In this document: positions 1 to 64,000 of the stretch, piece after piece
Position numbering within the stretch: position 1 is the stretch's first letter
How the letters are laid out: each line of letters begins with the position of its first letter
Source: Sedimenticola sp.
GTDB lineage: Bacteria > Pseudomonadota > Gammaproteobacteria > Chromatiales > Chromatiaceae
DNA length: 64,000 nt
Direction of reading: 5' to 3'
Assembly (NCBI GenBank): GCA_002869585.1
Contig: PKUO01000002.1
Location: 128,556 to 192,555 of the forward strand
The notes under the pieces: generated by a model
Seen by the model: only the letters and a program-made list of their open reading frames with translations
What the model was told of the DNA's origin: nothing
The model's database searches: none
Program-made: the position numbers and the translations under genes

Positions 1-23
1 ACTATCATGCTAACCCTTGCTAT

Positions 24-100
24 TGGTGGGCCCACCAGGACTCGAACCTGGGACCAATGGATTATGAGTCCACTGCTCTAACCAACTGAGCTATAGGCCC
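24..100 (-). tRNA. tRNA with anticodon CAU, probably tRNA-Ile2
   Basis: A complete cloverleaf of 77 nt can be folded on the minus strand, including an encoded 3' CCA. The acceptor stem is GGGCCTA against TGGGCCC with one G-U pair. The anticodon loop is CTCATAA, giving anticodon CAU, and the T arm is CCAGG/TTCGAGT/CCTGG. A CAU anticodon can be elongator Met or the Ile2 isoacceptor that TilS modifies to lysidine. E. coli ileX lies just downstream of rpoD and shares this loop and the discriminator A, which favours Ile2. The identity is inferred from context. Confidence 0.93.
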
Positions 101-116
101 TTTAAGCGGTTATATT

Positions 117-1976
117 TTAATCGCCATCGAGGAAACTGCGAAGCTTTTCTGAGCGTGACGGGTGACGAAGTTTGCGTAGCGCCTTTGCTTCGATCTGGCG
201 TATCCGCTCGCGGGTGACATCAAACTGTTTGCCGACTTCCTCAAGGGTGTGGTCGGTGTTCATGTCGATACCGAAGCGCATACGCAGTACCTTGGCTTCG
301 CGGGAAGTCAGTCCGCCCAGCATGTTCTGCGTTGCCTCTCTGAGCCCTTCGCTGGTGGCGGAGTCCAAGGGCGCGGTAACGCCGGAGTCTTCGATAAAAT
401 CGCCAAGGTGTGAATCTTCATCATCGCCAATTGGCGTTTCCATTGAGATCGGTTCTTTGGCGATTTTCAGCACCTTGCGGATCTTGTCTTCGGGCATCTC
501 CATGCGTTCAGCCAGTTCTTCCGGGGTGGCTTCGCGTCCCATCTCCTGAACCATCTGGCGTGAGATGCGGTTCAGTTTGTTGATGGTCTCTATCATGTGG
601 ACCGGGATGCGGATGGTGCGTGCCTGGTCTGCAATGGAGCGTGTAATCGCCTGTCGAATCCACCAGGTCGCGTAGGTTGAGAATTTGTAGCCGCGCCGGT
701 ATTCGAATTTGTCCACGGCCTTCATCAAGCCGATATTGCCTTCCTGGATCAGGTCGAGGAACTGCAGGCCGCGGTTGGTGTACTTCTTGGCGATGGAGAT
801 CACCAGTCGCAGATTTGCCTCGACCATCTCTTTCTTGGCGCGCCGGGCCTTGGCCTCGCCGATGGACATCTTGCGATTGATCTCTTTGATCTCGCTGATG
901 GTCATGCGGTTGATGGATTCCAGCTCGCAGAGTTTTTTCTGGGAGCGAAGGACGTCTTCTTTCAGCGTGCTCAGGTACTCGGCGTAGGCCTTTCCGCTGG
1001 CAATCTGGTTGTCGACCCACTCCAGGTTGGTTTCGTTGTCCGGGAAGGAGGTAATGAACTCCTTGCGCGGCATTCTTGCCTGGCTGACGCACAGATCCAT
1101 GATCGACCTCTCCTGACTGCGGATGAAGGTGATGATGGTTCGCAGGTTCTCAACCAGTTCGTTGAACACGGCAGGAACGAAGCGGAATTCCATGTAGGCG
1201 TCGCAGACTTTTTCTAAGGCCTTGCGGGTTTTGTCGTGGTCGCGACCGTGTTTTTCCAGGGTGTTGTTCAGCGCCTTGTAAAACTTGCGTAGTTCACCAG
1301 CCTTTTCTGCCGCCAGTTCTGGATTCGGGCCGGTATCTACCGCCTCTTCTTCGGTTGAATCATCGTCGCTGTCGTCATTGTCATCATTATCGTCGATGTC
1401 ATCGATCGATGTGTCATCAGCGCTGACTACAGGCTCGGGAATAATCTCTTTTTCCGGCTCCACGCCATCGGCAAAGCCGGTGATCACGTCGGTAAGACGC
1501 ATCTCTTCGGCTTCGACCTTGTCGAACATGTGGATGATGCGTTCTACCGTGTCGGGAAAGGCGGACAGGGCGATCAGTACCTGATTCTGGCCTTCCTCGA
1601 TCCGTTTGGCGATTTTCAGCTCGCCTTCACGGGTGAGCAGCTCGACAGTACCCATCTCGCGCATGTACATGCGGACCGGATCGGTAGTGCGGCCGAACTC
1701 ACCGTCAACGCTGGCAAGAGCAGCCGCTGCTGCTTCGGCGGCGTCTTCATCGGTGCTTACTGCAGAATCGGAAATGACCTGGTCTTCAATATCCGGCGCG
1801 CTTTCATACACCTGGATACCCATGTCATTGATCATCCGGATGATGTCTTCGATCTGTTCCGGCTCAACAATGCCGTCAGGCAAGTGATCATTGACTTCAG
1901 CATAGGTTAGGAAGCCTTGTTCCTTGCCCTTGGCTATCAGTTGCTTGAGCTGTGATTGCTGCTGTTCCTGGTTCAT
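117..1976 (-). CDS. rpoD: RNA polymerase primary sigma factor RpoD (sigma-70)
   Basis: This is the housekeeping sigma factor that directs RNA polymerase to most promoters. The protein has about 619 residues, usual for gammaproteobacteria. Region 1.1 contains [10 protein letters not shown] near residue 26. Region 1.2 contains [15 protein letters not shown] near residue 95. A very acidic Asp/Glu run near residues 190-220 lies in the non-conserved region. Region 2 includes [12 protein letters not shown]-like and [10 protein letters not shown] motifs, and region 4 ends in the [20 protein letters not shown] helix-turn-helix. I chose the ATG at 1976, preceded by an AGG, over a TTG two codons upstream. 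It is the last gene of the rpsU-yqeY-dnaG-rpoD operon. An rsd gene for its anti-sigma factor lies at about 16 kb. Confidence 0.98.
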
Positions 1977-2036
1977 TTCCAACCTAAAAAGTAAAAGGAA
2001 AACGCGAACGCCAAACCCGTAACTATAGCACTTTAG

Positions 2037-3806
2037 TTAGTCTTCATCTACTAAAGTTCCTGTTTCCGGGCCTTGGACTCTCGATTTGAGTAACTGGTTG
2101 AGGCGTTGCTTCTCGGCGTCGCTCAATCCCGTGGATTGGGCTTTCTGCAGTAGCTGATCGGTCTCGAGTTCGTGCTGTTTGGCATCCAGTGATTTCAACG
2201 TGGCGACAAACTCGGTGGCCAGGCCCTCTTCCTGAAGGGGAAACATCAGAGCTGAAAGCTTAATAAGATGTTTTTCCTCTTCTCTCCCTCGCCAGCGCTC
2301 CAGTAGTGCGGCTGGTTTAAGATTAGGTTGTGTTTGCAGTATTTCAAGCAGTTCTTGTAAAAGAGTGATGCCGGGCATGGATATCTGCTGCCACTGTCCC
2401 GGTAGATTCTCGATCTGGGCAAATTGCGGATGCGTGAGCAGCAATGCAATGGCCCGGCGCAGTGGCGGCATGGTGCCCAAAAACGACCTGCTCTTCAGTG
2501 GCCGCTGGCGCGCGGGCCTGCCCTCTGTGGTGGTTTGTTCGCTGAGATCGACGCCGACGGTTTCACTGAGTTTGTGGAACATCATTGTGCGAAACACGCC
2601 GGTGGGCAGGCGGTTTAGCATCGGTTTCGCCTGCTCGGCCAGCTTGGCTCGGCCACCGAGCGAGTGCATATCGATGTCGCGCGCCAGCTTGTCAAACAGG
2701 AAATCCGACAGTGGCGTGGCGTTGGCCAGGAGTGTTTCGAAGGCATCGGTGCCGGTTTTGCGCACCAGCGTGTCGGGGTCTTCACCATCGGGCAGGAAGA
2801 GGAAGCGGGCCTCACGGCCATCTTTCATCAACGGCAGGGCTGTTTCCAGCGCCTTCCAGCCGGCATCCCGCCCGGCACGATCGCCATCGAAACAGAAGAT
2901 CACCTCATGGGTGGTGCGGAAGATGCGCTCCAGGTGCTCGGCCGTGGTTGCCGTACCCAGGGTGGCGACGGCGTAACGGATGTTGAACTGGGCCAGTGCG
3001 ACCACGTCCATGTAGCCCTCGACCACCAGTAGGCGGTCGATGTTGCGCAGCGCCTTGCGGGCTTCATAGAGGCCGTAGAGCTCCTTGCCCTTGTGGAAAA
3101 TCGGTGTTTCCGGGGAGTTCAGGTATTTGGGCTTCCCATCCCCCAGGATACGCCCGCCGAATGCGATCACCTGTCCGCGGTGGTTGCGAATCGGAAACAT
3201 GATGCGATCGCGAAAGCGGTCGTAGGGGTCACCACTATCATCACGGCTGGAAGTCATGCCGCATTGGGTCAGCAGATTCAGTGTTTGTTGCTCCTGACCC
3301 AGTTGATCGATCAGGTTGCGCCAGCCCGGTGGGGCGAAGCCGATGCCAAATTCAGCGGCAATCTCCCCGCTCAGTCCACGCTGTTTGAGGTATTCAACTG
3401 CGCGTGGGGCGTCGGGATGCTTGCGCAGTTGCCACTGGAAAAAGCGTGCCGATTTTTCCAGGGTTTCGTAGAGCGGGCGGTAGTCGGGGCCCTCGCTGCC
3501 CGACGATTCTCTGGGGACTTCCAGTCCCTGCATGCCAGCCAGTTCTTCAATGGCATCCACAAATCCGGCATTTTCATACTCCATGAGAAAGCCGATGGCG
3601 GTGCCGTGGGCGCCGCAGCCGAAGCAGTGGTAAAACTGCTTCTCACGATTGACCGTGAAGGAGGGGGTCTTTTCGTCGTGAAACGGGCAGCAGGCCTGGT
3701 ATTCCTTGCCGGCCTTTTTCAGGGGAATGCGGCTGTTGATCAGATCGACGATATCGACCCGATTGATCAGTTCATCTATGAAGTGGGGGGGGATTCTGCC
3801 TGCCAT
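2037..3806 (-). CDS. dnaG: DNA primase DnaG
   Basis: Primase makes the RNA primers for replication at the fork with DnaB helicase. The 589-aa product is the usual length. The N-terminal CHC2 zinc finger uses C40, H43, C61 and C64 (CPFHDEKTPSF, then HCFGCGAHG). The RNA polymerase core follows, with a TOPRIM segment near residues 258-310 (LLVVEGYMDVVAL and FCFDGDRAGRDA). A less conserved C-terminal helicase-binding region ends the protein. It lies between yqeY and rpoD in the macromolecular-synthesis operon, with only 60 nt before rpoD. A small inverted repeat overlaps its stop codon (ACTTTAGT/ACTAAAGT, 2029-2056) and could affect dnaG-rpoD mRNA processing; that is inference. Confidence 0.98.
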   Translation of the reverse strand: MAGRIPPHFIDELINRVDIVDLINSRIPLKKAGKEYQACCPFHDEKTPSFTVNREKQFYHCFGCGAHGTAIGFLMEYENAGFVDAIEELAGMQGLEVPRESSGSEGPDYRPLYETLEKSARFFQWQLRKHPDAPRAVEYLKQRGLSGEIAAEFGIGFAPPGWRNLIDQLGQEQQTLNLLTQCGMTSSRDDSGDPYDRFRDRIMFPIRNHRGQVIAFGGRILGDGKPKYLNSPETPIFHKGKELYGLYEARKALRNIDRLLVVEGYMDVVALAQFNIRYAVATLGTATTAEHLERIFRTTHEVIFCFDGDRAGRDAGWKALETALPLMKDGREARFLFLPDGEDPDTLVRKTGTDAFETLLANATPLSDFLFDKLARDIDMHSLGGRAKLAEQAKPMLNRLPTGVFRTMMFHKLSETVGVDLSEQTTTEGRPARQRPLKSRSFLGTMPPLRRAIALLLTHPQFAQIENLPGQWQQISMPGITLLQELLEILQTQPNLKPAALLERWRGREEEKHLIKLSALMFPLQEEGLATEFVATLKSLDAKQHELETDQLLQKAQSTGLSDAEKQRLNQLLKSRVQGPETGTLVDED

Positions 3807-3905
3807 AGATCGGGAAATGGTCCACGCTCATGTTCCACATTAGCGAAAAAAGCTCCAGTGCCGCAAGGCGCTGAAGCTTTAGAGGCAGGGCGATTCTGCA
3901 AGCAA

Positions 3906-4349
3906 TTAGCCGGCGAGTTGTTGCTTGACCAGTGCGCTTACCGCACCCATGTCCGCGCGGCCCTGAATTTTGGGCTTCAACCGCCCCATCACCTTTCCCA
4001 TGTCCGCCATGCCGCTGGCGCCGGTGCTGGTGATGGCCTCGGTAATCAGTGCGGTGATGGCGTCATCTCCCAGGGCTTCCGGCAGATAGTCCTTGATAAC
4101 CTCTATTTCGGCTGATTCCTTATCAGCCAGGTCGGTGCGGCCCGCCTGCTCATACTGGGTGATCGAGTCGCGGCGTTGCTTGACCATTTTGTCCAGCACC
4201 GCCAGCACCTGCTCGTCGTTAAGCTCGATGCGCTCATCGACCTCGCGCTGCTTTACTGCGGCCATGATCAGGCGGATAGTACCCAGGCGGGACTTGTTGC
4301 CTGACTTCATCGCGGACTTCATGTCATACTGGATTTGCTGCTTCAGCAT
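3906..4349 (-). CDS. yqeY: GatB/YqeY domain-containing protein
   Basis: A 147-aa protein of the YqeY family, related to the C-terminal tail domain of the amidotransferase subunit GatB. The family is thought to bind tRNA or assist tRNA-dependent steps, but its role is not settled. Family signs include an N-terminal LKQQIQYDMKSAMKSG-type helix, RLGTIRLIMAAVKQ, the DYLPEAL segment and a C-terminal MGKVMGRLKPKIQGRADM motif. It sits between rpsU and dnaG, an arrangement common in gammaproteobacteria other than the enterics, so it is probably co-transcribed with the primase and sigma factor genes. Confidence 0.92.
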   Translation of the reverse strand: MLKQQIQYDMKSAMKSGNKSRLGTIRLIMAAVKQREVDERIELNDEQVLAVLDKMVKQRRDSITQYEQAGRTDLADKESAEIEVIKDYLPEALGDDAITALITEAITSTGASGMADMGKVMGRLKPKIQGRADMGAVSALVKQQLAG

Positions 4350-4391
4350 CGGGTCGGCCTTGGGCTCAGAAACATAGTCACTACTAAAAAC

Positions 4392-4607
4392 TTAGTATTG
4401 ACGTTCCCAGCGACGGGTTTCGCGGGAAACCTTTTTCATGTGGCGTTTAACAGCAGCGGCTGCTTTACGCTTCCTCTCGGAGGTCGGTTTCTCGTAGAAT
4501 TCACGACGACGAACATCTGCCAGGATGCCAGCCTTCTCGCAACCGCGCTTGAAACGGCGCAGGGCAACCTCAAATGGTTCGTTCTCTTTTACACGTACGT
4601 TGGGCAT
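4392..4607 (-). CDS. rpsU: 30S ribosomal protein S21
   Basis: A 71-aa, very basic protein beginning [20 protein letters not shown], the diagnostic N-terminus of S21. S21 lies on the small-subunit platform near the anti-Shine-Dalgarno region and aids initiation on natural mRNAs. It is the first gene of the macromolecular-synthesis operon and is divergent from tsaD, as in E. coli. A strong-looking sigma-70 promoter lies about 55 nt upstream. Confidence 0.97.
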
Positions 4608-4659
4608 TTGCTACCTCAAAAGTCAGTAAATCTGTTTTCCAAAAAGTGTAAGGGCGGAA

Positions 4660-4688
4660 ATTCTACTGTCAGTTAAGATGCTTTGCAA
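4660..4688 (-). promoter_or_regulatory. sigma-70 promoter for rpsU-yqeY-dnaG-rpoD
   Basis: On the minus strand the intergenic region reads TTGCAA, then 17 nt, then TAGAAT, matching the -35/-10 consensus at 4/6 and 5/6 positions with ideal spacing. It is about 53 nt before the rpsU start codon. I found no LexA-type operator (CTGT-N8-ACAG) in this region, unlike the E. coli operon. Not tested by start-site mapping. Confidence 0.55.
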
Positions 4689-4716
4689 AGTTTTCTTGGC
4701 GTTTTGGGGAGAAATA

Positions 4717-5754
4717 ATGCTTGTTTTAGGTATAGAGACCTCCTGTGATGAGACCGGCGTCGCCCTGTGCGACTCGGAAAAGGGTCTGCTCGGGCATGTG
4801 CTGCACAGTCAGATCGAGGTTCATGCCGAGTACGGTGGGGTGGTGCCGGAGTTGGCCTCGAGGGATCATGTACGTAAAACCCTGCCGCTGATCGAGCAGT
4901 TGCTGGATCAGACCGGCGTGCAGAAACAGCAGATTGCCGGTATCGCCTACACCGCCGGGCCGGGATTGGTCGGGGCGCTGTTGGTCGGTGCGGCGATTGG
5001 CCGTTCCCTGGCCTGGGCATTGCAAATTCCTGCGATTGGGGTGCATCACATGGAGGGGCATCTGCTGGCGCCCATGCTGGAGCTGGACCGCCCTGCCTTC
5101 CCCTTTGTCGCCCTGCTGGTTTCGGGTGGCCATACCCAGCTGATCGAGGTGAAGGGGGTGGGGCAATACCGCATGCTGGGCGAGTCGCTGGATGACGCCG
5201 CTGGCGAGGCCTTCGATAAAACCGCGAAGCTGCTCGGGCTGCCCTATCCGGGCGGACCTGAACTGGCCCGGCTGGCGGAGTCCGGTGATCCCGAGCGTTT
5301 CCGCTTTCCCCGGCCGATGACCGACCGCCCCGGTCTGGATTTTAGTTTCAGCGGTCTGAAGACCTATGCCCTGAATACCCTGCAGACAGAGATGGAGGGA
5401 CTGGCCGAGGATGGCTTGCGCCAGCAGTTGCGGGCAGATATTTCACGCGCCTTCGAGGATGCCGTGGTGGATACCCTGGTAATCAAGTGTCGGCGGGCGA
5501 TCAAGCAGACCGGTGCCAAAACACTGGTGCTGGCCGGCGGGGTGAGCGCCAATCGCCGGTTGCGGGCAAGTATGCAGGGTGTCATGCAGAAAGCAGGGGG
5601 GCAGGCCTATTACCCACGGCCCGAGTTGTGCACCGACAATGGCGCCATGATCGCCTATGCCGGCTTGCAGCGCCTGCTGGCTGGCCAGCATGAGCCGCTC
5701 ACCTTTGCCGCCAGGCCGCGCTGGCCGATGACCGAGTTAGCCAGTCTGGTCTGA
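4717..5754 (+). CDS. tsaD: tRNA N6-adenosine threonylcarbamoyltransferase TsaD
   Basis: TsaD transfers the threonylcarbamoyl group to A37 of ANN-decoding tRNAs (t6A), acting with TsaB, TsaC and TsaE. The 345-aa protein opens with the ASKHA-fold phosphate motif [14 protein letters not shown]. It carries the metal-binding HHMEGH motif near residue 110, SGGHTQL, and the C-terminal [12 protein letters not shown] motif. I chose the ATG at 4717 because GGGGAG lies 6-10 nt upstream and homologues begin with M[12 protein letters not shown]; an upstream ATG at 4678 only adds an atypical tail. It is divergent from rpsU, and its 3' end overlaps convergent plsY by 18 bp. Confidence 0.97.
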
Positions 5755-6351
5755 TTCGGCGCTGTCCGCCTGATTGATTTTGCCCTCTTTGCCCGAGATG
5801 AGATTGCGGATGTTGCTGCGATGACGCCAGAAGAGTATCAGGCTGATGACGACCTGCACGCCGATCAGCTCCGGTGCTGGCCAGAACAGCCAGACCACCA
5901 GCGGCGCCAGCGCCATTGATACCAGGGCCGAGAGCGAGGAGATTTTTACCACCTTGGCCATGATCAGCCAGATCAGGCCAACGCCTGCGCCGATCTGCCA
6001 GCCCAGCCCGAACTGCACCCCAAGGGCGGTGGCCACCCCTTTACCCCCCTTGAAGCCAAAGAACAGCGGGTAGAGATGACCGAGAAAAGCGGCCAGTGCC
6101 ACGGCGGCGAGAATCAGCGGCGTCACGCCCATCAGGTTGGCGATCAGCACCGGAATAAAGCCTTTCAGGCTGTCTCCCAGCAGGGTTATCGCTGCTGCCT
6201 TCTTGCCGCCAATGCGCAGCACATTGGTCGCCCCGGGATTGTTCGATCCCTGGGTGCGGGGGTCGGGAAGTCCCATCAGCTTGCACACGATAATGGCGCT
6301 GGAGACGGAACCCATCAGGTAGGCAGCGATAATCAGCAGGTAGTCGGTCAT
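5737..6351 (-). CDS. plsY: acyl-phosphate glycerol-3-phosphate acyltransferase PlsY
   Basis: PlsY is the inner-membrane enzyme that makes lysophosphatidic acid from acyl-phosphate and glycerol-3-phosphate, the first committed step of phospholipid synthesis. The 204-aa protein has about five hydrophobic segments starting at residue 3. The family motifs are present: GSxxS near residue 14, [12 protein letters not shown] near residue 36, and [11 protein letters not shown] near residue 98. It is convergent with tsaD and divergent from folB, a linkage (tsaD-plsY-folB) frequent in gammaproteobacteria. Confidence 0.95.
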
Positions 6352-6482
6352 GGTGTCGAAGCTGCGTGGTGGCTTGCGGTATCCCGGTGATTCTATAGCA
6401 GGTTGGGGTAATCAAGAAACTTTGCCTTGCCAATCGGCTGCTTTACACTGGGCGAAAATTCAGCGGAACTGTGGAAGGCCTT

Positions 6483-6839
6483 ATGGATATTGTGTTTTTA
6501 CGTGGGTTGAAGATAGAGACGGTCATCGGGATTTACGATTGGGAGCGCAAGATCAGGCAGACGGTGGTGCTTGATCTGGAGATGAGTACCGATATCCGCA
6601 AGGCGGCGGCGAGTGACAGCATCGAGGATACCCTGGACTACAAGGCGGTCTCCAAGCGCCTGATCGGTTTTGTCGAGGCGAGCGAGTTCCAGTTGGTGGA
6701 AACCCTGGCCGAGAAGTGCGCCGCGATTGTCCGCGAGGAGTTCGACGTCGCCTGGATCCGGTTGACCCTGAACAAGATCGGCGCCGTGAGTAGCGCGAAT
6801 GATGTCGGCGTCATCATCGAACGCGGCGAGCCCTTCTGA
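6483..6839 (+). CDS. folB: dihydroneopterin aldolase FolB
   Basis: This enzyme converts 7,8-dihydroneopterin to 6-hydroxymethyl-dihydropterin and glycolaldehyde in folate synthesis, often with epimerase activity. The 118-aa product matches the family throughout: MDIVFLRGLKIET at the start, GIYDWERKIRQ, the LDYKAVS segment with the active-site Tyr, LNKIGAV with the active-site Lys, and VGVIIERG near the end. The ATG at 6483 is preceded by GGAAGG. An in-frame GTG- or ATG-like start 12 nt upstream is less likely. The folK start follows one base after its stop, so the two are probably translated together. Confidence 0.95.
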   Translation: MDIVFLRGLKIETVIGIYDWERKIRQTVVLDLEMSTDIRKAAASDSIEDTLDYKAVSKRLIGFVEASEFQLVETLAEKCAAIVREEFDVAWIRLTLNKIGAVSSANDVGVIIERGEPF

Positions 6840-6840
6840 G

Positions 6841-7338
6841 ATGGCGCGTATCTGGGCCAGCCTGGGCAGCAACGTTGAGCGCGAGACCAATATCCGCGGC
6901 GCGGTAGCGGCGCTGCGGGAGCGCTTTGGCGAGCTGGTGGTATCCCGGGTGTACGAAAGCGCGGCAGTGGGTTTCAGTGGCGAGCCCTTCTACAACCTGG
7001 TTGCCGGCTTTGACTCCGATCTCCCTTGCCAGGAGATCATGCGCATATTTCGCGAGGTAGAGGCGGAGTTCGGGCGCGTGCGCGGCGGCGCAAAGTTCTC
7101 CTCGCGCACCCTGGATATCGATCTGCTCACCTATGGAGATCTGGTGACCCGGGGCGAGGGCTATGCCTTGCCGCGGGAAGAGATCGAAAGCTACAGTTTT
7201 GTGCTCTGCCCGCTGGCGGAGGTGGCACCCCAGCAGCTGCATCCGGTGAGCGGTAAAAGCTTCGCCCGGATGTGGTCAGAATTCGACGCCACGGACCAGT
7301 CCCTGGCACCGGTCGAGTTCGATTTCAACACTGGCTGA
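6841..7338 (+). CDS. folK: 2-amino-4-hydroxy-6-hydroxymethyldihydropteridine pyrophosphokinase FolK
   Basis: FolK pyrophosphorylates the FolB product before it is joined to p-aminobenzoate by dihydropteroate synthase. The 165-aa protein begins with ASLGSNVERETNI, the usual N-terminal motif, followed by FYNLVAGF and the SRTLDIDLLTYGD signature that carries the magnesium-binding aspartates. The loop before it (RVRGGAKFS) differs from the common RxKxRWGPR form, so kinetics may differ, but the core is intact. It begins one base after the folB stop. Confidence 0.9.
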   Translation: MARIWASLGSNVERETNIRGAVAALRERFGELVVSRVYESAAVGFSGEPFYNLVAGFDSDLPCQEIMRIFREVEAEFGRVRGGAKFSSRTLDIDLLTYGDLVTRGEGYALPREEIESYSFVLCPLAEVAPQQLHPVSGKSFARMWSEFDATDQSLAPVEFDFNTG

Positions 7339-7348
7339 AATGCCGGTT

Positions 7349-8104
7349 TCAGTGCTGGGTGCTCCTGCCGCCATCGACAGCGATTATCTGACCGGTGATG
7401 TACTCGGCATCTTTTGCCAGAAATAGCACGGTTCTTGCGATATCGCCGGGATTTCCCGCTCTTTTCAATGCGGTTCGCGACAAAATCGACTCCTTTGCCT
7501 CATCTGACAAACCCTCTCCCGGCCAGAGTATCGCCCCGGGTGCAACCCCGTTGACGCGGATCTCCGGTCCCAGTTCCCGGGCGAGGGATTTGACCATCAT
7601 GGCATTGCCAGCCTTGGCCATGGAGTAGATGGGGTACTCCTTGAGGGGGCGCTCGGCATGGATATCCACCAGGTTGATGATCGCTCCCCGGGATGCCCGT
7701 AACAGCCCCGCGGCGGCCTTTGCCAGAAAGAAGGGGGCCTTCAGGTTGCTGCCCATCAGATCGTCCCATTGCGTCTCGGAGGCCTGCCCGATGGGGGTTG
7801 GGTAGAAGCTGGAGGCGTTGTTGACCAGCAGATCGAGTCTGCCCTTCCAGGCGCTGATCTTTTCCATGATTCCGGGCAGCGCGGCGGTGTCGTGCAGGTC
7901 CGCCTGAAGCAAGAGGACAGAATCAGGGCGCAGGGCCTGCAGTTCGGCCTGCAGTTTCTTGGCCCCGGCCTCCGAGCTGCGGTAGTGGACGACCACATCC
8001 ATGCCTGCCTGGTGCAGGGTGCGCACAATCTCCGCGCCGATGCGGTGGGCTGCGCCGGTCACCAGCGCGATAGGGTTATGATCTCTGGGCAAACTATCGG
8101 TCAC
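7349..8104 (-). CDS. pteridine reductase-like short-chain dehydrogenase
   Basis: An SDR-family oxidoreductase of about 251 aa. It has the TGAAHRIGAEI nucleotide-binding motif, NNASSFYPTP, the catalytic Y-x3-K as YSMAKAG, and the C-terminal GQIIAVDGG. The RIG variant of the TGxxxGIG motif and the NNASSFYPT segment are typical of pteridine reductases (PTR1) and FolM dihydromonapterin reductase. Together with neighbouring folB-folK this points to NADPH-dependent reduction of dihydrofolate or a dihydropterin. I prefer the GTG at 8104, preceded by GGAG at a spacing of 7 nt, over a GTG at 8128. The exact substrate is inferred. Confidence 0.78.
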   Translation of the reverse strand: MTDSLPRDHNPIALVTGAAHRIGAEIVRTLHQAGMDVVVHYRSSEAGAKKLQAELQALRPDSVLLLQADLHDTAALPGIMEKISAWKGRLDLLVNNASSFYPTPIGQASETQWDDLMGSNLKAPFFLAKAAAGLLRASRGAIINLVDIHAERPLKEYPIYSMAKAGNAMMVKSLARELGPEIRVNGVAPGAILWPGEGLSDEAKESILSRTALKRAGNPGDIARTVLFLAKDAEYITGQIIAVDGGRSTQH

Positions 8105-8175
8105 GTCATTACTCCAGCCTTGGTACACTCACACTCTAAACCGAAACCCTCCAATTTTGAAACGGCAAAGCTGTT

Positions 8176-9366
8176 ATGAATCTATCCGATTACCGCTCCA
8201 ACAACCTTGAATTACCTGAACCGGATGAGGCCGCCTGCGCGGCCAGTCTGCGCCTGATTGCGGAGATTCGCGCGGAGATGATCGCCGCAGGCGGTCGTCT
8301 GCCCTTCAGCCGTTTCATGGAGCTGGCGCTGTATGCCCCGGGTCTGGGCTATTACAGCGGCGGGTCGAGAAAATTCGGTGGGGCGGGGGATTTTGTCACG
8401 GCGCCCGAGGTGTCGCTGGTATTTGCCCAGTGCCTGGCCCGGCAGTGCCTGCAGGTGGCGGCCGAGACCGGTGTCACCGATATCATGGAGTTTGGTGCCG
8501 GCTCCGGCATCCTCGCCCTGGAGCTTATGGCGGAATTGCAACGTCTCGGCCAACTCCCCGAGCGTTACCTGGTTGTCGAGCTGAGCGCCGAACTGCGGCA
8601 CCGCCAACGGGAGTTGCTCTCCGTCAGGCGCCCGGATCTGCTGCCCCGTGTGCAGTGGCTGGACTATTTGCCTGAGGTCTTTGACGGCGTGGTTATCGCC
8701 AATGAGGTGCTGGACGCCATGCCGGTGACTGGCTTTCGCCTGGAGCAGGGCAGGCTGCTGGAGCAGTTCGTGGAGACTGACGGTGAAAGCTTTTCCCTGT
8801 GTTGGGATGCACCGCAAACCCCGGGGCTGATGGCGGCGGTCGAGGGTCTGTTTGCCGGTGATCTGCCGGATGACTATCAATCCGAGGTCAACCTTAACCT
8901 GGTGCCTTGGGTTGAGACGCTGGGCGCGATGGTCAATTCCGGCCTGGTGTTGCTGATCGACTACGGCTATGGTCGCAGCGAATACTATCACCGCCAACGT
9001 GACCGGGGGACCTTGATGTGTCACTACCGGCACCGCGCCCACAGTGATCCGCTGGTCTATCCCGGACTGCAGGATATCACCGCCAATGTGGATTTCACCG
9101 CCGTGGCCGAGGCCGGGTTGGGAGCCGGTTTTGAACTTGCCGGTTACACGTCACAGGCATTTTTTCTCATGGGTTGCGGGCTGGATCAGATTGTTGCCGC
9201 CTCTGATCCGGATGATGCCTCTGCGCATCTCGATCTGGTGCAGGGGGTAAAGCGCCTGACCCTGCCGACCGAGATGGGTGAACGTTTCAAGGTGATGGGC
9301 CTGTCGAAGGGGCTGAAAGCGCCGCTGATCGGCTTCTCCCTGAGGCAGCAGCGGGAACGGCTCTAG
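8176..9366 (+). CDS. SAM-dependent methyltransferase, MidA/NDUFAF7 family
   Basis: A 396-aa protein of the DUF185 family. Mitochondrial members (NDUFAF7/MidA) methylate an arginine of a complex I subunit; the bacterial targets are mostly unknown. Visible motifs are LPFSRFMELALYAPGLGYY near residue 40, GDFVTAPEVS, the SAM-binding FGAGSGILALELM, and IANEVLDAMPV. The start at 8176 is an ATG, divergent from the SDR gene. An NDUFA9-like complex I-related protein lies 4 kb away, but a functional link is only suggestive. Confidence 0.85.
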   Translation: MNLSDYRSNNLELPEPDEAACAASLRLIAEIRAEMIAAGGRLPFSRFMELALYAPGLGYYSGGSRKFGGAGDFVTAPEVSLVFAQCLARQCLQVAAETGVTDIMEFGAGSGILALELMAELQRLGQLPERYLVVELSAELRHRQRELLSVRRPDLLPRVQWLDYLPEVFDGVVIANEVLDAMPVTGFRLEQGRLLEQFVETDGESFSLCWDAPQTPGLMAAVEGLFAGDLPDDYQSEVNLNLVPWVETLGAMVNSGLVLLIDYGYGRSEYYHRQRDRGTLMCHYRHRAHSDPLVYPGLQDITANVDFTAVAEAGLGAGFELAGYTSQAFFLMGCGLDQIVAASDPDDASAHLDLVQGVKRLTLPTEMGERFKVMGLSKGLKAPLIGFSLRQQRERL

Positions 9367-9390
9367 TCCTGGTTGTGCGCTAGCTATCCC

Positions 9391-10971
9391 TCAGCCGCCC
9401 CGGCCTTTCGGCATCAGGTGGAACTCCCAGGGTTTCTCTTTTTTCGGGGGTGGCGGCGGGGGCTTGGGCGGCGGCACGACTATCGGCTCGGGCTCCACCG
9501 GGCGGAGCGCCAGTTCCACCTGACTCTGTAGCGCCAGCAGTTGTGCGTGCTCAGGGACAACCTTCAGCCCCGAGGCGATCAGCTTTTCGGCGGCGGAAAG
9601 TTTTTCCTGGTCCACTCGCTTTTGCGCCAGGAGTAGATAGCGGTCTGCGGTTCTTTGTATCCCCTCTCGGGCCTGGGCGTTCTTCGGATCGTCGGCCAGC
9701 ACCTGGCTGAAATAGAGATAGGCATTATCCCCGGCCGGTCGGGTGAGTCTGTTTTTTCGCAGTGACTGTTCGGCGCGGGCCAGCAGTTGCTCGGTTCGGG
9801 TAAGGGGGTCGCTGGCCAGTGGCTCGGCTTCGGCGGTGACCTGTTCATCACCAGAAGACTCCTCATCGGCCTCGATCGGGTCGCTCTCTTCCAGGGGTAC
9901 CGGCTGTTCATTTTCAACGGGCGGCTGCTGGGTGATCTGTTCGGCCGCTGTCTCAGGCTCGCCCACCTGGGGCGGCAAGGGTTTATCCTTGCCGATAAAC
10001 GCCAGTGCGGTCAGTGCCACCAGGCCAATGGCCCCACCCCAGAACAGGGAGGTGTATTTCGACCTGCCAGGTTTTTCATGGTCGGTTTCGGATGGCTTTG
10101 CTGCAGGGGGGTGCCTTTCATCCGGAGCCTGATCACCTGTGGCTGTTTTTCGGTGCTGACTGCGGCTGCGACTTCTAAGCTGCTGGATCGCAATGATCAG
10201 CTCGGTGCCGTTCTGGAAACGCTCATCCGGTGATTTGGCCAGCAGTTTTTCAATGATCGGCTGATAGAGTTCGAACTGCTCCGGCAGTTGGGGGATCGGG
10301 TCCTTGATGTGCGCCATCAGGGTGGCGGCGAAGGAACTGGCATTGTAGGGCTTGCGCCCGGTGAGCATCTCGAACAGGATGATTCCGATGCTGTAGAGAT
10401 CAGAGCGGCCATCCACGCTTACACTGCTCTCTGCCTGCTCCGGGCTGAGATAGTGGGGGCTGCCGAGAATGGTGCCGGTGATGGTCAGATCATTGTCGGT
10501 CTGGATCAGCTTGGCGATGCCGAAGTCAGTGAGCACCGGGGTATCATCGCTGCGAAACATCACGTTGGACGGCTTGATGTCCCTATGGATCAACCCCTGG
10601 CTGTGCACATAGCTGAGGCAGGAGGTGAGCTTGCTGACGATCTTGAGGGCATGGCTGGGCTTGATGCCCTGCATGATGCGCGCCTTCAGGTCACCGCCCG
10701 GCAGATACTCCATGGCGATGTAGTAGAAACCGTCTCCCTGGCCGATGTCGTAGATAGTCACCAGATTGCTGCGATTCAGGCGCGATACGAAACGTCCTTC
10801 GTTGAAGAAGCGCTCGAAAAACTGTGGGGTGTCCGGGTCATTGAGTATCTTCAGGGCGACCGCGCGCCCCAGCGACATCTGGGTGGCTAGATAGACGGTC
10901 GCCATCCCGCCCTTGCCCAGGGTGCGCTCGATTCGATAACCGGGAATTGTGATTTCGCTGCCGCTATTCAT
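9391..10971 (-). CDS. Hanks-type serine/threonine protein kinase, membrane-anchored
   Basis: A 526-aa protein. The kinase domain (about residues 10-265) is complete: glycine loop GKGGMATVY, Lys41 in VALKIL, HRDIKPSN with Asp131, DFG at 149-151, and a GSPHYLSPEQA activation segment. A basic, proline-rich linker leads to one transmembrane helix near 307-327. The C-terminal part is acidic and then has helical repeat-like sequence (DPKNAQAREGIQRTADRYLL) near 430-500, ending in a proline run before a basic tail. The topology suggests a cytoplasmic kinase with a periplasmic sensor or scaffold domain. No PP2C phosphatase or FHA gene is adjacent. The substrate is unknown. Confidence 0.88.
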   Translation of the reverse strand: MNSGSEITIPGYRIERTLGKGGMATVYLATQMSLGRAVALKILNDPDTPQFFERFFNEGRFVSRLNRSNLVTIYDIGQGDGFYYIAMEYLPGGDLKARIMQGIKPSHALKIVSKLTSCLSYVHSQGLIHRDIKPSNVMFRSDDTPVLTDFGIAKLIQTDNDLTITGTILGSPHYLSPEQAESSVSVDGRSDLYSIGIILFEMLTGRKPYNASSFAATLMAHIKDPIPQLPEQFELYQPIIEKLLAKSPDERFQNGTELIIAIQQLRSRSRSQHRKTATGDQAPDERHPPAAKPSETDHEKPGRSKYTSLFWGGAIGLVALTALAFIGKDKPLPPQVGEPETAAEQITQQPPVENEQPVPLEESDPIEADEESSGDEQVTAEAEPLASDPLTRTEQLLARAEQSLRKNRLTRPAGDNAYLYFSQVLADDPKNAQAREGIQRTADRYLLLAQKRVDQEKLSAAEKLIASGLKVVPEHAQLLALQSQVELALRPVEPEPIVVPPPKPPPPPPKKEKPWEFHLMPKGRGG

Positions 10972-11065
10972 ATCTCAACCTTAACACTGATTATTTCGTC
11001 CAGTGGGGCAAAAGATTGAGAATGGCGTCACGCTAAGCGCCATAAATGGCTGTTTTGGCAGGAAA

Positions 11066-12262
11066 TCAGTGGTTGTTCCAGGCCTTTTTGGCCTGGGTGA
11101 TCGCCAGGGATCTGGCGTGCTCGATTTTTTTCCTGATGGCATTGCCATCCAGTGAGGGATCGATCAGGGAGCCTGGATCGACTCCAGAGGCGGCCTGATA
11201 GATCTGGCGCAAATAGGCTGCCTGGGGGTAGGGAGCCTGTTCGAAACCCGTTCGGCCCTGCATGTCGGCCTGGCAGGCGATTAAGAAATCCTCCAGCCGC
11301 TGTGGCCGCCTGAAGCAGTCGAGGGCGTTGAGCAGTTTCAGCAGCGTGCCGGGTTTAAGCTCCTCGGCACGATGGCTGTGAGTGTGGTATTCGCAGACCA
11401 GCCTGGCGAGGGTGTGATAGGGGTTGGGGATTTTCAGACGCTTGCAGAGTCTGTCCACAAGCTTCACCCCGCGTGCCTCGTGGGCAGTATGCCTTGGCCA
11501 CTGATCGGGTGGGGTGGTGCCCTTGCCCAGATCGTGAACCAGCGCGGCAAAGCGGACAGCCGGGTCGGTGCTGAGTGCGCAGGCGCGGTCAAGCACCATC
11601 AGCACATGGATGCCGGTATCGATCTCCGGGTGGTATTTTTCCGGCTGGGGTACGCCGAACAGCCTTTCCACTTCAGGCAGGATGACCCCGAGTGCGTTTA
11701 GTTCCCGCAGCGCCTGGAAAAAACGGCTGGGTCTGTCGCCTTCCAGGGCGCGCTGGATCTCGCCCCAGGCCCGCTCCGGGACCAGTCCGTCCAGAAGGCC
11801 GTGGGCGATCTGCCGCTGGACGGCATCGATGGTCTCCTGGGCGATGGTGAAACCCAGCCTGGCATAGCGTGCCGCGAACCGGGCAAGACGCAGGGTGCGG
11901 ATCGGGTCATCGAAAAACGCCGGGGTATGGCGCAGCAGCCGCTTCTCCAGGTCGCTGCGGCCGTTCAGTGGATCGATCAGGCGCTTGTTCTGGTTGAGGG
12001 CCATGGCGTTGATGGTCAGGTCGCGATGGAGCAGGTCCTGGATAACCTGCTACGCCTCGGGCAGGTTCTTGCCCGCCCGGGGAAGGGCATGCTCTTCTTT
12101 CGTCACCGGGTCGAGAAATACCGGAAAATCGCGCCCTACCTGCTGGTAGCCCAGCGCGGCCAGTCGCTCAGGCGTGCTATCGGTTACCAGCCAGTCACGA
12201 TCGGTGACCGGCAGCCCGAGGAGTTGATCGCGGACCGCGCCGCCCACCAGATATTTTTTCAT
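11066..12262 (-). pseudogene. cca: tRNA nucleotidyltransferase (CCA-adding), interrupted
   Basis: The sequence matches class II CCA-adding enzymes with a C-terminal HD domain. It begins [18 protein letters not shown] with the DRDW metal-binding motif and has HRDLTINAMAL, FRxxxxARYARLGF-like helices, HDLGKGTTPPDQWPRH and RGRTGFEQAPYPQ. An in-frame TAG at 12050-12052 splits it after residue 70 and the frame continues unchanged beyond it. Compared with E. coli Cca, the stretch between EEHAL and HRDLTINA is about 11 residues short and the TERK/GYxGF segment is missing. The downstream 312-codon piece has no convincing start of its own. Loss of function or a local assembly error are both possible; read-through is unlikely. 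Confidence 0.85.
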
Positions 12263-12310
12263 GCCAACATGCTAAGGTTTTATTCCCTGCATGACTACCT
12301 GGTAGGCGGT

Positions 12311-13381
12311 ATGAGATTCGGTTTTTCCCTGCTATTCAAGGGCTCCCTGTGGATGCTTCCGCTCCTGCTTCTGGGTGGATGTTCCACCCTGGGTTATTAC
12401 AGCCAGTCGGTTGGCGGTCATCTGGCGCTGATGGCGGAGAGTCGCGAGATATCTGGAATCCTGGCCGATCCGGATACCCCATCCGGGCTCAGGGAACGCC
12501 TGTTGCAGGTGCAGGGGATCAGGGCGTTTGCGGTGACTGCGCTGCAACTGCCGGATAACGGCAGCTATCGCAGCTATGCCGATCTTGGTCGCGAAGCGGT
12601 GGTCTGGAGCCTGGTGGCCACTCCCGAGTTTTCCATGCAGGCGAAGCAGTGGTGCTATCCGGTTATCGGTTGTGCCAGCTATCGGGGCTACTTCGCGAAG
12701 GAGGCCGCTGAACGCCATGCCGCCAAACTCGGACAGACAGGCTACGATGTGGCGGTCGAGTCTATACCGGCCTATTCGACCCTGGGGTGGTTTTCCGACC
12801 CCCTGCCGAGCACGGTGATTGACTGGCCCCTGCCCCGGATCGCGGGGCTGATTTTCCACGAACTGGCCCATCAGAAGCTCTATGTGCCGGGTGACTCCGC
12901 CTTCAACGAGGCATTCGCCAATGCGTTGCAACAGCATGGCGTCGAGCTCTGGCTGCAACATCAGGGTGTGCCATCCGAGTTGGAGAAGTGGCGACAGCAT
13001 GGGCGGCGTGAAGCCGCTTTCATCCGGCTTCTGATGCAAACCCGCTCTGCTCTCGCCTCACTCTATGGCCGTGATCTGCCTGAGCAGGCGATGCGCGCGG
13101 CCAAGCAGCGGGTCTTTCTCCAGTTGCGTACGGATTATGCAGCACTAAAGCAGGGCTGGGGCGGTTATTCTGGCTATGATCGCTGGTTTGAGCGTGAGCC
13201 GAACAATGCCCGTCTGGCCTCCATCGCCACCTATGAGCACTGGCTGCCAGCCTTCAGGAAAATGTTGAGTGAAGCGCCAGATATGGCGCTCTTCTACCAG
13301 CAGTGCCGGGATCTGGCGGAACAGACGAGGGCTGAGCGTGAGGTGTCTCTCAGCCAGTTGCTGCAGCAAGTTGAGGATTGA
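12311..13381 (+). CDS. putative zinc aminopeptidase lipoprotein (Aminopep family)
   Basis: A 356-aa protein of the bacterial putative aminopeptidase family (PF10023-like). The N-terminus is a lipoprotein signal, with a hydrophobic run ending in the lipobox LLGGC (Cys24). The zinc site HELAHQ lies near residue 181, followed by a second glutamate region FNEAFAN, as in gluzincins. Family members are thought to be periplasmic metallopeptidases, but substrates are not known. The ATG at 12311 lacks a strong ribosome-binding site; the same frame is open much further upstream but antisense to cca. It is divergent from cca by 48 bp. Confidence 0.8.
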   Translation: MRFGFSLLFKGSLWMLPLLLLGGCSTLGYYSQSVGGHLALMAESREISGILADPDTPSGLRERLLQVQGIRAFAVTALQLPDNGSYRSYADLGREAVVWSLVATPEFSMQAKQWCYPVIGCASYRGYFAKEAAERHAAKLGQTGYDVAVESIPAYSTLGWFSDPLPSTVIDWPLPRIAGLIFHELAHQKLYVPGDSAFNEAFANALQQHGVELWLQHQGVPSELEKWRQHGRREAAFIRLLMQTRSALASLYGRDLPEQAMRAAKQRVFLQLRTDYAALKQGWGGYSGYDRWFEREPNNARLASIATYEHWLPAFRKMLSEAPDMALFYQQCRDLAEQTRAEREVSLSQLLQQVED

Positions 13382-13391
13382 AGAGTGGCTT

Positions 13392-14345
13392 TCAACATCG
13401 CTTTCTCAGTTCGAGCAGACGCCCTCTTTCTCCCTTCTGCCCCAGAAAGTAGGGAACCACCGCGTCGATATCGGTCGGTTCGATACCCAGTCTGGCCAGG
13501 CCATCATCGTTGCAGACACTGGGGACCTGCAGGGAGAGGTAGTTGTCGTAGGACATGGGTTTGCCGGGCAGCATGCCGAGCATGCGCGCCTGGAGGGCGG
13601 AGAGTCTCTGGCTGAGGCCGATGATCAGCTTGGGTTTGCCCAGGCACTTGGCGGTGTATTCAACCAGCTGTTTCAGGGTCAGAACTCTCGGGCCGCACAA
13701 TTCATAGTGTTGCCCCCAACTCTGCCTGTCGTCCAGGGTGCGGGCAAAGGCCTCGGCGACATCTCCGACATAGACCGGGGCAAAGCGGGCCTCCGGACAA
13801 GCCAGGGGAAAGGGGCCGGGGATGGATTGCAGCAGTCCAGCAAAGCGGTTGAAAAAGCTGTCGTCCGGGCCGAAGATGATCGACGGGCGAAAGCTGGTGA
13901 CCCTGAGCTGGGGTTGTCCCAGGGTATGGGTGCGATTTTCCGCCTCACCCTTGGTTTTCAGGTAAGTGCTGGGGCCGTTGGCCTCGTTGGCGTGCAGTGC
14001 GCTCATGTGCAGCAACCGGTTGACCCCGGCGGCCTTGCAGGCCTCGACCACGCGATCGGCCAGCGCCACATGGGCCTCCTGGAAACGCTGGTTCGCCCCC
14101 AGTTCGTTGAGGATACCAACCAGATTGATCACCGCATCGCAGCCTGTGATGAGGCTGGCCAGTTGTTTGCTGTCGGCAGGATCATAGGCAACCAGCTGCG
14201 CCCGACCGGCCAGGCTCAACTGGCGGTGGCGTTGCGGGTTTCTGCTTGGAATAATGCAGGTAATGCCAGAGCTGCACAGACGATTGGCCAGGTGTCTGCC
14301 AACAAATCCGGTGCCGCCGAGAATACAGACCTTGCTGATTCCCAT
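13392..14345 (-). CDS. NAD(P)-binding protein related to complex I subunit NDUFA9
   Basis: A 317-aa atypical SDR/epimerase-like protein. The dinucleotide-binding motif LGGTGFVGRHLANRL is at residues 9-23. It continues with INLVGILNE near residue 70, a FRPSIIFGP motif and a C-terminal cap domain. This is the pattern of the NDUFA9-like family, often annotated as complex I NDUFA9 subunit family protein in proteobacteria although bacterial complex I does not need it. The active-site YxxxK is not obvious (YLKTKGEAE is the likely place). It is convergent with the aminopeptidase (10-bp gap) and divergent from the TauE gene. Confidence 0.8.
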   Translation of the reverse strand: MGISKVCILGGTGFVGRHLANRLCSSGITCIIPSRNPQRHRQLSLAGRAQLVAYDPADSKQLASLITGCDAVINLVGILNELGANQRFQEAHVALADRVVEACKAAGVNRLLHMSALHANEANGPSTYLKTKGEAENRTHTLGQPQLRVTSFRPSIIFGPDDSFFNRFAGLLQSIPGPFPLACPEARFAPVYVGDVAEAFARTLDDRQSWGQHYELCGPRVLTLKQLVEYTAKCLGKPKLIIGLSQRLSALQARMLGMLPGKPMSYDNYLSLQVPSVCNDDGLARLGIEPTDIDAVVPYFLGQKGERGRLLELRKRC

Positions 14346-14423
14346 ATATCTTACCTCCGAACCATGGGCGGTTGATCTTGATGCGTCTTTTGGGGCCTTA
14401 ATTGAAGAGTGGAGAATAACGCA

Positions 14424-15218
14424 GTGGAACTGCTCGATCTAGTTGTTTATCTGCTGGTTGGCGGGGTCGCCGGGGTGCTGGCCGGGCTGCTCGGGGTGGG
14501 CGGCGGCATTGTCATTGTTCCGGTGCTGCTGTGGGTGTTTCGCCTCAACCAGTTCGATGAGTCAGTGGTGGCGCATCTCGCAGTGGGGACTTCGCTGGGG
14601 TCCATTATCATCACCTCGATCTCATCCATACGCGCGCACCAGCGCCGGGCAGCCATCCTCTGGCCGCAGGTGATGAGGCTTGCGCCTGGGATTATCCTCG
14701 GCGCCTGGCTGGGTGCGGTTGTGGCCGATCTGATGCCGACGGCGATTTTACAAAGGGTGTTTGCCTGCTTTGCCGTGCTGGTCTCGATTCAGATGTGGCT
14801 GCGGGTCAACCCGGATGCGCACCGCACTCTGCCGGGCAGACTGGGTATGGGTGGCGCCGGGGCGATAATCGGTGCCATTTCCGCGGTGGTGGGCATCGGC
14901 GGAGGGTCATTGACCGTGCCTTTTCTCAGCTGGTGTGGCATCAATATGCGCAATGCGGTTGCCACGTCGGCCGCCTGTGGCCTGCCGATAGCGGTCGCCG
15001 GTGCCCTGGGATTTCTGCTGGCTGGTTGGAATGAGGCGCTGCTCCCGCAAGGCAGCAGCGGATACATCTTCTGGCCGGCGCTGCTGGCGATCGGCGTGGT
15101 CAGTTTTCTGGCCGCCCCCCTGGGTGCAAGGCTGGCGCACAGCCTTCCCGTGAGTTCGCTGAAACGTATCTTTGCCGCTCTCTTGCTGGTTGTGGGGGTA
15201 AAGCTGTTTGTCGGGTAG
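14424..15218 (+). CDS. sulfite exporter TauE/SafE family membrane protein
   Basis: A 264-aa integral membrane protein of the TauE/SafE (DUF81) family, whose members export sulfite, sulfoacetate or related organic anions. The two internal repeats are visible: GLLGVGGGIVIVPVLLW near residue 23 and GAISAVVGIGGGSLTVPFL near residue 155, each starting a four-helix bundle. I chose the GTG at 14424 because GGAG ends 9 nt upstream; a GTG at 14409 is the alternative. A sulfur-compound role would fit the suspected physiology but the substrate cannot be read from sequence. Confidence 0.85.
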   Translation: MELLDLVVYLLVGGVAGVLAGLLGVGGGIVIVPVLLWVFRLNQFDESVVAHLAVGTSLGSIIITSISSIRAHQRRAAILWPQVMRLAPGIILGAWLGAVVADLMPTAILQRVFACFAVLVSIQMWLRVNPDAHRTLPGRLGMGGAGAIIGAISAVVGIGGGSLTVPFLSWCGINMRNAVATSAACGLPIAVAGALGFLLAGWNEALLPQGSSGYIFWPALLAIGVVSFLAAPLGARLAHSLPVSSLKRIFAALLLVVGVKLFVG

Positions 15219-15230
15219 GGCGTTGCTCTG

Positions 15231-15788
15231 CTATGGGCCCAACCGTATGAATAGTAACAGATTGCCGCTTTCATCCTGGAGCGCCAGACGGTATTCCTGT
15301 TCGGCATATTCGTACTGCTTGGCCGCGCCGCTGGCAGGGTCCTGAATGATCAGCGTGTGTTCGCTGGCGATGCTTAGGTATCCCTCGTGGAAGTTGTCCC
15401 GGTCACGGTAGATACGAAAACGGTTTTGCCGGATCACCAGGATTTCACCGGTGTTGCTTTGCCACTGGCCATTCAGCGGGTTGCTCCACTGTTGCTGGCC
15501 ATAGGGCATTCCACCATAAGGGGCGGTGTAAGGCGGTGTGTAGGGCTGCATGCCTGGGGATGGATAGCCGCCGGGGTTGAAGCCTGGTTGATACATCGGT
15601 GCCGGGTTGGGCTCGGGGTTGTACTCCTTCTTTTTCTTCTGAAAGGCGGAGGCAAAGGCGTCCATCATGTCAAACAGGCTGTCGGCAATATTGCTGTACT
15701 TGTTCGGATAGCCAAAGTTGGCCTCGGCGGTGGAGACGGCTGGCAACAGCAGAAATATGCTCAGCAGGGTGGATAACAGCGTTTTCAC
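15231..15788 (-). CDS. secreted hypothetical protein with Pro/Gly/Tyr-rich linker
   Basis: I do not recognise this 185-aa protein. It starts with a clear signal peptide (MKTLLSTLLSIFLLLP, probable cleavage after STAEA). A charged segment with KKKKE follows near residue 52, then a low-complexity stretch rich in Pro, Gly, Tyr and Met (residues 60-105). The C-terminal part is predicted beta-rich (GQWQSNTGEILVI and RIYRDRDNFHEGYL) and resembles a small lipocalin-like or SH3-like fold. It is convergent with the TauE-family gene by 12 bp. Probably periplasmic or surface located. Confidence 0.7.
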   Translation of the reverse strand: MKTLLSTLLSIFLLLPAVSTAEANFGYPNKYSNIADSLFDMMDAFASAFQKKKKEYNPEPNPAPMYQPGFNPGGYPSPGMQPYTPPYTAPYGGMPYGQQQWSNPLNGQWQSNTGEILVIRQNRFRIYRDRDNFHEGYLSIASEHTLIIQDPASGAAKQYEYAEQEYRLALQDESGNLLLFIRLGP

Positions 15789-15984
15789 TTTACCTGAACG
15801 ACCTCTGTATTCGATTTTATGGCAAGTTTGGGATCAGACGGGGCTAGTTTCAAGTCTAGGCCATGAAAAACTTGCCTGTTGTTACAGTTGATGGTTATCT
15901 ATGCACAGAAGAAGAGAAAATGCACGATTGGCGCGATTTTTTGCGCTGTGCAGCATAAAACTATAAATATTCAGGTTTTCAGCT

Positions 15985-16428
15985 ATGACGACGGTATCAG
16001 AGACTGTGGAAAGACGAACCCGCACCCAGGACATGGTGGATAAATGGATGGCCGAGCGCCAGCAGATGCTAGTCCTCTTCTGTCGGTTGGCTGGCCTCGA
16101 ACCCTACACGCCGGATAAGCCGGTGAAAGAGCAGCTCAAGGATTTCTGCGAGGTACTGGTCGACTATACCGCGTTCGGTCATTTCGAGGTCTACGACCGC
16201 ATCTCAAGGGGTGAGGAGCGACGCTCCGATGTACTCCAGGTGGCAGAGGAGGTCTATCCCAAGGTGGCCGAGGTCGCGGATGTGGTCATTGCCTTCAACG
16301 ACAAGTATGACAGTTCCGATCATAACCAGCCGCTTGATCAACTGCACCAGGACCTCTCCACCCTGGGTGAGAACCTTGCATTGAGAATCGAGATGGAAGA
16401 CCGGATTGTGTCAAGCCTGATCGCCTGA
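15985..16428 (+). CDS. rsd: Rsd/AlgQ anti-sigma-70 factor
   Basis: Rsd binds region 4 of RpoD and reduces the pool of sigma-70 holoenzyme in stationary phase, favouring alternative sigma factors. The 147-aa product is all helical and matches the family: RRTRTQDMVDKWMAERQQML near residue 10, LVDYTAFGHFEVYDRI near residue 57, and a C-terminal helix ending in EMEDRIV. The start ATG has AGGT 9 nt upstream. A possible promoter (TTGCGC, 15 nt, TATAAA at 15941-15967) is close to the start but its spacing is short. Its target, RpoD, is encoded in the same window. Confidence 0.9.
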   Translation: MTTVSETVERRTRTQDMVDKWMAERQQMLVLFCRLAGLEPYTPDKPVKEQLKDFCEVLVDYTAFGHFEVYDRISRGEERRSDVLQVAEEVYPKVAEVADVVIAFNDKYDSSDHNQPLDQLHQDLSTLGENLALRIEMEDRIVSSLIA

Positions 16429-16555
16429 TGCCGCCCGCCTGTTAACCAGGCAGAGTGTGAAACAGATTGCGGCAGACCCAGGGCTGTCCGTCTAGTATTT
16501 GAACTACCCAATAAACTTTACGGTCCATATTCGGCTAAGCCTTGTGTAAAGGGGA

Positions 16556-19021
16556 ATGAGTGCAGTGGGATCGATGCTGAAAAACTTGTTTGCCTGGAAA
16601 CCGGACCTTCAGCAGTTCGTAGATCCTCTGCATGTCAGCTCTGCCAGTCAGCTTGAATTCGGGCTGTTCAAAAAAGGCATCGATAACATTCACATCGATG
16701 TTCTGTTAAGCGCCGAGTTCAGGAACAGATCACAGATCCTGGTGCGCAAGATGCTGCTCCACAACGTGGCGGAAAACTACTGGGGTGAGCCGCCGCCACC
16801 GCCGGACAGCAAGGATGTTCAGGCGATGAAGGACAGCTATGCCGGGATCATGGAGATGGCGGTTGCCAACGCCAGCCAGAAGAGTCAACCCGAGCTGATT
16901 CAACTGCTGCAGCTATCGGTGGTGAAGTTTTTTTTGCAGTTGATCGACCGGGAGTTCACCCGGCTGCGTGAGCAGTTGCGCGGCGCAAAGGGTAAGGAGA
17001 GTCACGACTCGACCGGGAAGTCGGTGGAGGCCCATGACCGGCTGGTCATTCTCGCCAAGAATGAACCCGGCATCCGCTATAAGATCACCCGCAAACTGTT
17101 CCGCGAGATACTCTGGGTGGAGCGAACGCGCACCACCAAGCTGCGCAAATCGGTGTTGGGCGCCTCCTGGCAACTGCCCAAACAGCTCCTGTTCAACCCG
17201 ATGCTGCAGTTGCCCTCTCTCTGGGCGGACGCCGAGCTGATGAATCACTACACCCTGGTCTGCACCGCGAAGGACAACCAGGAGGTGTTCACCCAGGTGA
17301 ATCAGATTGTCATCGGGCTGTTTGCCGACTATCTGCCCAGCTGGTGCCAGCCCTTGCAGGATAATCCCCCTCCCCAGCCCAGTGATCTGCGGGATCTCGA
17401 CTCGACGACGATTTTTACCGAAGGCCTCACCCATGGCAGCGCGCTGGGCTTCAACCAGATCAGGCGTATGCTGGGCAACGCCCTGCAACAGGATGAGTAT
17501 CAGCAGGGGTTGATTTCCTGGCTGGACTCGCCCCAGAACATCGACCGTATCATCTATTCTATTCAGCCGCGCAGGCGCTGGAGTTTTGAGGGGAGTGACA
17601 ATATCTACACCTCCTCATGGGTGAGTGAGAAATGGCCGCGTTATTACCATCGCCTGTTGAAACAGATATTCAAGGCTTGCCGGGCCAGCAGGCTCGAGGC
17701 GGATATTCTGGCCTGCCAGGCGGCGCCGGGGGTCTACAAAGAGCTGCGCGAGCAGTTGCCGGTGCGCCTGATTTGCCAATACCTTGCCGGGCAGCTGAAG
17801 CGCAAGGACCTGCAACGCCGGTTGACCAGTTCCTCGGCGACCATACCCCATCAGCACATTCTCAAGATTCTCGATCAGAGTGTTGCCAGCCTAAACACCA
17901 TGCCGAGGCCGCGGCGCAGAAAACATCTGCTCGGTTTCCTGCATCAGTTCGCGCAATTTCGCCGGGATCTGAAACTGGCCTATCGCACCCACTTGGCAAT
18001 GAATCGAATCCGCTTGCTGGAGCGAAACGCAGAGGCCGACCTGTCGCGAAATAACGGGACACTGCATGAGTTTGTGCTGCGCAACGAACTACAACGCAAG
18101 CAGCATCAGATTCGCAATCACGTGATTCTCAAGGCGGATGTGCGTGGTTCGACCGAAATGACCAGTCTGCTCAAGCAGCGGGGGTTGAATCCGGCCACCC
18201 ACTTCAGCCTCAATTTCTTTGAGCCGATCAACGATCTGTTGCCGGTGTTCGGCGCCAAGAAGGTATTCGTCGAGGGCGATGCGGTTATTCTCAGCGTTTA
18301 TGAATACGAGGACACCCCCTTTCAATGGCTGTGCGTGGCCCACGCCTGTGGGCTGGCGAAGAACATCCTGCAGGTGGTCGATGCGCAGAATATCAAGAAC
18401 CGGAAATTCGGCCTGCCGAATCTGGAACTGGGTCTGGGCATCGCGTTTAACGATCAGTCGCCGGCCTTTCTTTACGACGAGGAGAGAGAGATCATGATCT
18501 CCCCGGCGATCAATCGCGCCGATCAACTCTCTTCCTGTTCGGCGATGCTCAAGCGCTCCAGCTTTGCCGCGAAACAGACCCGGGGTCTGGAGGTCTTCTC
18601 CCTTGATCCGGGAGAAGTGCATGACAAGGAGAGCGGCGACCGGCTGGTCAGGTACAACGTCAACGGTATCGAGCTGGATATCGGCGCCTTCTATAAATTG
18701 AAGTCGGAAGTGAGACTGAAAAAGATCGATACCCGTGGCGCACCCTATGCGAGCAGAGAGAGTAACTGGTACGCAGGACGCTATCCCGACATGCAGGGGC
18801 GAATGCACTGGTTGATCATCCGCGAGGCGATGGTCAAGGAGTGGCGCGAGGGCGCCCCGGTGGGCATTGATCAGGCCAGACGCTTCTACCAGGTGGTCAC
18901 GGATGAGGAGCTGATCCGGGATGTCAGAAGCCGTGCCGGAAGCAGTCGCAGCAAGCCGGTGCTACTTGATGATGAACCCGAGGCGAGCGAACAGGCTATA
19001 AAGCCTTTTTATTTTCACTGA
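16556..19021 (+). CDS. large orphan protein with class III nucleotidyl cyclase-like domain
   Basis: An 821-aa soluble protein. Residues about 1-515 are mainly helical and match nothing I recognise. Residues about 520-690 resemble a class III cyclase catalytic fold: ADVRGSTEMT holds the first metal Asp, VEGDAVIL the second, and GLGIAF followed by ISPAINRADQLSS corresponds to the strand and N-x3-R segment. The usual adenine-specifying Lys/Asp pair is not clear. A basic, variable C-terminus follows. There is no signal peptide or membrane helix. The ATG at 16556 is close to GGGG; an ATG at 16574 is possible. The last 26 bp overlap convergent slt. It could make a cyclic nucleotide or be a degenerate sensor. 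Confidence 0.6.
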   Translation: MSAVGSMLKNLFAWKPDLQQFVDPLHVSSASQLEFGLFKKGIDNIHIDVLLSAEFRNRSQILVRKMLLHNVAENYWGEPPPPPDSKDVQAMKDSYAGIMEMAVANASQKSQPELIQLLQLSVVKFFLQLIDREFTRLREQLRGAKGKESHDSTGKSVEAHDRLVILAKNEPGIRYKITRKLFREILWVERTRTTKLRKSVLGASWQLPKQLLFNPMLQLPSLWADAELMNHYTLVCTAKDNQEVFTQVNQIVIGLFADYLPSWCQPLQDNPPPQPSDLRDLDSTTIFTEGLTHGSALGFNQIRRMLGNALQQDEYQQGLISWLDSPQNIDRIIYSIQPRRRWSFEGSDNIYTSSWVSEKWPRYYHRLLKQIFKACRASRLEADILACQAAPGVYKELREQLPVRLICQYLAGQLKRKDLQRRLTSSSATIPHQHILKILDQSVASLNTMPRPRRRKHLLGFLHQFAQFRRDLKLAYRTHLAMNRIRLLERNAEADLSRNNGTLHEFVLRNELQRKQHQIRNHVILKADVRGSTEMTSLLKQRGLNPATHFSLNFFEPINDLLPVFGAKKVFVEGDAVILSVYEYEDTPFQWLCVAHACGLAKNILQVVDAQNIKNRKFGLPNLELGLGIAFNDQSPAFLYDEEREIMISPAINRADQLSSCSAMLKRSSFAAKQTRGLEVFSLDPGEVHDKESGDRLVRYNVNGIELDIGAFYKLKSEVRLKKIDTRGAPYASRESNWYAGRYPDMQGRMHWLIIREAMVKEWREGAPVGIDQARRFYQVVTDEELIRDVRSRAGSSRSKPVLLDDEPEASEQAIKPFYFH

Positions 19022-20987
19022 CCCTGGCGGTGGTGATCTTTTTCGGCAGTACCGGAGACATACGCAGGTTGAGCCGGGTCGGCGTCTTCCCCAGGCGTTG
19101 CTCATAGATCACTGCATAGCTCATCACCCGTTCGGTGTACTTGCGAGTCTCGTTGAAGGGGATGCTCTCCACCCAGCGGTCAGCGGACAGCTGCTGTTCG
19201 GGCAGCCAGGATTTCACCCGGTGCGGCCCGGCGTTATAGGCCGCGGTGGCAAGTACTTGATGATCACCCAGCTGATCCAGCACCTGGCGCAGATAGGCAG
19301 TGCCGAGGTTGATGTTGACCCGGGGCTTCAGCAGGTCTTTTTTAACCGGGCGCTTGTGTTTCAGGCGCTTGGCGACCGATTTGGCGGTGTTCGGCATCAG
19401 TTGCATCAAACCCAGGGCGCCGGCATGGGACTGGGCGTCATGACTGAAAGCGCTCTCCTGTCGGATCACGGCGAATACCCAGGCGTTGTCCAGTTGGCGA
19501 TTATTGGCGTGGCGGTCAACCTGCGCCTGGTGCCTGACCGGGAAGCGCAGTTCCAGATCCTCCCAGTAGTTTGTCTTTGCCAGGGTGAAAATCGCCTGAT
19601 CGTGCCAGTTCCAGGACTGGGCGATCTTCGCGGCCGCCTGCAACTGCTCATCACTCATTGGGCGGGTTGCCCGGTACCATTCGCGCCTGGCATCGAAGTA
19701 GCGGTCCAGGGCGATCAGCTCGCCAGCCCGTTGCAGTGCGGGTAGTGCGCTGGTAGAGGTCAGCAGTTGAGCGGATACCTGGAGGGGGGTGTCGTTCAGA
19801 TTGTAGTCGAGGCCGAGCCGGTCTGCGGCGAGAAAGCCGTGGTAACTGCGCTCCTTGGCCAGGTGTTGCAGAATTTCCTTAGACTCATCCTTTTGGCCCT
19901 GGGTGGCAAGGGCGTGGGCCTGCCAATAGCGCCAGCGCTCCTCGTTCCTGATCTCCGCCGGGCTGTTCTCTAACCAGCCAAGCAACGCTGGCCAGTCGCC
20001 TTCGGTCACTGCGAAGCGCAGGCGTCTCTCTATGAAGCTGAGATCCTTCGGATCGGGGGTGAAGGCGGCCAGTCGGCTGGCCGCCAGGGGGTGATCGGCA
20101 TACAGCAGTCTGAGCGCCAGGTAACGCTCCACCTGATAGCGTTGCTGCTCGGAAAACCAGGTCTTACCCTTCTGTTTTTTCCAGATGGCCAGGGCCTGTT
20201 CGATATCGCTGCGTGCCAGACGCTTCAGGCCATGGATCCATATTTTCCGGCTGTCAACGGGCTTATCCGCGCTTTTTTTCTGGTTCAGCGAGACGGCGGG
20301 TTGGTTGTGAATCTTGATCCAGTATTCATACCACTGTTTGTTTTTCGTATTCAGAAAGCGGCTCAGATAGCGGGCAAGGGAGAGATTGCCGGCTTCCATG
20401 GCCAGTTCCAGGCGCTGCCAGGTGAGCGTTTGGGTCAGCTTCCCCGCCTGCCGCCAGGCATCGAACACCGGGTCGCAGGCGTCCGGTTGCGATTTGCCGG
20501 TCAGCCAGAGTGCAGGTGCTGCGTCGAATGCCTGTTGCCGTTCGCCGGTCTCGATCAAGGCCTGCAGGTAGTGGCACTTGAGCTTGCTGCTGCTCCTGGG
20601 TTTATAGAAGGCGCGATAGGCCCACCACTGCTTTTTTCGCGCGAGCTCACTCAGCCATTTTGAACGGAACAGGGGCGCCAGTGGCGTATCGCTGTAGCGG
20701 GTCAGAAAATCTTCCGCCTGGCTGCTGTTCAAGCTGGAAATGTTTTCGCTGAGTTCGTCATGGATCAGGTAGGGCAGCAAGGGATAATCAGCAAGCTGCG
20801 CCTTGAGTTTGCTGTAGCCTTGTTGATCACCATCCGACAGCGCTTTCTCAGCCTCCAGAAAGCGTTGCCGCTGTTCATCCCGGGCGAGTGGTTGTATCGT
20901 TGGCAGGGCGGTCGTTGCAGCAAAAAAGAGCGCGCCGAAAAGCACCCATCCTGCGGCTTTTTTATTGAGGTATCCGTTGATATTCAC
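18996..20987 (-). CDS. slt: soluble lytic murein transglycosylase (Slt70 family)
   Basis: A 663-aa periplasmic enzyme that cleaves peptidoglycan glycan strands to 1,6-anhydro-muropeptides. The N-terminal signal segment (GWVLFGALFFAATTALP) is followed by a long alpha-helical U-domain of repeats. The C-terminal catalytic domain, from about residue 500, has VIRQESAF with the catalytic Glu, then SHAGALGLMQLMPNTA and TAAYNAGPHRV. The length is close to E. coli Slt70 (about 645). The start is a GTG with no clear ribosome-binding site; it could be a few codons further in. It runs convergent to the 821-aa gene with a 26-bp overlap. Confidence 0.93.
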   Translation of the reverse strand: MNINGYLNKKAAGWVLFGALFFAATTALPTIQPLARDEQRQRFLEAEKALSDGDQQGYSKLKAQLADYPLLPYLIHDELSENISSLNSSQAEDFLTRYSDTPLAPLFRSKWLSELARKKQWWAYRAFYKPRSSSKLKCHYLQALIETGERQQAFDAAPALWLTGKSQPDACDPVFDAWRQAGKLTQTLTWQRLELAMEAGNLSLARYLSRFLNTKNKQWYEYWIKIHNQPAVSLNQKKSADKPVDSRKIWIHGLKRLARSDIEQALAIWKKQKGKTWFSEQQRYQVERYLALRLLYADHPLAASRLAAFTPDPKDLSFIERRLRFAVTEGDWPALLGWLENSPAEIRNEERWRYWQAHALATQGQKDESKEILQHLAKERSYHGFLAADRLGLDYNLNDTPLQVSAQLLTSTSALPALQRAGELIALDRYFDARREWYRATRPMSDEQLQAAAKIAQSWNWHDQAIFTLAKTNYWEDLELRFPVRHQAQVDRHANNRQLDNAWVFAVIRQESAFSHDAQSHAGALGLMQLMPNTAKSVAKRLKHKRPVKKDLLKPRVNINLGTAYLRQVLDQLGDHQVLATAAYNAGPHRVKSWLPEQQLSADRWVESIPFNETRKYTERVMSYAVIYEQRLGKTPTRLNLRMSPVLPKKITTARVSENKKAL

Positions 20988-21189
20988 AGCTGATTTTAAT
21001 TACTGAGGCGGTATTGTTCAGTTCCTTTAACACAGCTTAGAGCGCCGCTATTCAGAGATCAAGCGGGGAATCTCTAATCTGTGAAGAGTGGCTTGTGAGC
21101 GTTTTTTACCGGTATTCAACCGGCCAAAGCTAAATTTGGCATGGAATACGGGGTTGTTAGTTGTCCGGGATTTGGGGATGATGTGCGCC

Positions 21190-22020
21190 ATGAATAGCAA
21201 TGCCACAAGCCCACTTCCGGAAATTGACAGCAACCTGCTGCAGACCCTGGTGGTGGATGTGGCCTTGGCGGTGCTGGCTGGCGATGAGAAGTGCCAGGTC
21301 AGCCATAAATCCGACGGCTCCTGGGTAACCCAGGTGGATATTGCGTTGCAAAAAGAGCTGCACGCGGTTTTGTGTCGGCACTGGCCGGATATCCCCCTGC
21401 TGGGCGAAGAGATGGATCTGCCGAATCAGCGCCGGGTGATGTCCAGCGAGGCCTTCTGGTGCCTGGACCCGCTGGATGGGACAACCAACTTTGTCAGTGG
21501 CATCCCCTTTTTTGCGATTTCGCTGGCGCTGGTGAGGAATGGCGAGGTGGTCTGCGCCGTGGTCTATGACCCATCCCACCGGGAGTGTTTTCGGGCGGAT
21601 ATCGGCAGGGGGGCATGGCTCAATGACCAGCCGCTGACGCTGCCATTTCAGGGCAGCGAGCTGGCGCAATGCGTTGCCCTGGTCGATTTCAAACGCCTGC
21701 CCAGACACTTGGTGGAGCGGATTGCTGAACGCTCCCCCTATCGTTCGCAACGCAGCCTGGGCTCGGTGGCGCTGGAGTGGTGCTGGCTGGCGGCGGGGCG
21801 TGCGCAACTCTATTTGCACGGCGCCCAGCGAATCTGGGACTATGCGGCAGGCCTGCTGATTTTCAAGGAATCAGGTGGCTGCGGCTGCATCATGGACCTG
21901 GTGAGCGGTGACTGCCTGGGTATAGATCGGGAGATTGAGGCACGGGCCGCGATTGGCGCCAGTGAGCAGGCGTTGCTGCAACAGTGGAAGGATTGGCTGT
22001 ATGCCGCTGACCCTGACTGA
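21190..22020 (+). CDS. inositol monophosphatase family protein
   Basis: A magnesium-dependent, lithium-sensitive-type sugar phosphatase of about 276 aa. Motifs are SHKSDGSWVTQVD, GEEMD (metal Glu), the DPLDGTTNFVSGIP signature carrying the metal aspartates, and the C-terminal IWDYAAGLL. SuhB, CysQ and histidinol phosphatases share this fold, so the substrate (inositol phosphate, PAP or another sugar phosphate) is undecided. Three in-frame ATGs lie within 12 nt; I prefer the one at 21190 with GGGGATG upstream. The next gene begins 20 nt before its stop, so the two are likely co-translated. Confidence 0.87.
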   Translation: MNSNATSPLPEIDSNLLQTLVVDVALAVLAGDEKCQVSHKSDGSWVTQVDIALQKELHAVLCRHWPDIPLLGEEMDLPNQRRVMSSEAFWCLDPLDGTTNFVSGIPFFAISLALVRNGEVVCAVVYDPSHRECFRADIGRGAWLNDQPLTLPFQGSELAQCVALVDFKRLPRHLVERIAERSPYRSQRSLGSVALEWCWLAAGRAQLYLHGAQRIWDYAAGLLIFKESGGCGCIMDLVSGDCLGIDREIEARAAIGASEQALLQQWKDWLYAADPD

Positions 22021-22513
22021 GTGGCTGCGTAAACTGCAACTCGGCTCTGCGCAACGGCGTCTGGAATGGTATCCCCCTTTTCGCAGCATGCGCATCAAGG
22101 TGCTGGAACTCGAACATGAAGGGCGCTCAACGCGGATCCTGCTGCCATTGAACCGCCGCAACCGCAATCCCGGTGGTAGTATGTTCGGGGGCTGCATGGC
22201 GTCGTTGGCTGATCCTATACCTGCGCTGGTGTGTGCCCGAATCTTTCCCGGGTATGCGGTCTGGACTCGCGCACTGAGCCTGGATTTCCGACACGAGGCA
22301 AGAGGGGATCTGGAGTTGCGCTTCCAGCTTGAGCTGGAGCAGGAGGGGCAGATAGGCTCCGATCTGTTGGAAAAAGGCAGGGCCAGCCCCAGATTCGAGT
22401 ATGGCTTCTATCAAACCGATGGGCGGCTTTGCGCCCTGATCAAGAATACAGTCGCCATTCGATCGTTTGGTGAAAATAGGCGCGGTGATGCGTTACGCAG
22501 GCCGGGAAAATAG
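22001..22513 (+). CDS. DUF4442 hotdog-fold protein, thioesterase-like
   Basis: A 170-aa protein with the pattern of the DUF4442/YiiD C-terminal type of hotdog fold. NRRNRNPGGSMFGGCMASLAD near residue 47 lies where the central helix of hotdog thioesterases is expected, followed by beta strands (WTRALSLDFRHEARGDLELRFQ). Members are predicted acyl-CoA thioesterases but few are characterised. The ATG at 22001 lies inside the 3' end of the phosphatase gene (20-nt overlap in another frame), which indicates translational coupling. Confidence 0.75.
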   Translation: MPLTLTEWLRKLQLGSAQRRLEWYPPFRSMRIKVLELEHEGRSTRILLPLNRRNRNPGGSMFGGCMASLADPIPALVCARIFPGYAVWTRALSLDFRHEARGDLELRFQLELEQEGQIGSDLLEKGRASPRFEYGFYQTDGRLCALIKNTVAIRSFGENRRGDALRRPGK

Positions 22514-22548
22514 AGTAACAAGCCGGGCTGCCGGTGGGAGGTAATCCA

Positions 22549-23001
22549 ATGAGTGAACAAGACGGTTTTGACATGGAGATGAGCAGCGGCATCGCTGCCT
22601 TTGAATCGAAGCATTTTGCCAATGCAACCAAGATTCTCTCTCCCCTGGCGGATCAGGGTAACGTGGAGGCACAGTATCGCATGGCGATCATGGCCCAGAA
22701 TGGCCTGGGGATGACGGTCAATGAACTGCTCGCCTATAAATATATGAAGTCCGCCGCAGAAGCGGGGATGGCCATTGCCCAGCATGGCCTGGGATTCATG
22801 TATCTCGAGGGGGAGTGTGTCGATAAGAATCCCGCCAAGGCCATCGAATGGTTTACCAAGGCGGCCGAGCAGGGTCTGGCCGGCTCCCAGTGCACCCTGG
22901 CGATGCTCTATGAAGAGGGTAAAGGTGTCGAGAAGAATCTTGACGAGGCGAAAAAATGGTATGCCATGGCCGGGTTCGATGAGAAGAGCGGGGCGGTCTG
23001 A
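22549..23001 (+). CDS. Sel1-repeat (SLR/TPR-like) protein
   Basis: A 150-aa cytoplasmic protein made mostly of Sel1-like repeats, about 36 residues each. The repeats read DQGNVEAQYRMAIMAQNGLG, EAGMAIAQHGLGFMYLEGE and EQGLAGSQCTLAMLYEEGKG. Such repeats form alpha-solenoid protein-binding scaffolds. A strong GGGAGG ends 8 nt before the ATG at 22549. There is no signal peptide. The partner is unknown; the gene is in line with the DUF4442 gene before it and the membrane protein after it. Confidence 0.88.
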   Translation: MSEQDGFDMEMSSGIAAFESKHFANATKILSPLADQGNVEAQYRMAIMAQNGLGMTVNELLAYKYMKSAAEAGMAIAQHGLGFMYLEGECVDKNPAKAIEWFTKAAEQGLAGSQCTLAMLYEEGKGVEKNLDEAKKWYAMAGFDEKSGAV

Positions 23002-23035
23002 GGCCGGATCGCCGCCTGCGACATATTTGTAGCTC

Positions 23036-24022
23036 ATGACGCTGAATCGCGATAGCCAGTTTCCCGAGCGGCGCTCAGTGATCAGGGGCGAGGCGGTACA
23101 GCAGGCCGCTTCACCTGCGTCAGCGCCGGTTCGGGTTGCAGCAAAAGCCGCCAGCGCGCGCCTGCGCAAACCGCTGTTGCCGGTGGTGTGGGTGTTTTTC
23201 CTGATCACGCTGATAAGTGGCAGTCTGCCCTATCTCGAGGAGGCGTTCGAAGCTGTCAGCGGCTATTTCACCGCCGAACAACCACCCCCCGCAAAACCCA
23301 CAGGTATCAGCCCACGAACTCCCGCGGAGTTGTCTGCGGGCATTGAGAAGACCGAACCGAAGCCGGCAGTGCAACCGGTTGAAGTTGTCGATTCCAAGGG
23401 GGATCTCAATATCTCCATTGCGAGTGCTTTCCGGCCGGTGGGCTTTGTGGTTCCGGCCCGCTCGCACAAACTGCCGCTGGCGGATAGCCCGGATCGGCTC
23501 TACAAACGTCTGCCCAGATTTAGTGGCACGGGCCAGAAGTACGGCGCGGTTCGGCTGATGAGCGGACAGGAGTATCGTTTCGCGCTGGATATGCTGGATG
23601 AGGGCTTTCAGCTCTATCTGGACAGTAACCGCAATGGCGATCTGACCGATGATGGCGCACCGCTTGGTAATGCTGGCACGGGCCTGTTTGCCAACAAACT
23701 GCAGTTTCCACTCTCCAGGGTGACCGGCATAGCGCAGTTGTCGGGCGATTACGAACTCTGGGTTTTTACCAACAATCAAAGTTGGAGCGAGAACAGCCTA
23801 CGCGCCTATGCCAGGACCCAGTTGTCGGGGCAGTTGAAGTTGGGTGGAAATACCTACCGCGCCTATCTGGCGGACAACCATCTTCTGGATGGCGATTTCA
23901 CCAACGACGGGATAGGGATAGACCTCAATGGCGACGGGAAAATCGAATCCCTGGAATATCTGCCCCCGGGAGGGCAGATCAAGGTGGGTGACAGAACCTA
24001 CCGGGTGAAGATCACCCGCTGA
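23036..24022 (+). CDS. membrane-anchored protein with EF-hand/dockerin-like motifs
   Basis: I do not recognise a named family for this 328-aa protein. It has a basic cytoplasmic N-terminus, one transmembrane segment near residues 43-64 (PVVWVFFLITLISGSLPYL), a proline-rich spacer and a periplasmic domain. The domain carries two calcium-loop-like motifs: DSNRNGDLTDDG near residue 200 and DLNGDGKIESLEY near residue 300, both fitting DxDxDG-type loops. That suggests calcium-stabilised beta structure outside the inner membrane. It follows the Sel1 gene by 34 bp and is convergent with aroG (14-bp gap). Confidence 0.65.
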   Translation: MTLNRDSQFPERRSVIRGEAVQQAASPASAPVRVAAKAASARLRKPLLPVVWVFFLITLISGSLPYLEEAFEAVSGYFTAEQPPPAKPTGISPRTPAELSAGIEKTEPKPAVQPVEVVDSKGDLNISIASAFRPVGFVVPARSHKLPLADSPDRLYKRLPRFSGTGQKYGAVRLMSGQEYRFALDMLDEGFQLYLDSNRNGDLTDDGAPLGNAGTGLFANKLQFPLSRVTGIAQLSGDYELWVFTNNQSWSENSLRAYARTQLSGQLKLGGNTYRAYLADNHLLDGDFTNDGIGIDLNGDGKIESLEYLPPGGQIKVGDRTYRVKITR

Positions 24023-24036
24023 CAGGTCGTTGCCGC

Positions 24037-25098
24037 TCAGCCCCCGCGACGCTGTCTTACCGCTGCGGCCAACTCATGGAGCAGAGGCGCGCTGTCTTCC
24101 CAGCTGATGCAGGCATCGGTGATGCTTTGCCCGTAGACCAGCTCCTGGTCGGCGCGCCAGTCCTGACGACCAGCGACCAGAAAACTTTCGATCATGGCAC
24201 CCATGATGCGCTGATCACCCCGGGCGATTTGTCCGGCCACATCCCGTCCGACATCGACCTGTTTCTGGTGACGCTTGCGTGAATTGGCGTGGCTGAAGTC
24301 GATCATCATCCGGGGTTTGAAACCGGCGTTCTCCATCTCCTCGGCGGCGATGTTGATGCTCTCGGTATCGTAGTTGGGTCGTGTGCCACCACGCAGGATG
24401 ACATGGCAGTCGTCGTTGCCGCCGGTCGAGAAAATGGCGGAAAAGCCATCTTTGGTGACCGAGAGAAAGTGATGGGGCTGAGATGCGGAACGTATCGCGT
24501 CCAGGGCGATTTTCAGGGTGCCGTTGGTGCCGTTCTTGAACCCCACCGGACAGGAGAGGCCGGATGCCAGTTCACGGTGGCCCTGGCTTTCTGTGGTGCG
24601 TGCGCCAATCGCCCCCCAGCTGATCAGATCGGCGATGTACTGGGGGCTGATCAGGTCGAGAAATTCCGTGCCTGCGGGAAGTCCCATGTTGTTCAGATCC
24701 AGCAACAGCTGCCGCGCCAGTTTCAGGCCCTTGTTGATATGGAAGGTGCCGTCCAGATCGGGGTCGTTGATCAGTCCCTTCCAGCCCACCGTGGTGCGCG
24801 GCTTTTCAAAATAGACCCGCATCACAATCAACAGGTCATCCTTGAGCGCCTGCTGCAGTTCGCACAGCTTTTTGGCGTAATCCCGCGCGGCATTGGGGTC
24901 GTGTACCGAACAGGGGCCGATTATCACCAGCAGCCGGTCGTCCTCCTCATGCAGGATGCGGTGTATTGCCTGACGCGTCTCCGAAACAGTGGCCGCTGCC
25001 CTGTCGGTCATGGGGAACTCCGCGACCAGGTTGGCGGGTGACACCAGCTCCTTGATGGCACGAATTCTAAGGTCGTCGGTTTGTGGGCGTGTGCTCAT
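24037..25098 (-). CDS. aroG: 3-deoxy-7-phosphoheptulonate synthase, class I (AroG/F/H type)
   Basis: DAHP synthase condenses phosphoenolpyruvate and erythrose-4-phosphate in the first step of the shikimate pathway. The 353-aa protein aligns well with E. coli AroG: DDLRIRAIKEL at the start, IIGPCSVHDP with the metal-binding Cys near residue 62, YFEKPRTTVGWKGL, GARTTESQGHRELASGL, GFKNGTNGT, DFSHANSRKRHQKQ and YGQSITDACI. The aromatic amino acid that inhibits it cannot be told safely from sequence. The ribosome-binding site is weak. It is a single gene convergent with the preceding hypothetical gene. Confidence 0.94.
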   Translation of the reverse strand: MSTRPQTDDLRIRAIKELVSPANLVAEFPMTDRAAATVSETRQAIHRILHEEDDRLLVIIGPCSVHDPNAARDYAKKLCELQQALKDDLLIVMRVYFEKPRTTVGWKGLINDPDLDGTFHINKGLKLARQLLLDLNNMGLPAGTEFLDLISPQYIADLISWGAIGARTTESQGHRELASGLSCPVGFKNGTNGTLKIALDAIRSASQPHHFLSVTKDGFSAIFSTGGNDDCHVILRGGTRPNYDTESINIAAEEMENAGFKPRMMIDFSHANSRKRHQKQVDVGRDVAGQIARGDQRIMGAMIESFLVAGRQDWRADQELVYGQSITDACISWEDSAPLLHELAAAVRQRRGG

Positions 25099-25229
25099 GG
25101 GTTTTGCTGCCGGCTATGGAAAACAGAGGATTGTATAGTGCTTAAAGCTGTGGCAACAAGGCAGATGTCGTTTTCTGTCTGCGCTGATCTGCTAAGCTGG
25201 ATAGAGACTCGGTCAAAGGGGAGAGGAAT

Positions 25230-25904
25230 ATGGCGGACCTGACATTGATTATCGGCAACTGCAACTACTCATCCTGGTCGTTGCGCCCCTGGCTGTTCTT
25301 GCGCCAGCATGCGATCCCTTTTGCCGAGCAGCGAATAACCCTGTCAACCGCCTCGACCCATGAGCAACTGGCGGGCTATTTTTCCGGACAGAAGGTTCCG
25401 GTGCTGATCGATGGCGATCGGGAGGTGTGGGACTCTCTGGCGATACTTGAATACCTGGCGGAATCCTATCCTGAACTGCAGGGCTGGCCCGCAGACAAGG
25501 CCGCCCGGGCCGTGGCCCGTTCAGTCAGCGCCGAGATGCATTCGAGTTTTCCAGCGGTGCGCAACGAACTGCCGATGAACTGTCGGCGCCGTTTCCCAGG
25601 CTACAGATACAGTCCGGAGGCGCAGCAGGATATCGATCGGATCAGTGAACTTTGGCGCTACTGCCGGGAAGGTTTTGGCAAGAATGGTCCCTGGCTGTTT
25701 GGCGATTTCAGTGTCGCCGATTGTATGTATGCGCCGGTGGTGATCCGCTTTGTCGGCTATGAGGTGACACTCGACCCTGTAGCCCAGGCCTATGTGGAAC
25801 ACGCCTATCGGTCAGCCGCGCTGCAGGCCTGGGTGGAGAAGGGCAAGGCGGAGTCCGAAGTGATCGAGGACGATGAGGCCGACTGGGAAAGTCAGCCTAT
25901 ATGA
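25230..25904 (+). CDS. glutathione S-transferase family protein
   Basis: A 224-aa cytosolic GST-like protein. The N-terminal thioredoxin-fold domain has GNCNYSSWSLRPWLFLRQ, with the serine expected to activate the thiolate, then GQKVPVLIDGD and the DSLAILEYLAE glutathione-binding motif (cis-Pro in VPVL). The C-terminal helical domain includes FSVADCMYAPVV near residue 160, the usual N-capping box. The substrate is unknown. A GGGGAGAGG ribosome-binding site precedes the ATG. Monocistronic. Confidence 0.9.
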   Translation: MADLTLIIGNCNYSSWSLRPWLFLRQHAIPFAEQRITLSTASTHEQLAGYFSGQKVPVLIDGDREVWDSLAILEYLAESYPELQGWPADKAARAVARSVSAEMHSSFPAVRNELPMNCRRRFPGYRYSPEAQQDIDRISELWRYCREGFGKNGPWLFGDFSVADCMYAPVVIRFVGYEVTLDPVAQAYVEHAYRSAALQAWVEKGKAESEVIEDDEADWESQPI

Positions 25905-25910
25905 GGGGTC

Positions 25911-26003
25911 TGTCGCGGCTGAAGCCCCTCCCGCAGGGATTGGTCAGGATCTCATTGTAGAAGCGCAGTAATGCGCGAAAATATCGTGGCTAAGCCCTCT
26001 TCC
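25911..26003. repeat. cluster of REP-like palindromic elements
   Basis: Three degenerate short palindromic units lie in the 166-bp gap between the GST gene and the Mla operon. On the minus strand 25911-25935 reads GAGGGGCTTCAGCCGCGACA, a relative of the widespread GTAGGAGCGGCTTCAGCCGC repeats. 25956-25979 on the plus strand has GTAGAAGCGCAGTAATGCGC with a perfect GCGCA/TGCGC stem. 25981-26003 is again a minus-strand copy. The arrangement, with alternating orientation, resembles a REPIN. The number of genomic copies is not known from here. Confidence 0.55.
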
Positions 26004-26070
26004 ATGCAGTCAGAAAACAGGCTGTTATCTGCCTGAAGCCAAAAAAGGTGAGTGGCTGTCGATTATTGTT

Positions 26071-26733
26071 CTAGAGTCTTTGCCGCCAGATCTCTATGCC
26101 GCGTTCGAGAAACCCATTGATTACTTCAAGCCCCCTGGATAGTGCGCGATTGGCTGCAATCACGCCGCCATAGGGGGTCTCCTCGGGAGTGGTTTCCTGG
26201 GTGGAAAACAGCTGGCTGGAGACCAGCCGGTTGTCACTGTTGGCAATCAGGTTGAGTCGGATGGATAGTTCGATCTGGCTCGGCTGCTGGAGAAAACTCT
26301 GATGCAGCTTCACCAGTTCAATCTCGAGACGCAGATCGCTCGACATGCGTGCCCTGGCAGGCAGTACCCTGCTGAAAAGCCCGCTGACTTCGGTGTGGGT
26401 TATGACTGCCGCCTGCAGCATTTTAGCCGGTGTGTCGATCCAGCGATGCCGGGCAAAATGATCCAGCTGATGGGCGGTTTCGATATAGAGCATGTCCGGG
26501 CTGTCATAGCCGGGTGCTGCTCCGGGTGGATTGACGGTCAGGCTGGGACCCTCGGGGTTGGGCGGCAGTTGGTTTAGCCGTGGGCCTTCCAGGAGATAGC
26601 TGGTAACAGGCTCGGCCTGGGACTGTGGCAGGCCTGAACAGCCCGGCAATAGAACCCAGGCCACCAGCAACAGCAACCAGAGCGCGTGGGTGCCGTTGGT
26701 CGGGCGGGGCATGGACTGTCTGAGGGGTATCAT
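26071..26733 (-). CDS. ABC-type transport auxiliary lipoprotein (PqiC/MlaD-partner family)
   Basis: A 220-aa outer-membrane-type lipoprotein with a signal ending in the lipobox LLPGC (Cys32). The body has the family feature PVTSYLLEGPRL after the lipobox and a C-terminal EETPYGGVIAANRALSRGLEVI segment. Family members (DUF330/PqiC) accept or donate lipid with MCE proteins at the outer membrane. It is the last gene of the four-gene operon; the MlaD-family stop is 4 nt upstream of its ATG, with GAGAG as ribosome-binding site overlapping that gene. Confidence 0.87.
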   Translation of the reverse strand: MIPLRQSMPRPTNGTHALWLLLLVAWVLLPGCSGLPQSQAEPVTSYLLEGPRLNQLPPNPEGPSLTVNPPGAAPGYDSPDMLYIETAHQLDHFARHRWIDTPAKMLQAAVITHTEVSGLFSRVLPARARMSSDLRLEIELVKLHQSFLQQPSQIELSIRLNLIANSDNRLVSSQLFSTQETTPEETPYGGVIAANRALSRGLEVINGFLERGIEIWRQRL

Positions 26734-26736
26734 TAT

Positions 26737-27660
26737 CTACTCTCCAGGACCGGGTCGCGCAGGGGATTGCCCATACAGCAGGATCTGTGGATTACGCTCC
26801 AGTTGTTCGCTGAACTGGCGGAAATTTTCAGCAGCACGGCGCAGTTCTTCGATCATGGACTGCAGGCCGGGCATGGTTTTCAGGGTCAGTTCCCGGATGT
26901 CATCCCCGCCGCTGGAGACTGTCTCGCGCATGCTGACGGCCGTCTGACTGATCTCCTTGGCCATGCGGTTCAGGGAGTCGGCGGTGGTAGACAGCTTGTT
27001 GGTCAAGCCGGGCAGGTTCTCACTGGCCTGCCGGGTGTTATGCAGGGTTGCGCCGAGATCCTCAATGCTCCGGGTGATGGCGTCGTTGTGATTCGAGAGC
27101 TGGCTGAGCATCGACAGCAGCTGGTTCAGGTTCTGGGTGACCAGGGCAAGATTTTCCTCGCTCAGCAGCATATCCAGCTTGGCCGAGGCGCGGATCAGGT
27201 TGTCGGAGAGTTCTGCCAGGCTCTGGTCCAGTCGTCCCCAGATGGTCGGTTCACTGCGGATTACCGGGTAGTCTTCGCCGGCGGCTGCCACGATCGGGGG
27301 TTTGCCGGCCAGCCCGCCGCGCAGGTTGATATAGGACAGACCGGTCAGGCCCTGTGTTTCCAGGGTGGCTATGGTGTCCTGGCTGACTGGTGTGTCCTTG
27401 TCCAGTTGCAGCAGCAGGCGCACCTGCTTGGGGTGTCCCTTGCCCAGGCGAATCTCGTGTACGCGCCCGACATCGACCCCATAGAACTTCACCGCACTGT
27501 CACGGCTCAGGCCGGAAACCGACTCCTGCATGTAAACCAGGTATTCGTCATAGGATCTGCCAGGCCGCGATGAGCTGAACCAGAGTACGCCGGCGATCAG
27601 GACACCGGATAGGGCGAGCACAAAAACTCCCACTAGAATGTCTGATCCCCGATACTTCAT
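26737..27660 (-). CDS. MlaD family (MCE domain) lipid transport protein
   Basis: A 307-aa periplasmic protein anchored by one N-terminal helix (ILVGVFVLALSGVLIAGVLWF). The single MCE domain spans about residues 37-120: ESVSGLSRDSAVKFYGVDVGRV and GLTGLSYINLRGG. A long coiled-coil-like region follows (about 150-290, rich in Leu, Asn and Gln heptads), which in such proteins forms the hexameric channel or needle crossing the periplasm. Its ATG overlaps the ATPase gene stop by 4 nt (ATGA), so they are coupled. It lies between the ATPase and the lipoprotein in an intact operon. Confidence 0.93.
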   Translation of the reverse strand: MKYRGSDILVGVFVLALSGVLIAGVLWFSSSRPGRSYDEYLVYMQESVSGLSRDSAVKFYGVDVGRVHEIRLGKGHPKQVRLLLQLDKDTPVSQDTIATLETQGLTGLSYINLRGGLAGKPPIVAAAGEDYPVIRSEPTIWGRLDQSLAELSDNLIRASAKLDMLLSEENLALVTQNLNQLLSMLSQLSNHNDAITRSIEDLGATLHNTRQASENLPGLTNKLSTTADSLNRMAKEISQTAVSMRETVSSGGDDIRELTLKTMPGLQSMIEELRRAAENFRQFSEQLERNPQILLYGQSPARPGPGE

Positions 27661-28439
27661 GCCGATGCCTGAGCTGCCCGTCCGCGTGGTCCCTGGAAGA
27701 AGCGTTTCACTGCCGGCTCTTTGGAGCCCGCCAGCTCGTTCATCGTGCCGTTTGCAATGAGTCGCGCCTCACCTAAAAGTATAACCATATCTGCGACCTG
27801 CCACAGCGAATCCATATCATGGGTCACCAGAACGATGGTCGGTCCCAGAGAGGCCTTGAGATCGAGGATCAACTGGTCAAAACCGTCGGCGCTGAGGGGG
27901 TCGAGGCCAGAGGTGGGTTCGTCAAGAAACAGTAGTTCCGGGTCGAGGGCAATGGCGCGCGCGAGGGCCGCGCGTTTACGCATGCCGCCGCTGAGTTGGT
28001 TTGGAAACAGTAGTCCATCCGCGGGGGAGAGTCCGGTGAGGGAGAGTTTCAGGCAGGCGATTTCATCAATCACCCGATCACTCAAGCGGGTGTGCTCGCG
28101 CAGGGGCGTGCCGACATTGCTCAGCACATTCATGCCGCCGAACAGTGCGCCGTTTTGAAACAGCACGCCGGTGCGTTGTCGGGTGAGGAGGATCTCTGAT
28201 TCGCGGGCGCGGGTGATCTCCTGCCCCAACACCCGGACCGACCCGGAACTGGGTTGCTGCAGCATCACCATTTCGCGCAGCAGGGTCGATTTGCCACTGC
28301 CGCTGGCGCCGACAATGGCGAGAATCTCGCCCTGCTCAACGGACAGGTTGATGTTCTCGTGCACCAGTTTCTGGCCAAAACGCATGGTCAGATCGCGCAC
28401 TTCGATCACCGTTTGTTTGTGAGTGGCGGCCTGTCGCAT
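27657..28439 (-). CDS. ABC transporter ATP-binding protein, MlaF type
   Basis: A 260-aa nucleotide-binding subunit. Walker A is GASGSGKSTLL at about residues 39-49. The signature is LSGGMRKRAALARA, an MRKR variant seen in lipid-transport (MCE) ATPases. Walker B is LLFLDEPTSGLDP, and the switch histidine is in VTHD. It couples ATP hydrolysis to the MlaE-type permease encoded 8 bp upstream and is translationally coupled to the MCE gene downstream. Confidence 0.95.
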   Translation of the reverse strand: MRQAATHKQTVIEVRDLTMRFGQKLVHENINLSVEQGEILAIVGASGSGKSTLLREMVMLQQPSSGSVRVLGQEITRARESEILLTRQRTGVLFQNGALFGGMNVLSNVGTPLREHTRLSDRVIDEIACLKLSLTGLSPADGLLFPNQLSGGMRKRAALARAIALDPELLFLDEPTSGLDPLSADGFDQLILDLKASLGPTIVLVTHDMDSLWQVADMVILLGEARLIANGTMNELAGSKEPAVKRFFQGPRGRAAQASA

Positions 28440-28447
28440 AGTTAGAT

Positions 28448-29581
28448 CTACATCCCCAGGTAACTGAAGGCCACAGAGAAAATCGCATCGACAACGATCA
28501 CCGCAAAGATCGACTGCACGACGCTGACGGTTGTGCGCCGGCCAACACTCTCGGCGCTGCCAGAGACCTGAAAGCCCTGGTAGCAGCCGATGGTGGCGAC
28601 AATGGCGGCAAACACCGGGGTCTTGCCGATGCCGATCATATAGGAGTTGAGAGTGATGGCCTCGCCAATTCGCTGCAGATAGGTGCTGAACGACAGATCA
28701 AGCTGGCTATTGGCCATGACCATGCCCCCGAGCACACCCATGATGTCGGCGTAAACCGTCAGCAGCGGCATGGCAATAATCAGCGCCAGCAGTTTCGGCA
28801 GAACCAGCAGCTCCAGCGGATCTATGCCCATGCTGCGCCAGGCGTCCAGCTCCTCGGTGACCTTCATGGTGCCGATCTGGGCGGTATAGGCCGACCCGGT
28901 TCGCCCGGCGATGATGATCGCGGTGATCAGCGGGGCCAGTTCCCGCACCATCGACAGGCCGACAAGATCAGCGATAAACAGACTGGCGCCATACTGGCGC
29001 AGTTGTATGCCCCCCTGGTAGGCGATAACGATGCCCAGCAAAAACGACAACAGCCCGACGATGCCAAGCGCCTTGTATCCGGCCTCGGCCAGGCTGTCCG
29101 AAATCTGACGCCAGCGGATGCGCCCGGGCCGGATCAGTTGCCGAAGGAATACCCGCCCTATGGCGCCGATGAAGGCCAGCATGTTGAGGGCATAGTCGGT
29201 GCCCTCATGGGCGCTGCGTCCGATTCGTGCGAGCAGTGGCGCAGATTTGAGCTGGGGCAGCTTGTCCCGGGTGAAGCCGGTCTGTTTGAGCAGATCGAGC
29301 AGTTCGGCGGCGTGGGGCGTGAGTGAAGCGATAGTGACTTTTGCACCGTCCTTCTCGAAGCGCTCCACGATCCGCAACAGCAGCCATGCGCCACCGCTGT
29401 CGATGCTAGCGACGCCTGCCATATCCAGGGTGATATCAGCGCTGCCAGGCAGTCTTAGCCGGGCCTGCGATTTTTCCAGATCCTGAAGATAACGCACCGT
29501 CCATTGCCCGAAACAATAAAGTACCCTCCCGTCGATGCTTATTCCGGCTGGATCACGCACTGGCGCAGCTGTTTTATCCAT
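28448..29581 (-). CDS. MlaE family ABC permease with N-terminal STAS domain
   Basis: A 377-aa inner-membrane protein. Residues 1-110 form a STAS domain (DITLDMAGVASIDSGGAWLLL is the SpoIIAA-like phosphorylation/binding strand). Residues about 125-377 are an MlaE permease with five to six transmembrane segments and ELAPLITAIIIAGRTGSAYTA, the EQ-loop-like motif. In enteric Mla the STAS protein MlaB is separate; here it is fused. It is the first gene of the permease-ATPase-MCE-lipoprotein operon, so this is a second-type Mla/Ttg2 system for phospholipid trafficking. Direction of transport is unsettled. Confidence 0.94.
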   Translation of the reverse strand: MDKTAAPVRDPAGISIDGRVLYCFGQWTVRYLQDLEKSQARLRLPGSADITLDMAGVASIDSGGAWLLLRIVERFEKDGAKVTIASLTPHAAELLDLLKQTGFTRDKLPQLKSAPLLARIGRSAHEGTDYALNMLAFIGAIGRVFLRQLIRPGRIRWRQISDSLAEAGYKALGIVGLLSFLLGIVIAYQGGIQLRQYGASLFIADLVGLSMVRELAPLITAIIIAGRTGSAYTAQIGTMKVTEELDAWRSMGIDPLELLVLPKLLALIIAMPLLTVYADIMGVLGGMVMANSQLDLSFSTYLQRIGEAITLNSYMIGIGKTPVFAAIVATIGCYQGFQVSGSAESVGRRTTVSVVQSIFAVIVVDAIFSVAFSYLGM

Positions 29582-29661
29582 ACTCTTAACTATAGCTTTT
29601 TTCCGTTCAGAATCAGAGCCTAGCGTGATTTGAAAACTTTCGATGAATACCGTGTTGGTGG

Positions 29662-30021
29662 TTAATCTGAAGCATCTGACCAGACGGCAAACTCATTGCC
29701 GCTGGGGTCGGTGAAATGAAAGCGGCGACCTCCGGGAAAAGAGAATATCGGCTTGATGATGGAACCGCCGGCCTGTTCTATTTTGGCCTGGGTCTGCTCC
29801 AGTCCGCTGCTATAAAACACAATGAGGGCGCCGCCGTTGGCGCTGGAGGCGGATAGTTCTGAACGGTAAAACCCACCGTCCATTCCGGCGTTCGAGAAGG
29901 CGCTGTAGTCTGGGCCGTAATCGACGAATGACCAGGCGAACACCTTGCCGAAGAACGCCTTGCTGGCCTCGATGTCCCTGGCCGGTAGTTCGAGGTAGTT
30001 TATTTTTTCGTGTTCGCTCAT
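29662..30021 (-). CDS. VOC family protein (glyoxalase/bleomycin-resistance fold)
   Basis: A 119-aa small protein with the VOC beta-alpha-beta3 fold: [20 protein letters not shown] at the start and [14 protein letters not shown] at the end. This is the common arrangement of one duplicated half with metal ligands. The exact activity is unknown; homologues are often annotated glyoxalase-like. Its ATG lies immediately after the in-frame end of the cbbM relic, and the relic supplies its upstream leader and AGG ribosome-binding site. It may therefore have gained a new promoter from the deletion. About 80 bp separate its stop from the Mla permease. Confidence 0.88.
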
Positions 30022-30030
30022 TGTCCTGTT

Positions 30031-30280
30031 CCTGATCTCATCGGTAGCTTCGTCGATAGAGAAAACCAGGGCGTCTACACTCTTCGCGAAGTCGTCAGTG
30101 GTGCATGCTTCGATGTTGGCACCTGGGGAAGAAACTACTGCGAAGTGAGTTTCTGCTTCCAGATAGCCTGTCCATAAACCGGCTTCATCTTATAGGCGAC
30201 ATGGATGGGCATACAACCTGAATCAGGTCTTCTTCTTTCAGGCTGAGGCCCAAGAATCGGGACGATTGATTAAGAGTCAT
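30031..30280 (-). pseudogene. cbbM: form II RuBisCO large subunit (cbbM), N-terminal relic
   Basis: Reading the minus strand in three frames recovers the N-terminus of CbbM. Frame one gives M-x3-QSSRFLGLSLKEEDLI, frame two gives HVAYKMKP, and frame three gives [14 protein letters not shown], then [20 protein letters not shown]. These match form II RuBisCO in order (QSxRYxxLxLKEEDL, HVLxAYKMKP, GYLEAxxHFAAES, CTTDDFxxGVDALVYxxDEA). Homology stops about DEI, where the following VOC gene begins. At least two frameshifts and a large deletion have removed most of the gene. An AGAGG ribosome-binding site remains ahead of the ATG. Divergent cbbR supports the assignment. No ORF covers it, so it would be missed by gene callers. 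Confidence 0.82.
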
Positions 30281-30397
30281 TGTAATTACCTCTGAGTGTG
30301 TTGCTGATTCCGGGGTTCTCGCTCTTGCTATGTGTGGTCAGGGCTTAATATCCCTAGCGACAACAGGGTAGCCATAAGCACCGATTAACATAAACAA

Positions 30398-30415
30398 AAT
30401 TAAAAGTTTTTAATT
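30398..30415. promoter_or_regulatory. palindromic LysR/CbbR-type operator
   Basis: A perfect 18-bp inverted repeat, AATTAAAA-GT-TTTTAATT, sits in the intergenic region between cbbR and the cbbM relic. It contains the T-N11-A core of LysR-type binding sites and fits the TNA-N7/8-TNA pattern reported for CbbR (here TTA-N8-TAA). It is 42 nt before the cbbR start codon and 118 nt from the relic start, as expected for a divergent autoregulated LysR gene. Confidence 0.55.
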
Positions 30416-30457
30416 GGTGTGATAAGCTCAGCTTTATGTAAATCGGAGCCTGACACT

Positions 30458-31417
30458 ATGCACCTCACCATTCGTCAATTGCGGGTATTCGAGGCGGTTG
30501 CAAGCCATCTAAGCTTCACCAAGGCGGCCGAAGAGTTGTTTCTGAGCCAGCCCGCTGTTTCCATGCAAATCAAGCAGTTGGAAGAGAATGTCGGGTTGCC
30601 TCTGTTTGAAAAACTGGGGAAAAAAATCCATCTTACCGATGCCGGCAAGGAGTTGCACCATTACGGCAGGACCATCTTCAAACAGCTGGAAGAGATGGAG
30701 GAGGTGCTGGAGTCGATGAAGGGACTCAACCGCGGGCGTCTGGATATCGCGGTCGCCAGCACGGTCAACTATTTCGCACCCCGGGCGCTCGGCGCCTTTT
30801 CCCGCCACTATCCGGGAATTAAGCTCTCTCTCGAAGTGACCAATCGTGAGACTCTGATGAAAATGCTGGAGCAGAACGTCAAGGATCTGGTGCTGATGGG
30901 AAAGCCACCGACGGATATCGATCTCCAGGCCGAGCCCTTCATGGAAAACCCGCTGGTGGTAATCGCGCCACCGGATCACCCTCTGGCCAATGAAAAGGGT
31001 ATTTCCCTTGAACGGATCGCCCAGGAGACCTTTCTGATGCGCGAGCCGGGCTCCGGCACGCGCCTGGCGATGACGCGCTTCTTCAAGAGCAAGGAGATCG
31101 AGATTATCAAGGGCATGGAGATGACCCGCAACGAGGCGATCAAGCAGGCGGTCAGAGCAGGACTCGGGCTTGGCGTGGTCTCTGCGCACACCATCGAACT
31201 GGAAATCGAAAGCAAACGGCTGGTCATTCTCGATGTGGAGGATTTTCCGATCCGCCGCAAATGGTTCATCGTGCACCGCAGCGGCAAGCGGCTGTCGCCT
31301 TCAGCCAATGCCTTTCATGACTTTCTGTTGGGTGATGGGGTGAAGGAATCCCTGGGCCTGGCAGGCAGTTCACCATCGATTTTATCAAGCGTGCTCTTCC
31401 CTGATGGGGTAAAATAG
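30458..31417 (+). CDS. cbbR: LysR-type regulator CbbR
   Basis: CbbR controls Calvin-cycle operons, usually from a divergent cbb promoter. The 319-aa product has the family N-terminal helix-turn-helix (MHLTIRQLRVFEAVASHLSF, then FLSQPAVSMQIKQLEE) and an effector-binding domain. The domain has VASTVNYFAPRALGAFSR-like sequence, EVTNRETLMKMLEQNVKDLVLMG and FIVHRSGKRLSP. These resemble CbbR more than generic LysR. I chose the ATG at 30458 with GGAG 9 nt upstream over an open extension from 30419. Its old divergent target, cbbM, is a relic. A phosphoribulokinase gene lies 3.6 kb away. Confidence 0.85.
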   Translation: MHLTIRQLRVFEAVASHLSFTKAAEELFLSQPAVSMQIKQLEENVGLPLFEKLGKKIHLTDAGKELHHYGRTIFKQLEEMEEVLESMKGLNRGRLDIAVASTVNYFAPRALGAFSRHYPGIKLSLEVTNRETLMKMLEQNVKDLVLMGKPPTDIDLQAEPFMENPLVVIAPPDHPLANEKGISLERIAQETFLMREPGSGTRLAMTRFFKSKEIEIIKGMEMTRNEAIKQAVRAGLGLGVVSAHTIELEIESKRLVILDVEDFPIRRKWFIVHRSGKRLSPSANAFHDFLLGDGVKESLGLAGSSPSILSSVLFPDGVK

Positions 31418-31546
31418 GCCCCCTTTCTCGAAAAGTGCTTTTTACTGCCTGAGCGGGCGCGGTCCTGGCAGCGCGTGGCTCTCCGGCGGGCTTGGTTGTC
31501 TGACCCGTCTCAGACATCAATTTGTAGACATTGACCTGGACAAACT

Positions 31547-33472
31547 ATGCCTCATCATCAGGAAAAAACCGGCAACCCTGCGGCCAGCAATAGGTCGCTG
31601 TTGGAGACTGTTGATTTTCCGCAGGATCTGCGGCAATTGCCGGAAAGCCAGCTTCCCGTCCTCTCGTCCGAGCTGAGGAATTTTCTGATCAAGACGGTTT
31701 CGCAAACCGGTGGACACCTTGCCGCCGGTCTTGGGGTGGTGGAGCTTACTGTCGCCCTGCATTATGTCTTCAATACCCCGGAAGACCGGTTGGTGTGGGA
31801 TGTGGGGCATCAGGCCTACCCCCATAAAATCCTCACCGGCCGCCGTGAACAGATGGCTAGGCTCCGACAGAAAGACGGCATTTCGGGTTTCCCGCGCCGG
31901 GAAGAATCAGCCTACGACACCTTCGGTACCGGCCATTCAAGTACCTCGATTGGCGCGGCCCTCGGCATGGCCGCGGCCGCCAAACACAATGGCAAGCGCA
32001 AGCAAATCGTTGCGGTGATCGGCGATGCCGCGATCGGAGGTGGTATGGCGTTCGAGGCGATGAACCATGCCGGGGCGCTCGACCTGGATCTGCTGGTGGT
32101 GCTGAATGACAACGATATGTCGATTTCTGCACCGGTGGGGGCGGTCAGGAATCACCTTGCCCGGGTGCTTTCCAGTAAGTTCTATACCCAGGTACGCGAG
32201 GGGGGGAAATCCGCCCTGAGTAAAATGCCCAGCATCAGTGAGCTGGTGGGGCGCTGGGAAGAACACATGAAAGGCATGGTGATGCCGGGAACCATGTTCG
32301 AGGAATTGGGGTTCAACTATATCGGCCCCATTGACGGTCACGACCTGGAGACCTTGGTCGCCACCATGAAGAATATGAAGGCGATGCACGGCCCGCGCCT
32401 GTTGCATGTAGTGACCCAGAAGGGCCGGGGCTATAAACCGGCTGAGGGTGATCCCTGCGTTTACCACGGAGTGACGCCTTTCAACCTGGAAACCGGCAAG
32501 ATGGATAAGCCCGCTGCGAGTGGTCCCACCTATACCCAGGTGTTCGGCGAGTGGCTGGTGGACCTGGCGGACGAAGACGAACGCATGGCGGCGGTCACTC
32601 CGGCGATGTGCGAGGGATCGGGGATGGTGCGTTTTGCCAAGGCCTTTCCCGAGCGCTATTTCGATGTCGGCATCGCCGAGCAGCACGCCCTGACCTTCGC
32701 TGCCGGTATGGCCTGTGAAGGAATTAAGCCGGTGGTTGCCATCTACTCGACATTCCTGCAGCGGGGCTATGATCAGCTGGTGCACGACATCGCCCTGCAG
32801 AATCTGGATGTCACCTTCGCCGTGGATCGTGCCGGTCAGGTTGGCGCCGATGGCGCCACCCATGCCGGGAGTTTTGATATCAGTTACGCGCGGGCCATTC
32901 CGAATCTGGTCCTGATGGCGCCAGCCGATGAAAACGAATGCCGGAAACTGCTGCAGACGGCCTATGAGTATGAGGGGCCTGCGCTGGTACGCTATCCGCG
33001 TGGGACAGGGCCAGGGGTTGCGGTTGAAAAGGTGCTGGAAACCCTGCCCTTGGGCAAAGGCGAAGTTCGCCGGCGTGGCGGCAAGGTGTGCCTGCTGGCG
33101 TTTGGCAGCATGCTGCATACCGCACTGCAGGTGGCCGAGCAACTGGACGCCTCGGTCGTCAACATGCGCTTTATCAAGCCGCTGGACGAGGCCCTGGTCT
33201 TGCAGATGGCCGAGAGTCATGATCTGCTGGTGACCCTGGAAGAGAACGTCGTGATGGGTGGCGCCGGCTCCGCGGTTAATGAATTCCTCGCGCGCAATCA
33301 ACACAGTATCCGGGTGTGCAACCTCGGTCTGCCCGATCACTTCATCGAACAAGCCACGCCTGCGGAACAACTGGCCGATGCCGGGCTCGATCTGGCCGGG
33401 GTGTTGCGCTCCGTCACAGGCTTTATGGAAGATCAACAAGAGAGCCGGCTGCACACATCCTCGCTGAGTTGA
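31547..33472 (+). CDS. dxs: 1-deoxy-D-xylulose-5-phosphate synthase
   Basis: Dxs condenses pyruvate and glyceraldehyde-3-phosphate, the first step of the MEP isoprenoid pathway, with thiamine diphosphate. The 641-aa protein has [43 protein letters not shown], the ThDP motif beginning [29 protein letters not shown] with the catalytic Glu, [15 protein letters not shown] and [14 protein letters not shown]. Compared with most Dxs proteins the ThDP motif has GDAA for GDGA. A gap of 129 bp separates it from cbbR, so it probably has its own promoter. Confidence 0.95.
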
Positions 33473-33508
33473 TGGAGTGGCAGGGCCTAGTATTATCAGG
33501 ATTAAACT

Positions 33509-34900
33509 ATGAAAAAAGTGTTGCTGGGTATGACCGGCGTTGCGGTTCTGCTGGTGGCTGTACCGGCCTATATCGGCTTCAATGTGGAAGGGCGTTATCA
33601 GGAACTTGTTCGCCAGGCGGAGCAGTCGGGTTTCCAGGCGGTGCAGAACCAGTACCAGCGAGGCTGGTTTGGCTCATCGGCAGAAACGCAGTTCTCCCTG
33701 CAGTTGCCTTCGGACTACTCGGGGGAGATAACCGAGCCGGTCTCCTTTACGCTGAAGAGCGAGGTTGCCCACGGACCCTGGATTAAAAAACCGCTCTCCG
33801 GGCTGGCGGAGATCAACTCATCCATCTTCCTGGATGGCGAAAATATCTTTCCGGAAGATTATCCCGCCGAAATTCGCACCCTCGTCTCCTTCGATGGTTC
33901 TGGTCACACCCTGGTTGATTTGCCTGCGACCGATCTGCAGGCGAATGGCGAACGCCCCGCGATCAGGTTTTCCGGGGTAAAGGGGGAGTTGCTGTTCGAT
34001 GCGGCCTTTAAGGATGTCAATCTGGATTTCCGGATGCCCGCGTTGCAGATCGGTGATATCGATGCCGAAGTTGCCAGCATCAACGATGTCCAGATCAGTT
34101 CGCACTCCTGGAAGAACAGCACCGGATTGATGCTGGGCGGTGGCCGCCTCGTGATCGGTTCCCTGTCACTGGATACCGATCAGGGTGATGTTGTAGCCAT
34201 CGACAAGCTGAGTATCGAGGTCGACAGCCATGAGCAGGACCAGCAGGTGAATGCCGCGGCCACCTACCGCTTTCAGGGGCTGTCAGTGGCGGATGAGCAT
34301 TTCGGCCCGGCGGAGATGGAGATTTCCATCGAGCGGCTGGCCAGTGCGGTACTGCTGAATATCCAGCAGGCTGTGGAAGAGCTGGGCAGCCAGCAGATGC
34401 AGCCGGCGCAACAACAGATTGCGATGATGAGCATCCTGCTCAGCAATGGCCATGCCTTGCTGGAGGGGGATCCGCGTCTTGCGCTAAGCCGTTTTCATCT
34501 TGAAACCCCGGAAGGTGTGGTGGAGGGACAATTCTCTGTCCAGACGGTTGGCCTGTTGTGGCCGGATGTTTCCAATCCCGGGGTGATACTGGAAAAACTC
34601 CTGGCCAGCGGACAGCTCAAGATTCCTCAGGTCTATGTCAATAAACTGCTGGCATTGCAGATGCAAAAAGAGCTTATGCAGCAGTACCAGTTGCATAATG
34701 GTGGCGGCGAGGAGCTGAAGATGCCGGATCAGTCCCAGTTAGAGGATGAGGCCGCGATGCTGGCGGAGACTCAACTGGAGAATCTGCTGAGTCAGAGACT
34801 GCTGCAGAAACAGGGCGGCTATTTGACGGCGGCGATGAATATGGAGTCGGGTCTGCTGACGGTGAATGGAAAGAGTATTCCCTTGCCGTTCAACCGCTGA
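33509..34900 (+). CDS. DUF945 (YdgA family) protein
   Basis: A 463-aa protein of the YdgA/DUF945 family. It has one N-terminal hydrophobic anchor (VLLGMTGVAVLLVAVPAYIGF) and a long periplasmic, beta-strand-rich body of repeated AsmA-like segments. An early YQRGWFGSSAETQF motif is typical of YdgA. The function is unknown; a role in the cell envelope is likely from location only. It follows dxs by 36 bp and ends ahead of a bidirectional terminator. Confidence 0.85.
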   Translation: MKKVLLGMTGVAVLLVAVPAYIGFNVEGRYQELVRQAEQSGFQAVQNQYQRGWFGSSAETQFSLQLPSDYSGEITEPVSFTLKSEVAHGPWIKKPLSGLAEINSSIFLDGENIFPEDYPAEIRTLVSFDGSGHTLVDLPATDLQANGERPAIRFSGVKGELLFDAAFKDVNLDFRMPALQIGDIDAEVASINDVQISSHSWKNSTGLMLGGGRLVIGSLSLDTDQGDVVAIDKLSIEVDSHEQDQQVNAAATYRFQGLSVADEHFGPAEMEISIERLASAVLLNIQQAVEELGSQQMQPAQQQIAMMSILLSNGHALLEGDPRLALSRFHLETPEGVVEGQFSVQTVGLLWPDVSNPGVILEKLLASGQLKIPQVYVNKLLALQMQKELMQQYQLHNGGGEELKMPDQSQLEDEAAMLAETQLENLLSQRLLQKQGGYLTAAMNMESGLLTVNGKSIPLPFNR

Positions 34901-34920
34901 GATACCGGCGGGCAGTCACA

Positions 34921-34947
34921 AAAAAACCGCCGGAGGGCGGTTTTTTT
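34921..34947. terminator. bidirectional rho-independent terminator
   Basis: The stem CCGCC/GGCGG with loop GGAG is flanked by an A-run on the left and a T-run on the right, extending the pairing to about 11 bp. It separates the convergent DUF945 gene and phosphoribulokinase and can stop transcription in both directions. Confidence 0.88.
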
Positions 34948-34969
34948 GTGGGCGAGATACGGCTCTGGA

Positions 34970-35860
34970 TCAGACCCGTTCATCCATCATCTGCTCGATG
35001 ATCGGCTGCAGGATGATCTCCATGGAGAGTCCCATTTTTCCGCCCGGCACCACGATGGTGTTGCGGCGCGACATGAACGATCCATCAATCATCGCCAGCA
35101 GGTTGGGGAATTGCACATTGAACTTCTTCGGGTCGCGAAAACGAATCACCACGAAACTCTCATCGGGCGTGGGGATATCACGGGCGATGAAGGGGTTTGA
35201 GGTATCGACTGTGGCGACACGCTGAAAGTTGATGTCGGTACGCGAGAACTGCGGGGTGATGTGATTGATATAGTCGGGCATGCGACGCATGATCGTATCA
35301 ACCGTGGCTTCTGCGGAATAGCCGCGCTCGGCATTGTCGCGGAAGATCTTCTGAATCCACTCCAGGTTCACGATCGGCACCACGCCTACGCCCAGGTCAA
35401 CGTGCTGGGCGACGTTGTGCTCTCCAGCAACCACCAGGCCATGCAGGCCTTCATAGAAGAGCAGATCGGTGCCGCCTTCGAGATCTTCCCAAGGGGTGAA
35501 CTCGCCCGGTTTTACGCTGAGGCTGAGGCGTTCATTATGGAATACCGCCTCTTCCTCACTGTGGATGTAGTAGCGCTTTTTGCCACCGCCGTTTTCACCA
35601 TAGGTCTTGAACAGGGATTCCAGAGCGCCGAAGTCGTTTGCATCGGGGCCGAAATGACTGAAGTAGTTGTTTCCCTGTCCCTCGGCTTTTTTCACCGCTT
35701 CGCGGAACTCAACACGATTCAGGCTGTGGAAACTGTCTCCCTCGATTACGGCTGATTTGATGCCATCGCGGAAAAAAATGTGCTCAAAAGCGCGTTTTAC
35801 TGTGGTTGTTCCTGCGCCGGATGAGCCTGTGACGGCAACAACGGGGTGCTTCTTAGACAT
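34970..35860 (-). CDS. prkB: phosphoribulokinase (proteobacterial type)
   Basis: Phosphoribulokinase makes ribulose-1,5-bisphosphate for RuBisCO. The 296-aa product is the class I, octameric type: the P-loop GSSGAGTTTVK at residues 12-22, EGDSFHSLNR, the acidic-pocket SHFGPDANDF, LLFYEGLHG and QRVATVDTSNPF. A GAGGGA ribosome-binding site precedes the ATG. The gene has no obvious decay, so Calvin-cycle flux to RuBP is probably retained, with RuBisCO elsewhere in the genome. It may alternatively work with another RuBisCO form. Neighbours are a SulP transporter and, beyond dxs, cbbR. Confidence 0.94.
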   Translation of the reverse strand: MSKKHPVVAVTGSSGAGTTTVKRAFEHIFFRDGIKSAVIEGDSFHSLNRVEFREAVKKAEGQGNNYFSHFGPDANDFGALESLFKTYGENGGGKKRYYIHSEEEAVFHNERLSLSVKPGEFTPWEDLEGGTDLLFYEGLHGLVVAGEHNVAQHVDLGVGVVPIVNLEWIQKIFRDNAERGYSAEATVDTIMRRMPDYINHITPQFSRTDINFQRVATVDTSNPFIARDIPTPDESFVVIRFRDPKKFNVQFPNLLAMIDGSFMSRRNTIVVPGGKMGLSMEIILQPIIEQMMDERV

Positions 35861-36057
35861 GGTAAATCCCTCGAACTAGTAAGGTATGGGAGACATTCTG
35901 ACAGTGTGATCTATAAAGAAAAAATAACAATATTCTCTGACATATATAGGAAATACTTATGATCACTGACGTCAGGACCCGGAAACCGATTGTTTTGTTA
36001 AATAAATTTGTCCGTAACTCTGTGTTAAACCATGGAAAATAGTATCCAACAGGCCAT

Positions 36058-37719
36058 TTAACCCAGTTTTTCCACGGCCTGCTGAATTGCACTCAGACGC
36101 TGCTGATGCTCATGGCCATCCTTGAGACACTTCAGTACACCCTGTTTTCTCAGCATCTCCCGGACTTTCTGGCGGCCGCTGACGATAAAAACCTGTCTGC
36201 CGGAACCCTGAGTGCCGGTTATCATGTCTTCCAGCGCTCGGCAGGAGGTGAAGTCGATTGTCGGTACATCACTCAGGTCCAGGATCAGCGCATCATATTG
36301 ATCAAACTGCGCCAGCTGTCGCGCCATCCCCTTTGCCGCGCCAAAACTCATTGGTCCGCCAAGGTGGTAGAGTAAAACCCGACCGTTGGCCTGTTTCATC
36401 AGGGCCTTCTCCTCGGGAGTCAAAGGGGTTTCGGATTGGTCGGGGTCGCGCACCGCATGGATGCTCTCGAGTTGCAGATCGACCATGCGTTTCATGAATA
36501 CCATGCTGGCCATGGCCATACCGACAGCCACGGCAATGATCAGATCCACAAACACGGTCATCAGCAGCACCACCACCATCATGGCAATGCCCGCACGCGG
36601 TGCGGTTTTGAGGCGTTTCAGATAGTCCCAATCGATGATGTCTGTGCCCACCTTGATCAGAATGCCGGCCAGAACCGCTTTGGGGATATTGCTGGCCAGA
36701 CCACCAGCACCAAGCACGATCGCCAGCAGAAACAGGGCATGCAGTGCTCCCGAGATGGGTGTCTTGCCACCGGCCTTGACGTTGACGACGGTGCGCATGG
36801 TGGCCCCTGCACCAGGCAATCCGCCAAATATCCCGGCAATGGTATTACCTATACCCTGACCGATCAGTTCGCGGTCGGACTTGTGGTAGGTGCGGGTGAT
36901 GTTGTCGGCCACCAGGGATGTCAGCAGGGAGTCGATCGAGCCCAGTGCGGCGAGGGTCAGGGCGGATTTGATCATGTCCGGTAGCAGGTTGAATTCAAAC
37001 GCCGGCATTTGTGGATCGGGCAGCCCGGTGGGTATCTCACCCAGGATCGGCGCCTGGCTCTCGGGCATGATCAGCATGATTGCCAGGGTGCCGACAATCA
37101 GGGCGATCAGTGGCGAGGGCAACAGTTTGTTCACCTTGGGCAGGAAGCTGGGTATGCCATAGACGATGACCAGCGCCAGCAGGCCGAGATAGGCTGCATC
37201 CGGTTGGATATTGGTCAGGAAGTGCGAGGCCTGCTGGGCAGCGATCAGTGGCTTTGACGGGCTGTCGTGACCTACCAGCGGCCCGATCTGCAGCAGGATG
37301 ATGATCACCCCGATGCCGCTCATGAAGCCGGAAACGACAGGGTGCGGCACCAGCTCTATGAACTTGCCGATGCGCAGCAGGCCGAAGCCGATCTGGAAGA
37401 GTCCACCGAGAATCACCACGGTAAAGGCGAGCGCCGCGCCGTGGGCCGGATCGTTCGGGAACATCGCCGTGTAGTGGGTGAAAATCATCGCCATGACCAC
37501 GGTCATCGGCCCGGTTGGCCCGGAGACCTGCGCCGGCGTTCCACCAAACAGGGCGGCGAAAAAACCGACAAAGATGGCGCCGTAGATACCGGCGATTGGC
37601 CCGGCCCCCGACGAGACGCCCATCGCCAACGCCAGTGGCAGAGCCACTACCGCCGCAGTCAGACCGCCATAAATGTCACCCTGGAGATTGTTGAAGTGAA
37701 GCCCGTTTATAATTTTCAT
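36058..37719 (-). CDS. SulP family inorganic anion transporter with C-terminal STAS domain
   Basis: A 553-aa membrane protein with about eleven to twelve helices and a STAS domain near residues 445-545 (ALILDLSDVPTIDFTSCRALED). Conserved SulP features include ALALAMGVSSGAGPIAGIYGA near residue 30 and SGPTGPMTVVMA near 80. SulP members carry sulfate, bicarbonate or dicarboxylates; BicA-type members are sodium-bicarbonate symporters. Location beside phosphoribulokinase and two NhaD genes makes bicarbonate plausible. I chose the ATG at 37719, preceded by AGGGA; an ATG 12 codons earlier lacks support. Confidence 0.9.
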   Translation of the reverse strand: MKIINGLHFNNLQGDIYGGLTAAVVALPLALAMGVSSGAGPIAGIYGAIFVGFFAALFGGTPAQVSGPTGPMTVVMAMIFTHYTAMFPNDPAHGAALAFTVVILGGLFQIGFGLLRIGKFIELVPHPVVSGFMSGIGVIIILLQIGPLVGHDSPSKPLIAAQQASHFLTNIQPDAAYLGLLALVIVYGIPSFLPKVNKLLPSPLIALIVGTLAIMLIMPESQAPILGEIPTGLPDPQMPAFEFNLLPDMIKSALTLAALGSIDSLLTSLVADNITRTYHKSDRELIGQGIGNTIAGIFGGLPGAGATMRTVVNVKAGGKTPISGALHALFLLAIVLGAGGLASNIPKAVLAGILIKVGTDIIDWDYLKRLKTAPRAGIAMMVVVLLMTVFVDLIIAVAVGMAMASMVFMKRMVDLQLESIHAVRDPDQSETPLTPEEKALMKQANGRVLLYHLGGPMSFGAAKGMARQLAQFDQYDALILDLSDVPTIDFTSCRALEDMITGTQGSGRQVFIVSGRQKVREMLRKQGVLKCLKDGHEHQQRLSAIQQAVEKLG

Positions 37720-37854
37720 GATCCCTGAACTTCCTGCTGAGGCAAATACAATCAATCATACCAGCAATCCGGGAGGCCTTGCCTCTGGGCAGTCTCTAAG
37801 CTCAGTCGATTTGCTAGGTCTGATGTGCTAACTGGGCTCGTTCAAAGCATAAAT

Positions 37855-39297
37855 TCAGAACAAGCCGCCGTTTAATTGTAAGTGAAGTTCGATCGCTGCG
37901 ATATATCCAAGGAGAATGAACGGTGTCCATTTCAGGTGACTGAAAAAGGTATAGATGCCCTTGGTCTGCCCCATCAGCGCAATGCCTGCCGCCGAGCCGA
38001 TCGAGAGGATACTGCCGCCAATGCCCGTGGTCAGAGTGACCAACAACCATTGACCGGAGGCCATTTCCGGCGCCATGGCCAACACGGCCGACATGGTGGG
38101 AATATTCTCCAGAAAGGATGAGACCAGTCCGATATAGACGTTCGTCGTGGTTGGGCCTAGATTGTGATACATCAGGTCCGAAGCCAGGCTCAGATAGCCC
38201 AGATATCCCAAACCGCCCACGGAAAGCAGCACACCATACAGAAACAGCAGGGTGTCCCACTCGGCGCGTGCAACCACAATGAAGATATCGAACGGCTCCT
38301 TGCCATCAACAGGCACCGGAACGGACAGTTGCTCTTCGTCGATGCCGAGGGTCTCGAGATTGCGATGGGTCTTCTTCAGGTAAAAGCCGAAGATCTGCAG
38401 ATAGGAGAGACCGGTCAGAATGCCGATCACGCCGGGCAGTCCCAGCAGACTCTGAAATATCACCGCCGTGAAAATGGTGGCGAGGAACAGGAACATCATG
38501 CGCTTGGCGCCGCGGCGCATGAAAATGAGCCGTTGCGGGACTTCGATCTGCCCTCCGGGAATGGCGAAATGCATGGCGATTGCGGGAATCAGATAACTCA
38601 CCAGCGCCGAGGGAAAGAGATGGAAAAAGGTCCAGAAATCGATCAGACCATTGGTACTGTGAATCTGCTGCTGCCAGACCATCAGCGTCGTGATGTCGCC
38701 GAAAGGACTGAATACGCCCCCTGCGTTGGAGGCCAGGATGACATTCAGACAACCCAGGGCAATAAAACGCGTATTACCCTTGCCCACGGCCATGACCACG
38801 GCCCCCATCAACAGCGCGGTTGAGAGGTTGTCCAGCACCGGCGAGAGAAAAAAGCTGGCGAAACCGGTGACCCAGAAGACATGGCGGTGGGAGTAGCCTC
38901 GGTGCCCCAGCCAGCCCTGCAGGGTTTTGAATACCTGCCGTTCCGACATGGCGTTGATGTAGGTCATCACCACCAGCATGATCATCATCAACTCTGCGTA
39001 TTGCAGAAGGTTGTGGCGTACCGCGTGTTCCGCCTCCACGCTGTTGCCGGTCTGCCCGGCCAGAACGGCGATCAGCCCCCAGATCAACCCGGCCGAGATC
39101 AGCATCGGCTTGGATTTGCGCATGCCGATAAACTCTTCCGCGATGACCGCCAACATGGCGACCACGAAGATGGCCAGGCAGAGATAACCGATCCAATGGT
39201 TTTGGATTTCCGCCGACATGCCGCTCATGTGACCTGCCGAGGCCAGAGGCGGGAAGACGATCAGCAGAAGCGCAACAAAGTTTGTTGTTTTGACCAT
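37855..39297 (-). CDS. nhaD: sodium:proton antiporter, NhaD type (copy 1)
   Basis: A 480-aa membrane antiporter of the ion-transporter superfamily. It has a signal-like first helix, then a short periplasmic segment and about eleven more helices. NhaD features include IGMRKSKPMLISAGLIWGLI near residue 72, DNLSTALLMGAVVMAVGKGNTRF, SNAGGVFSPFGDITTLMVWQ and ENIPTMSAVLAMAP. NhaD exports sodium or lithium in exchange for protons and is known from marine and halophilic bacteria. It is about equally long and clearly paralogous to the next gene. Confidence 0.92.
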   Translation of the reverse strand: MVKTTNFVALLLIVFPPLASAGHMSGMSAEIQNHWIGYLCLAIFVVAMLAVIAEEFIGMRKSKPMLISAGLIWGLIAVLAGQTGNSVEAEHAVRHNLLQYAELMMIMLVVMTYINAMSERQVFKTLQGWLGHRGYSHRHVFWVTGFASFFLSPVLDNLSTALLMGAVVMAVGKGNTRFIALGCLNVILASNAGGVFSPFGDITTLMVWQQQIHSTNGLIDFWTFFHLFPSALVSYLIPAIAMHFAIPGGQIEVPQRLIFMRRGAKRMMFLFLATIFTAVIFQSLLGLPGVIGILTGLSYLQIFGFYLKKTHRNLETLGIDEEQLSVPVPVDGKEPFDIFIVVARAEWDTLLFLYGVLLSVGGLGYLGYLSLASDLMYHNLGPTTTNVYIGLVSSFLENIPTMSAVLAMAPEMASGQWLLVTLTTGIGGSILSIGSAAGIALMGQTKGIYTFFSHLKWTPFILLGYIAAIELHLQLNGGLF

Positions 39298-39356
39298 AGG
39301 GTATCTGTCAGGTTTTTTTATTTACCCACAGATTATAGATGCTGGCCGAGGTGGGT

Positions 39357-39382
39357 GACACCCCCGATGGCTCGGGGGTGTC
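39357..39382. repeat. perfect 11-bp stem-loop between the two nhaD genes
   Basis: GACACCCCCGA, loop TGGC, TCGGGGGTGTC form a perfect hairpin between the two tandem nhaD genes. There is no U-run after it in the minus-strand transcription direction, so it is either a weak terminator or an mRNA stability element that would allow differential expression of the two copies. Confidence 0.6.
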
Positions 39383-39411
39383 GATTTAATCGATCCGTTT
39401 CCGCAGAGGGA

Positions 39412-40854
39412 CTAGAAGATCGCAGCGTTGACCCACAGATGAGCCGTGATACTGGCCGCATAACCCAGTGCGATCACCGGGGCCCATTTAAGATGCCCGA
39501 AGAAGGTGTACTTGCCACGTGCCTGACCCATCAGGGCGACACCGGCTGCAGAGCCGATCGAGAGCAGCGAGCCACCGACGCCGGCGGTCAGGGTGACCAG
39601 CAGCCATTGTCCCATGGACATGTCCGGCATCATGGTCAGTACTGCGAACATGACCGGGATATTGTCCACGATGGCCGACAGTATGCCCACCAGTATGTTG
39701 GCGTTGGTTTGACCCAGATCCACATACATCGCCTGTGATGCGAGCGCCAGATAGCCTATAAAACCCAGGCCGCCCACGCACAGAACCACGCCGTAGAAGA
39801 ACAGCAGGGTGTCCCACTCGGCCCGGGCCACCTTGTTGAATACATCGAAGGAGACGATGTCACCCATCTGTCCATCGTGCTCGACTTCGGCCTGGTCGGC
39901 GACGGATAGGTGCGGGTGATCTTTGAGATAGGTCTTCTTCAGATAGAAACCGAAAAACTGCAGATAGGCTAGGCCGGTCAACATGCCGATCACAGGAGGC
40001 ATGTGCAGAAAGTTGTGGAAACTGACCGCGGTGAAAATGGTCAGCAGGAAGAATGCGATGATGCGTTTGGCACAGCGTTTCATCTGTACCGCTTCACCTG
40101 CGCCCGAGGGCTGTTCGTTAGGCACTGCGAAATGCATCACCGCGGCGGGTACCACCCAGTTGACCACCGATGGGATGAACAGGGCGAAAAACGCCCAGAA
40201 ATTGACCGGGCCTTGCGCGGTCTGGATGTTTTTCTGCCAGACCATCAGGGTCGTGATGTCGCCAAAGGGACTGAAGGCGCCGCCGGCGTTGGCGGCCACA
40301 ACGATATTGATACAGGCCAGCAGTACAAACTTGGTGTTATCGCCCGCCACTGCCATAACCACGGCGCACATCAGCAGGGCAGTGGTCAGGTTGTCGGCAA
40401 CCGGGGAGATGAAAAAGGCCAATAGACCGGTGATCCAGAACAGCTGGCGCAGGCCGAAGCCTTTCTGTACCAGCCAGGAGCGCAATGCCTCGAAGACATT
40501 CCGTTCATCCATGGCGTTGATGTAGGTCATCGCCACCAGCAGGAACAGCATCAATTCCGCATATTCAAGCAGGTTGTGGCGTACCGCCTGTTCGGCCTCG
40601 GTGGTAAAGCCGTGGCTGTAGTAGACCCCCGCAATCATCGCCCAGATGATGCCGGCGGCGAGAATCACCGGTTTTGATTTCCTCAGGTGGGTGAACTCCT
40701 CGGCCATTACCAGCAGGTAGGCAATCGCAAAAATTCCGATACTCGCATACCCGACCCAGTGTTGGGTCAGATCAAGGCCTTCGCCCCCTGAGGCCAGCGC
40801 CAACCCTGGTGCAAGCAGCGTCAGCAGCGCAATGAACAGATAAGATTTACCCAC
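39412..40854 (-). CDS. nhaD: sodium:proton antiporter, NhaD type (copy 2)
   Basis: The second NhaD paralogue, also 480 aa. It shares the order of motifs with copy 1: HLRKSKPVILAAGIIWAMIA, DNLTTALLMCAVVMAVAGDNTKF, ANAGGAFSPFGDITTLMVWQ and DNIPVMFAVLTMMP. The two differ at many positions and in their cytoplasmic loops, so the duplication is not recent. It is upstream of copy 1 on the same strand with a 114-bp gap that contains a hairpin. The 270-bp gap before it holds no recognisable gene. Confidence 0.92.
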   Translation of the reverse strand: MGKSYLFIALLTLLAPGLALASGGEGLDLTQHWVGYASIGIFAIAYLLVMAEEFTHLRKSKPVILAAGIIWAMIAGVYYSHGFTTEAEQAVRHNLLEYAELMLFLLVAMTYINAMDERNVFEALRSWLVQKGFGLRQLFWITGLLAFFISPVADNLTTALLMCAVVMAVAGDNTKFVLLACINIVVAANAGGAFSPFGDITTLMVWQKNIQTAQGPVNFWAFFALFIPSVVNWVVPAAVMHFAVPNEQPSGAGEAVQMKRCAKRIIAFFLLTIFTAVSFHNFLHMPPVIGMLTGLAYLQFFGFYLKKTYLKDHPHLSVADQAEVEHDGQMGDIVSFDVFNKVARAEWDTLLFFYGVVLCVGGLGFIGYLALASQAMYVDLGQTNANILVGILSAIVDNIPVMFAVLTMMPDMSMGQWLLVTLTAGVGGSLLSIGSAAGVALMGQARGKYTFFGHLKWAPVIALGYAASITAHLWVNAAIF

Positions 40855-41124
40855 AACGTCACTCCCTTTTGAGGAACATTTCAGATTTAAGCGCTGTATC
40901 TAGACTAAACAGAGCCAGTTGGATGGAAGAGTCGCCATCGATTTTCAGCGCCCGGTGGCGGCTTTCGCCGAATATCAGATAGTTTTACGGCCGTCTTTTA
41001 TATCACTTTAGCGCCGATATCGGGAGGACTTTAAGTAATAAGGGGGAAACCGCAATCGACTAATGTATTGATGAACGGTTGAAATGGCTGGGAATGGGCA
41101 TTACCGGAGCGGCTGTGGGATGCT

Positions 41125-41769
41125 TCATTCAGCGCTGAAATAGATATCTCCATAATAGGCGGTGGCCTGCTTGCCGCTGTTGTCGGTGTCGGTCATCAGG
41201 GCGATGGTGGTGATCTCGTCCACCGCTTCACCAAAGAGTGTCTGAAAGTCCGCCTTGACATTGCGCCGCTCCGACTGCCACTGCCCGCTGTGCTCCGTTC
41301 CTGACTGCAGGGCCAGCATCCGCGCATTGCCGGTATAGGCGTTGGGCCAGGCCGTCCCCACCGGCTGGTTGCTCGACCAGACATAGTTGACCGCCTTGGT
41401 GTTCCAGGGGAGAAAACCCTTCTTGACTACGTACACCCTGGCCGGGTAATCGTCACCGCCCTTGGTCTGCTCGTCGGTGCCCGTCAGGGTGTTTTCAACC
41501 CACCAGCGCCAGTTCAGAAAGGGTGTTTCGTTCAGATTGACGGTGATCGAGCGGAACAGTCCGGAGGCGGCTGCTGCGCTGTCGGCCCGGATTACCCGGG
41601 TGTCCCCCAGGTCGACAAGCCGGTATTGGGAGCGGCCCTTGAATTCGTGCTCCTCCCAGTCGAGCAGTCCGGTTTCCGAGAATTTACCGACCCAGAGCCG
41701 CTCCGGCCCGGCCAGGGTGAGTGAGGCGACACTGAGCAGGACCAGGATTGCGGCGGTCTTTCGTGTCAT
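41125..41769 (-). CDS. DUF3047 domain-containing periplasmic protein
   Basis: A 214-aa secreted protein (signal MTRKTAAILVLLSVASLTLA). The DUF3047 pattern is visible: NWRWWVENTL near residue 86, GGDDYPARVYVVKKG, VNYVWSSNQPVGTAWPNAYT near 128, and DTDNSGKQATAYYGDIYF at the end. The function is unknown; it is probably a beta-sandwich, perhaps carbohydrate-binding. It follows the GlcD-like gene by 34 bp, so it may be the last gene of the lpoA-yraN-diaA-dolP-oxidase run. Confidence 0.83.
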   Translation of the reverse strand: MTRKTAAILVLLSVASLTLAGPERLWVGKFSETGLLDWEEHEFKGRSQYRLVDLGDTRVIRADSAAAASGLFRSITVNLNETPFLNWRWWVENTLTGTDEQTKGGDDYPARVYVVKKGFLPWNTKAVNYVWSSNQPVGTAWPNAYTGNARMLALQSGTEHSGQWQSERRNVKADFQTLFGEAVDEITTIALMTDTDNSGKQATAYYGDIYFSAE

Positions 41770-41803
41770 CTCTGGTCACTCTCCTGGTCGGCAAGGCGGA
41801 CCG

Positions 41804-43231
41804 TTAGTCTGTGGTGGCTGCGGTGACCGGTGGCAGCGCCTTGCCCGGATTGAGTATCCCGTTGGGATCGAACTGACGCCGGATATCGGTCATCAGCCGG
41901 AGTGTCACCGGGTCTATCTCGCGTGCCACGAAATCCCGCTTCTCCAGGCCGACGCCATGCTCCCCGGAGATGGTGCCTTCCAATTCAAGAACGATGTTGA
42001 ACATCCTGTCCAACGCCAGGTGGGCCTTGCGCATCTCATTTTCATCATCCGGGTTGGCAAGCAGGTTGACATGGATATTGCCATTCCCCGCGTGGCCGAA
42101 ATTGACAATGGTGATGCCGGTCTCCTCCGACAGCCGGCCCAACCGTTCGATCAGATCCGGGATGCGTGAGACCGGAACGACCACATCCTCGTTGATCTTT
42201 TTCGGTGCCACATTGCGCAGGGCGGGTGAGAGGGCCTTGCGGGTTTTCCAGAGTTTGGCGACATCCTCGTCGCTGCGGGCGACAGTGATATCCAGTACGC
42301 CATCGACCCGGGCCGCGTTTATCACCGCCTGGACCGAGTCATCCAGACAGTGCCTCGGACCATCCACCTCCATCATCAGCAAGGCCCCCACGTCGGCGGG
42401 GAGTTCCAGGTCGGAAAAGTCCCGCACCATCTCGATGGCGCGCCCATCCATAAACTCCAGAGCGCAGGGGGTGACCGGTTGCGCCATGATGGCCGAAACG
42501 GCCTGGGCGGCTGCATTGACATTACGGTAGTTGGCCTGCAGGGTGGTTTTCGCCTCGGCGATCGGGGTCAACTTGAGCACCGCTTCGGTGATGATCGCCA
42601 GTGTGCCTTCTGAGCCGATCAACAGGCGGGTGAGATCATAGCCGACAACGCCCTTGGTCGTGATGACGCCGGTTTTTATCTCTTCACCAAGCCCGGTAAC
42701 CGCTCTCAGTCCCAGGGTGTTTTCCCGGGGCGTGCCGTACTTGACAGCGCGTGGGCCCGCGGCGTTATAGGCAAGATTGCCGCCAATGGTGCAGATTGCT
42801 GCGCTGGTCGGGTCGGGGGGCCAGAAAAAGCCGTGTTCGGCGAGCTGAGTTTGCAGTGCCTGGTTGGTCACACCCGGTTCGACGCGGGCGATGCGGTTGG
42901 TCGGGTCGATCTTGATAATCCGGTTCATCCGCTCCAGGGAGAGAACAATACCGCCCTGGTCCGGTACGGTGGCGCCGGTGGTGCCGGTGCCGGTGCCGCG
43001 CGCGATCAGGGGGATCCGTTCCCGGTTGCAGAGCCGCACGATGTCACGCACCTGCTGGTGCTCGTAGGCGAATACCACCGCCTGGGGCAGTGCGTGCCGG
43101 CGGCTGTTGTCGTAGCCGTAGGACCAGCAATCGACCTGGGCGGTAAGCACCGATTTATCCGGGACGATAGTGCGGAGTTCAGCAATTATCCTGTCAGAAA
43201 GAGGCGCATGCGCCTGCTTAGAAGTATTCAA
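41804..43231 (-). CDS. FAD-binding oxidase, GlcD/D-lactate dehydrogenase type
   Basis: A 475-aa flavoprotein of the FAD-linked oxidase C family. The FAD-binding domain has RGTGTGTTGATVPDQGGIVLS near residue 78 and GNLAYNAAGPRAVKYG near residue 148. The C-terminal domain has HAGNGNIHVNLL (usual consensus HAGDGN-x-H) and SGEHGVGLEKRDF with the catalytic HGVG. Such enzymes oxidise glycolate, D-lactate or similar 2-hydroxy acids with transfer to quinone. No glcE or glcF gene is present here, which argues against a classical glycolate oxidase complex. Its start overlaps the dolP 3' end by 14 bp. Confidence 0.85.
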   Translation of the reverse strand: MNTSKQAHAPLSDRIIAELRTIVPDKSVLTAQVDCWSYGYDNSRRHALPQAVVFAYEHQQVRDIVRLCNRERIPLIARGTGTGTTGATVPDQGGIVLSLERMNRIIKIDPTNRIARVEPGVTNQALQTQLAEHGFFWPPDPTSAAICTIGGNLAYNAAGPRAVKYGTPRENTLGLRAVTGLGEEIKTGVITTKGVVGYDLTRLLIGSEGTLAIITEAVLKLTPIAEAKTTLQANYRNVNAAAQAVSAIMAQPVTPCALEFMDGRAIEMVRDFSDLELPADVGALLMMEVDGPRHCLDDSVQAVINAARVDGVLDITVARSDEDVAKLWKTRKALSPALRNVAPKKINEDVVVPVSRIPDLIERLGRLSEETGITIVNFGHAGNGNIHVNLLANPDDENEMRKAHLALDRMFNIVLELEGTISGEHGVGLEKRDFVAREIDPVTLRLMTDIRRQFDPNGILNPGKALPPVTAATTD

Positions 43232-43796
43232 AAACCTTCACCACCTGTTTCACGCCGCGCAGATAGCGGATTTTCTCAACGGCGGCATTGGCCTCCTGCT
43301 GATTGACCAGGCCGAGCAGATAGACAACGCCCTTCTCGGTGACCACCTTGATGCGCGAGGGATCAAAATCGGCCAGCTTGATTTGCGTCAGCGCCAGCTT
43401 GGCCTTGGTGGTGGTGTAGGAGTCGACGCTACGCTCGCTGAGCGTTGCGCTTGGACCGATCTGGATCTCGTTGATCACCTTTTTGACGTTGTGGATCCGG
43501 CTGGCAACCTCATAGTAGCGGTTGCGGTAGTGGTCGGATTCGGCCTGGCCGGTGAGCAACACCACGTAGTTGTAACAGGTGGCGCTGACATGGCCGTGCC
43601 CGGCCAGGTTGCCGTCATTGGAGATCGCGCTGGATATCTTCAACTCGATGGCCTGATCATCGATTACTGTGCCGGCACTGCGCCGGTCATGGATCACCGC
43701 CGCGCCCGTGGCCGCTCCGCCGACAATCGCGGTAGCACAGCCCTGCAGGGCGGAGGCGCCGAGCGCCAGTAGAACAACTATCAATATCTGTCTCAT
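43218..43796 (-). CDS. dolP: BON domain lipoprotein, DolP/YraP family
   Basis: A 192-aa outer-membrane lipoprotein with lipobox LQGCA near residue 18. Two BON domains follow (about 50-115 and 125-190): VIDDQAIELKISSAI, HVSATCYNYVVLLTGQA and VKKVINEIQIGPSA, then VVTEKGVVYLLGLVN. DolP binds anionic phospholipid near the division site and supports BAM and envelope integrity in E. coli. I chose the ATG at 43796 with GGAG 8 nt before it. It follows diaA, as in E. coli. Confidence 0.9.
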   Translation of the reverse strand: MRQILIVVLLALGASALQGCATAIVGGAATGAAVIHDRRSAGTVIDDQAIELKISSAISNDGNLAGHGHVSATCYNYVVLLTGQAESDHYRNRYYEVASRIHNVKKVINEIQIGPSATLSERSVDSYTTTKAKLALTQIKLADFDPSRIKVVTEKGVVYLLGLVNQQEANAAVEKIRYLRGVKQVVKVFEYF

Positions 43797-43819
43797 ATCA
43801 GGTCTCCGGTTTGATTCTT

Positions 43820-44407
43820 TTATTGTCCCAGCAGCTGCAGATCGATCAGATCGCAGAGGCAATTTACTGTGAATACATGCAGTTCCTGTACGGTTGGGGC
43901 ATGCTCCGAGGGTATGCGCAGGGCAACGTCATGCTCTCTGAGGTGGTTGCTCATATCGCCGCCGCTATCGCTGCCCAGTTCGACGATGAACATCTCCCGT
44001 TCGTGGGCGGCGGCAATTGCCGCACCGATGTTGTCTGCGCTGCCTGTGGCGCTGATCGCAAGCAGCACATCGCCGGGATGGCCCATTGCGTGGATCTGCT
44101 TGGCGAAAATCTCGTCATAATCGTAGTCACTGGCAATCGCGGTTATGGTCGCTACATCTCCCACCAGTGCAAGCGCCGGCAGGCCAGGACGTTCCCGCTG
44201 AAAACGGTTCAGCATGCTGGATGAGAAGCGTTGCGCCTCCGCGGCAGATGCACCATTGCCGCAGGTGAGGACTTTGCTCCCCTCCAGCAGTCTCTGCACG
44301 ATAAGAGTGGCAGCATGGGCGATTGGTTCCGCGAGCAGAGACTCGGCTTGCATCTGGGTGTTGATGCTCTGGGCAAAGTTCTGACGAACGCGATCGACGA
44401 GGTTCAT
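43820..44407 (-). CDS. diaA: SIS-domain protein DiaA/GmhA type
   Basis: A 195-aa sugar isomerase (SIS) domain protein. It has TCGNGASAAEAQRFSSSML near residue 48, ASDYDYDEIFAKQIHAMGHPGD near residue 92, and LLAISATGSADNI with the SIS signature. Sequence similarity to GmhA phosphoheptose isomerase is high, but the position between yraN and dolP is that of E. coli diaA, which promotes DnaA assembly at oriC. The ATG at 44407 lies at the start of the conserved region. Confidence 0.88.
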   Translation of the reverse strand: MNLVDRVRQNFAQSINTQMQAESLLAEPIAHAATLIVQRLLEGSKVLTCGNGASAAEAQRFSSSMLNRFQRERPGLPALALVGDVATITAIASDYDYDEIFAKQIHAMGHPGDVLLAISATGSADNIGAAIAAAHEREMFIVELGSDSGGDMSNHLREHDVALRIPSEHAPTVQELHVFTVNCLCDLIDLQLLGQ

Positions 44408-44436
44408 GCTGATAATCCTAAGGTTGAAGTTGCATT

Positions 44437-44811
44437 CTACAGGGTAGGCTGAAAGGCGTCTTTGATCCACTCGATATTTTGCTGTTGCCCGCCGCTGATG
44501 CTGATCACATCGAAACGGCAGGGGGGTGGATTGTTGCGGAACCGGGTCTGCAGGAAGCGGCTGGCGGTAAGGATGATCCTGTTCTGCTTGCGTGGGGTAA
44601 CACTGTCGGCGGCGCTGCCGAAATCACGCCGCGTTCTGAAGCGGACTTCAATGAAAACCAGATGCTGCCGGCCACGCATGATCAGGTCGATCTCCCCGTA
44701 ACGTGAGTGATAGTTGCATTCGATGGTCACCAGCCCCTGGTTCTCCAGGTAATGCCGGGCACGATGTTCCGCGCTGTCACCGGACTCCTTTCCGGTTTTT
44801 TTGAAAAACAT
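44437..44811 (-). CDS. yraN: UPF0102 family protein YraN
   Basis: A 124-aa protein of the UPF0102/YraN family with a restriction-endonuclease-like core. It has GDSAEHRARHYLENQGLVTI, YGEIDLIMR with the Asp, and VFIEVRFR with the Glu-x-Lys-like site. The last residue of the usual E-x-K motif reads Arg here. The function is unknown. It follows lpoA by 24 bp. Confidence 0.9.
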   Translation of the reverse strand: MFFKKTGKESGDSAEHRARHYLENQGLVTIECNYHSRYGEIDLIMRGRQHLVFIEVRFRTRRDFGSAADSVTPRKQNRIILTASRFLQTRFRNNPPPCRFDVISISGGQQQNIEWIKDAFQPTL

Positions 44812-44835
44812 GACTATCCTTGGTTTTCCAGGCGC

Positions 44836-46818
44836 TCAATCGGCGGGTTGAGTGCTCGCTTCCGGGGGTGTTTCCGATTCGGGTGAACCTAGTGCTTCGC
44901 GCTCTCCGGGTATCTGATTATCGATAGCGCGGCCAGAGCCATACCCTAGATCCATTCGCGGCGTATAGCCGAGCACCTCGGGTGTGGCGTTGGTGATCCG
45001 GGCCCAGACCAGTTGTCTGTGGATGTGCCGGATGTCATCCAGATAGAGGTTGCCGGTCACCCCTTCAAACATCTCTCGCGAATTGGTCTGCAGTCTCGCC
45101 AGATGGGGTATCAGGCGGTAGCTGTCGATCCCCATGGCGTAGAGCCGGTAGTAGCTTGACGCATCCGGAGGGAGGTAGCCGGCCAGGTTCTCCCGGGAAA
45201 AGGGGTCGCTGCTATCGGTTTCCAGCAGCCAGGGAATGTCGGGAAAGATCAGCCCCTCGATATCCTGGTCGCTGATCGGATCCGGCTGGCCGGTGTAGAT
45301 ATGGGATGTGGAGTAGACCGGCATGTCCGCGGCGTGGTGAAACTGCAGCTGCGGGCGTATCTGCCGGGCATTCTGTGGGCGCGCCACGAGAAACACGAAT
45401 CCGGCGTCGCGGCGGCGTCTGGGTTCGAACTCCAGTTGTTTGCCCAGCAGTCGCTGCATATCCTGCCGGCGCGCTTCGCTCTCATCCAGGTTCAGCAGGG
45501 CGCGGATAGTTTCGGAAAAGTCGTTCTCTGACGGGTTGTAGGTCTGGAATTCGACCAGCGATCCGCCCAGACGCTCCCAACGGTCCCGGAAGGCGTTGAG
45601 TATGCGCTCGCCCCAGTTGTCGCTGGGTTTGAGCACCGCCGCGCGGGTGTGTCCATCGGTCCAGGCACGTTCGGCAACCTGTTGCGCCTCGTCCTCGGGC
45701 GAGAGGCCGAATTGGTAGAGATCGATGGGCTGGGCCACCTCCGGCGGCACCTGGTTGAGCGCCAGCACCGGGATCGGCAGTTCTCCGGCGCGGGTGAACT
45801 GCTCCACTGCTTCCTTTACCAGGGGACCGATCACCATGTCCGCGCCGGAATCCACCGCCTGCTGATAGAGCGGCCAGGTCTCAGCACTGTTGCTGTTGTC
45901 GTAGAAGACCAGCTGCGGGCGCTCGGCGGGAGGCTGGTTGTAATAGGCGGCGAGTATGCCGTCACGCAGGGCATCGGCGGGTTTTCCATAAGGGCCGGTC
46001 TTGGGCAGCAACACAGCGATGTGTCTGGCCTTGCGGTACTGCGCCTTGAGCTGGTCGAAATAGCCGTTCAGCAGCTCCGGCATGGCGGGGTGCTCGGGAA
46101 ACTGCGTGTGCCACTCATCCAGCAGCGGTTGCAGGGCTTGCGTATCGCCAGCGTGTGCCTTGATGATGCGTGTCAGTTCCATCCAGCCACCCAGTATCCC
46201 TGGTGGGTAGGGTTTCAGCAGGTCGAGGGCGGTGTCGGTCAGTACCGCCAGGGTTTCGATAATGGCGAACTGGTTGTCCAGGCGCGGCGCCAGTTCCTGC
46301 AGCAAGGGATCGATTTCACTCAGTTCCGCGGCGCTCTCCAGGATGTTTCCCAGCAGCCGAAAGGTCTCGGCCCGGGCCTTGTGGTAACGCATCCTGGTCG
46401 CCGGGTCGAGTTCTGCGGTAAGGGGCTGGTCGAGCAGAGAGAAGGCCGTCTCGGGCTGATCCTGGGCGAGGGCCAGTTCCGCAGAGAGCAGACGCTTTCT
46501 GAAGTCCAGGTCGGCCTGTTTGGTATCGACTGTGGCGATGATTTCCGAGGCCGCTTCCAGGTTCCCCGCGCTAAAATAGTTCTCAGCCGCGAGTATCAGA
46601 TACAGCTCCTTTTGCGGGGATTGCAACGCGGCCGCCAACTGCCTGTAGAGATCGGCCGCTCTCGCGCTATCGCCGATCGCGACCAGTTTTTCCGCCTGGA
46701 GCAGGAGATCATTATCAACCTGCTGTTGCGGTTGTGAGTCTCTGACGCCAGAGGTGCCGCAGCCGATCAGGGTGAGGATCAGTAGGAGGGCGAGAAATTT
46801 GGAATACTTTGGTTGCAT
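44836..46818 (-). CDS. lpoA: penicillin-binding protein activator LpoA
   Basis: LpoA is an outer-membrane lipoprotein that reaches through the periplasm to activate PBP1A. The 660-aa protein begins with a lipoprotein signal (lipobox LTLIGC, Cys20) and a TPR-like helical N-domain to about residue 260. The C-domain has a periplasmic-binding-protein-like fold, with HIAVLLPKTGPYGKPADALRDGIL near 276 and HTRAAVLKPSDNWGERILN near 400. I chose the ATG at 46818 since homologous signal sequences start there; the open frame continues upstream. It leads the lpoA-yraN-diaA-dolP run and is divergent from rsmI. Confidence 0.9.
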   Translation of the reverse strand: MQPKYSKFLALLLILTLIGCGTSGVRDSQPQQQVDNDLLLQAEKLVAIGDSARAADLYRQLAAALQSPQKELYLILAAENYFSAGNLEAASEIIATVDTKQADLDFRKRLLSAELALAQDQPETAFSLLDQPLTAELDPATRMRYHKARAETFRLLGNILESAAELSEIDPLLQELAPRLDNQFAIIETLAVLTDTALDLLKPYPPGILGGWMELTRIIKAHAGDTQALQPLLDEWHTQFPEHPAMPELLNGYFDQLKAQYRKARHIAVLLPKTGPYGKPADALRDGILAAYYNQPPAERPQLVFYDNSNSAETWPLYQQAVDSGADMVIGPLVKEAVEQFTRAGELPIPVLALNQVPPEVAQPIDLYQFGLSPEDEAQQVAERAWTDGHTRAAVLKPSDNWGERILNAFRDRWERLGGSLVEFQTYNPSENDFSETIRALLNLDESEARRQDMQRLLGKQLEFEPRRRRDAGFVFLVARPQNARQIRPQLQFHHAADMPVYSTSHIYTGQPDPISDQDIEGLIFPDIPWLLETDSSDPFSRENLAGYLPPDASSYYRLYAMGIDSYRLIPHLARLQTNSREMFEGVTGNLYLDDIRHIHRQLVWARITNATPEVLGYTPRMDLGYGSGRAIDNQIPGEREALGSPESETPPEASTQPAD

Positions 46819-46873
46819 GGTTGGTTTCAGACAGGCACGATGAGGCGGATGAGTATCATTACTGAGGTGGACC

Positions 46874-47725
46874 GTGTCAATTGAATCGGGTGTTTTATAT
46901 GTAGTGGCAACGCCGATTGGTAACCTCGGTGATCTCACGCCTCGTGCCGAATTAGTCCTTAAATCGGTTGATTTGATAGCTGCAGAGGATACCCGCCATA
47001 GCCGGCCATTGCTACAGCATTTCGGTATCCATACCCCGTTGAGCGCCTACCACGAGCATAATGAGCGTCAGGCGCTGGAGAAAATGATCGGCCGGCTGGA
47101 ACAGGGTGAAAGCATCGCCCTGATCAGCGATGCCGGCACACCGCTGATCAGCGATCCCGGTTTTCCGCTGGTGCGCGAGTGCCAGAACAGGGGTATCCGT
47201 GTCTGCCCGGTGCCGGGCGCCTGTGCAGTTGTTGCTGCGTTGTCGGTGGCGGGTCTGCCTACCGACCGGTTTGTTTTCGAGGGGTTTCCCGCGCGCACCA
47301 GCGCGGCGCGAATCAAACAATTCGAGGCGTTGGTGGCAGAGCCGAGAACCCTGGTTTTTTATGAATCGAGCCACCGGGTGCTGGCTACGGTTAGTGATAT
47401 GGCGGTGGCCTTTGGCGAGCAGCGCTTTGCGGTTCTGACCCGGGAGCTGACTAAAACCTACGAAACCCTGCTATCGGGTACGCTTGCTGATCTGAAAAGG
47501 ATCATCGAGCAGGATCCGATGCAGCAGAAGGGCGAGTTCGTCATTCTGATTGCCGGATGTGCGCCCGAGGAGGCAGACTCCCTGGCGCCGGAGGTGGCAA
47601 GGACGCTGCATATCCTGCTCGAGGAGATGCCGGTCAAGCGGGCGGCCGCACTGACCGCCAAGCTGACGGGTGAGCGGAAAAATCGCCTTTACGACCAGGC
47701 CTTGCTCTGGCAGAAAGGGAAGTAA
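46874..47725 (+). CDS. rsmI: 16S rRNA (cytidine1402-2'-O)-methyltransferase RsmI
   Basis: A 283-aa SAM methyltransferase of the tetrapyrrole-methylase fold that methylates C1402 of 16S rRNA. It begins with a GTG. Motifs are VVATPIGNLGDLTPRA at the start, AAEDTRHSRPLLQHFGI near residue 37, SDAGTPLISDPG near residue 80 and VFEGFPARTSAARI near residue 135. It is divergent from lpoA, the typical gammaproteobacterial arrangement. Confidence 0.95.
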   Translation: MSIESGVLYVVATPIGNLGDLTPRAELVLKSVDLIAAEDTRHSRPLLQHFGIHTPLSAYHEHNERQALEKMIGRLEQGESIALISDAGTPLISDPGFPLVRECQNRGIRVCPVPGACAVVAALSVAGLPTDRFVFEGFPARTSAARIKQFEALVAEPRTLVFYESSHRVLATVSDMAVAFGEQRFAVLTRELTKTYETLLSGTLADLKRIIEQDPMQQKGEFVILIAGCAPEEADSLAPEVARTLHILLEEMPVKRAAALTAKLTGERKNRLYDQALLWQKGK

Positions 47726-47733
47726 TCTCATGC

Positions 47734-47766
47734 AAAACGGGACATGGCCTCTTAAACCATGCCCCG
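47734..47766 (-). terminator. rho-independent terminator of hsp20
   Basis: On the minus strand CGGGGCATGG and CCATGTCCCG pair with one G-U, around a nine-base loop, followed by TTTTGCATGAG. It lies 22 nt after the hsp20 stop codon. Confidence 0.75.
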
Positions 47767-47787
47767 CTGTTGTCTAAGGGTTTGCTT

Positions 47788-48228
47788 CTAGCTCTTGACC
47801 GCGATTTTGTGCGGTTTGCGTACCTCTACCTTCGGGATGGTGATCTCCAGAACGCCGTTGTTACCGGTAGCGGAAATCTTATCCTGATCGGTGTTGTCTG
47901 GCAGGCTGAAGCGCCGATAGAACGAGCCGTATGAGCGCTCGATGCGCTTGTAATTGTCCTTCTCTTCCTTGCTTTCATGTTTGCGCTCACCTTTGATGGT
48001 GAGCATGCCGTTCTCAGTGGAGACCTCGATATCACTCGGGGCTACACCGGGTATGTCGGCATGTACTACAAACTTGTCATCTTCCTCCTTGATATCGACT
48101 GCAGGTACCCAATCCCCGCCGACGACATTGGACGTGTCATCCAGAGTGATGGGTGATTTAAACAAGCGATCCATCTCACGTTGCAGCTGTTTCATGGTGT
48201 CCAATGGACTGGTACGTACAAGTGACAT
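47788..48228 (-). CDS. Hsp20/alpha-crystallin family small heat-shock protein
   Basis: A 146-aa small heat-shock protein of the HSP17/IbpA-like kind that holds unfolding proteins in soluble complexes. The alpha-crystallin domain covers about residues 40-135: DWVPAVDIKEEDDKFVVHADIPG, then NGMLTIKGERKHE, and YGSFYRRFSLPDNTDQDKI, ending in the GVLEITIPK strand. It ends with the AVKS C-terminal tail. A strong GGAGG ribosome-binding site precedes the ATG. A sigma-32-like promoter lies upstream. Confidence 0.94.
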   Translation of the reverse strand: MSLVRTSPLDTMKQLQREMDRLFKSPITLDDTSNVVGGDWVPAVDIKEEDDKFVVHADIPGVAPSDIEVSTENGMLTIKGERKHESKEEKDNYKRIERSYGSFYRRFSLPDNTDQDKISATGNNGVLEITIPKVEVRKPHKIAVKS

Positions 48229-48263
48229 TTCACACCTCCGTTTTTACTGCCTATCCTATCTTA

Positions 48264-48292
48264 CATATAGGTCTTCGGTGGTGGAATTCAAG
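48264..48292 (-). promoter_or_regulatory. sigma-32-like promoter for hsp20
   Basis: On the minus strand CTTGAA is followed after 15 nt by CCTATATG, which resembles the heat-shock consensus CTTGAAA...CCCCATNT with a small mismatch in the -10 element. It is about 36 nt before the hsp20 start. Needs transcription-start mapping. Confidence 0.5.
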
Positions 48293-48481
48293 GGTGTTGA
48301 AATATAAATTTATTTAATAAAAACAATCTATTGTCTTGATTTGTCTGGATTATGTGAGTGCATTAAATGATGCTGAAATGCTCATTGATAATAGCCAAGA
48401 AAAAACACGTTTTTACATGAAGAAACGGACAACGGGCAGGCCATTAAAAAGGTAATCGATGGGCGCGGTGTGTTAAAAAAC

Positions 48482-48515
48482 AAAACCCCTGCACGAATAC
48501 TCGTGCAGGGGTTTT
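48482..48515. terminator. sodB terminator
   Basis: A 15-bp perfect stem, AAAACCCCTGCACGA/TCGTGCAGGGGTTTT, with loop ATAC. In the minus direction it is followed by TG and a T-rich tail. It lies 25 nt past the sodB stop and can also act for transcription coming from hsp20's side. Confidence 0.88.
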
Positions 48516-48539
48516 GGGTGTTACAACTCGGGATTGCTG

Positions 48540-49118
48540 TTAGGCGAAGTTTTTAGCAACGAACTCCCAGTTGATGATGTTCCAGATCTGCTCCAGGTAT
48601 TTGGGACGGGCGTTGCGATAATCGACATAGTAGGCGTGTTCCCACACGTCGATGGTCAGCAACGGGGTCTTGCCGTCGGTCATGGGGTTGGCGGCATTGG
48701 AGGTGTTGACGATCTCAATACTGCCATCGGCATTCTTCACCAGCCAGGTCCAGCCGGAGCCGAAATTGGTCGCGGCCGAGGTTGAAAACTTCTGCTTGAA
48801 ATCGGCAAAGGAACCAAAGGTGCTCTTAATGGCATCGGCCAGGGCGCCAGTCGGTTCACCACCACCATTCGGGCTCAGGCAGTTCCAGTAGAAGGTGTGG
48901 TTCCAGACTTGGGCGGCGTTGTTGAAGATGCCCGCGGAGGATTTCATGATGATATCTTCCAGCGAGGCATTTTCGAACTCAGTGCCGGGAATCAGGTTGT
49001 TCAGGTTGGTGACGTAGGTCTGGTGATGCTTGCCGTAGTGGTATTCGATGGTTTCCTGGGAGATGGTGGGTTCCAGGGCGTTTTTTTCGTAAGGCAGTGC
49101 AGGTAATTCGTGGGTCAT
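48540..49118 (-). CDS. sodB: superoxide dismutase, iron type
   Basis: A 192-aa Fe/Mn superoxide dismutase. The metal ligands are seen in [12 protein letters not shown] (His27), WNHTFYWN (His), and [11 protein letters not shown] (Asp and His). The [11 protein letters not shown] and GSGWTWLV patterns favour iron over manganese. AGGAGA lies 9 nt before the ATG. It removes superoxide in the cytoplasm and is a single-gene unit with its own terminator. Confidence 0.96.
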
Positions 49119-49222
49119 TGTTATATGTCTCCTACATACAGTTTTAAAATTCTGTTTCCCGGTCAGATGGTAAAACCAACTAAAACACTAGGAATAATCT
49201 GGTCGCATTCTAATTCCAGTAT

Positions 49223-49259
49223 GACGACATTGCAAGAATACCCTCGTTGCAATGTCGTC
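49223..49259. repeat. perfect 13-bp inverted repeat upstream of sodB
   Basis: GACGACATTGCAA and its exact reverse complement TTGCAATGTCGTC are separated by 11 nt (GAATACCCTCG). The element is in the gap between sodB and pgl. There is no T-run on either side. It could be a transcript-end structure of the pgl operon, a regulator binding site for sodB, or a relic of a mobile element. Confidence 0.5.
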
Positions 49260-49351
49260 GAATGGCACAGTTATACGCCTGAGATGTGGGTGGCCGCCAG
49301 GGAAAACAAGTCCTACCAGATAATTTTTAGGGAAAATCCAGATTAACGGAA

Positions 49352-49370
49352 GAACCGCTTGGCGCGGCTC
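49352..49370 (-). terminator. weak terminator after pgl
   Basis: On the minus strand GAGCCGC/GCGGTTC pair with one G-U around loop GCCAA, then TTCCGTT. The stem begins at the pgl stop codon. The T-run is short, so efficiency is uncertain. Confidence 0.4.
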
Positions 49371-50052
49371 AGCTGTTCATCGGGTCAGGTGCTGCATCGC
49401 TGTCCAGCAGCAGGGTCGCTGAACCCTTGGGGATAATTTCTGCAACCGGCAGTGGGCTGCCCGCGCGCCACTCTCGCAGCGCCTGGCGTTTGCCTGGGCC
49501 GGTGACCAGAACGAGCAGTTGCCGGCAGCTGCCCAGCGCCCCGGCTGTCAGGCTGACACGCTCCGCGGGTGGTTTCGGGGCGTTATGCACAGGTACAACC
49601 AGGGCATCCTGGGGATGCTGCTGGCCGGGAAACAGGCTGGCGGTGTGGCCGTCTTCGCCCATCCCCAGCAGCACCAGGTCGAAGGGCATGACCAATCGGA
49701 TGATCTCTGTGTAGAGTCGGGCCGCCTGTTCGGCGCCCAGCTCCGCGGGAATCGGGTGGATTTGCCCGGCAGGAATGGAAACCTTGCCAGTCAGAGCCTC
49801 GGCGGCCATCCGGCTGTTTCTCTCCGGATCCGACGAGGGCAGGCAGCGTTCGTCGCCGAAATAGATATGCCAGTGCTGCCAGTCGGCGCTGGATCTTTCC
49901 AGCAACCGGTAACATTGTGCCGGGGTTGAGCCCCCTGCCAGTACCAGGTGGAAGCCGCCACGGGCACTGATCGCCTGTTCAGCCGCCTGCAGGATGGTAT
50001 CGCAGGCGGCCTGGGCCACTGTATCGGCGGATTCGAGTCGTTGCCACTCCAT
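49369..50052 (-). CDS. pgl: 6-phosphogluconolactonase Pgl
   Basis: A 227-aa enzyme that hydrolyses 6-phosphogluconolactone in the oxidative pentose phosphate pathway. Family motifs: HLVLAGGSTPAQCYRLL near residue 37, WHIYFGDERCLPSSDPERNSRM near 61, and LLGMGEDGHTASLFPG near residue 131. It is the third gene after gnd and zwf, with a 6-bp gap from zwf, in one NADPH-producing operon. Confidence 0.95.
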   Translation of the reverse strand: MEWQRLESADTVAQAACDTILQAAEQAISARGGFHLVLAGGSTPAQCYRLLERSSADWQHWHIYFGDERCLPSSDPERNSRMAAEALTGKVSIPAGQIHPIPAELGAEQAARLYTEIIRLVMPFDLVLLGMGEDGHTASLFPGQQHPQDALVVPVHNAPKPPAERVSLTAGALGSCRQLLVLVTGPGKRQALREWRAGSPLPVAEIIPKGSATLLLDSDAAPDPMNS

Positions 50053-50058
50053 TTCGGA

Positions 50059-51543
50059 TCAGGCCTGTTCCGGGTCCATACTGTGGCGCCACTGCTGGGA
50101 CTCCTTCTCGAACATGCGCCGGCTCTCGTCCGGTCCCCAGCTGCCGGCAGGATAGGTGTGAATGAAATCGCGTTCCATCGACCAGATGTTGAGCACCGGG
50201 TCCACCACGCGCCAGGCATATTCGACCTCGTCATAGCGCAGAAACAGCGAGCGGTCGCCCTCAATGATATCCAGCAGCAACTCCTCGTAGGCGTCGGTCT
50301 GCACCTCGTCGACCCGGCGCAGGCTGGCGTCCAGGCTGGTTTGCCTTGTCTTCATCTCGAGCCCAGGTTCCTTTACGGTCATCTCCACCCGCAGGCACTC
50401 CGAGGGCTGGATGCCGAGCAGAACCCAGTTTTGCTTCATGCGGTTGTACTGGCTGTCGCGGAAGAACTGCTGCGGCGGGTGGCGGAAACAGATCGACACC
50501 AGAGACTGACTCTCCGCCATGCGTTTGCCGGTGCGCAGGTAGATGGGCACGCCACGCCAGCGCCAGTTGTCGATGTAGAGTTTGAGCGCGGCATAGGTCT
50601 CGGTGACGCTGTCATCGGGTACATTCTCCTCTTGGAGGTAGCCGGCCACCTTCTCGCCGTTGACCACCCCCTCGGTGTATTGGGCGCGAAAGGCGTGGGC
50701 ATGCACCGCCTTGGGTGGAATCGGGCGCACTGATTTCAGTACCTTGACCTTTTCATCGCGCAGGGATTCCGCATCCATGGAAGCCGGTGGCTCCATCGCC
50801 ACCAGGGTGAGCAGCTGCAGCAGGTGACTCTGGATCATGTCACGCATTGCGCCCGCACCGTCATAAAAGGCGGCGCGGCTGTCCACGCCGAACTTTTCCG
50901 AATGGGTGATCTGGATGTGCTCAATGTAGTTGCGGTTCCATAGCGGCTCCATCATGGTATTGGCAAAGCGGAATACCAGTACGTTCTGTACCGTGCCCTT
51001 GCCCAGGTAGTGATCGATGCGGTAGATCTGGTCTTCGCGCAGATAGCGGCTGATCCGCCGCTGCAGGGCCTGGGCGCTCTCCAGGTCGTAGCCGAAGGGT
51101 TTTTCAATCACCACCCGTTTCCAGCCGTGATTCTCTTCGAGCAGGCCTGCGTGGCTCAGCTGTTCGGCAACGACGCCGAACTCAGCCGGGCGAATGGCCA
51201 TGTAATAGGCGATGTTTTGCGGCAGGGTGTTATCGTCCTCGAACAGCTGGCGCATGCTCAGATAGGCCTCCGGGTCGGTGATGTCGCCACGGAAGTAGCG
51301 TATGCGCCTGGAAAACTGTTCAAACAGCGCCTCGTCAAGACCGCCCCGGGCCTTGGCAGTGACCCATTTTTTTATCTCTGCCAGGCAGAAGGCGTTGTCC
51401 CAGTCCCTACGGCCCACTGCGATGATGCGTGTCTCCGCCGCCAGCTTTCCAGCAGCCTCTAGGTGGTAAAGGGCCGGCATCAGTTTGACCCTTGATAGAT
51501 TGCCGGTGGCTCCGAAAATCACATAGGTACAGGGGTGTGGCAT
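50059..51543 (-). CDS. zwf: glucose-6-phosphate 1-dehydrogenase
   Basis: A 494-aa enzyme that oxidises glucose-6-phosphate with NADP. The nucleotide-binding start is [20 protein letters not shown], and the substrate site is RIDHYLGKG near residue 178, followed by an [17 protein letters not shown] segment. It lies in the gnd-zwf-pgl order, 15 bp after gnd. Confidence 0.95.
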
Positions 51544-51558
51544 GGACTTGCTCCAGTT

Positions 51559-53007
51559 TTATACGTCGTAGCTGGTGGATGGGGTGTCACCACCCTGGCC
51601 ACTCCAGTCGGTGTGAAAACGCTCTCCACGGGGCCGGTCGATTCGTTCATAGGTGTGGGCGCCGAAATAGTCGCGTTGCGCCTGCAGCATGTTGGCCGGC
51701 AGGCGCCCGCAGCGGTAACCGTCGAAGAAGGCGAGGGCGGAGCTGAGCGCCGGCAGCGGCAGGCCCAGCTCTATGCCTCTGGCCACGGTTTTACGCCAAC
51801 CCGGGAGGCACTGCTTGATGGCGGTGATGAAAAACTCGTCCAGCAGCAGATTTTCCAGGGCTGCATCGTTGTCGAACGCATCCTTGATGTTGCCGAGAAA
51901 ACGGCTGCGGATGATACAGCCACCGCGCCACATCAGCGCGATATCACCGTAGCTGAGGTTCCAGCCATACTCCCTTGCCGCTTCCTGCATGAGCATGTAG
52001 CCCTGAGCATAGGAGATGATCTTCGAGGCATAAAGGGCATCATGCAGGTCGCTGACCGCCTGGATGGCATCGCCCCGGAAGATGATGCGCTCGGTTGCGT
52101 AGATCTCTTCCGCGCGCAGACGCTGCTCCTTGAGCGCCGACAGGCAGCGGGCAAATACCGCTTCGCCGATCAGGGTCAGGGGAATGCCCAGGTCCAGGGC
52201 GCTGATGCCGGTCCACTTGCCGGTGCCTTTCTGCCCGGCGCTGTCGAGAATCTTGTCGATCAGCGGCAGGCCGTCGGTGTCGCGCTGTTGCAGGATCTCG
52301 GCGGTGATCTCGACCAGATAGGAGTCGAGCACCCCCTTGTTCCAGTCGGCAAACACCTGCTGCATCGGCTCGACTTCCAGGCCAAGGCCGCGCTGCATCA
52401 GGTGAAACGCCTCGCTGATCAGCTGCATGTCGCCGTATTCGATGCCGTTGTGGACCATCTTCACGTAGTGCCCGGCCCCCGCCTCACCCACCCACTGGCA
52501 GCAGGGCTGGCCATCCACCTTGGCGGCGATGGACTGGAAGATCTCGCGCACCTCAGGCCAGGCCGAGACGTCGCCACCCGGCATGATCGATGGGCCATGG
52601 CGCGCCCCCTCCTCACCGCCGGAGATGCCGCAACCGAGAAAGCGCAGGCCAGAATCGGCGACTGCCTTGACCCGCCGGTTGGTGTCGGTGAAGCGGGAGT
52701 TGCCGCCGTCGATGATGATGTCACCCGGCTCCAGCAGCGGGGTGAGCTGCTCGATCAGCTGATCCACGGCGCTTCCCGCCCTGATCATCAGCATCACTTT
52801 GCGTGGGGCCTTCAATGATGCGACAAGCTCCTCCAGGGAGTAACAGCCGGAGATGGTCCGGTTGTCCGCAGGGCCTTCGATGAAGTGCCGGGTCTTCTCC
52901 GGAGAGCGGTTATAGACGGCAACCCGGTAGCCGTGATCGCTCATGTTCAGAACCAGGTTTTGTCCCATCACCGCGAGGCCGATCAGTCCGATATCTGCCT
53001 GTGACAT
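51559..53007 (-). CDS. gnd: 6-phosphogluconate dehydrogenase (decarboxylating)
   Basis: A 482-aa enzyme converting 6-phosphogluconate to ribulose-5-phosphate with NADPH. It has GLAVMGQNLVLNMSDHGYRV at the start, IIDGGNSRFTDTNRR near residue 128, GISGGEEGARHGPSIMPGG and the C-terminal KRAP-like RCGRLPANMLQAQRDYFGAH. I chose the ATG at 53007 because AGGAG lies just upstream; the open frame continues to 53388. It is the first gene of the gnd-zwf-pgl operon. Ribulose-5-phosphate is also the phosphoribulokinase substrate. Confidence 0.96.
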   Translation of the reverse strand: MSQADIGLIGLAVMGQNLVLNMSDHGYRVAVYNRSPEKTRHFIEGPADNRTISGCYSLEELVASLKAPRKVMLMIRAGSAVDQLIEQLTPLLEPGDIIIDGGNSRFTDTNRRVKAVADSGLRFLGCGISGGEEGARHGPSIMPGGDVSAWPEVREIFQSIAAKVDGQPCCQWVGEAGAGHYVKMVHNGIEYGDMQLISEAFHLMQRGLGLEVEPMQQVFADWNKGVLDSYLVEITAEILQQRDTDGLPLIDKILDSAGQKGTGKWTGISALDLGIPLTLIGEAVFARCLSALKEQRLRAEEIYATERIIFRGDAIQAVSDLHDALYASKIISYAQGYMLMQEAAREYGWNLSYGDIALMWRGGCIIRSRFLGNIKDAFDNDAALENLLLDEFFITAIKQCLPGWRKTVARGIELGLPLPALSSALAFFDGYRCGRLPANMLQAQRDYFGAHTYERIDRPRGERFHTDWSGQGGDTPSTSYDV

Positions 53008-53139
53008 TGCTATCTCCTGTTCTTTGCGGGTGGCTGATTTGTTGTGGTCATAGTTTGAAATGAGGGCCGTTGACTGTAGAGTATGGCACCAGTTGTATGA
53101 TGTCGCTATTCCGGGCGGACACGGATAGGAGAATACCTG

Positions 53140-54927
53140 ATGTGTGGGTTGTGTGGTGAGTTGAGGTTTGATGGGGAGATGCCCGACATGGGCATGATTC
53201 AGCGTATGACCGATAAGCTGAAGCGCCGCGGGCCGGATCATGGCGGCTGTTACAGTGATGGTCCGCTGGGTCTGGGGCATCGTCGTCTCTCGGTCATCGA
53301 CCTGAGTGAGCACGCCCACCAGCCGATGGTCGATCAGGAGCTGGGCCTCGCCCTGGTGTTCAATGGCGCCATCTATAACTATCCCCAACTACGGGAAGAG
53401 CTGCGCGGTAAGGGCTACCACTTTTTTTCCGACGGCGATACCGAGGTCATCATCAAGGCCTATCATGCCTGGGGCGAGGCCTGTGTCGAACGGCTGCACG
53501 GCATGTTTGCCTTTGCCATCTGGAATCAGCACGAGAAAACCCTGTTTGTTGCCCGGGATCGTCTCGGCATCAAGCCCCTGTATTACACACGCAGCGGCAG
53601 TTTTTTCCGCTTTGCCTCGAATGTGCAGGCGATCCTGGCGGGTGGTGGCGTGGATACGTCGATAGATCCGGTGGCCTTGCATCACCAGTTTTCCCTGCAT
53701 GCGGTGATTCCCGCGCCGCTGACGATTCTCAATGGTGTGCGAAAACTGCAACCTGGTCACTGTATGACCATCAGCGCAAATGGGGATGAGTCTGTCCGTC
53801 GCTACTGGCATTTTCCGGCAACCCGACCCGAACGCCCCGTGAGCGATGACGAATGGCTGGAGCGCATCCACGAAGCGTTGCGTAATGCGGTGCGCAAACG
53901 CAATGAGATCGCCGATGTGCCGGTGGGTGTTCTGCTCTCCGGCGGATTGGATTCAAGCCTGCTGGTAGCCTTGCTGGCCGAGATCGGCATCAGCGATATT
54001 CGCACCTTTTCCATCGGATTCGAGGATCATCCCGAGGAGAAGGGCAGTGAGTTCGAGTACTCTGACCTGGTGGTCGAGCGCTACGCGACCGATCACAGGA
54101 AGTTCAGCATCGCCAACTCGGAGGTACTGAAACGCCTGCCGGAGGCGGTGGACGCCATGGCCGAACCGATGGTGGGTCAGGATGCGGTGGCCTTTTATCT
54201 GCTCTCGGAACAGGTCTCCAAGGAGATCAAGGTGGTTCAATCGGGGCAGGGGGCGGATGAGGTGTTTGGCGGTTATTTCTGGTATCCCCGCATGATGGAT
54301 GAGAGTGCTGGCACTCCGGTGGAACGATTCGCCAGGCACTATTTCGATCGTGATCACGAGGAGTTCCTGCACACGGTCTCGCCGGCCTACCGAGGTGCTG
54401 ACCACACGACCCTGAAGGTTGCGGAGCTGTTGGCCGAGCCGGAAGCGGATAGCTTCATGGACGCCGTGCTGCGCATGGATGTAACCACGCTGATTGTCGA
54501 TGACCCGGTGAAACGGGTGGATAACATGACCATGGCCTGGGGCCTGGAGGCCCGGGTGCCCTTTCTTGATCATGAGCTGGTGGAGCTGGCGGCGCGCTGT
54601 CCACCGGAGTTCAAGCTGCGCGAGGGTGGCAAGTATCCCCTGAAGGCCATGGCGCGGGGGCTGTTGCCGGATGCGGTTATCGACCGCCCCAAGGGCTACT
54701 TCCCTATGCCGGCGCTGAAATATGTGCGTGGTGAGTTCTTGCACTTCATGCGGGAGATACTGACCTCAAGGGCATGTATCGAGCGGGGCGTCTATTCCAG
54801 GGCCTATGTGGACATGCTGTTGGCCGCACCGGAAATGCACCACACCCGCCTGCAGGGCAGTAAATTATGGCATCTGGCCTTGCTGGAGTTCTGGCTGCAG
54901 CGCAATGTTGACACGCTCAGTGCCTGA
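53140..54927 (+). CDS. class II glutamine amidotransferase, N-acetylglutaminylglutamine amidotransferase-like
   Basis: A 595-aa asparagine-synthetase-family protein. The N-terminal Ntn domain starts with Met-Cys2 (nucleophile Cys) and GELRFDGEMPDM. The glutaminase domain includes GHRRLSVIDLS and FNGAIYNY. The ATP-binding domain has the PPi-loop GVLLSGGLDSSLLVAL near residue 265, then QSGQGADEVFGGYFWYPRM. The MCGxxGELRFD start favours the N-acetylglutaminylglutamine amide (NAGGN) osmolyte family over asparagine synthetase B. Its usual partners (the GNAT-ATP-grasp synthetase and a peptidase) are not next to it. Divergent from gnd. Confidence 0.7.
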   Translation: MCGLCGELRFDGEMPDMGMIQRMTDKLKRRGPDHGGCYSDGPLGLGHRRLSVIDLSEHAHQPMVDQELGLALVFNGAIYNYPQLREELRGKGYHFFSDGDTEVIIKAYHAWGEACVERLHGMFAFAIWNQHEKTLFVARDRLGIKPLYYTRSGSFFRFASNVQAILAGGGVDTSIDPVALHHQFSLHAVIPAPLTILNGVRKLQPGHCMTISANGDESVRRYWHFPATRPERPVSDDEWLERIHEALRNAVRKRNEIADVPVGVLLSGGLDSSLLVALLAEIGISDIRTFSIGFEDHPEEKGSEFEYSDLVVERYATDHRKFSIANSEVLKRLPEAVDAMAEPMVGQDAVAFYLLSEQVSKEIKVVQSGQGADEVFGGYFWYPRMMDESAGTPVERFARHYFDRDHEEFLHTVSPAYRGADHTTLKVAELLAEPEADSFMDAVLRMDVTTLIVDDPVKRVDNMTMAWGLEARVPFLDHELVELAARCPPEFKLREGGKYPLKAMARGLLPDAVIDRPKGYFPMPALKYVRGEFLHFMREILTSRACIERGVYSRAYVDMLLAAPEMHHTRLQGSKLWHLALLEFWLQRNVDTLSA

Positions 54928-54980
54928 TTTACCTGGCCATTGTTTTCATAGATTGATTCACTGAATTCGAGGAACCGGCA

Positions 54981-55430
54981 ATGCTCTCTTTTGCGCTCAC
55001 ACTGCACATCCTGGCAACTGTAATCTGGGTTGGCGGAATGTTTTTCGCCCATATGGCGCTGCGGCCAGCGGTCAATGATCTGCTTGAACCACCGGTCAGG
55101 CTGCCGCTGTTGCGGCGTGTTCTCAGTGGTTTTTTCCTCTGGGTCTGGATATCGGTAGGCACCCTGCTGGCGACCGGATTCTGGATTTTTCTCGGCCTTT
55201 GGGCCGGTAAAGCCGGTCTCTATGTGCATATCATGATGGGAATCGGGTTGTTGATGATGGTGATCTTCAGCTTCATCTACTTTGTCCCTTTCCGAAAAAT
55301 GGGCATTGCACTGGACATGCAGAATATTGCACAAGCCGGGGCACAAATGGCGAGAGTGCGGGGTCTGATAGGTATAAACCTGGTTCTTGGCCTGGTGACA
55401 ACGGTGATTGCCGTGGTCAAGACGCTCTAG
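54981..55430 (+). CDS. CopD family membrane protein
   Basis: A 149-aa membrane protein with four hydrophobic segments (about 5-25, 50-73, 82-103 and 127-147). It has LHILATVIWVGGMFFAHMALRP at the start, a pattern of the CopD (copper resistance D) family with the helix 1 His. No copC, copA or copper chaperone is nearby, so a role in copper transport is unproven. It follows the amidotransferase gene by 53 bp. Confidence 0.78.
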   Translation: MLSFALTLHILATVIWVGGMFFAHMALRPAVNDLLEPPVRLPLLRRVLSGFFLWVWISVGTLLATGFWIFLGLWAGKAGLYVHIMMGIGLLMMVIFSFIYFVPFRKMGIALDMQNIAQAGAQMARVRGLIGINLVLGLVTTVIAVVKTL

Positions 55431-55491
55431 TGTTGATTTTTTAACCTGCCAACACCATATACACAAACTGACTGTTTTTTGGAGATATAAG

Positions 55492-55824
55492 ATGGATGCG
55501 TTAGCACGTATTAAAGAGCAGGTGGAAAGTAACCCCATCGTGCTCTACATGAAAGGTACCCCGCAATTTCCCCAGTGTGGATTCTCATCCCGTGCGGCGG
55601 CGGCGTTACAGGATTGCGGTGTCAAGTTTGCCTATGTGAATATCCTGGCGGATCCGGAAATCTTTGAGAATCTTCCGAAGTTTGCCGACTGGCCGACTTT
55701 TCCACAGCTCTACATCGATGGCGAGCTGGTGGGTGGCTGTGACATTACCCTGGAGCTGCATGCCAGCGGTGAGTTGCAAAAGATGACGACAGAGGCCGCG
55801 AAAAAGTGGCCTGAAGAGTCTTGA
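55492..55824 (+). CDS. grxD: monothiol glutaredoxin, Grx4 type
   Basis: A 110-aa monothiol glutaredoxin with active site CGFS near residue 31 (PQCGFSSRAA), and WPTFPQLYIDGELVGGCDI with the cis-Pro. Such proteins carry a bridging [2Fe-2S] cluster with glutathione and pass iron-sulfur clusters to targets. I chose the ATG at 55492 with GGAG 7 nt upstream over a longer in-frame start at 55408 that lacks one. A terminator follows. Confidence 0.95.
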   Translation: MDALARIKEQVESNPIVLYMKGTPQFPQCGFSSRAAAALQDCGVKFAYVNILADPEIFENLPKFADWPTFPQLYIDGELVGGCDITLELHASGELQKMTTEAAKKWPEES

Positions 55825-55838
55825 TTAGCAAGTTTCAG

Positions 55839-55873
55839 AACCGCTGTTAGGGCTTATTGTCCTAATGGCGGTT
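55839..55873 (+). terminator. terminator of grxD
   Basis: AACCGCTGTTAGG pairs with CCTAATGGCGGTT through two G-U wobbles and a nine-base loop, followed by a short T-run. It is 15 nt past the grxD stop. Confidence 0.6.
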
Positions 55874-55960
55874 TGCCTTGAATCCTCTCCGTCCCCTGGC
55901 TGAAATTAGCCCTTGTGATTCTTCTCACAGAATCGAATAATAAAGACCGTTTTGAAACAT

Positions 55961-55981
55961 CCGGTAACAATTTGTTACCGG
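55961..55981. promoter_or_regulatory. palindromic operator-like site upstream of the DUF2202 gene
   Basis: The 21-bp sequence CCGGTAACA-ATT-TGTTACCGG is a perfect inverted repeat with a 3-nt centre. Its core GTAACAATTTGTTAC (55964-55978) is 12/15 identical to GAAACATATTGTTAC at 59108-59122 upstream of the OmpR-like regulator gene. OmpR-family boxes often have such TTGTTACA halves. It is about 230 bp before the DUF2202 start codon. Confidence 0.5.
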
Positions 55982-56208
55982 TTTGTAATACTTCTGAATC
56001 ACTCTGAAACAGCTCTCGCCTATAGTCCCACCTGAATAAATAAAGTTGGTTGGGCTTGGTCTTTTTATATCTGCACTAGTTCCCGGTCAGCCACAGATCG
56101 CCGTGGACACCGATGGTGATGGAGTCTGGTAAATCAGGCTTTAGTGCACTCAAGATATTACAAGAACCGCCGTTAGATCTTATGTAGTATTTTTATGAGG
56201 AGTCTATT

Positions 56209-56877
56209 GTGGCTAAGAAATCTGGTTTTATCCTGACGACGGTTCTATCCGTTCTATTTTCCCTGGCGGCGAATGCCGCTTCAACCCTCACCCAGGGGGA
56301 AATCGATACTCTCAAATTCATGCGTGAAGAAGAGAAAATGGCGCGTGATGTCTACCTGACCATGTATGAAGCTTGGGGAATCGAAACCTTTGCGAATATC
56401 GCTGAATCCGAACAGAAACACACTGATGCGGTAAAAAACCTGTTGGATCGTTATGGCATAGAAGACCCTGTCAAGGTGGATACAATCGGTGTCTTTGTCG
56501 ACCAGGAACTAGCCGATCTGTATACGACACTGGTCGACCAGGGCATGATATCGGCCGAACAGGCACTGCGGGTGGGTGCTCTGATCGAAGAGGTGGATAT
56601 GGAAGATATCGTCAACGCCATAGCCGAAACCGATGAACGGATGATTCAGCGGGTCTATGGAAATCTTCTGGCAGGTTCGGAAAATCACCTGCGCGCCTTT
56701 GTTTCACAACTTGAAATGATGGGGATTGAGTACGAGGCACAGATCCTGAGCACAGAGGAGTTTGAGCATATCCTGGATGGCGACGACGACCAAGACTCTG
56801 AACAGACAGAGACTGACAGCGCAACAGAGAGCGTGAGCAGTACCACACGCGGTGGCGGCAGAGGACGGTCTCGCTAA
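56209..56877 (+). CDS. DUF2202 ferritin-like secreted protein
   Basis: A 222-aa protein with a signal peptide (FILTTVLSVLFSLAANA) and a DUF2202 domain. REEEKMARDVYLTMYEAWG near residue 38, NIAESEQKHTDAVKNLL, and further EExxxxD motifs suggest a four-helix ferritin-like bundle with Glu/His metal ligands. The tail is acidic, then ends RGGGRGRSR. It starts with GTG after GAGGAG. The function is unknown. It is directed toward the two-component genes and shares an operator-like site with them. Confidence 0.82.
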   Translation: MAKKSGFILTTVLSVLFSLAANAASTLTQGEIDTLKFMREEEKMARDVYLTMYEAWGIETFANIAESEQKHTDAVKNLLDRYGIEDPVKVDTIGVFVDQELADLYTTLVDQGMISAEQALRVGALIEEVDMEDIVNAIAETDERMIQRVYGNLLAGSENHLRAFVSQLEMMGIEYEAQILSTEEFEHILDGDDDQDSEQTETDSATESVSSTTRGGGRGRSR

Positions 56878-56993
56878 GAGCGAAAAGAGCCCTGCCAATA
56901 TTTGCAGCTTGTCAGCGGTTTTTCGTGATCGATCAAGGGCTACCGGCATCTACGTGCATGCCGGTAGTCTTTGCATCAAGCCGCCTTGGCCAC

Positions 56994-58298
56994 TCAGGCC
57001 AATGGCACGGTTATTACAAACTCACTGCCGGTTGGCGTATGTGGCAGTAGTTCGATTTTCCAGCCGTACACATTCACCAGTTGTTGCACAATCGACAGGC
57101 CCAGGCCGCTTCCCTCGCCGGTGCGGGAAGTGTCTTTCTTGAAGAAGGGTAGAAAGACGCTTTCGCGTATCGCCTCATCTATACCAATGCCGTTATCGGT
57201 TACCGATATTCGGGCCTTGTGCAGCGTTGGATTGCAAACATAGCTGAGCTTGATTGTTTTCGCCTGACTGTGTCGGATTGCATTGTCGATCAGGTTGGTC
57301 AGGATTCTCTGTAGTGGTATCCCGGCAGCGATAACTGAACAGGGCGAAGCTCTGTGCAGGATAATCTTTACCTTGTCGGTTGCATACAGATCCACCACCG
57401 ATTGCAGAAACGGCAGCAGTTCAATGGTTTCAATGTCCTGTGGAATCAGATCCTTGGAGAGTTGAAGCGTCTGCCCGATAATCTAGTCCATCGTGTCGAT
57501 ATCGGCAAGAATACGTTGCTTCAGATCGGAGTCTCCATCGGTTTTCAATAGCTCCACCGCCAGGGTGATACGCGCCAGCGGCGTGCGTAGGTCGTGAGAG
57601 ATGCCGGACAGAAGAATATTTCTGCTGTTGAGCAGGTTTTTGATTTTGTCATCCAGTCGCTGAAAGCTGGCGGAAAGTTCGGCGATTTCAGTGATGGAGG
57701 ACTGAGGCAGCTCGGGCATTTCGTTTAGAATGCCGATTTTCCGGGTGGAGGCAATCAGCTCCTTGATGGGTCTGGTCAGCCTGTAGCTGATGGTTGCAGT
57801 GAGCAAGGTAACGATGATGAGCCCCACCAGGGTGGCGATCAGGAGTATCGATGAGTAGTTGACCTTCAGCCGGTCTCCACTGAATCCTGCGCGCAATACC
57901 TTGCCAGACAAGGGAATATCTGCCCAGTACCAGTGTTTTCCATCCTTTTCTGTTTTGAACAGGTATATCTCGGTTTCCAGCTGCCAGCTCAGGCTATCTT
58001 CGAGCAATGTAATAAAGTTGTTGTCTGCCGGACTGCCGTGTATGACCGAAGTAGGCATGCCGATGCTGAGATCATGGGCGAGAAACAGTTCGTGTTCGAA
58101 ATCCGGGCGCGTGCCAGGAGGCAGTTCAAGCCAGGTTTGCGCGGAGAGGGCGATCAGGGAGGAAAAATCATTTGCCAGGCGGCGTGTTGCCGGGTAGACA
58201 ATCAGGTAGTGGATTATGGTAAAAAGCACCACCGCGAAGAGAATAACCCCCATCCCATAGGATAAGCTCACCTGGGCGAATAGGCCGGTCCTTCTCAT
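56994..58298 (-). pseudogene. OmpR/EnvZ-type sensor histidine kinase, interrupted by one TAG
   Basis: The gene encodes a membrane kinase with TM1 (about residues 8-34), a periplasmic domain, TM2 (about 150-170), HAMP, the H-box SGISHDLRTPLARI with His235, and, after the stop, the ATP-binding domain (NLIDNAIRHS, DNGIGID, GSGLGLSIV). An in-frame TAG at 57483-57485 stops translation after residue 271, in the region DIDTMD-*-IIGQ. Frame and similarity continue without loss beyond it, so this is one nonsense codon (CAG to TAG would explain it). The truncated product lacks the ATPase domain. It could be a genuine loss, a sequence error, or a split kinase. It is 3 nt after the response regulator stop. 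Confidence 0.82.
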
Positions 58299-58301
58299 GG
58301 C

Positions 58302-59024
58302 TTAGCTTTTCTTGGTTGAGGGCTCTGGAGTGAAGATATAGCCTTCTCCCCACATCGTTTTGATATAGAGTGGATTGTTTGGGTTTTCCTCGATTTTCTG
58401 CCGCAGACGGTTGATTCTGACATCAATGCTGCGGTCATAGGGCGAGAGTGAGTAACCCTTCAGGTTCTCCATCATAAAGTCGCGGCTCATGACCCTGTTC
58501 GGATGGTTGATAAACAACTCCAGTAACTTGTACTCGCCGCTGGTAAGGCTGAGTTCATCGTTCTCCTTGAATACCTGCTTTGCGTCCCTGTTGATACTGA
58601 ATGGACCAAAGCGATACTCGTTGGTGGATTCGGTCGAAGATTGATTTCCTGCCACTCCGTCACGCCGCAGGACCGCCTTGATTCTGGCGAGCAATTCGCG
58701 CGGATTGAAAGGCTTCGGAAGGTAGTCATCGGCACCGACCTCAAGGCCGATGATGCGATCTATGTCTTCTCCCTTGGCCGATAACATGATGATCGGTGTG
58801 CCAGAGCGTGTCTTGATCCTTTTCGCAATGCTCAGGCCATCTTCCCCGGGAAGCATGATATCGAGGATTACGAGATCAATGTTGCCCTCGTCGATCTTTT
58901 CCTCGACTCCGCTGCCGTCTTCCAGGGTTTCCACGCCAAAGTTGTTTTCCTGGAGATAACGTGAGAGAAGGTCGCGCAGACTGGGGTCGTCATCAATGAC
59001 GAGGATACGTGTATTACTTTCCAT
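58302..59024 (-). CDS. OmpR family response regulator
   Basis: A 240-aa response regulator. The receiver domain has ILVIDDDPSLRDLL, the phospho-acceptor Asp55 (DLVILDIMLPGEDGLSI) and the conserved Lys in GADDYLPKPFNPRELLARIKAVLRR. The C-terminal winged helix has LTSGEYKLLELF and SIDVRINRLRQKIEENP, ending at GEGYIF. It is close to OmpR itself. It is the first gene of the pair with the kinase, and a matching operator-like site lies upstream. Divergent from the small secreted gene. Confidence 0.95.
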   Translation of the reverse strand: MESNTRILVIDDDPSLRDLLSRYLQENNFGVETLEDGSGVEEKIDEGNIDLVILDIMLPGEDGLSIAKRIKTRSGTPIIMLSAKGEDIDRIIGLEVGADDYLPKPFNPRELLARIKAVLRRDGVAGNQSSTESTNEYRFGPFSINRDAKQVFKENDELSLTSGEYKLLELFINHPNRVMSRDFMMENLKGYSLSPYDRSIDVRINRLRQKIEENPNNPLYIKTMWGEGYIFTPEPSTKKS

Positions 59025-59106
59025 TTTTGTGCAGCTTCATATGAATCTCTCTGATAGAAAAGGATAGCTGATTTTTCGGTTTTTTGATTAAGAATCATTA
59101 AAATAG

Positions 59107-59125
59107 TGAAACATATTGTTACAAA
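59107..59125. promoter_or_regulatory. OmpR-type operator between regulator and small secreted gene
   Basis: TGAAACATATTGTTACAAA lies in the divergent region 83-101 nt before the regulator start and about 100 nt before the 59222 gene. Its core GAAACATATTGTTAC matches the site near 55964 at 12/15 positions. It also resembles the RstA/OmpR-type TACATNTNGTTACA pattern. Autoregulation is plausible. Confidence 0.5.
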
Positions 59126-59221
59126 ATATATTGCCCTGGAAACACATGAAAAATGAATCAGGTATAGACTTTCCTCCATCAGAAGATTATCTGGTTTACA
59201 TATGATTGTGGAGATATAGAC

Positions 59222-59536
59222 ATGAAACGTTTTGGGACAGTGATTGTTATGGCGCTTGCTATGGCGTTTTGTGCAGATCTTTCAGCAGCAGGGGGTGCCA
59301 AAGGTGGAGCAAGGTCCATGAAGGGTATTTCCGGGTCTGCCGGTCAGGAGATGCAGAATCGATACCAGAATGAGAACAGGTATCGCTATAACAAGGGTGA
59401 AGGCCAGAAGGCCGGGAACCAGATGCAGATTCGAAATGAGAATCAATTAAGAAATTTCGATGGGTCTGAAACCGAGGAGCAAATCAGGTTGAAAAACCAA
59501 CTGAGGCTCCAGGAAATGATCAATTCGAAGGACTAA
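59222..59536 (+). CDS. small secreted Arg/Asn/Gln-rich protein
   Basis: I do not recognise this 104-aa protein. It has a signal peptide (MKRFGTVIVMALAMAFCADLSA). The mature part is rich in Asn, Gln, Arg and Glu and low in hydrophobics, with YQNENRYRY and NQMQIRNENQLRN, and is likely unstructured or a coiled-coil former. It is divergent from the OmpR-like regulator and probably controlled by it. Next gene is 25 bp downstream. Confidence 0.7.
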   Translation: MKRFGTVIVMALAMAFCADLSAAGGAKGGARSMKGISGSAGQEMQNRYQNENRYRYNKGEGQKAGNQMQIRNENQLRNFDGSETEEQIRLKNQLRLQEMINSKD

Positions 59537-59561
59537 ACGCAATTTATTAAAAAAACGGATT

Positions 59562-59933
59562 ATGACAATGTGGCGGACCAGTGTTTTAGTTGTTTCAATT
59601 TCAGTTGGATTATTGCTCATGCCGGTGTCTGGGTTTGCCGAGAGCCAAGCACCCCGGACAGCTGATAAAGGCGCTACAGCATCATCTGAAAGCACTTTGG
59701 TCGCACCAGTCAAAGCCATCCGCGCCTGGGTTGAAGAAATCTACGAGAAATATATCGATATACCGCCTTCCAGGAAAGCCCAGGGACAGAGCAGTTACGG
59801 TCTGGGCTATGAAGCCAGAGCGCAACGTGGCGCCAGTGCCGGACCATCAGGCAATGCCCAAGGGATGGGTAATGGTGGTGGCGGCAACGGTGGTGGCGGC
59901 AACGGTGGCAGCGGTAACGGCAATGGCAGATAA
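59562..59933 (+). CDS. small secreted protein with glycine-rich tail
   Basis: A 123-aa protein of unknown function. A signal peptide spans VVSISVGLLLMPVSGFAE. The middle is a helix with AWVEEIYEKYIDIP near residue 55. The C-terminal part (about 93-123) is almost entirely Gly, Asn and Ser and ends NGNGR. The short direct repeats in the DNA at about 59875-59925 code for the glycine tail. It is in line with the next gene, 46 bp upstream of it. Confidence 0.7.
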   Translation: MTMWRTSVLVVSISVGLLLMPVSGFAESQAPRTADKGATASSESTLVAPVKAIRAWVEEIYEKYIDIPPSRKAQGQSSYGLGYEARAQRGASAGPSGNAQGMGNGGGGNGGGGNGGSGNGNGR

Positions 59934-59979
59934 CTTAGATGACAGCAAACAAAATTTAGCAAAGCAGACGAGGGTTACT

Positions 59980-60417
59980 ATGAAAAAAACAGTCGTATCA
60001 ATCATCTCAATCGGCATGATCTCCGCTACCGTGGCGGCCTATGCCCATCATCCAAGCCCTGCAGAACCGGATATCGGTGATGCGATGGGTATGCATGATG
60101 CGGCTATTGAAGCGATGCTGGATCAACGACCGGATACAGTGGATCCTATGACCAATCGCAGCGATAACGTAGGGGTCAACATCGGGGGTAATACCGCGTC
60201 TGAACTCCGAGGTCCAGGTACAACCAGTGGTGATGATGCCAGTGCGGATACAGGAGGTGCTGGTGTTGCTGGTAATGCCATGGGCGGTATCGGTGGCGAT
60301 GGCATCGGTGGCGGAGCATCCGGTAGTGACGGCGCGGCTTCCGGTGGCGCCGATGGCGCTGGTGCGGGTGGTTCCGGCGCAGGTGGATCCGGCGGTGCGG
60401 GTGGCGGTCCCCGTTAA
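59980..60417 (+). CDS. small secreted glycine-rich protein
   Basis: A 145-aa protein of unknown function with a signal peptide (VVSIISIGMISATVAAYA) followed by HHPSPAEPDIGDAMGMH. The mature part has a short charged segment with two His and several Asp near residues 20-60, then a Gly/Ala/Ser-rich tail from about 85 to the end, finishing GGGPR. I chose the ATG at 59980; the frame stays open further upstream. A terminator follows. The His-rich start could bind metal. Confidence 0.7.
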   Translation: MKKTVVSIISIGMISATVAAYAHHPSPAEPDIGDAMGMHDAAIEAMLDQRPDTVDPMTNRSDNVGVNIGGNTASELRGPGTTSGDDASADTGGAGVAGNAMGGIGGDGIGGGASGSDGAASGGADGAGAGGSGAGGSGGAGGGPR

Positions 60418-60448
60418 GCGACAGCTTTCTCTCATCGGTTAAACAGCA

Positions 60449-60480
60449 ATCACACCGCAGATTATGCGGTGTGATTTTTT
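60449..60480 (+). terminator. rho-independent terminator of the small secreted genes
   Basis: ATCACACCGCA and TGCGGTGTGAT form an 11-bp perfect stem with loop GATTA, followed by a T-run. It ends the three-gene small-secreted-protein run. Confidence 0.9.
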
Positions 60481-60629
60481 ATATCTTCCGTAACTTTCTG
60501 ATATCTATAATATAAATCCCGGCTGCACAGTCCAGGCAGCTCTCTTTTTTCATGAATAAACCAGAGATGTCATTTCTTCACTATAGTTATAGATATGAGG
60601 AGTGGTAGCTGTTGATAAGGGATATTCAG

Positions 60630-61358
60630 ATGAGAGAGGGAGTCAAATTACCACCCGCAAAGGGAGAGAAAAGGGTAGCTACTTGCCAGCAGGTAAGTTG
60701 CTCGGCCTGCGAAATCAGGGCGTTAATGCTTTTCTCTGGCCTCAACGAGACGCAGGTGGCCGATCTTAGTCTAGAGGTTGACGAGTGTCACTTTCCTCCG
60801 AAATCAACACTGTTTGAAGAGAAAAAGGAGGGCGATTACCTCTTTTCCATCAAGCAGGGTTTGGTCAAGCTGGTTCGGCATTCGCCGTCGGGTGAAAAGC
60901 GGATTCTGCGTCTGCTGGGGCAGGGGAGCGTTATCGGTATCGAACTGCTGGCCGGTGAGCCGTGCTATACCGAATCTGCGTTTGCGATATCTGATACCTA
61001 TGCCTGTCAATTGCCGCTGATGCTTGTGCGAAAGCTGGAACAACAGTGTATCGGTATTGTTGATCGACTCTCGGAACAGTGGCAGCAACAACTTCATTTC
61101 TCCGAACGAACCCTGGTCGAGCTCTCCACCGGGCCGGTGCGCAAACGGGTTATTCGCCTGATTCGCCTGCTGGTCGAAATGCAGGGTAATCAGTATGAGA
61201 AAATCTGGATGCTGACTACCGAAGATGTGGCGTCGATCATCGGGGCATCCGTTGAGAGCGCCAGCCATGTGGTGGCTGAGTTGAAAAGAGAAAAGACGAT
61301 TACCCGTGTTGCTCCCCATATATTTCGAGTGGATAAACGGGCTCTTTCCAGGCAATGA
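60630..61358 (+). CDS. Crp/Fnr family transcriptional regulator
   Basis: A 242-aa protein with a cyclic-nucleotide-binding-fold N-domain (LLGQGSVIGIELL) and a C-terminal HTH (VASIIGASVESASHVVAELKRE). The N-terminus has Cys19, Cys24 and Cys27 in TCQQVSCSACEIR, and further Cys at about 53, 97 and 107. That resembles the Fnr iron-sulfur pattern but differs in spacing, so a redox role is possible but not certain. ATG at 60630 with AAGGGA upstream is preferred over a TTG at 60612. It is upstream of no obvious target on the plus strand; the cytochrome gene on the other strand is a candidate. Confidence 0.87.
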   Translation: MREGVKLPPAKGEKRVATCQQVSCSACEIRALMLFSGLNETQVADLSLEVDECHFPPKSTLFEEKKEGDYLFSIKQGLVKLVRHSPSGEKRILRLLGQGSVIGIELLAGEPCYTESAFAISDTYACQLPLMLVRKLEQQCIGIVDRLSEQWQQQLHFSERTLVELSTGPVRKRVIRLIRLLVEMQGNQYEKIWMLTTEDVASIIGASVESASHVVAELKREKTITRVAPHIFRVDKRALSRQ

Positions 61359-61368
61359 GACAGAGACG

Positions 61369-61402
61369 AAAAAAAGCCGCAACGGAGGAGGTGTTGCGGC
61401 TT
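61369..61402 (-). terminator. terminator downstream of the DUF6316 gene
   Basis: On the minus strand AAGCCGCAAC/GTTGCGGCTT form a 10-bp stem with loop of nine, followed by a seven-base T-run (the A-run at 61369-61375). It serves leftward transcription; for the Crp/Fnr gene the tail is missing. Confidence 0.7.
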
Positions 61403-61527
61403 ATGTGATTGGAATTCATGTGCAGTTTATGAGCGGGGACGTGTATAGAAAGGAGAGAAAACTGCTACTACCAATCCAAATTGCATTCTTCCGTTCACTC
61501 GATTGATATGACCTCCCTACTGGCTGG

Positions 61528-61764
61528 TTATGAAAGCGTTTCGTTTTGTTTACTGTCGATAGCGGCTGACCGTTGTGCAATCAACTGCTGCAAATAGGTG
61601 TCGGCCTCTTCCTGTGTTTCAAAGGGGCCTGCTGTTCCGTTGCGAACCTCAACATACCAACCCTGATTCATGACGTGAAAAAAGCGGTCATGGCGCAAAT
61701 AAATACTGGACCCTAAAGCAGGTGTCCGCAATGCGCTTGGCTGAGTGTGGTTGCTGATGGGCAT
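61528..61764 (-). CDS. DUF6316-type small protein
   Basis: A 78-aa cytoplasmic protein of unknown function. RHDRFFHVMNQGWYVEVRNG near residue 24 and GPFETQEEADTYLQQLI near 46 fit the DUF6316 pattern, a short aromatic-rich beta hairpin followed by an amphipathic helix. It lies between the Crp/Fnr gene and the cytochrome gene, and has a terminator downstream. Confidence 0.7.
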   Translation of the reverse strand: MPISNHTQPSALRTPALGSSIYLRHDRFFHVMNQGWYVEVRNGTAGPFETQEEADTYLQQLIAQRSAAIDSKQNETLS

Positions 61765-61962
61765 CTCTCTATCTCTTTAGATTTCCTTAGGCTGACTTTA
61801 ATGATAGAGGTAAGATGTTTCCAATGTATTTGTTCCACATATCATTTTGTTTCAGTTTGTATCATTGGCGAGATTGAGCCTGCAGAAGTGGCATGCGGAG
61901 ATCGCTATTCAGGCTTTTGAGGACTGCTCCGAACGAAAAGGGTCATGTGCAAGGAGGGGATG

Positions 61963-61991
61963 AAAAAACCGGCCCTCTAGCGAGGGCCGGT
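61963..61991 (-). terminator. terminator of the multihaem cytochrome gene
   Basis: ACCGGCCCTC, loop TAGC, GAGGGCCGGT on the plus strand; on the minus strand the stem is followed by a T-run. It is about 30 nt past the stop codon. Confidence 0.88.
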
Positions 61992-62020
61992 CCAGGTTGC
62001 GTAGGATTATGGGTGGGGAA

Positions 62021-64000
62021 TTAGTTTTTACCGCCTTTCCCCTTCTCGTTTCCTTTTGGTGCATTGCTGTTTCTCTTGCCTTTCCAGATGATCTCGTCCT
62101 CTGTGTAACCCAGAACGGCATAGTTTGGAGCATATTTTACGATAGGTTCAAGGACTGGCATCCAGGAGCCCCCATTACTGGATAGCTGGTCGCTGCTGAG
62201 CCCGACCTCTGTGAGAACCTCTTCTGTTTGTGCGGGTACATATCCTGTCACCCTCGGGTCCTTGGGGCTGAACCAGTTGATGATAATCTCCTTGCTGCTG
62301 GTTTTTACCAGGTCTGCATTGCCTTCGATGTCGATTATCTGTGGCAACGCAACGACCTCTTCGTTTTCGGTCAGCAATCCAAGATCGACCAGTTGATGCA
62401 TGTTGTAATAGCGCCATTGGTATTTAGGGAATTCCAACACACCCATATCACCCATTTCCAGAGGCACTTTTTCAGTAACTGGGATAGGCTGGGTCATAAC
62501 CCCATTACTGCCATGACAGCTGATGCATCCATTGTTGCCGGCCCCGAGCGCCTCCTCTTTAGGACGAACGCCATGCCCACCCAGGGTGACACCATTGGAG
62601 AAGGCCGGGTAGTTTTCGACGGCAGCAAGGTATGCGGGTACAGCTTCCGGTGGTAGTTGTGCCGCCTGCATCTGCATGAACATCTTCATCAGGCTGCCGT
62701 CAGGCAGTTTCATGGTGACCAGATCGGAAGGCTGTCCAAAGAATGGGTACCACTGATAGTCGGCCGGCAGTCCCATCGGGCCATTGAATCCCATGAACTT
62801 CATCAGGCCGATATTGGACGCTTCAAGCAGATCAAAGTGGAAAGGCTTGCCTGTATCCAGAATGCCGTTGGCATCGGCGTCCAGTTCGACCAGATTGCTG
62901 CTGATCATGTAGTGCTCATAGCCATAGCTCGCCTTGTCGAAGTTGATCATGTTAGGGAAGATCTGCATCATCGCCATCGCCTGTCTGTCAGGATCGGGCG
63001 ACATGAAGTCCATGAGGGTGATGTTTCGTACCTCTTCAGGCGTCAGGTCGGACATGTCCATGGCGTAGAACACTTCGGCATTTCCCATGCCGGTGTCGCT
63101 GTCCTGGTTTGCATAGAACCGATACATTGAGTGTGCGTTGTAAGGCGCGCCCGCTGCATTGGTTGTGTAGACCTCGTCGAAGAATCTGGCGTCAAACACC
63201 ATGCCGTTCGCCATGGGTTTGAATGGTGTGATCATGGCGCCGGGTGAGCCTCTGACTGACAGTGATTGCGCCAGGAAGGAGACGCCACCGTTATACCAGA
63301 CCAGCGCGGGTAGAGCCTGATAGGCCGTATAGTCGGCTGCGATATCCGCTGCGTCTTCTGCACGCATGTGATCTGCGGTGATCAGCTTGGTATCCTTGCC
63401 TTCAGCATTCCGGCCAAAGGAGATGTGTGCTCCGTCACCGTAGAGCGAGTAGGTGATTCCGCCGCTGTAGGGGATGTGGCAGGTTTCACAGGCGATGCTC
63501 TCCAGATGCCGCTGATCATGGACTGACCCTTTTTTACCTGCGGCCTTCTGTTTACCTTTGTCTGACCCGGTGACGGCCTGCTGTATCTCATCCAGCCTGT
63601 GGCAGGTGGTACACATGATGTTGGTCGGGTCATCCGGATCTGGTACGACGCCGGGAGGCGGCGGTGGATAATCGGCCGCTGCCAGATCACCGCCTACATT
63701 GTGGCCCCTGACAAACTTGTGGTCTGAGGCTGTGTGGCAGACGGTGCAGCGGTTATGGCTACCCGTGAATGGCTCGATATCGGCAGAGGCGTGAACATCG
63801 TAGCCCTCTTCGAACAGTGTTGCCCGTTTATAGCCGGTACGTGCATGTTCATGGCACCGCAGGCAGGTTTCGGTCGTGGTTGGCCCGATCGAGAGCACTG
63901 CTTCCGGGCTGCGATCCTGGGCAATGGTCGGCCAGGGTGTGTCAGGCATGCTGTCGCCATCGGTATCCATCATCATCGGCATATCGAGAACGCCGTCGCC
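62021..64000 (-). CDS. multihaem cytochrome c-like protein, 5' end beyond window
   Basis: At least 659 codons are present, and the frame remains open to the window edge (GDGVLD precedes the first ATG), so the start lies outside. Five CxxCH haem motifs are visible: CLRCH, CTVCH, CTTCH, CETCH and CISCH; the last lies near residue 480. The N-terminal part contains DTDGDSMPD, a calcium-loop-like motif. A middle region of about 250 residues without Cys has a beta-rich character, and the C-terminus is basic (KGKRNSNAPKGNEKG). It is probably periplasmic or extracellular and may transfer electrons from or to an outer-surface partner. No named family is certain. Confidence 0.8.
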   Translation of the reverse strand, partial: GDGVLDMPMMMDTDGDSMPDTPWPTIAQDRSPEAVLSIGPTTTETCLRCHEHARTGYKRATLFEEGYDVHASADIEPFTGSHNRCTVCHTASDHKFVRGHNVGGDLAAADYPPPPPGVVPDPDDPTNIMCTTCHRLDEIQQAVTGSDKGKQKAAGKKGSVHDQRHLESIACETCHIPYSGGITYSLYGDGAHISFGRNAEGKDTKLITADHMRAEDAADIAADYTAYQALPALVWYNGGVSFLAQSLSVRGSPGAMITPFKPMANGMVFDARFFDEVYTTNAAGAPYNAHSMYRFYANQDSDTGMGNAEVFYAMDMSDLTPEEVRNITLMDFMSPDPDRQAMAMMQIFPNMINFDKASYGYEHYMISSNLVELDADANGILDTGKPFHFDLLEASNIGLMKFMGFNGPMGLPADYQWYPFFGQPSDLVTMKLPDGSLMKMFMQMQAAQLPPEAVPAYLAAVENYPAFSNGVTLGGHGVRPKEEALGAGNNGCISCHGSNGVMTQPIPVTEKVPLEMGDMGVLEFPKYQWRYYNMHQLVDLGLLTENEEVVALPQIIDIEGNADLVKTSSKEIIINWFSPKDPRVTGYVPAQTEEVLTEVGLSSDQLSSNGGSWMPVLEPIVKYAPNYAVLGYTEDEIIWKGKRNSNAPKGNEKGKGGKN

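Follow-up and report, generated by a model that had tools for sequence, protein, structure and literature searches.

A widespread family of bacterial proteins joining a predicted class III cyclase domain with altered active-site residues to a helical domain without found structural relatives

The 821-amino-acid protein described here, encoded in a 64,000-nucleotide stretch of a Sedimenticola sp. genome (hereafter the window), belongs to a family that is undescribed but widespread in bacteria and new to the profile libraries that we used. Our preferred explanation, to which we give a probability of roughly 0.48, is that it is a cytosolic nucleotide-dependent switch, in which a class III cyclase domain whose cyclisation has been altered or lost is joined to a large helical domain. 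We imagine that the cyclase domain would bind a metal-nucleotide complex, not necessarily ATP or GTP, and that in its nucleotide-bound state it would switch the helical domain; ordinary formation of cAMP or cGMP would be altered or lost in most members. In one clade, linked to rsd, the switch might also feed into sigma-70 control or share its regulation, a step that we propose more hesitantly. The gene and its two domains lie as follows.

16556 to 19021, plus strand: gene of the 821-aa protein, from the ORF translation and relatives in other genomes
16556 to 18100, plus strand: helical domain, residues 1-515, from AlphaFold2, without a match in PDB or viral structures
18104 to 18925, plus strand: class III cyclase homology domain, residues 517-790, from AlphaFold2, Foldseek, VIA and hhalign

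The reading frame starts with ATG and stays open for 821 codons. Family libraries gave no entry to it: Pfam, NCBIfam and PADLOC returned no match at E <= 1, PHROGs returned a single match at chance level (residues 644-711, E 0.067), and sequence searches of the PDB gave nothing useful. When 51 members were searched one by one, only scattered chance matches appeared, and no cyclase family was among them. Thus no characterised full-length family was found in Pfam, NCBIfam or the PDB sequences, and a literature search found no paper on the family. The nearest was PMC4886424, in which the words Rsd, sigma, Sedimenticola and Nitrospira are absent. Scans of positions 15780-19200 gave no promoter-like site and six terminator-like sites, against 2.8 expected.

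The initial annotation had noted three motifs of class III cyclases in the C-terminal half, and these are present in class III order: ADVRGST at residues 527-533, EGDAV at 573-577 and INRADQ at 652-657. The resemblance goes beyond chance. In hhalign, the cyclase parts of the 51 members aligned with 19 canonical PF00211 domains, taken from related genomes, at 96.2% (E 2.5e-9), whereas the N-terminal half, used as a control, scored 0.1%. AlphaFold2, run on the full length with the 51-row alignment, gave a model with mean pLDDT 86.5 and pTM 0.77. With this model Foldseek returned class III cyclases, the best being 1wc4 (E 5e-7), and VIA gave Z 16.4 over 173 residues for human soluble guanylate cyclase and 16.2 for Pseudomonas aeruginosa CyaB. 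Profile and predicted fold therefore agree in showing residues ~517-790 as a class III cyclase homology domain; the cyclase-like C-terminal domain proposed earlier stands, although it reaches ~790 rather than ending at 690. This part is also the better conserved of the two, with a mean column identity of 51%, compared to 39% in the N-terminal part.

Three short segments carry the putative active site.

18131 to 18139, plus strand: K526-A527-D528, a pocket lysine and the first metal aspartate, with K526 and D528 in 51/51 and 81/81 sequences
18260 to 18280, plus strand: K569-D575 (KVFVEGD), pocket residues K569, F571 and E573 and the second metal aspartate D575, from the alignment
18491 to 18526, plus strand: I646-Q657, the base-recognition isoleucine and the transition-state pair N653/Q657, from the alignments

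Conservation was counted in alignment A2, which has 51 rows: 50 from the best 80 loci and one for the window protein. K526, D528, K569, E573 and D575 are each found in all 51 members and F571 in 50, while position 646 is Ile in 49 and Val in two. The 30 loci outside A2 are mostly near relatives of the rows kept; six of them have in-frame stops or a frameshift (L043, L055, L073, L076, L091 and L095) and L044 is incomplete. All 30 were restored for a count of 81 sequences, in which the same five residues are again without exception and F571 is kept in 79. Further genomes supplied 13 members, one of them (L169) a repeat of one already in alignment A1, and all 13 have these five residues too. D528 and D575 align with the canonical pair of metal aspartates in hhalign.

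The picture at the transition-state pair is different. Positions 653 and 657 read NR in 17 members, NQ in 16 (among them the window protein, with its Asn and Gln), GR in 14, HR in three and NE in one, so that Asn/Arg is complete in 17 of the 51 and incomplete in 34. In the 19 canonical domains, Asn and Arg are each present in 19/19, and hydrophobic residues stand where the family has K526 and E573. The transition-state Asn and Arg also lined up with N653 and R/Q657 in each of four additional alignments, both forced and loose, with low scores when the second half was aligned alone (0.2% and 27.6%). The order of strands in the predicted structure makes it unsure whether N703 corresponds to the canonical phosphate-binding lysine, and we gave up that equation. 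The counts thus describe a constant metal site and a constant, new pocket beside a catalytic pair that differs between members. As judged from the alignments, a base-recognition set (K526, F571, E573 and I646) that is fixed and non-canonical, next to a varying N653/R657 pair, is, for pocket and pair, the opposite of what canonical domains show.

Could this nonetheless be an adenylyl or guanylyl cyclase of the ordinary kind, joined to a new regulatory domain? The fold and the metal site would agree with that. The base-recognition positions would not: in the canonical domains these are Lys in 17, Arg in one and Glu in one, and Thr in 15, Asp in two, Gly in one and Ser in one, whereas the family has Phe at the Lys site in 50/51 members and Ile or Val at the Thr/Asp site in 51/51. 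With PF00211 matching 0/51 members at E <= 1 as well, we regard this as the least credible of the explanations considered.

The main rival is a nucleotidyl cyclase that is active but uses a non-canonical substrate or yields a non-canonical product, under regulation by its N-terminal domain; we hold it to be possible, if less probable than the switch. Its pocket of K526, F571 and E573 would read guanine, a pyrimidine or a modified nucleotide. Neither metal aspartate varies and the pocket set is strictly fixed, as such an enzyme would have them, and 17/51 members keep both transition-state residues, but the other 34 do not. The best match of a profile of the cyclase part among PDB sequences was the guanylyl cyclase Cya2, although at E 0.087. 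DUF2652 and Pycsar proteins indicate that class III pockets do diverge (PMC4886424, PMC11224242). Against an active enzyme, a look through the commonest conserved neighbour clusters showed no cyclic-nucleotide receptor, although receptors need not adjoin. The varying Asn/Arg pair is itself no proof of lost catalysis, since Rv1900c, as stated in PMC4886424, is an active class III cyclase with His for Asn, which negates the need for Asn. Invariant metal aspartates, replaced base residues and a partial pair would thus fit either an unusual product or dead catalysis alike, the two options between which the initial annotation had wavered.

It is also conceivable, but in our view improbable, that the cyclase domain survives only as a structural relic, the helical domain being the functional part. 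The variation of the transition-state residues would be consistent with this, as would the N-terminal part's own invariant charged residues (D43, D48, E189, R197 and D324, among ten positions invariant in the 51 rows). A relic, however, would hardly be expected to keep its metal and pocket residues invariant, or to be better conserved than the domain that it accompanies.

Three known groups invite comparison. With class III cyclases (PF00211; CyaC 1wc4, CyaB 3r5g and Cya2 2w01) the family shares the predicted fold, the metal aspartates and the order of the motifs; it differs in its replaced base-recognition residues, its variable transition-state pair, its lack of a Pfam match and its fusion to a helical domain of 515 residues for which no match was found. 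DUF2652 proteins (PF10851; PMC4886424) are cytosolic and cyclase-like, with (E/Q)GDA at the second metal aspartate and variable transition-state residues, as here; EGDA is found in 51/51 members, and EGDA or QGDA in all four DUF2652 sequences that we read. They are, however, proteins of 183-385 aa and nearly all single-domain (PMC4886424), compared to 821 aa and two domains here. None of the 51 members matched the DUF2652 Pfam model at E <= 1, and hhalign of the family against four DUF2652 members (of five loci, L174 being left out) gave 5.7%. In Pycsar cyclases, according to PMC11224242, the specificity residues lie at offsets D1-2, D2-4 and D2-2 from the metal aspartates, and PycC has altered specificity residues at the same offsets as our family. 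PycC belongs to a defence system with an effector partner, whereas the gene in the window is chromosomal, has housekeeping neighbours and gave no PADLOC match.

The first ~515 residues had been said to match no known family. Folded alone by AlphaFold2, residues 1-515 gave pLDDT 89.1 and pTM 0.89, which makes the helical domain a confident prediction; searches of the PDB and of viral models brought up no structural relative of it. The best Foldseek match in the PDB had E 0.17, the best VIA match Z 5.8 (below the typical best Z that the tool quotes for unmatched models) and the best match among viral models (BFVD) E 0.083; only weak, mixed helical matches came up. The absence of a usual sensor domain, remarked on earlier, is consistent with this. 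A missing structural match, however, does not show that the predicted fold is new.

The protein had been called an orphan, which it is not. The gene is carried by 15 of 55 near genomes, the window's own counted, and the other copies are 34-67% identical. In the GTDB collection, at least 591 stretches matched by pattern and at least 521 of these encode relatives; the best 80 of the at least 521 were kept as loci for alignment and neighbourhood counts. By their titles, these 80 come from Sedimenticola, Thiodiazotropha, tubeworm symbionts, relatives of Beggiatoa, Nitrospirota and one Mariprofundaceae bacterium. Two loci from MAGs titled Candidatus Polarisedimenticolaceae (Acidobacteriota; L039 and L069) nest within the gammaproteobacterial group and likewise have rsd beside the gene, through mislabelling, mixed bins or transfer. 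Within the class the gene is patchy, since an even draw found it in 10/229 genomes; one weak match to the full profile in that draw (E 2.3e-6) proved on inspection to be an ordinary cyclase. In a draw of 299 genomes from the phylum, eight matched the N-terminal profile, and 8/8 scored at least 287 bits with the cyclase-part profile as well, whereas all other matches to the latter stayed at 27 bits or fewer. The helical domain was found with the cyclase domain in every member examined. A tree of the 51 members has a 100/100 split between a group of 14 with G653 (Nitrospirota, Thiotrichaceae and three gammaproteobacterial MAGs) and the other 37 members, the window protein among them. We set aside a mobile or viral reading: a plasmid search gave no match to the gene, 35 pattern matches in viral contigs included no confirmed relative, and PADLOC had no match. 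Taken as a whole, the earlier interpretation is thus partly supported.

The direct neighbours of the gene are rsd and slt.

15985 to 16428, plus strand: rsd (Rsd/AlgQ, anti-sigma-70), directly upstream, PF04353 at E 2.9e-42
18996 to 20987, minus strand: slt lytic transglycosylase, convergent, PF01464

The 3' ends of slt and of the window gene overlap by 26 bases, and slt-related ORFs occur in 49 of 81 neighbourhoods (the best 80 loci and the window). In seven Nitrospirota loci (L070, L075, L076, L078, L082, L087 and L090), the upstream gene is, by our own reading of the sequences, presumably mltG-like and the downstream gene phosphopentomutase-like. A lytic transglycosylase would thus be a neighbour in both groups, mltG-like in Nitrospirota and convergent slt in gammaproteobacteria.

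Of the best 80 loci, 76 were testable, and in 54 of these rsd is the immediate upstream neighbour, read from the same strand; L029, L040, L052 and L085, where rsd was not seen in an upstream stretch shorter than 1200 bases, were left out. The association follows the residue at 653: rsd adjoins the gene in 54/58 testable loci with N or H there, the clade of the window protein, compared to 0/18 with G or S, the other clade. The gap between the two genes is 60 bases or fewer in 22 of the 54 loci, and 127 in the window. Across 34 genomes of the window's own family, 13 have both genes, one the window gene alone, two rsd alone and 18 neither (Fisher p 1.4e-6, uncorrected for kinship). As a general property of the protein family we rejected the tie to rsd, because in class-level members rsd is on a different contig or ~500 kb distant (G065, G088, G117, G240 and G243), or did not turn up when searched for (G048, G120, G179 and G209). 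Certainly, the link may be inherited gene order alone, given that rsd occurs in 99/229 class genomes, mostly without the window gene, and that the block of epimerase, TauE, small protein, rsd, window gene and slt has in places lost either partner. A link of the window gene to growth control is nevertheless a plausible inference, because the anti-sigma-70 factor Rsd of E. coli also stimulates hydrolysis by SpoT (PMC6917717).

The unusual active site and the unmatched helical domain together mean that the protein may sense or make a new nucleotide signal. One can envision a bolder form of this, in which a novel nucleotide signal would be made or sensed through K526/F571/E573 and, in the rsd-linked clade, a helical domain of new fold would relay it to the transcription machinery by way of Rsd and sigma-70; we regard it as a long shot, though one with somewhat better odds than a purely structural relic.

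Elsewhere in the window, a gene on the minus strand from 11066 to ~12260, which by PF12627/PF01966 we take to be a cca-like tRNA nucleotidyltransferase, has one in-frame TAG at 12050-12052; its relatives in 17 other loci have no stop at that site. Divergent from rsd, at 15231-15788 on the minus strand, lies a gene for a 185-aa secreted-looking protein without a Pfam match, whose ORF cluster recurs in 55 of the 81 neighbourhoods (the best 80 loci and the window). Two similar 480-aa membrane proteins, which we assume to resemble sodium/proton antiporters, are encoded in tandem on the minus strand (37855-39297 and 39412-40854). An Rfam search had as its sole match a tRNA at 27-100.

Our findings add a cytosolic architecture to the class III cyclases, present in Gammaproteobacteria, Nitrospirota and a Mariprofundaceae MAG and missed by the profile libraries used. 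The family supplies a 515-residue domain with a confident model, for which structural relatives were not found. Its natural N/G and R/Q variants would offer a means of separating the class III residues needed for catalysis from those needed for ligand sensing.
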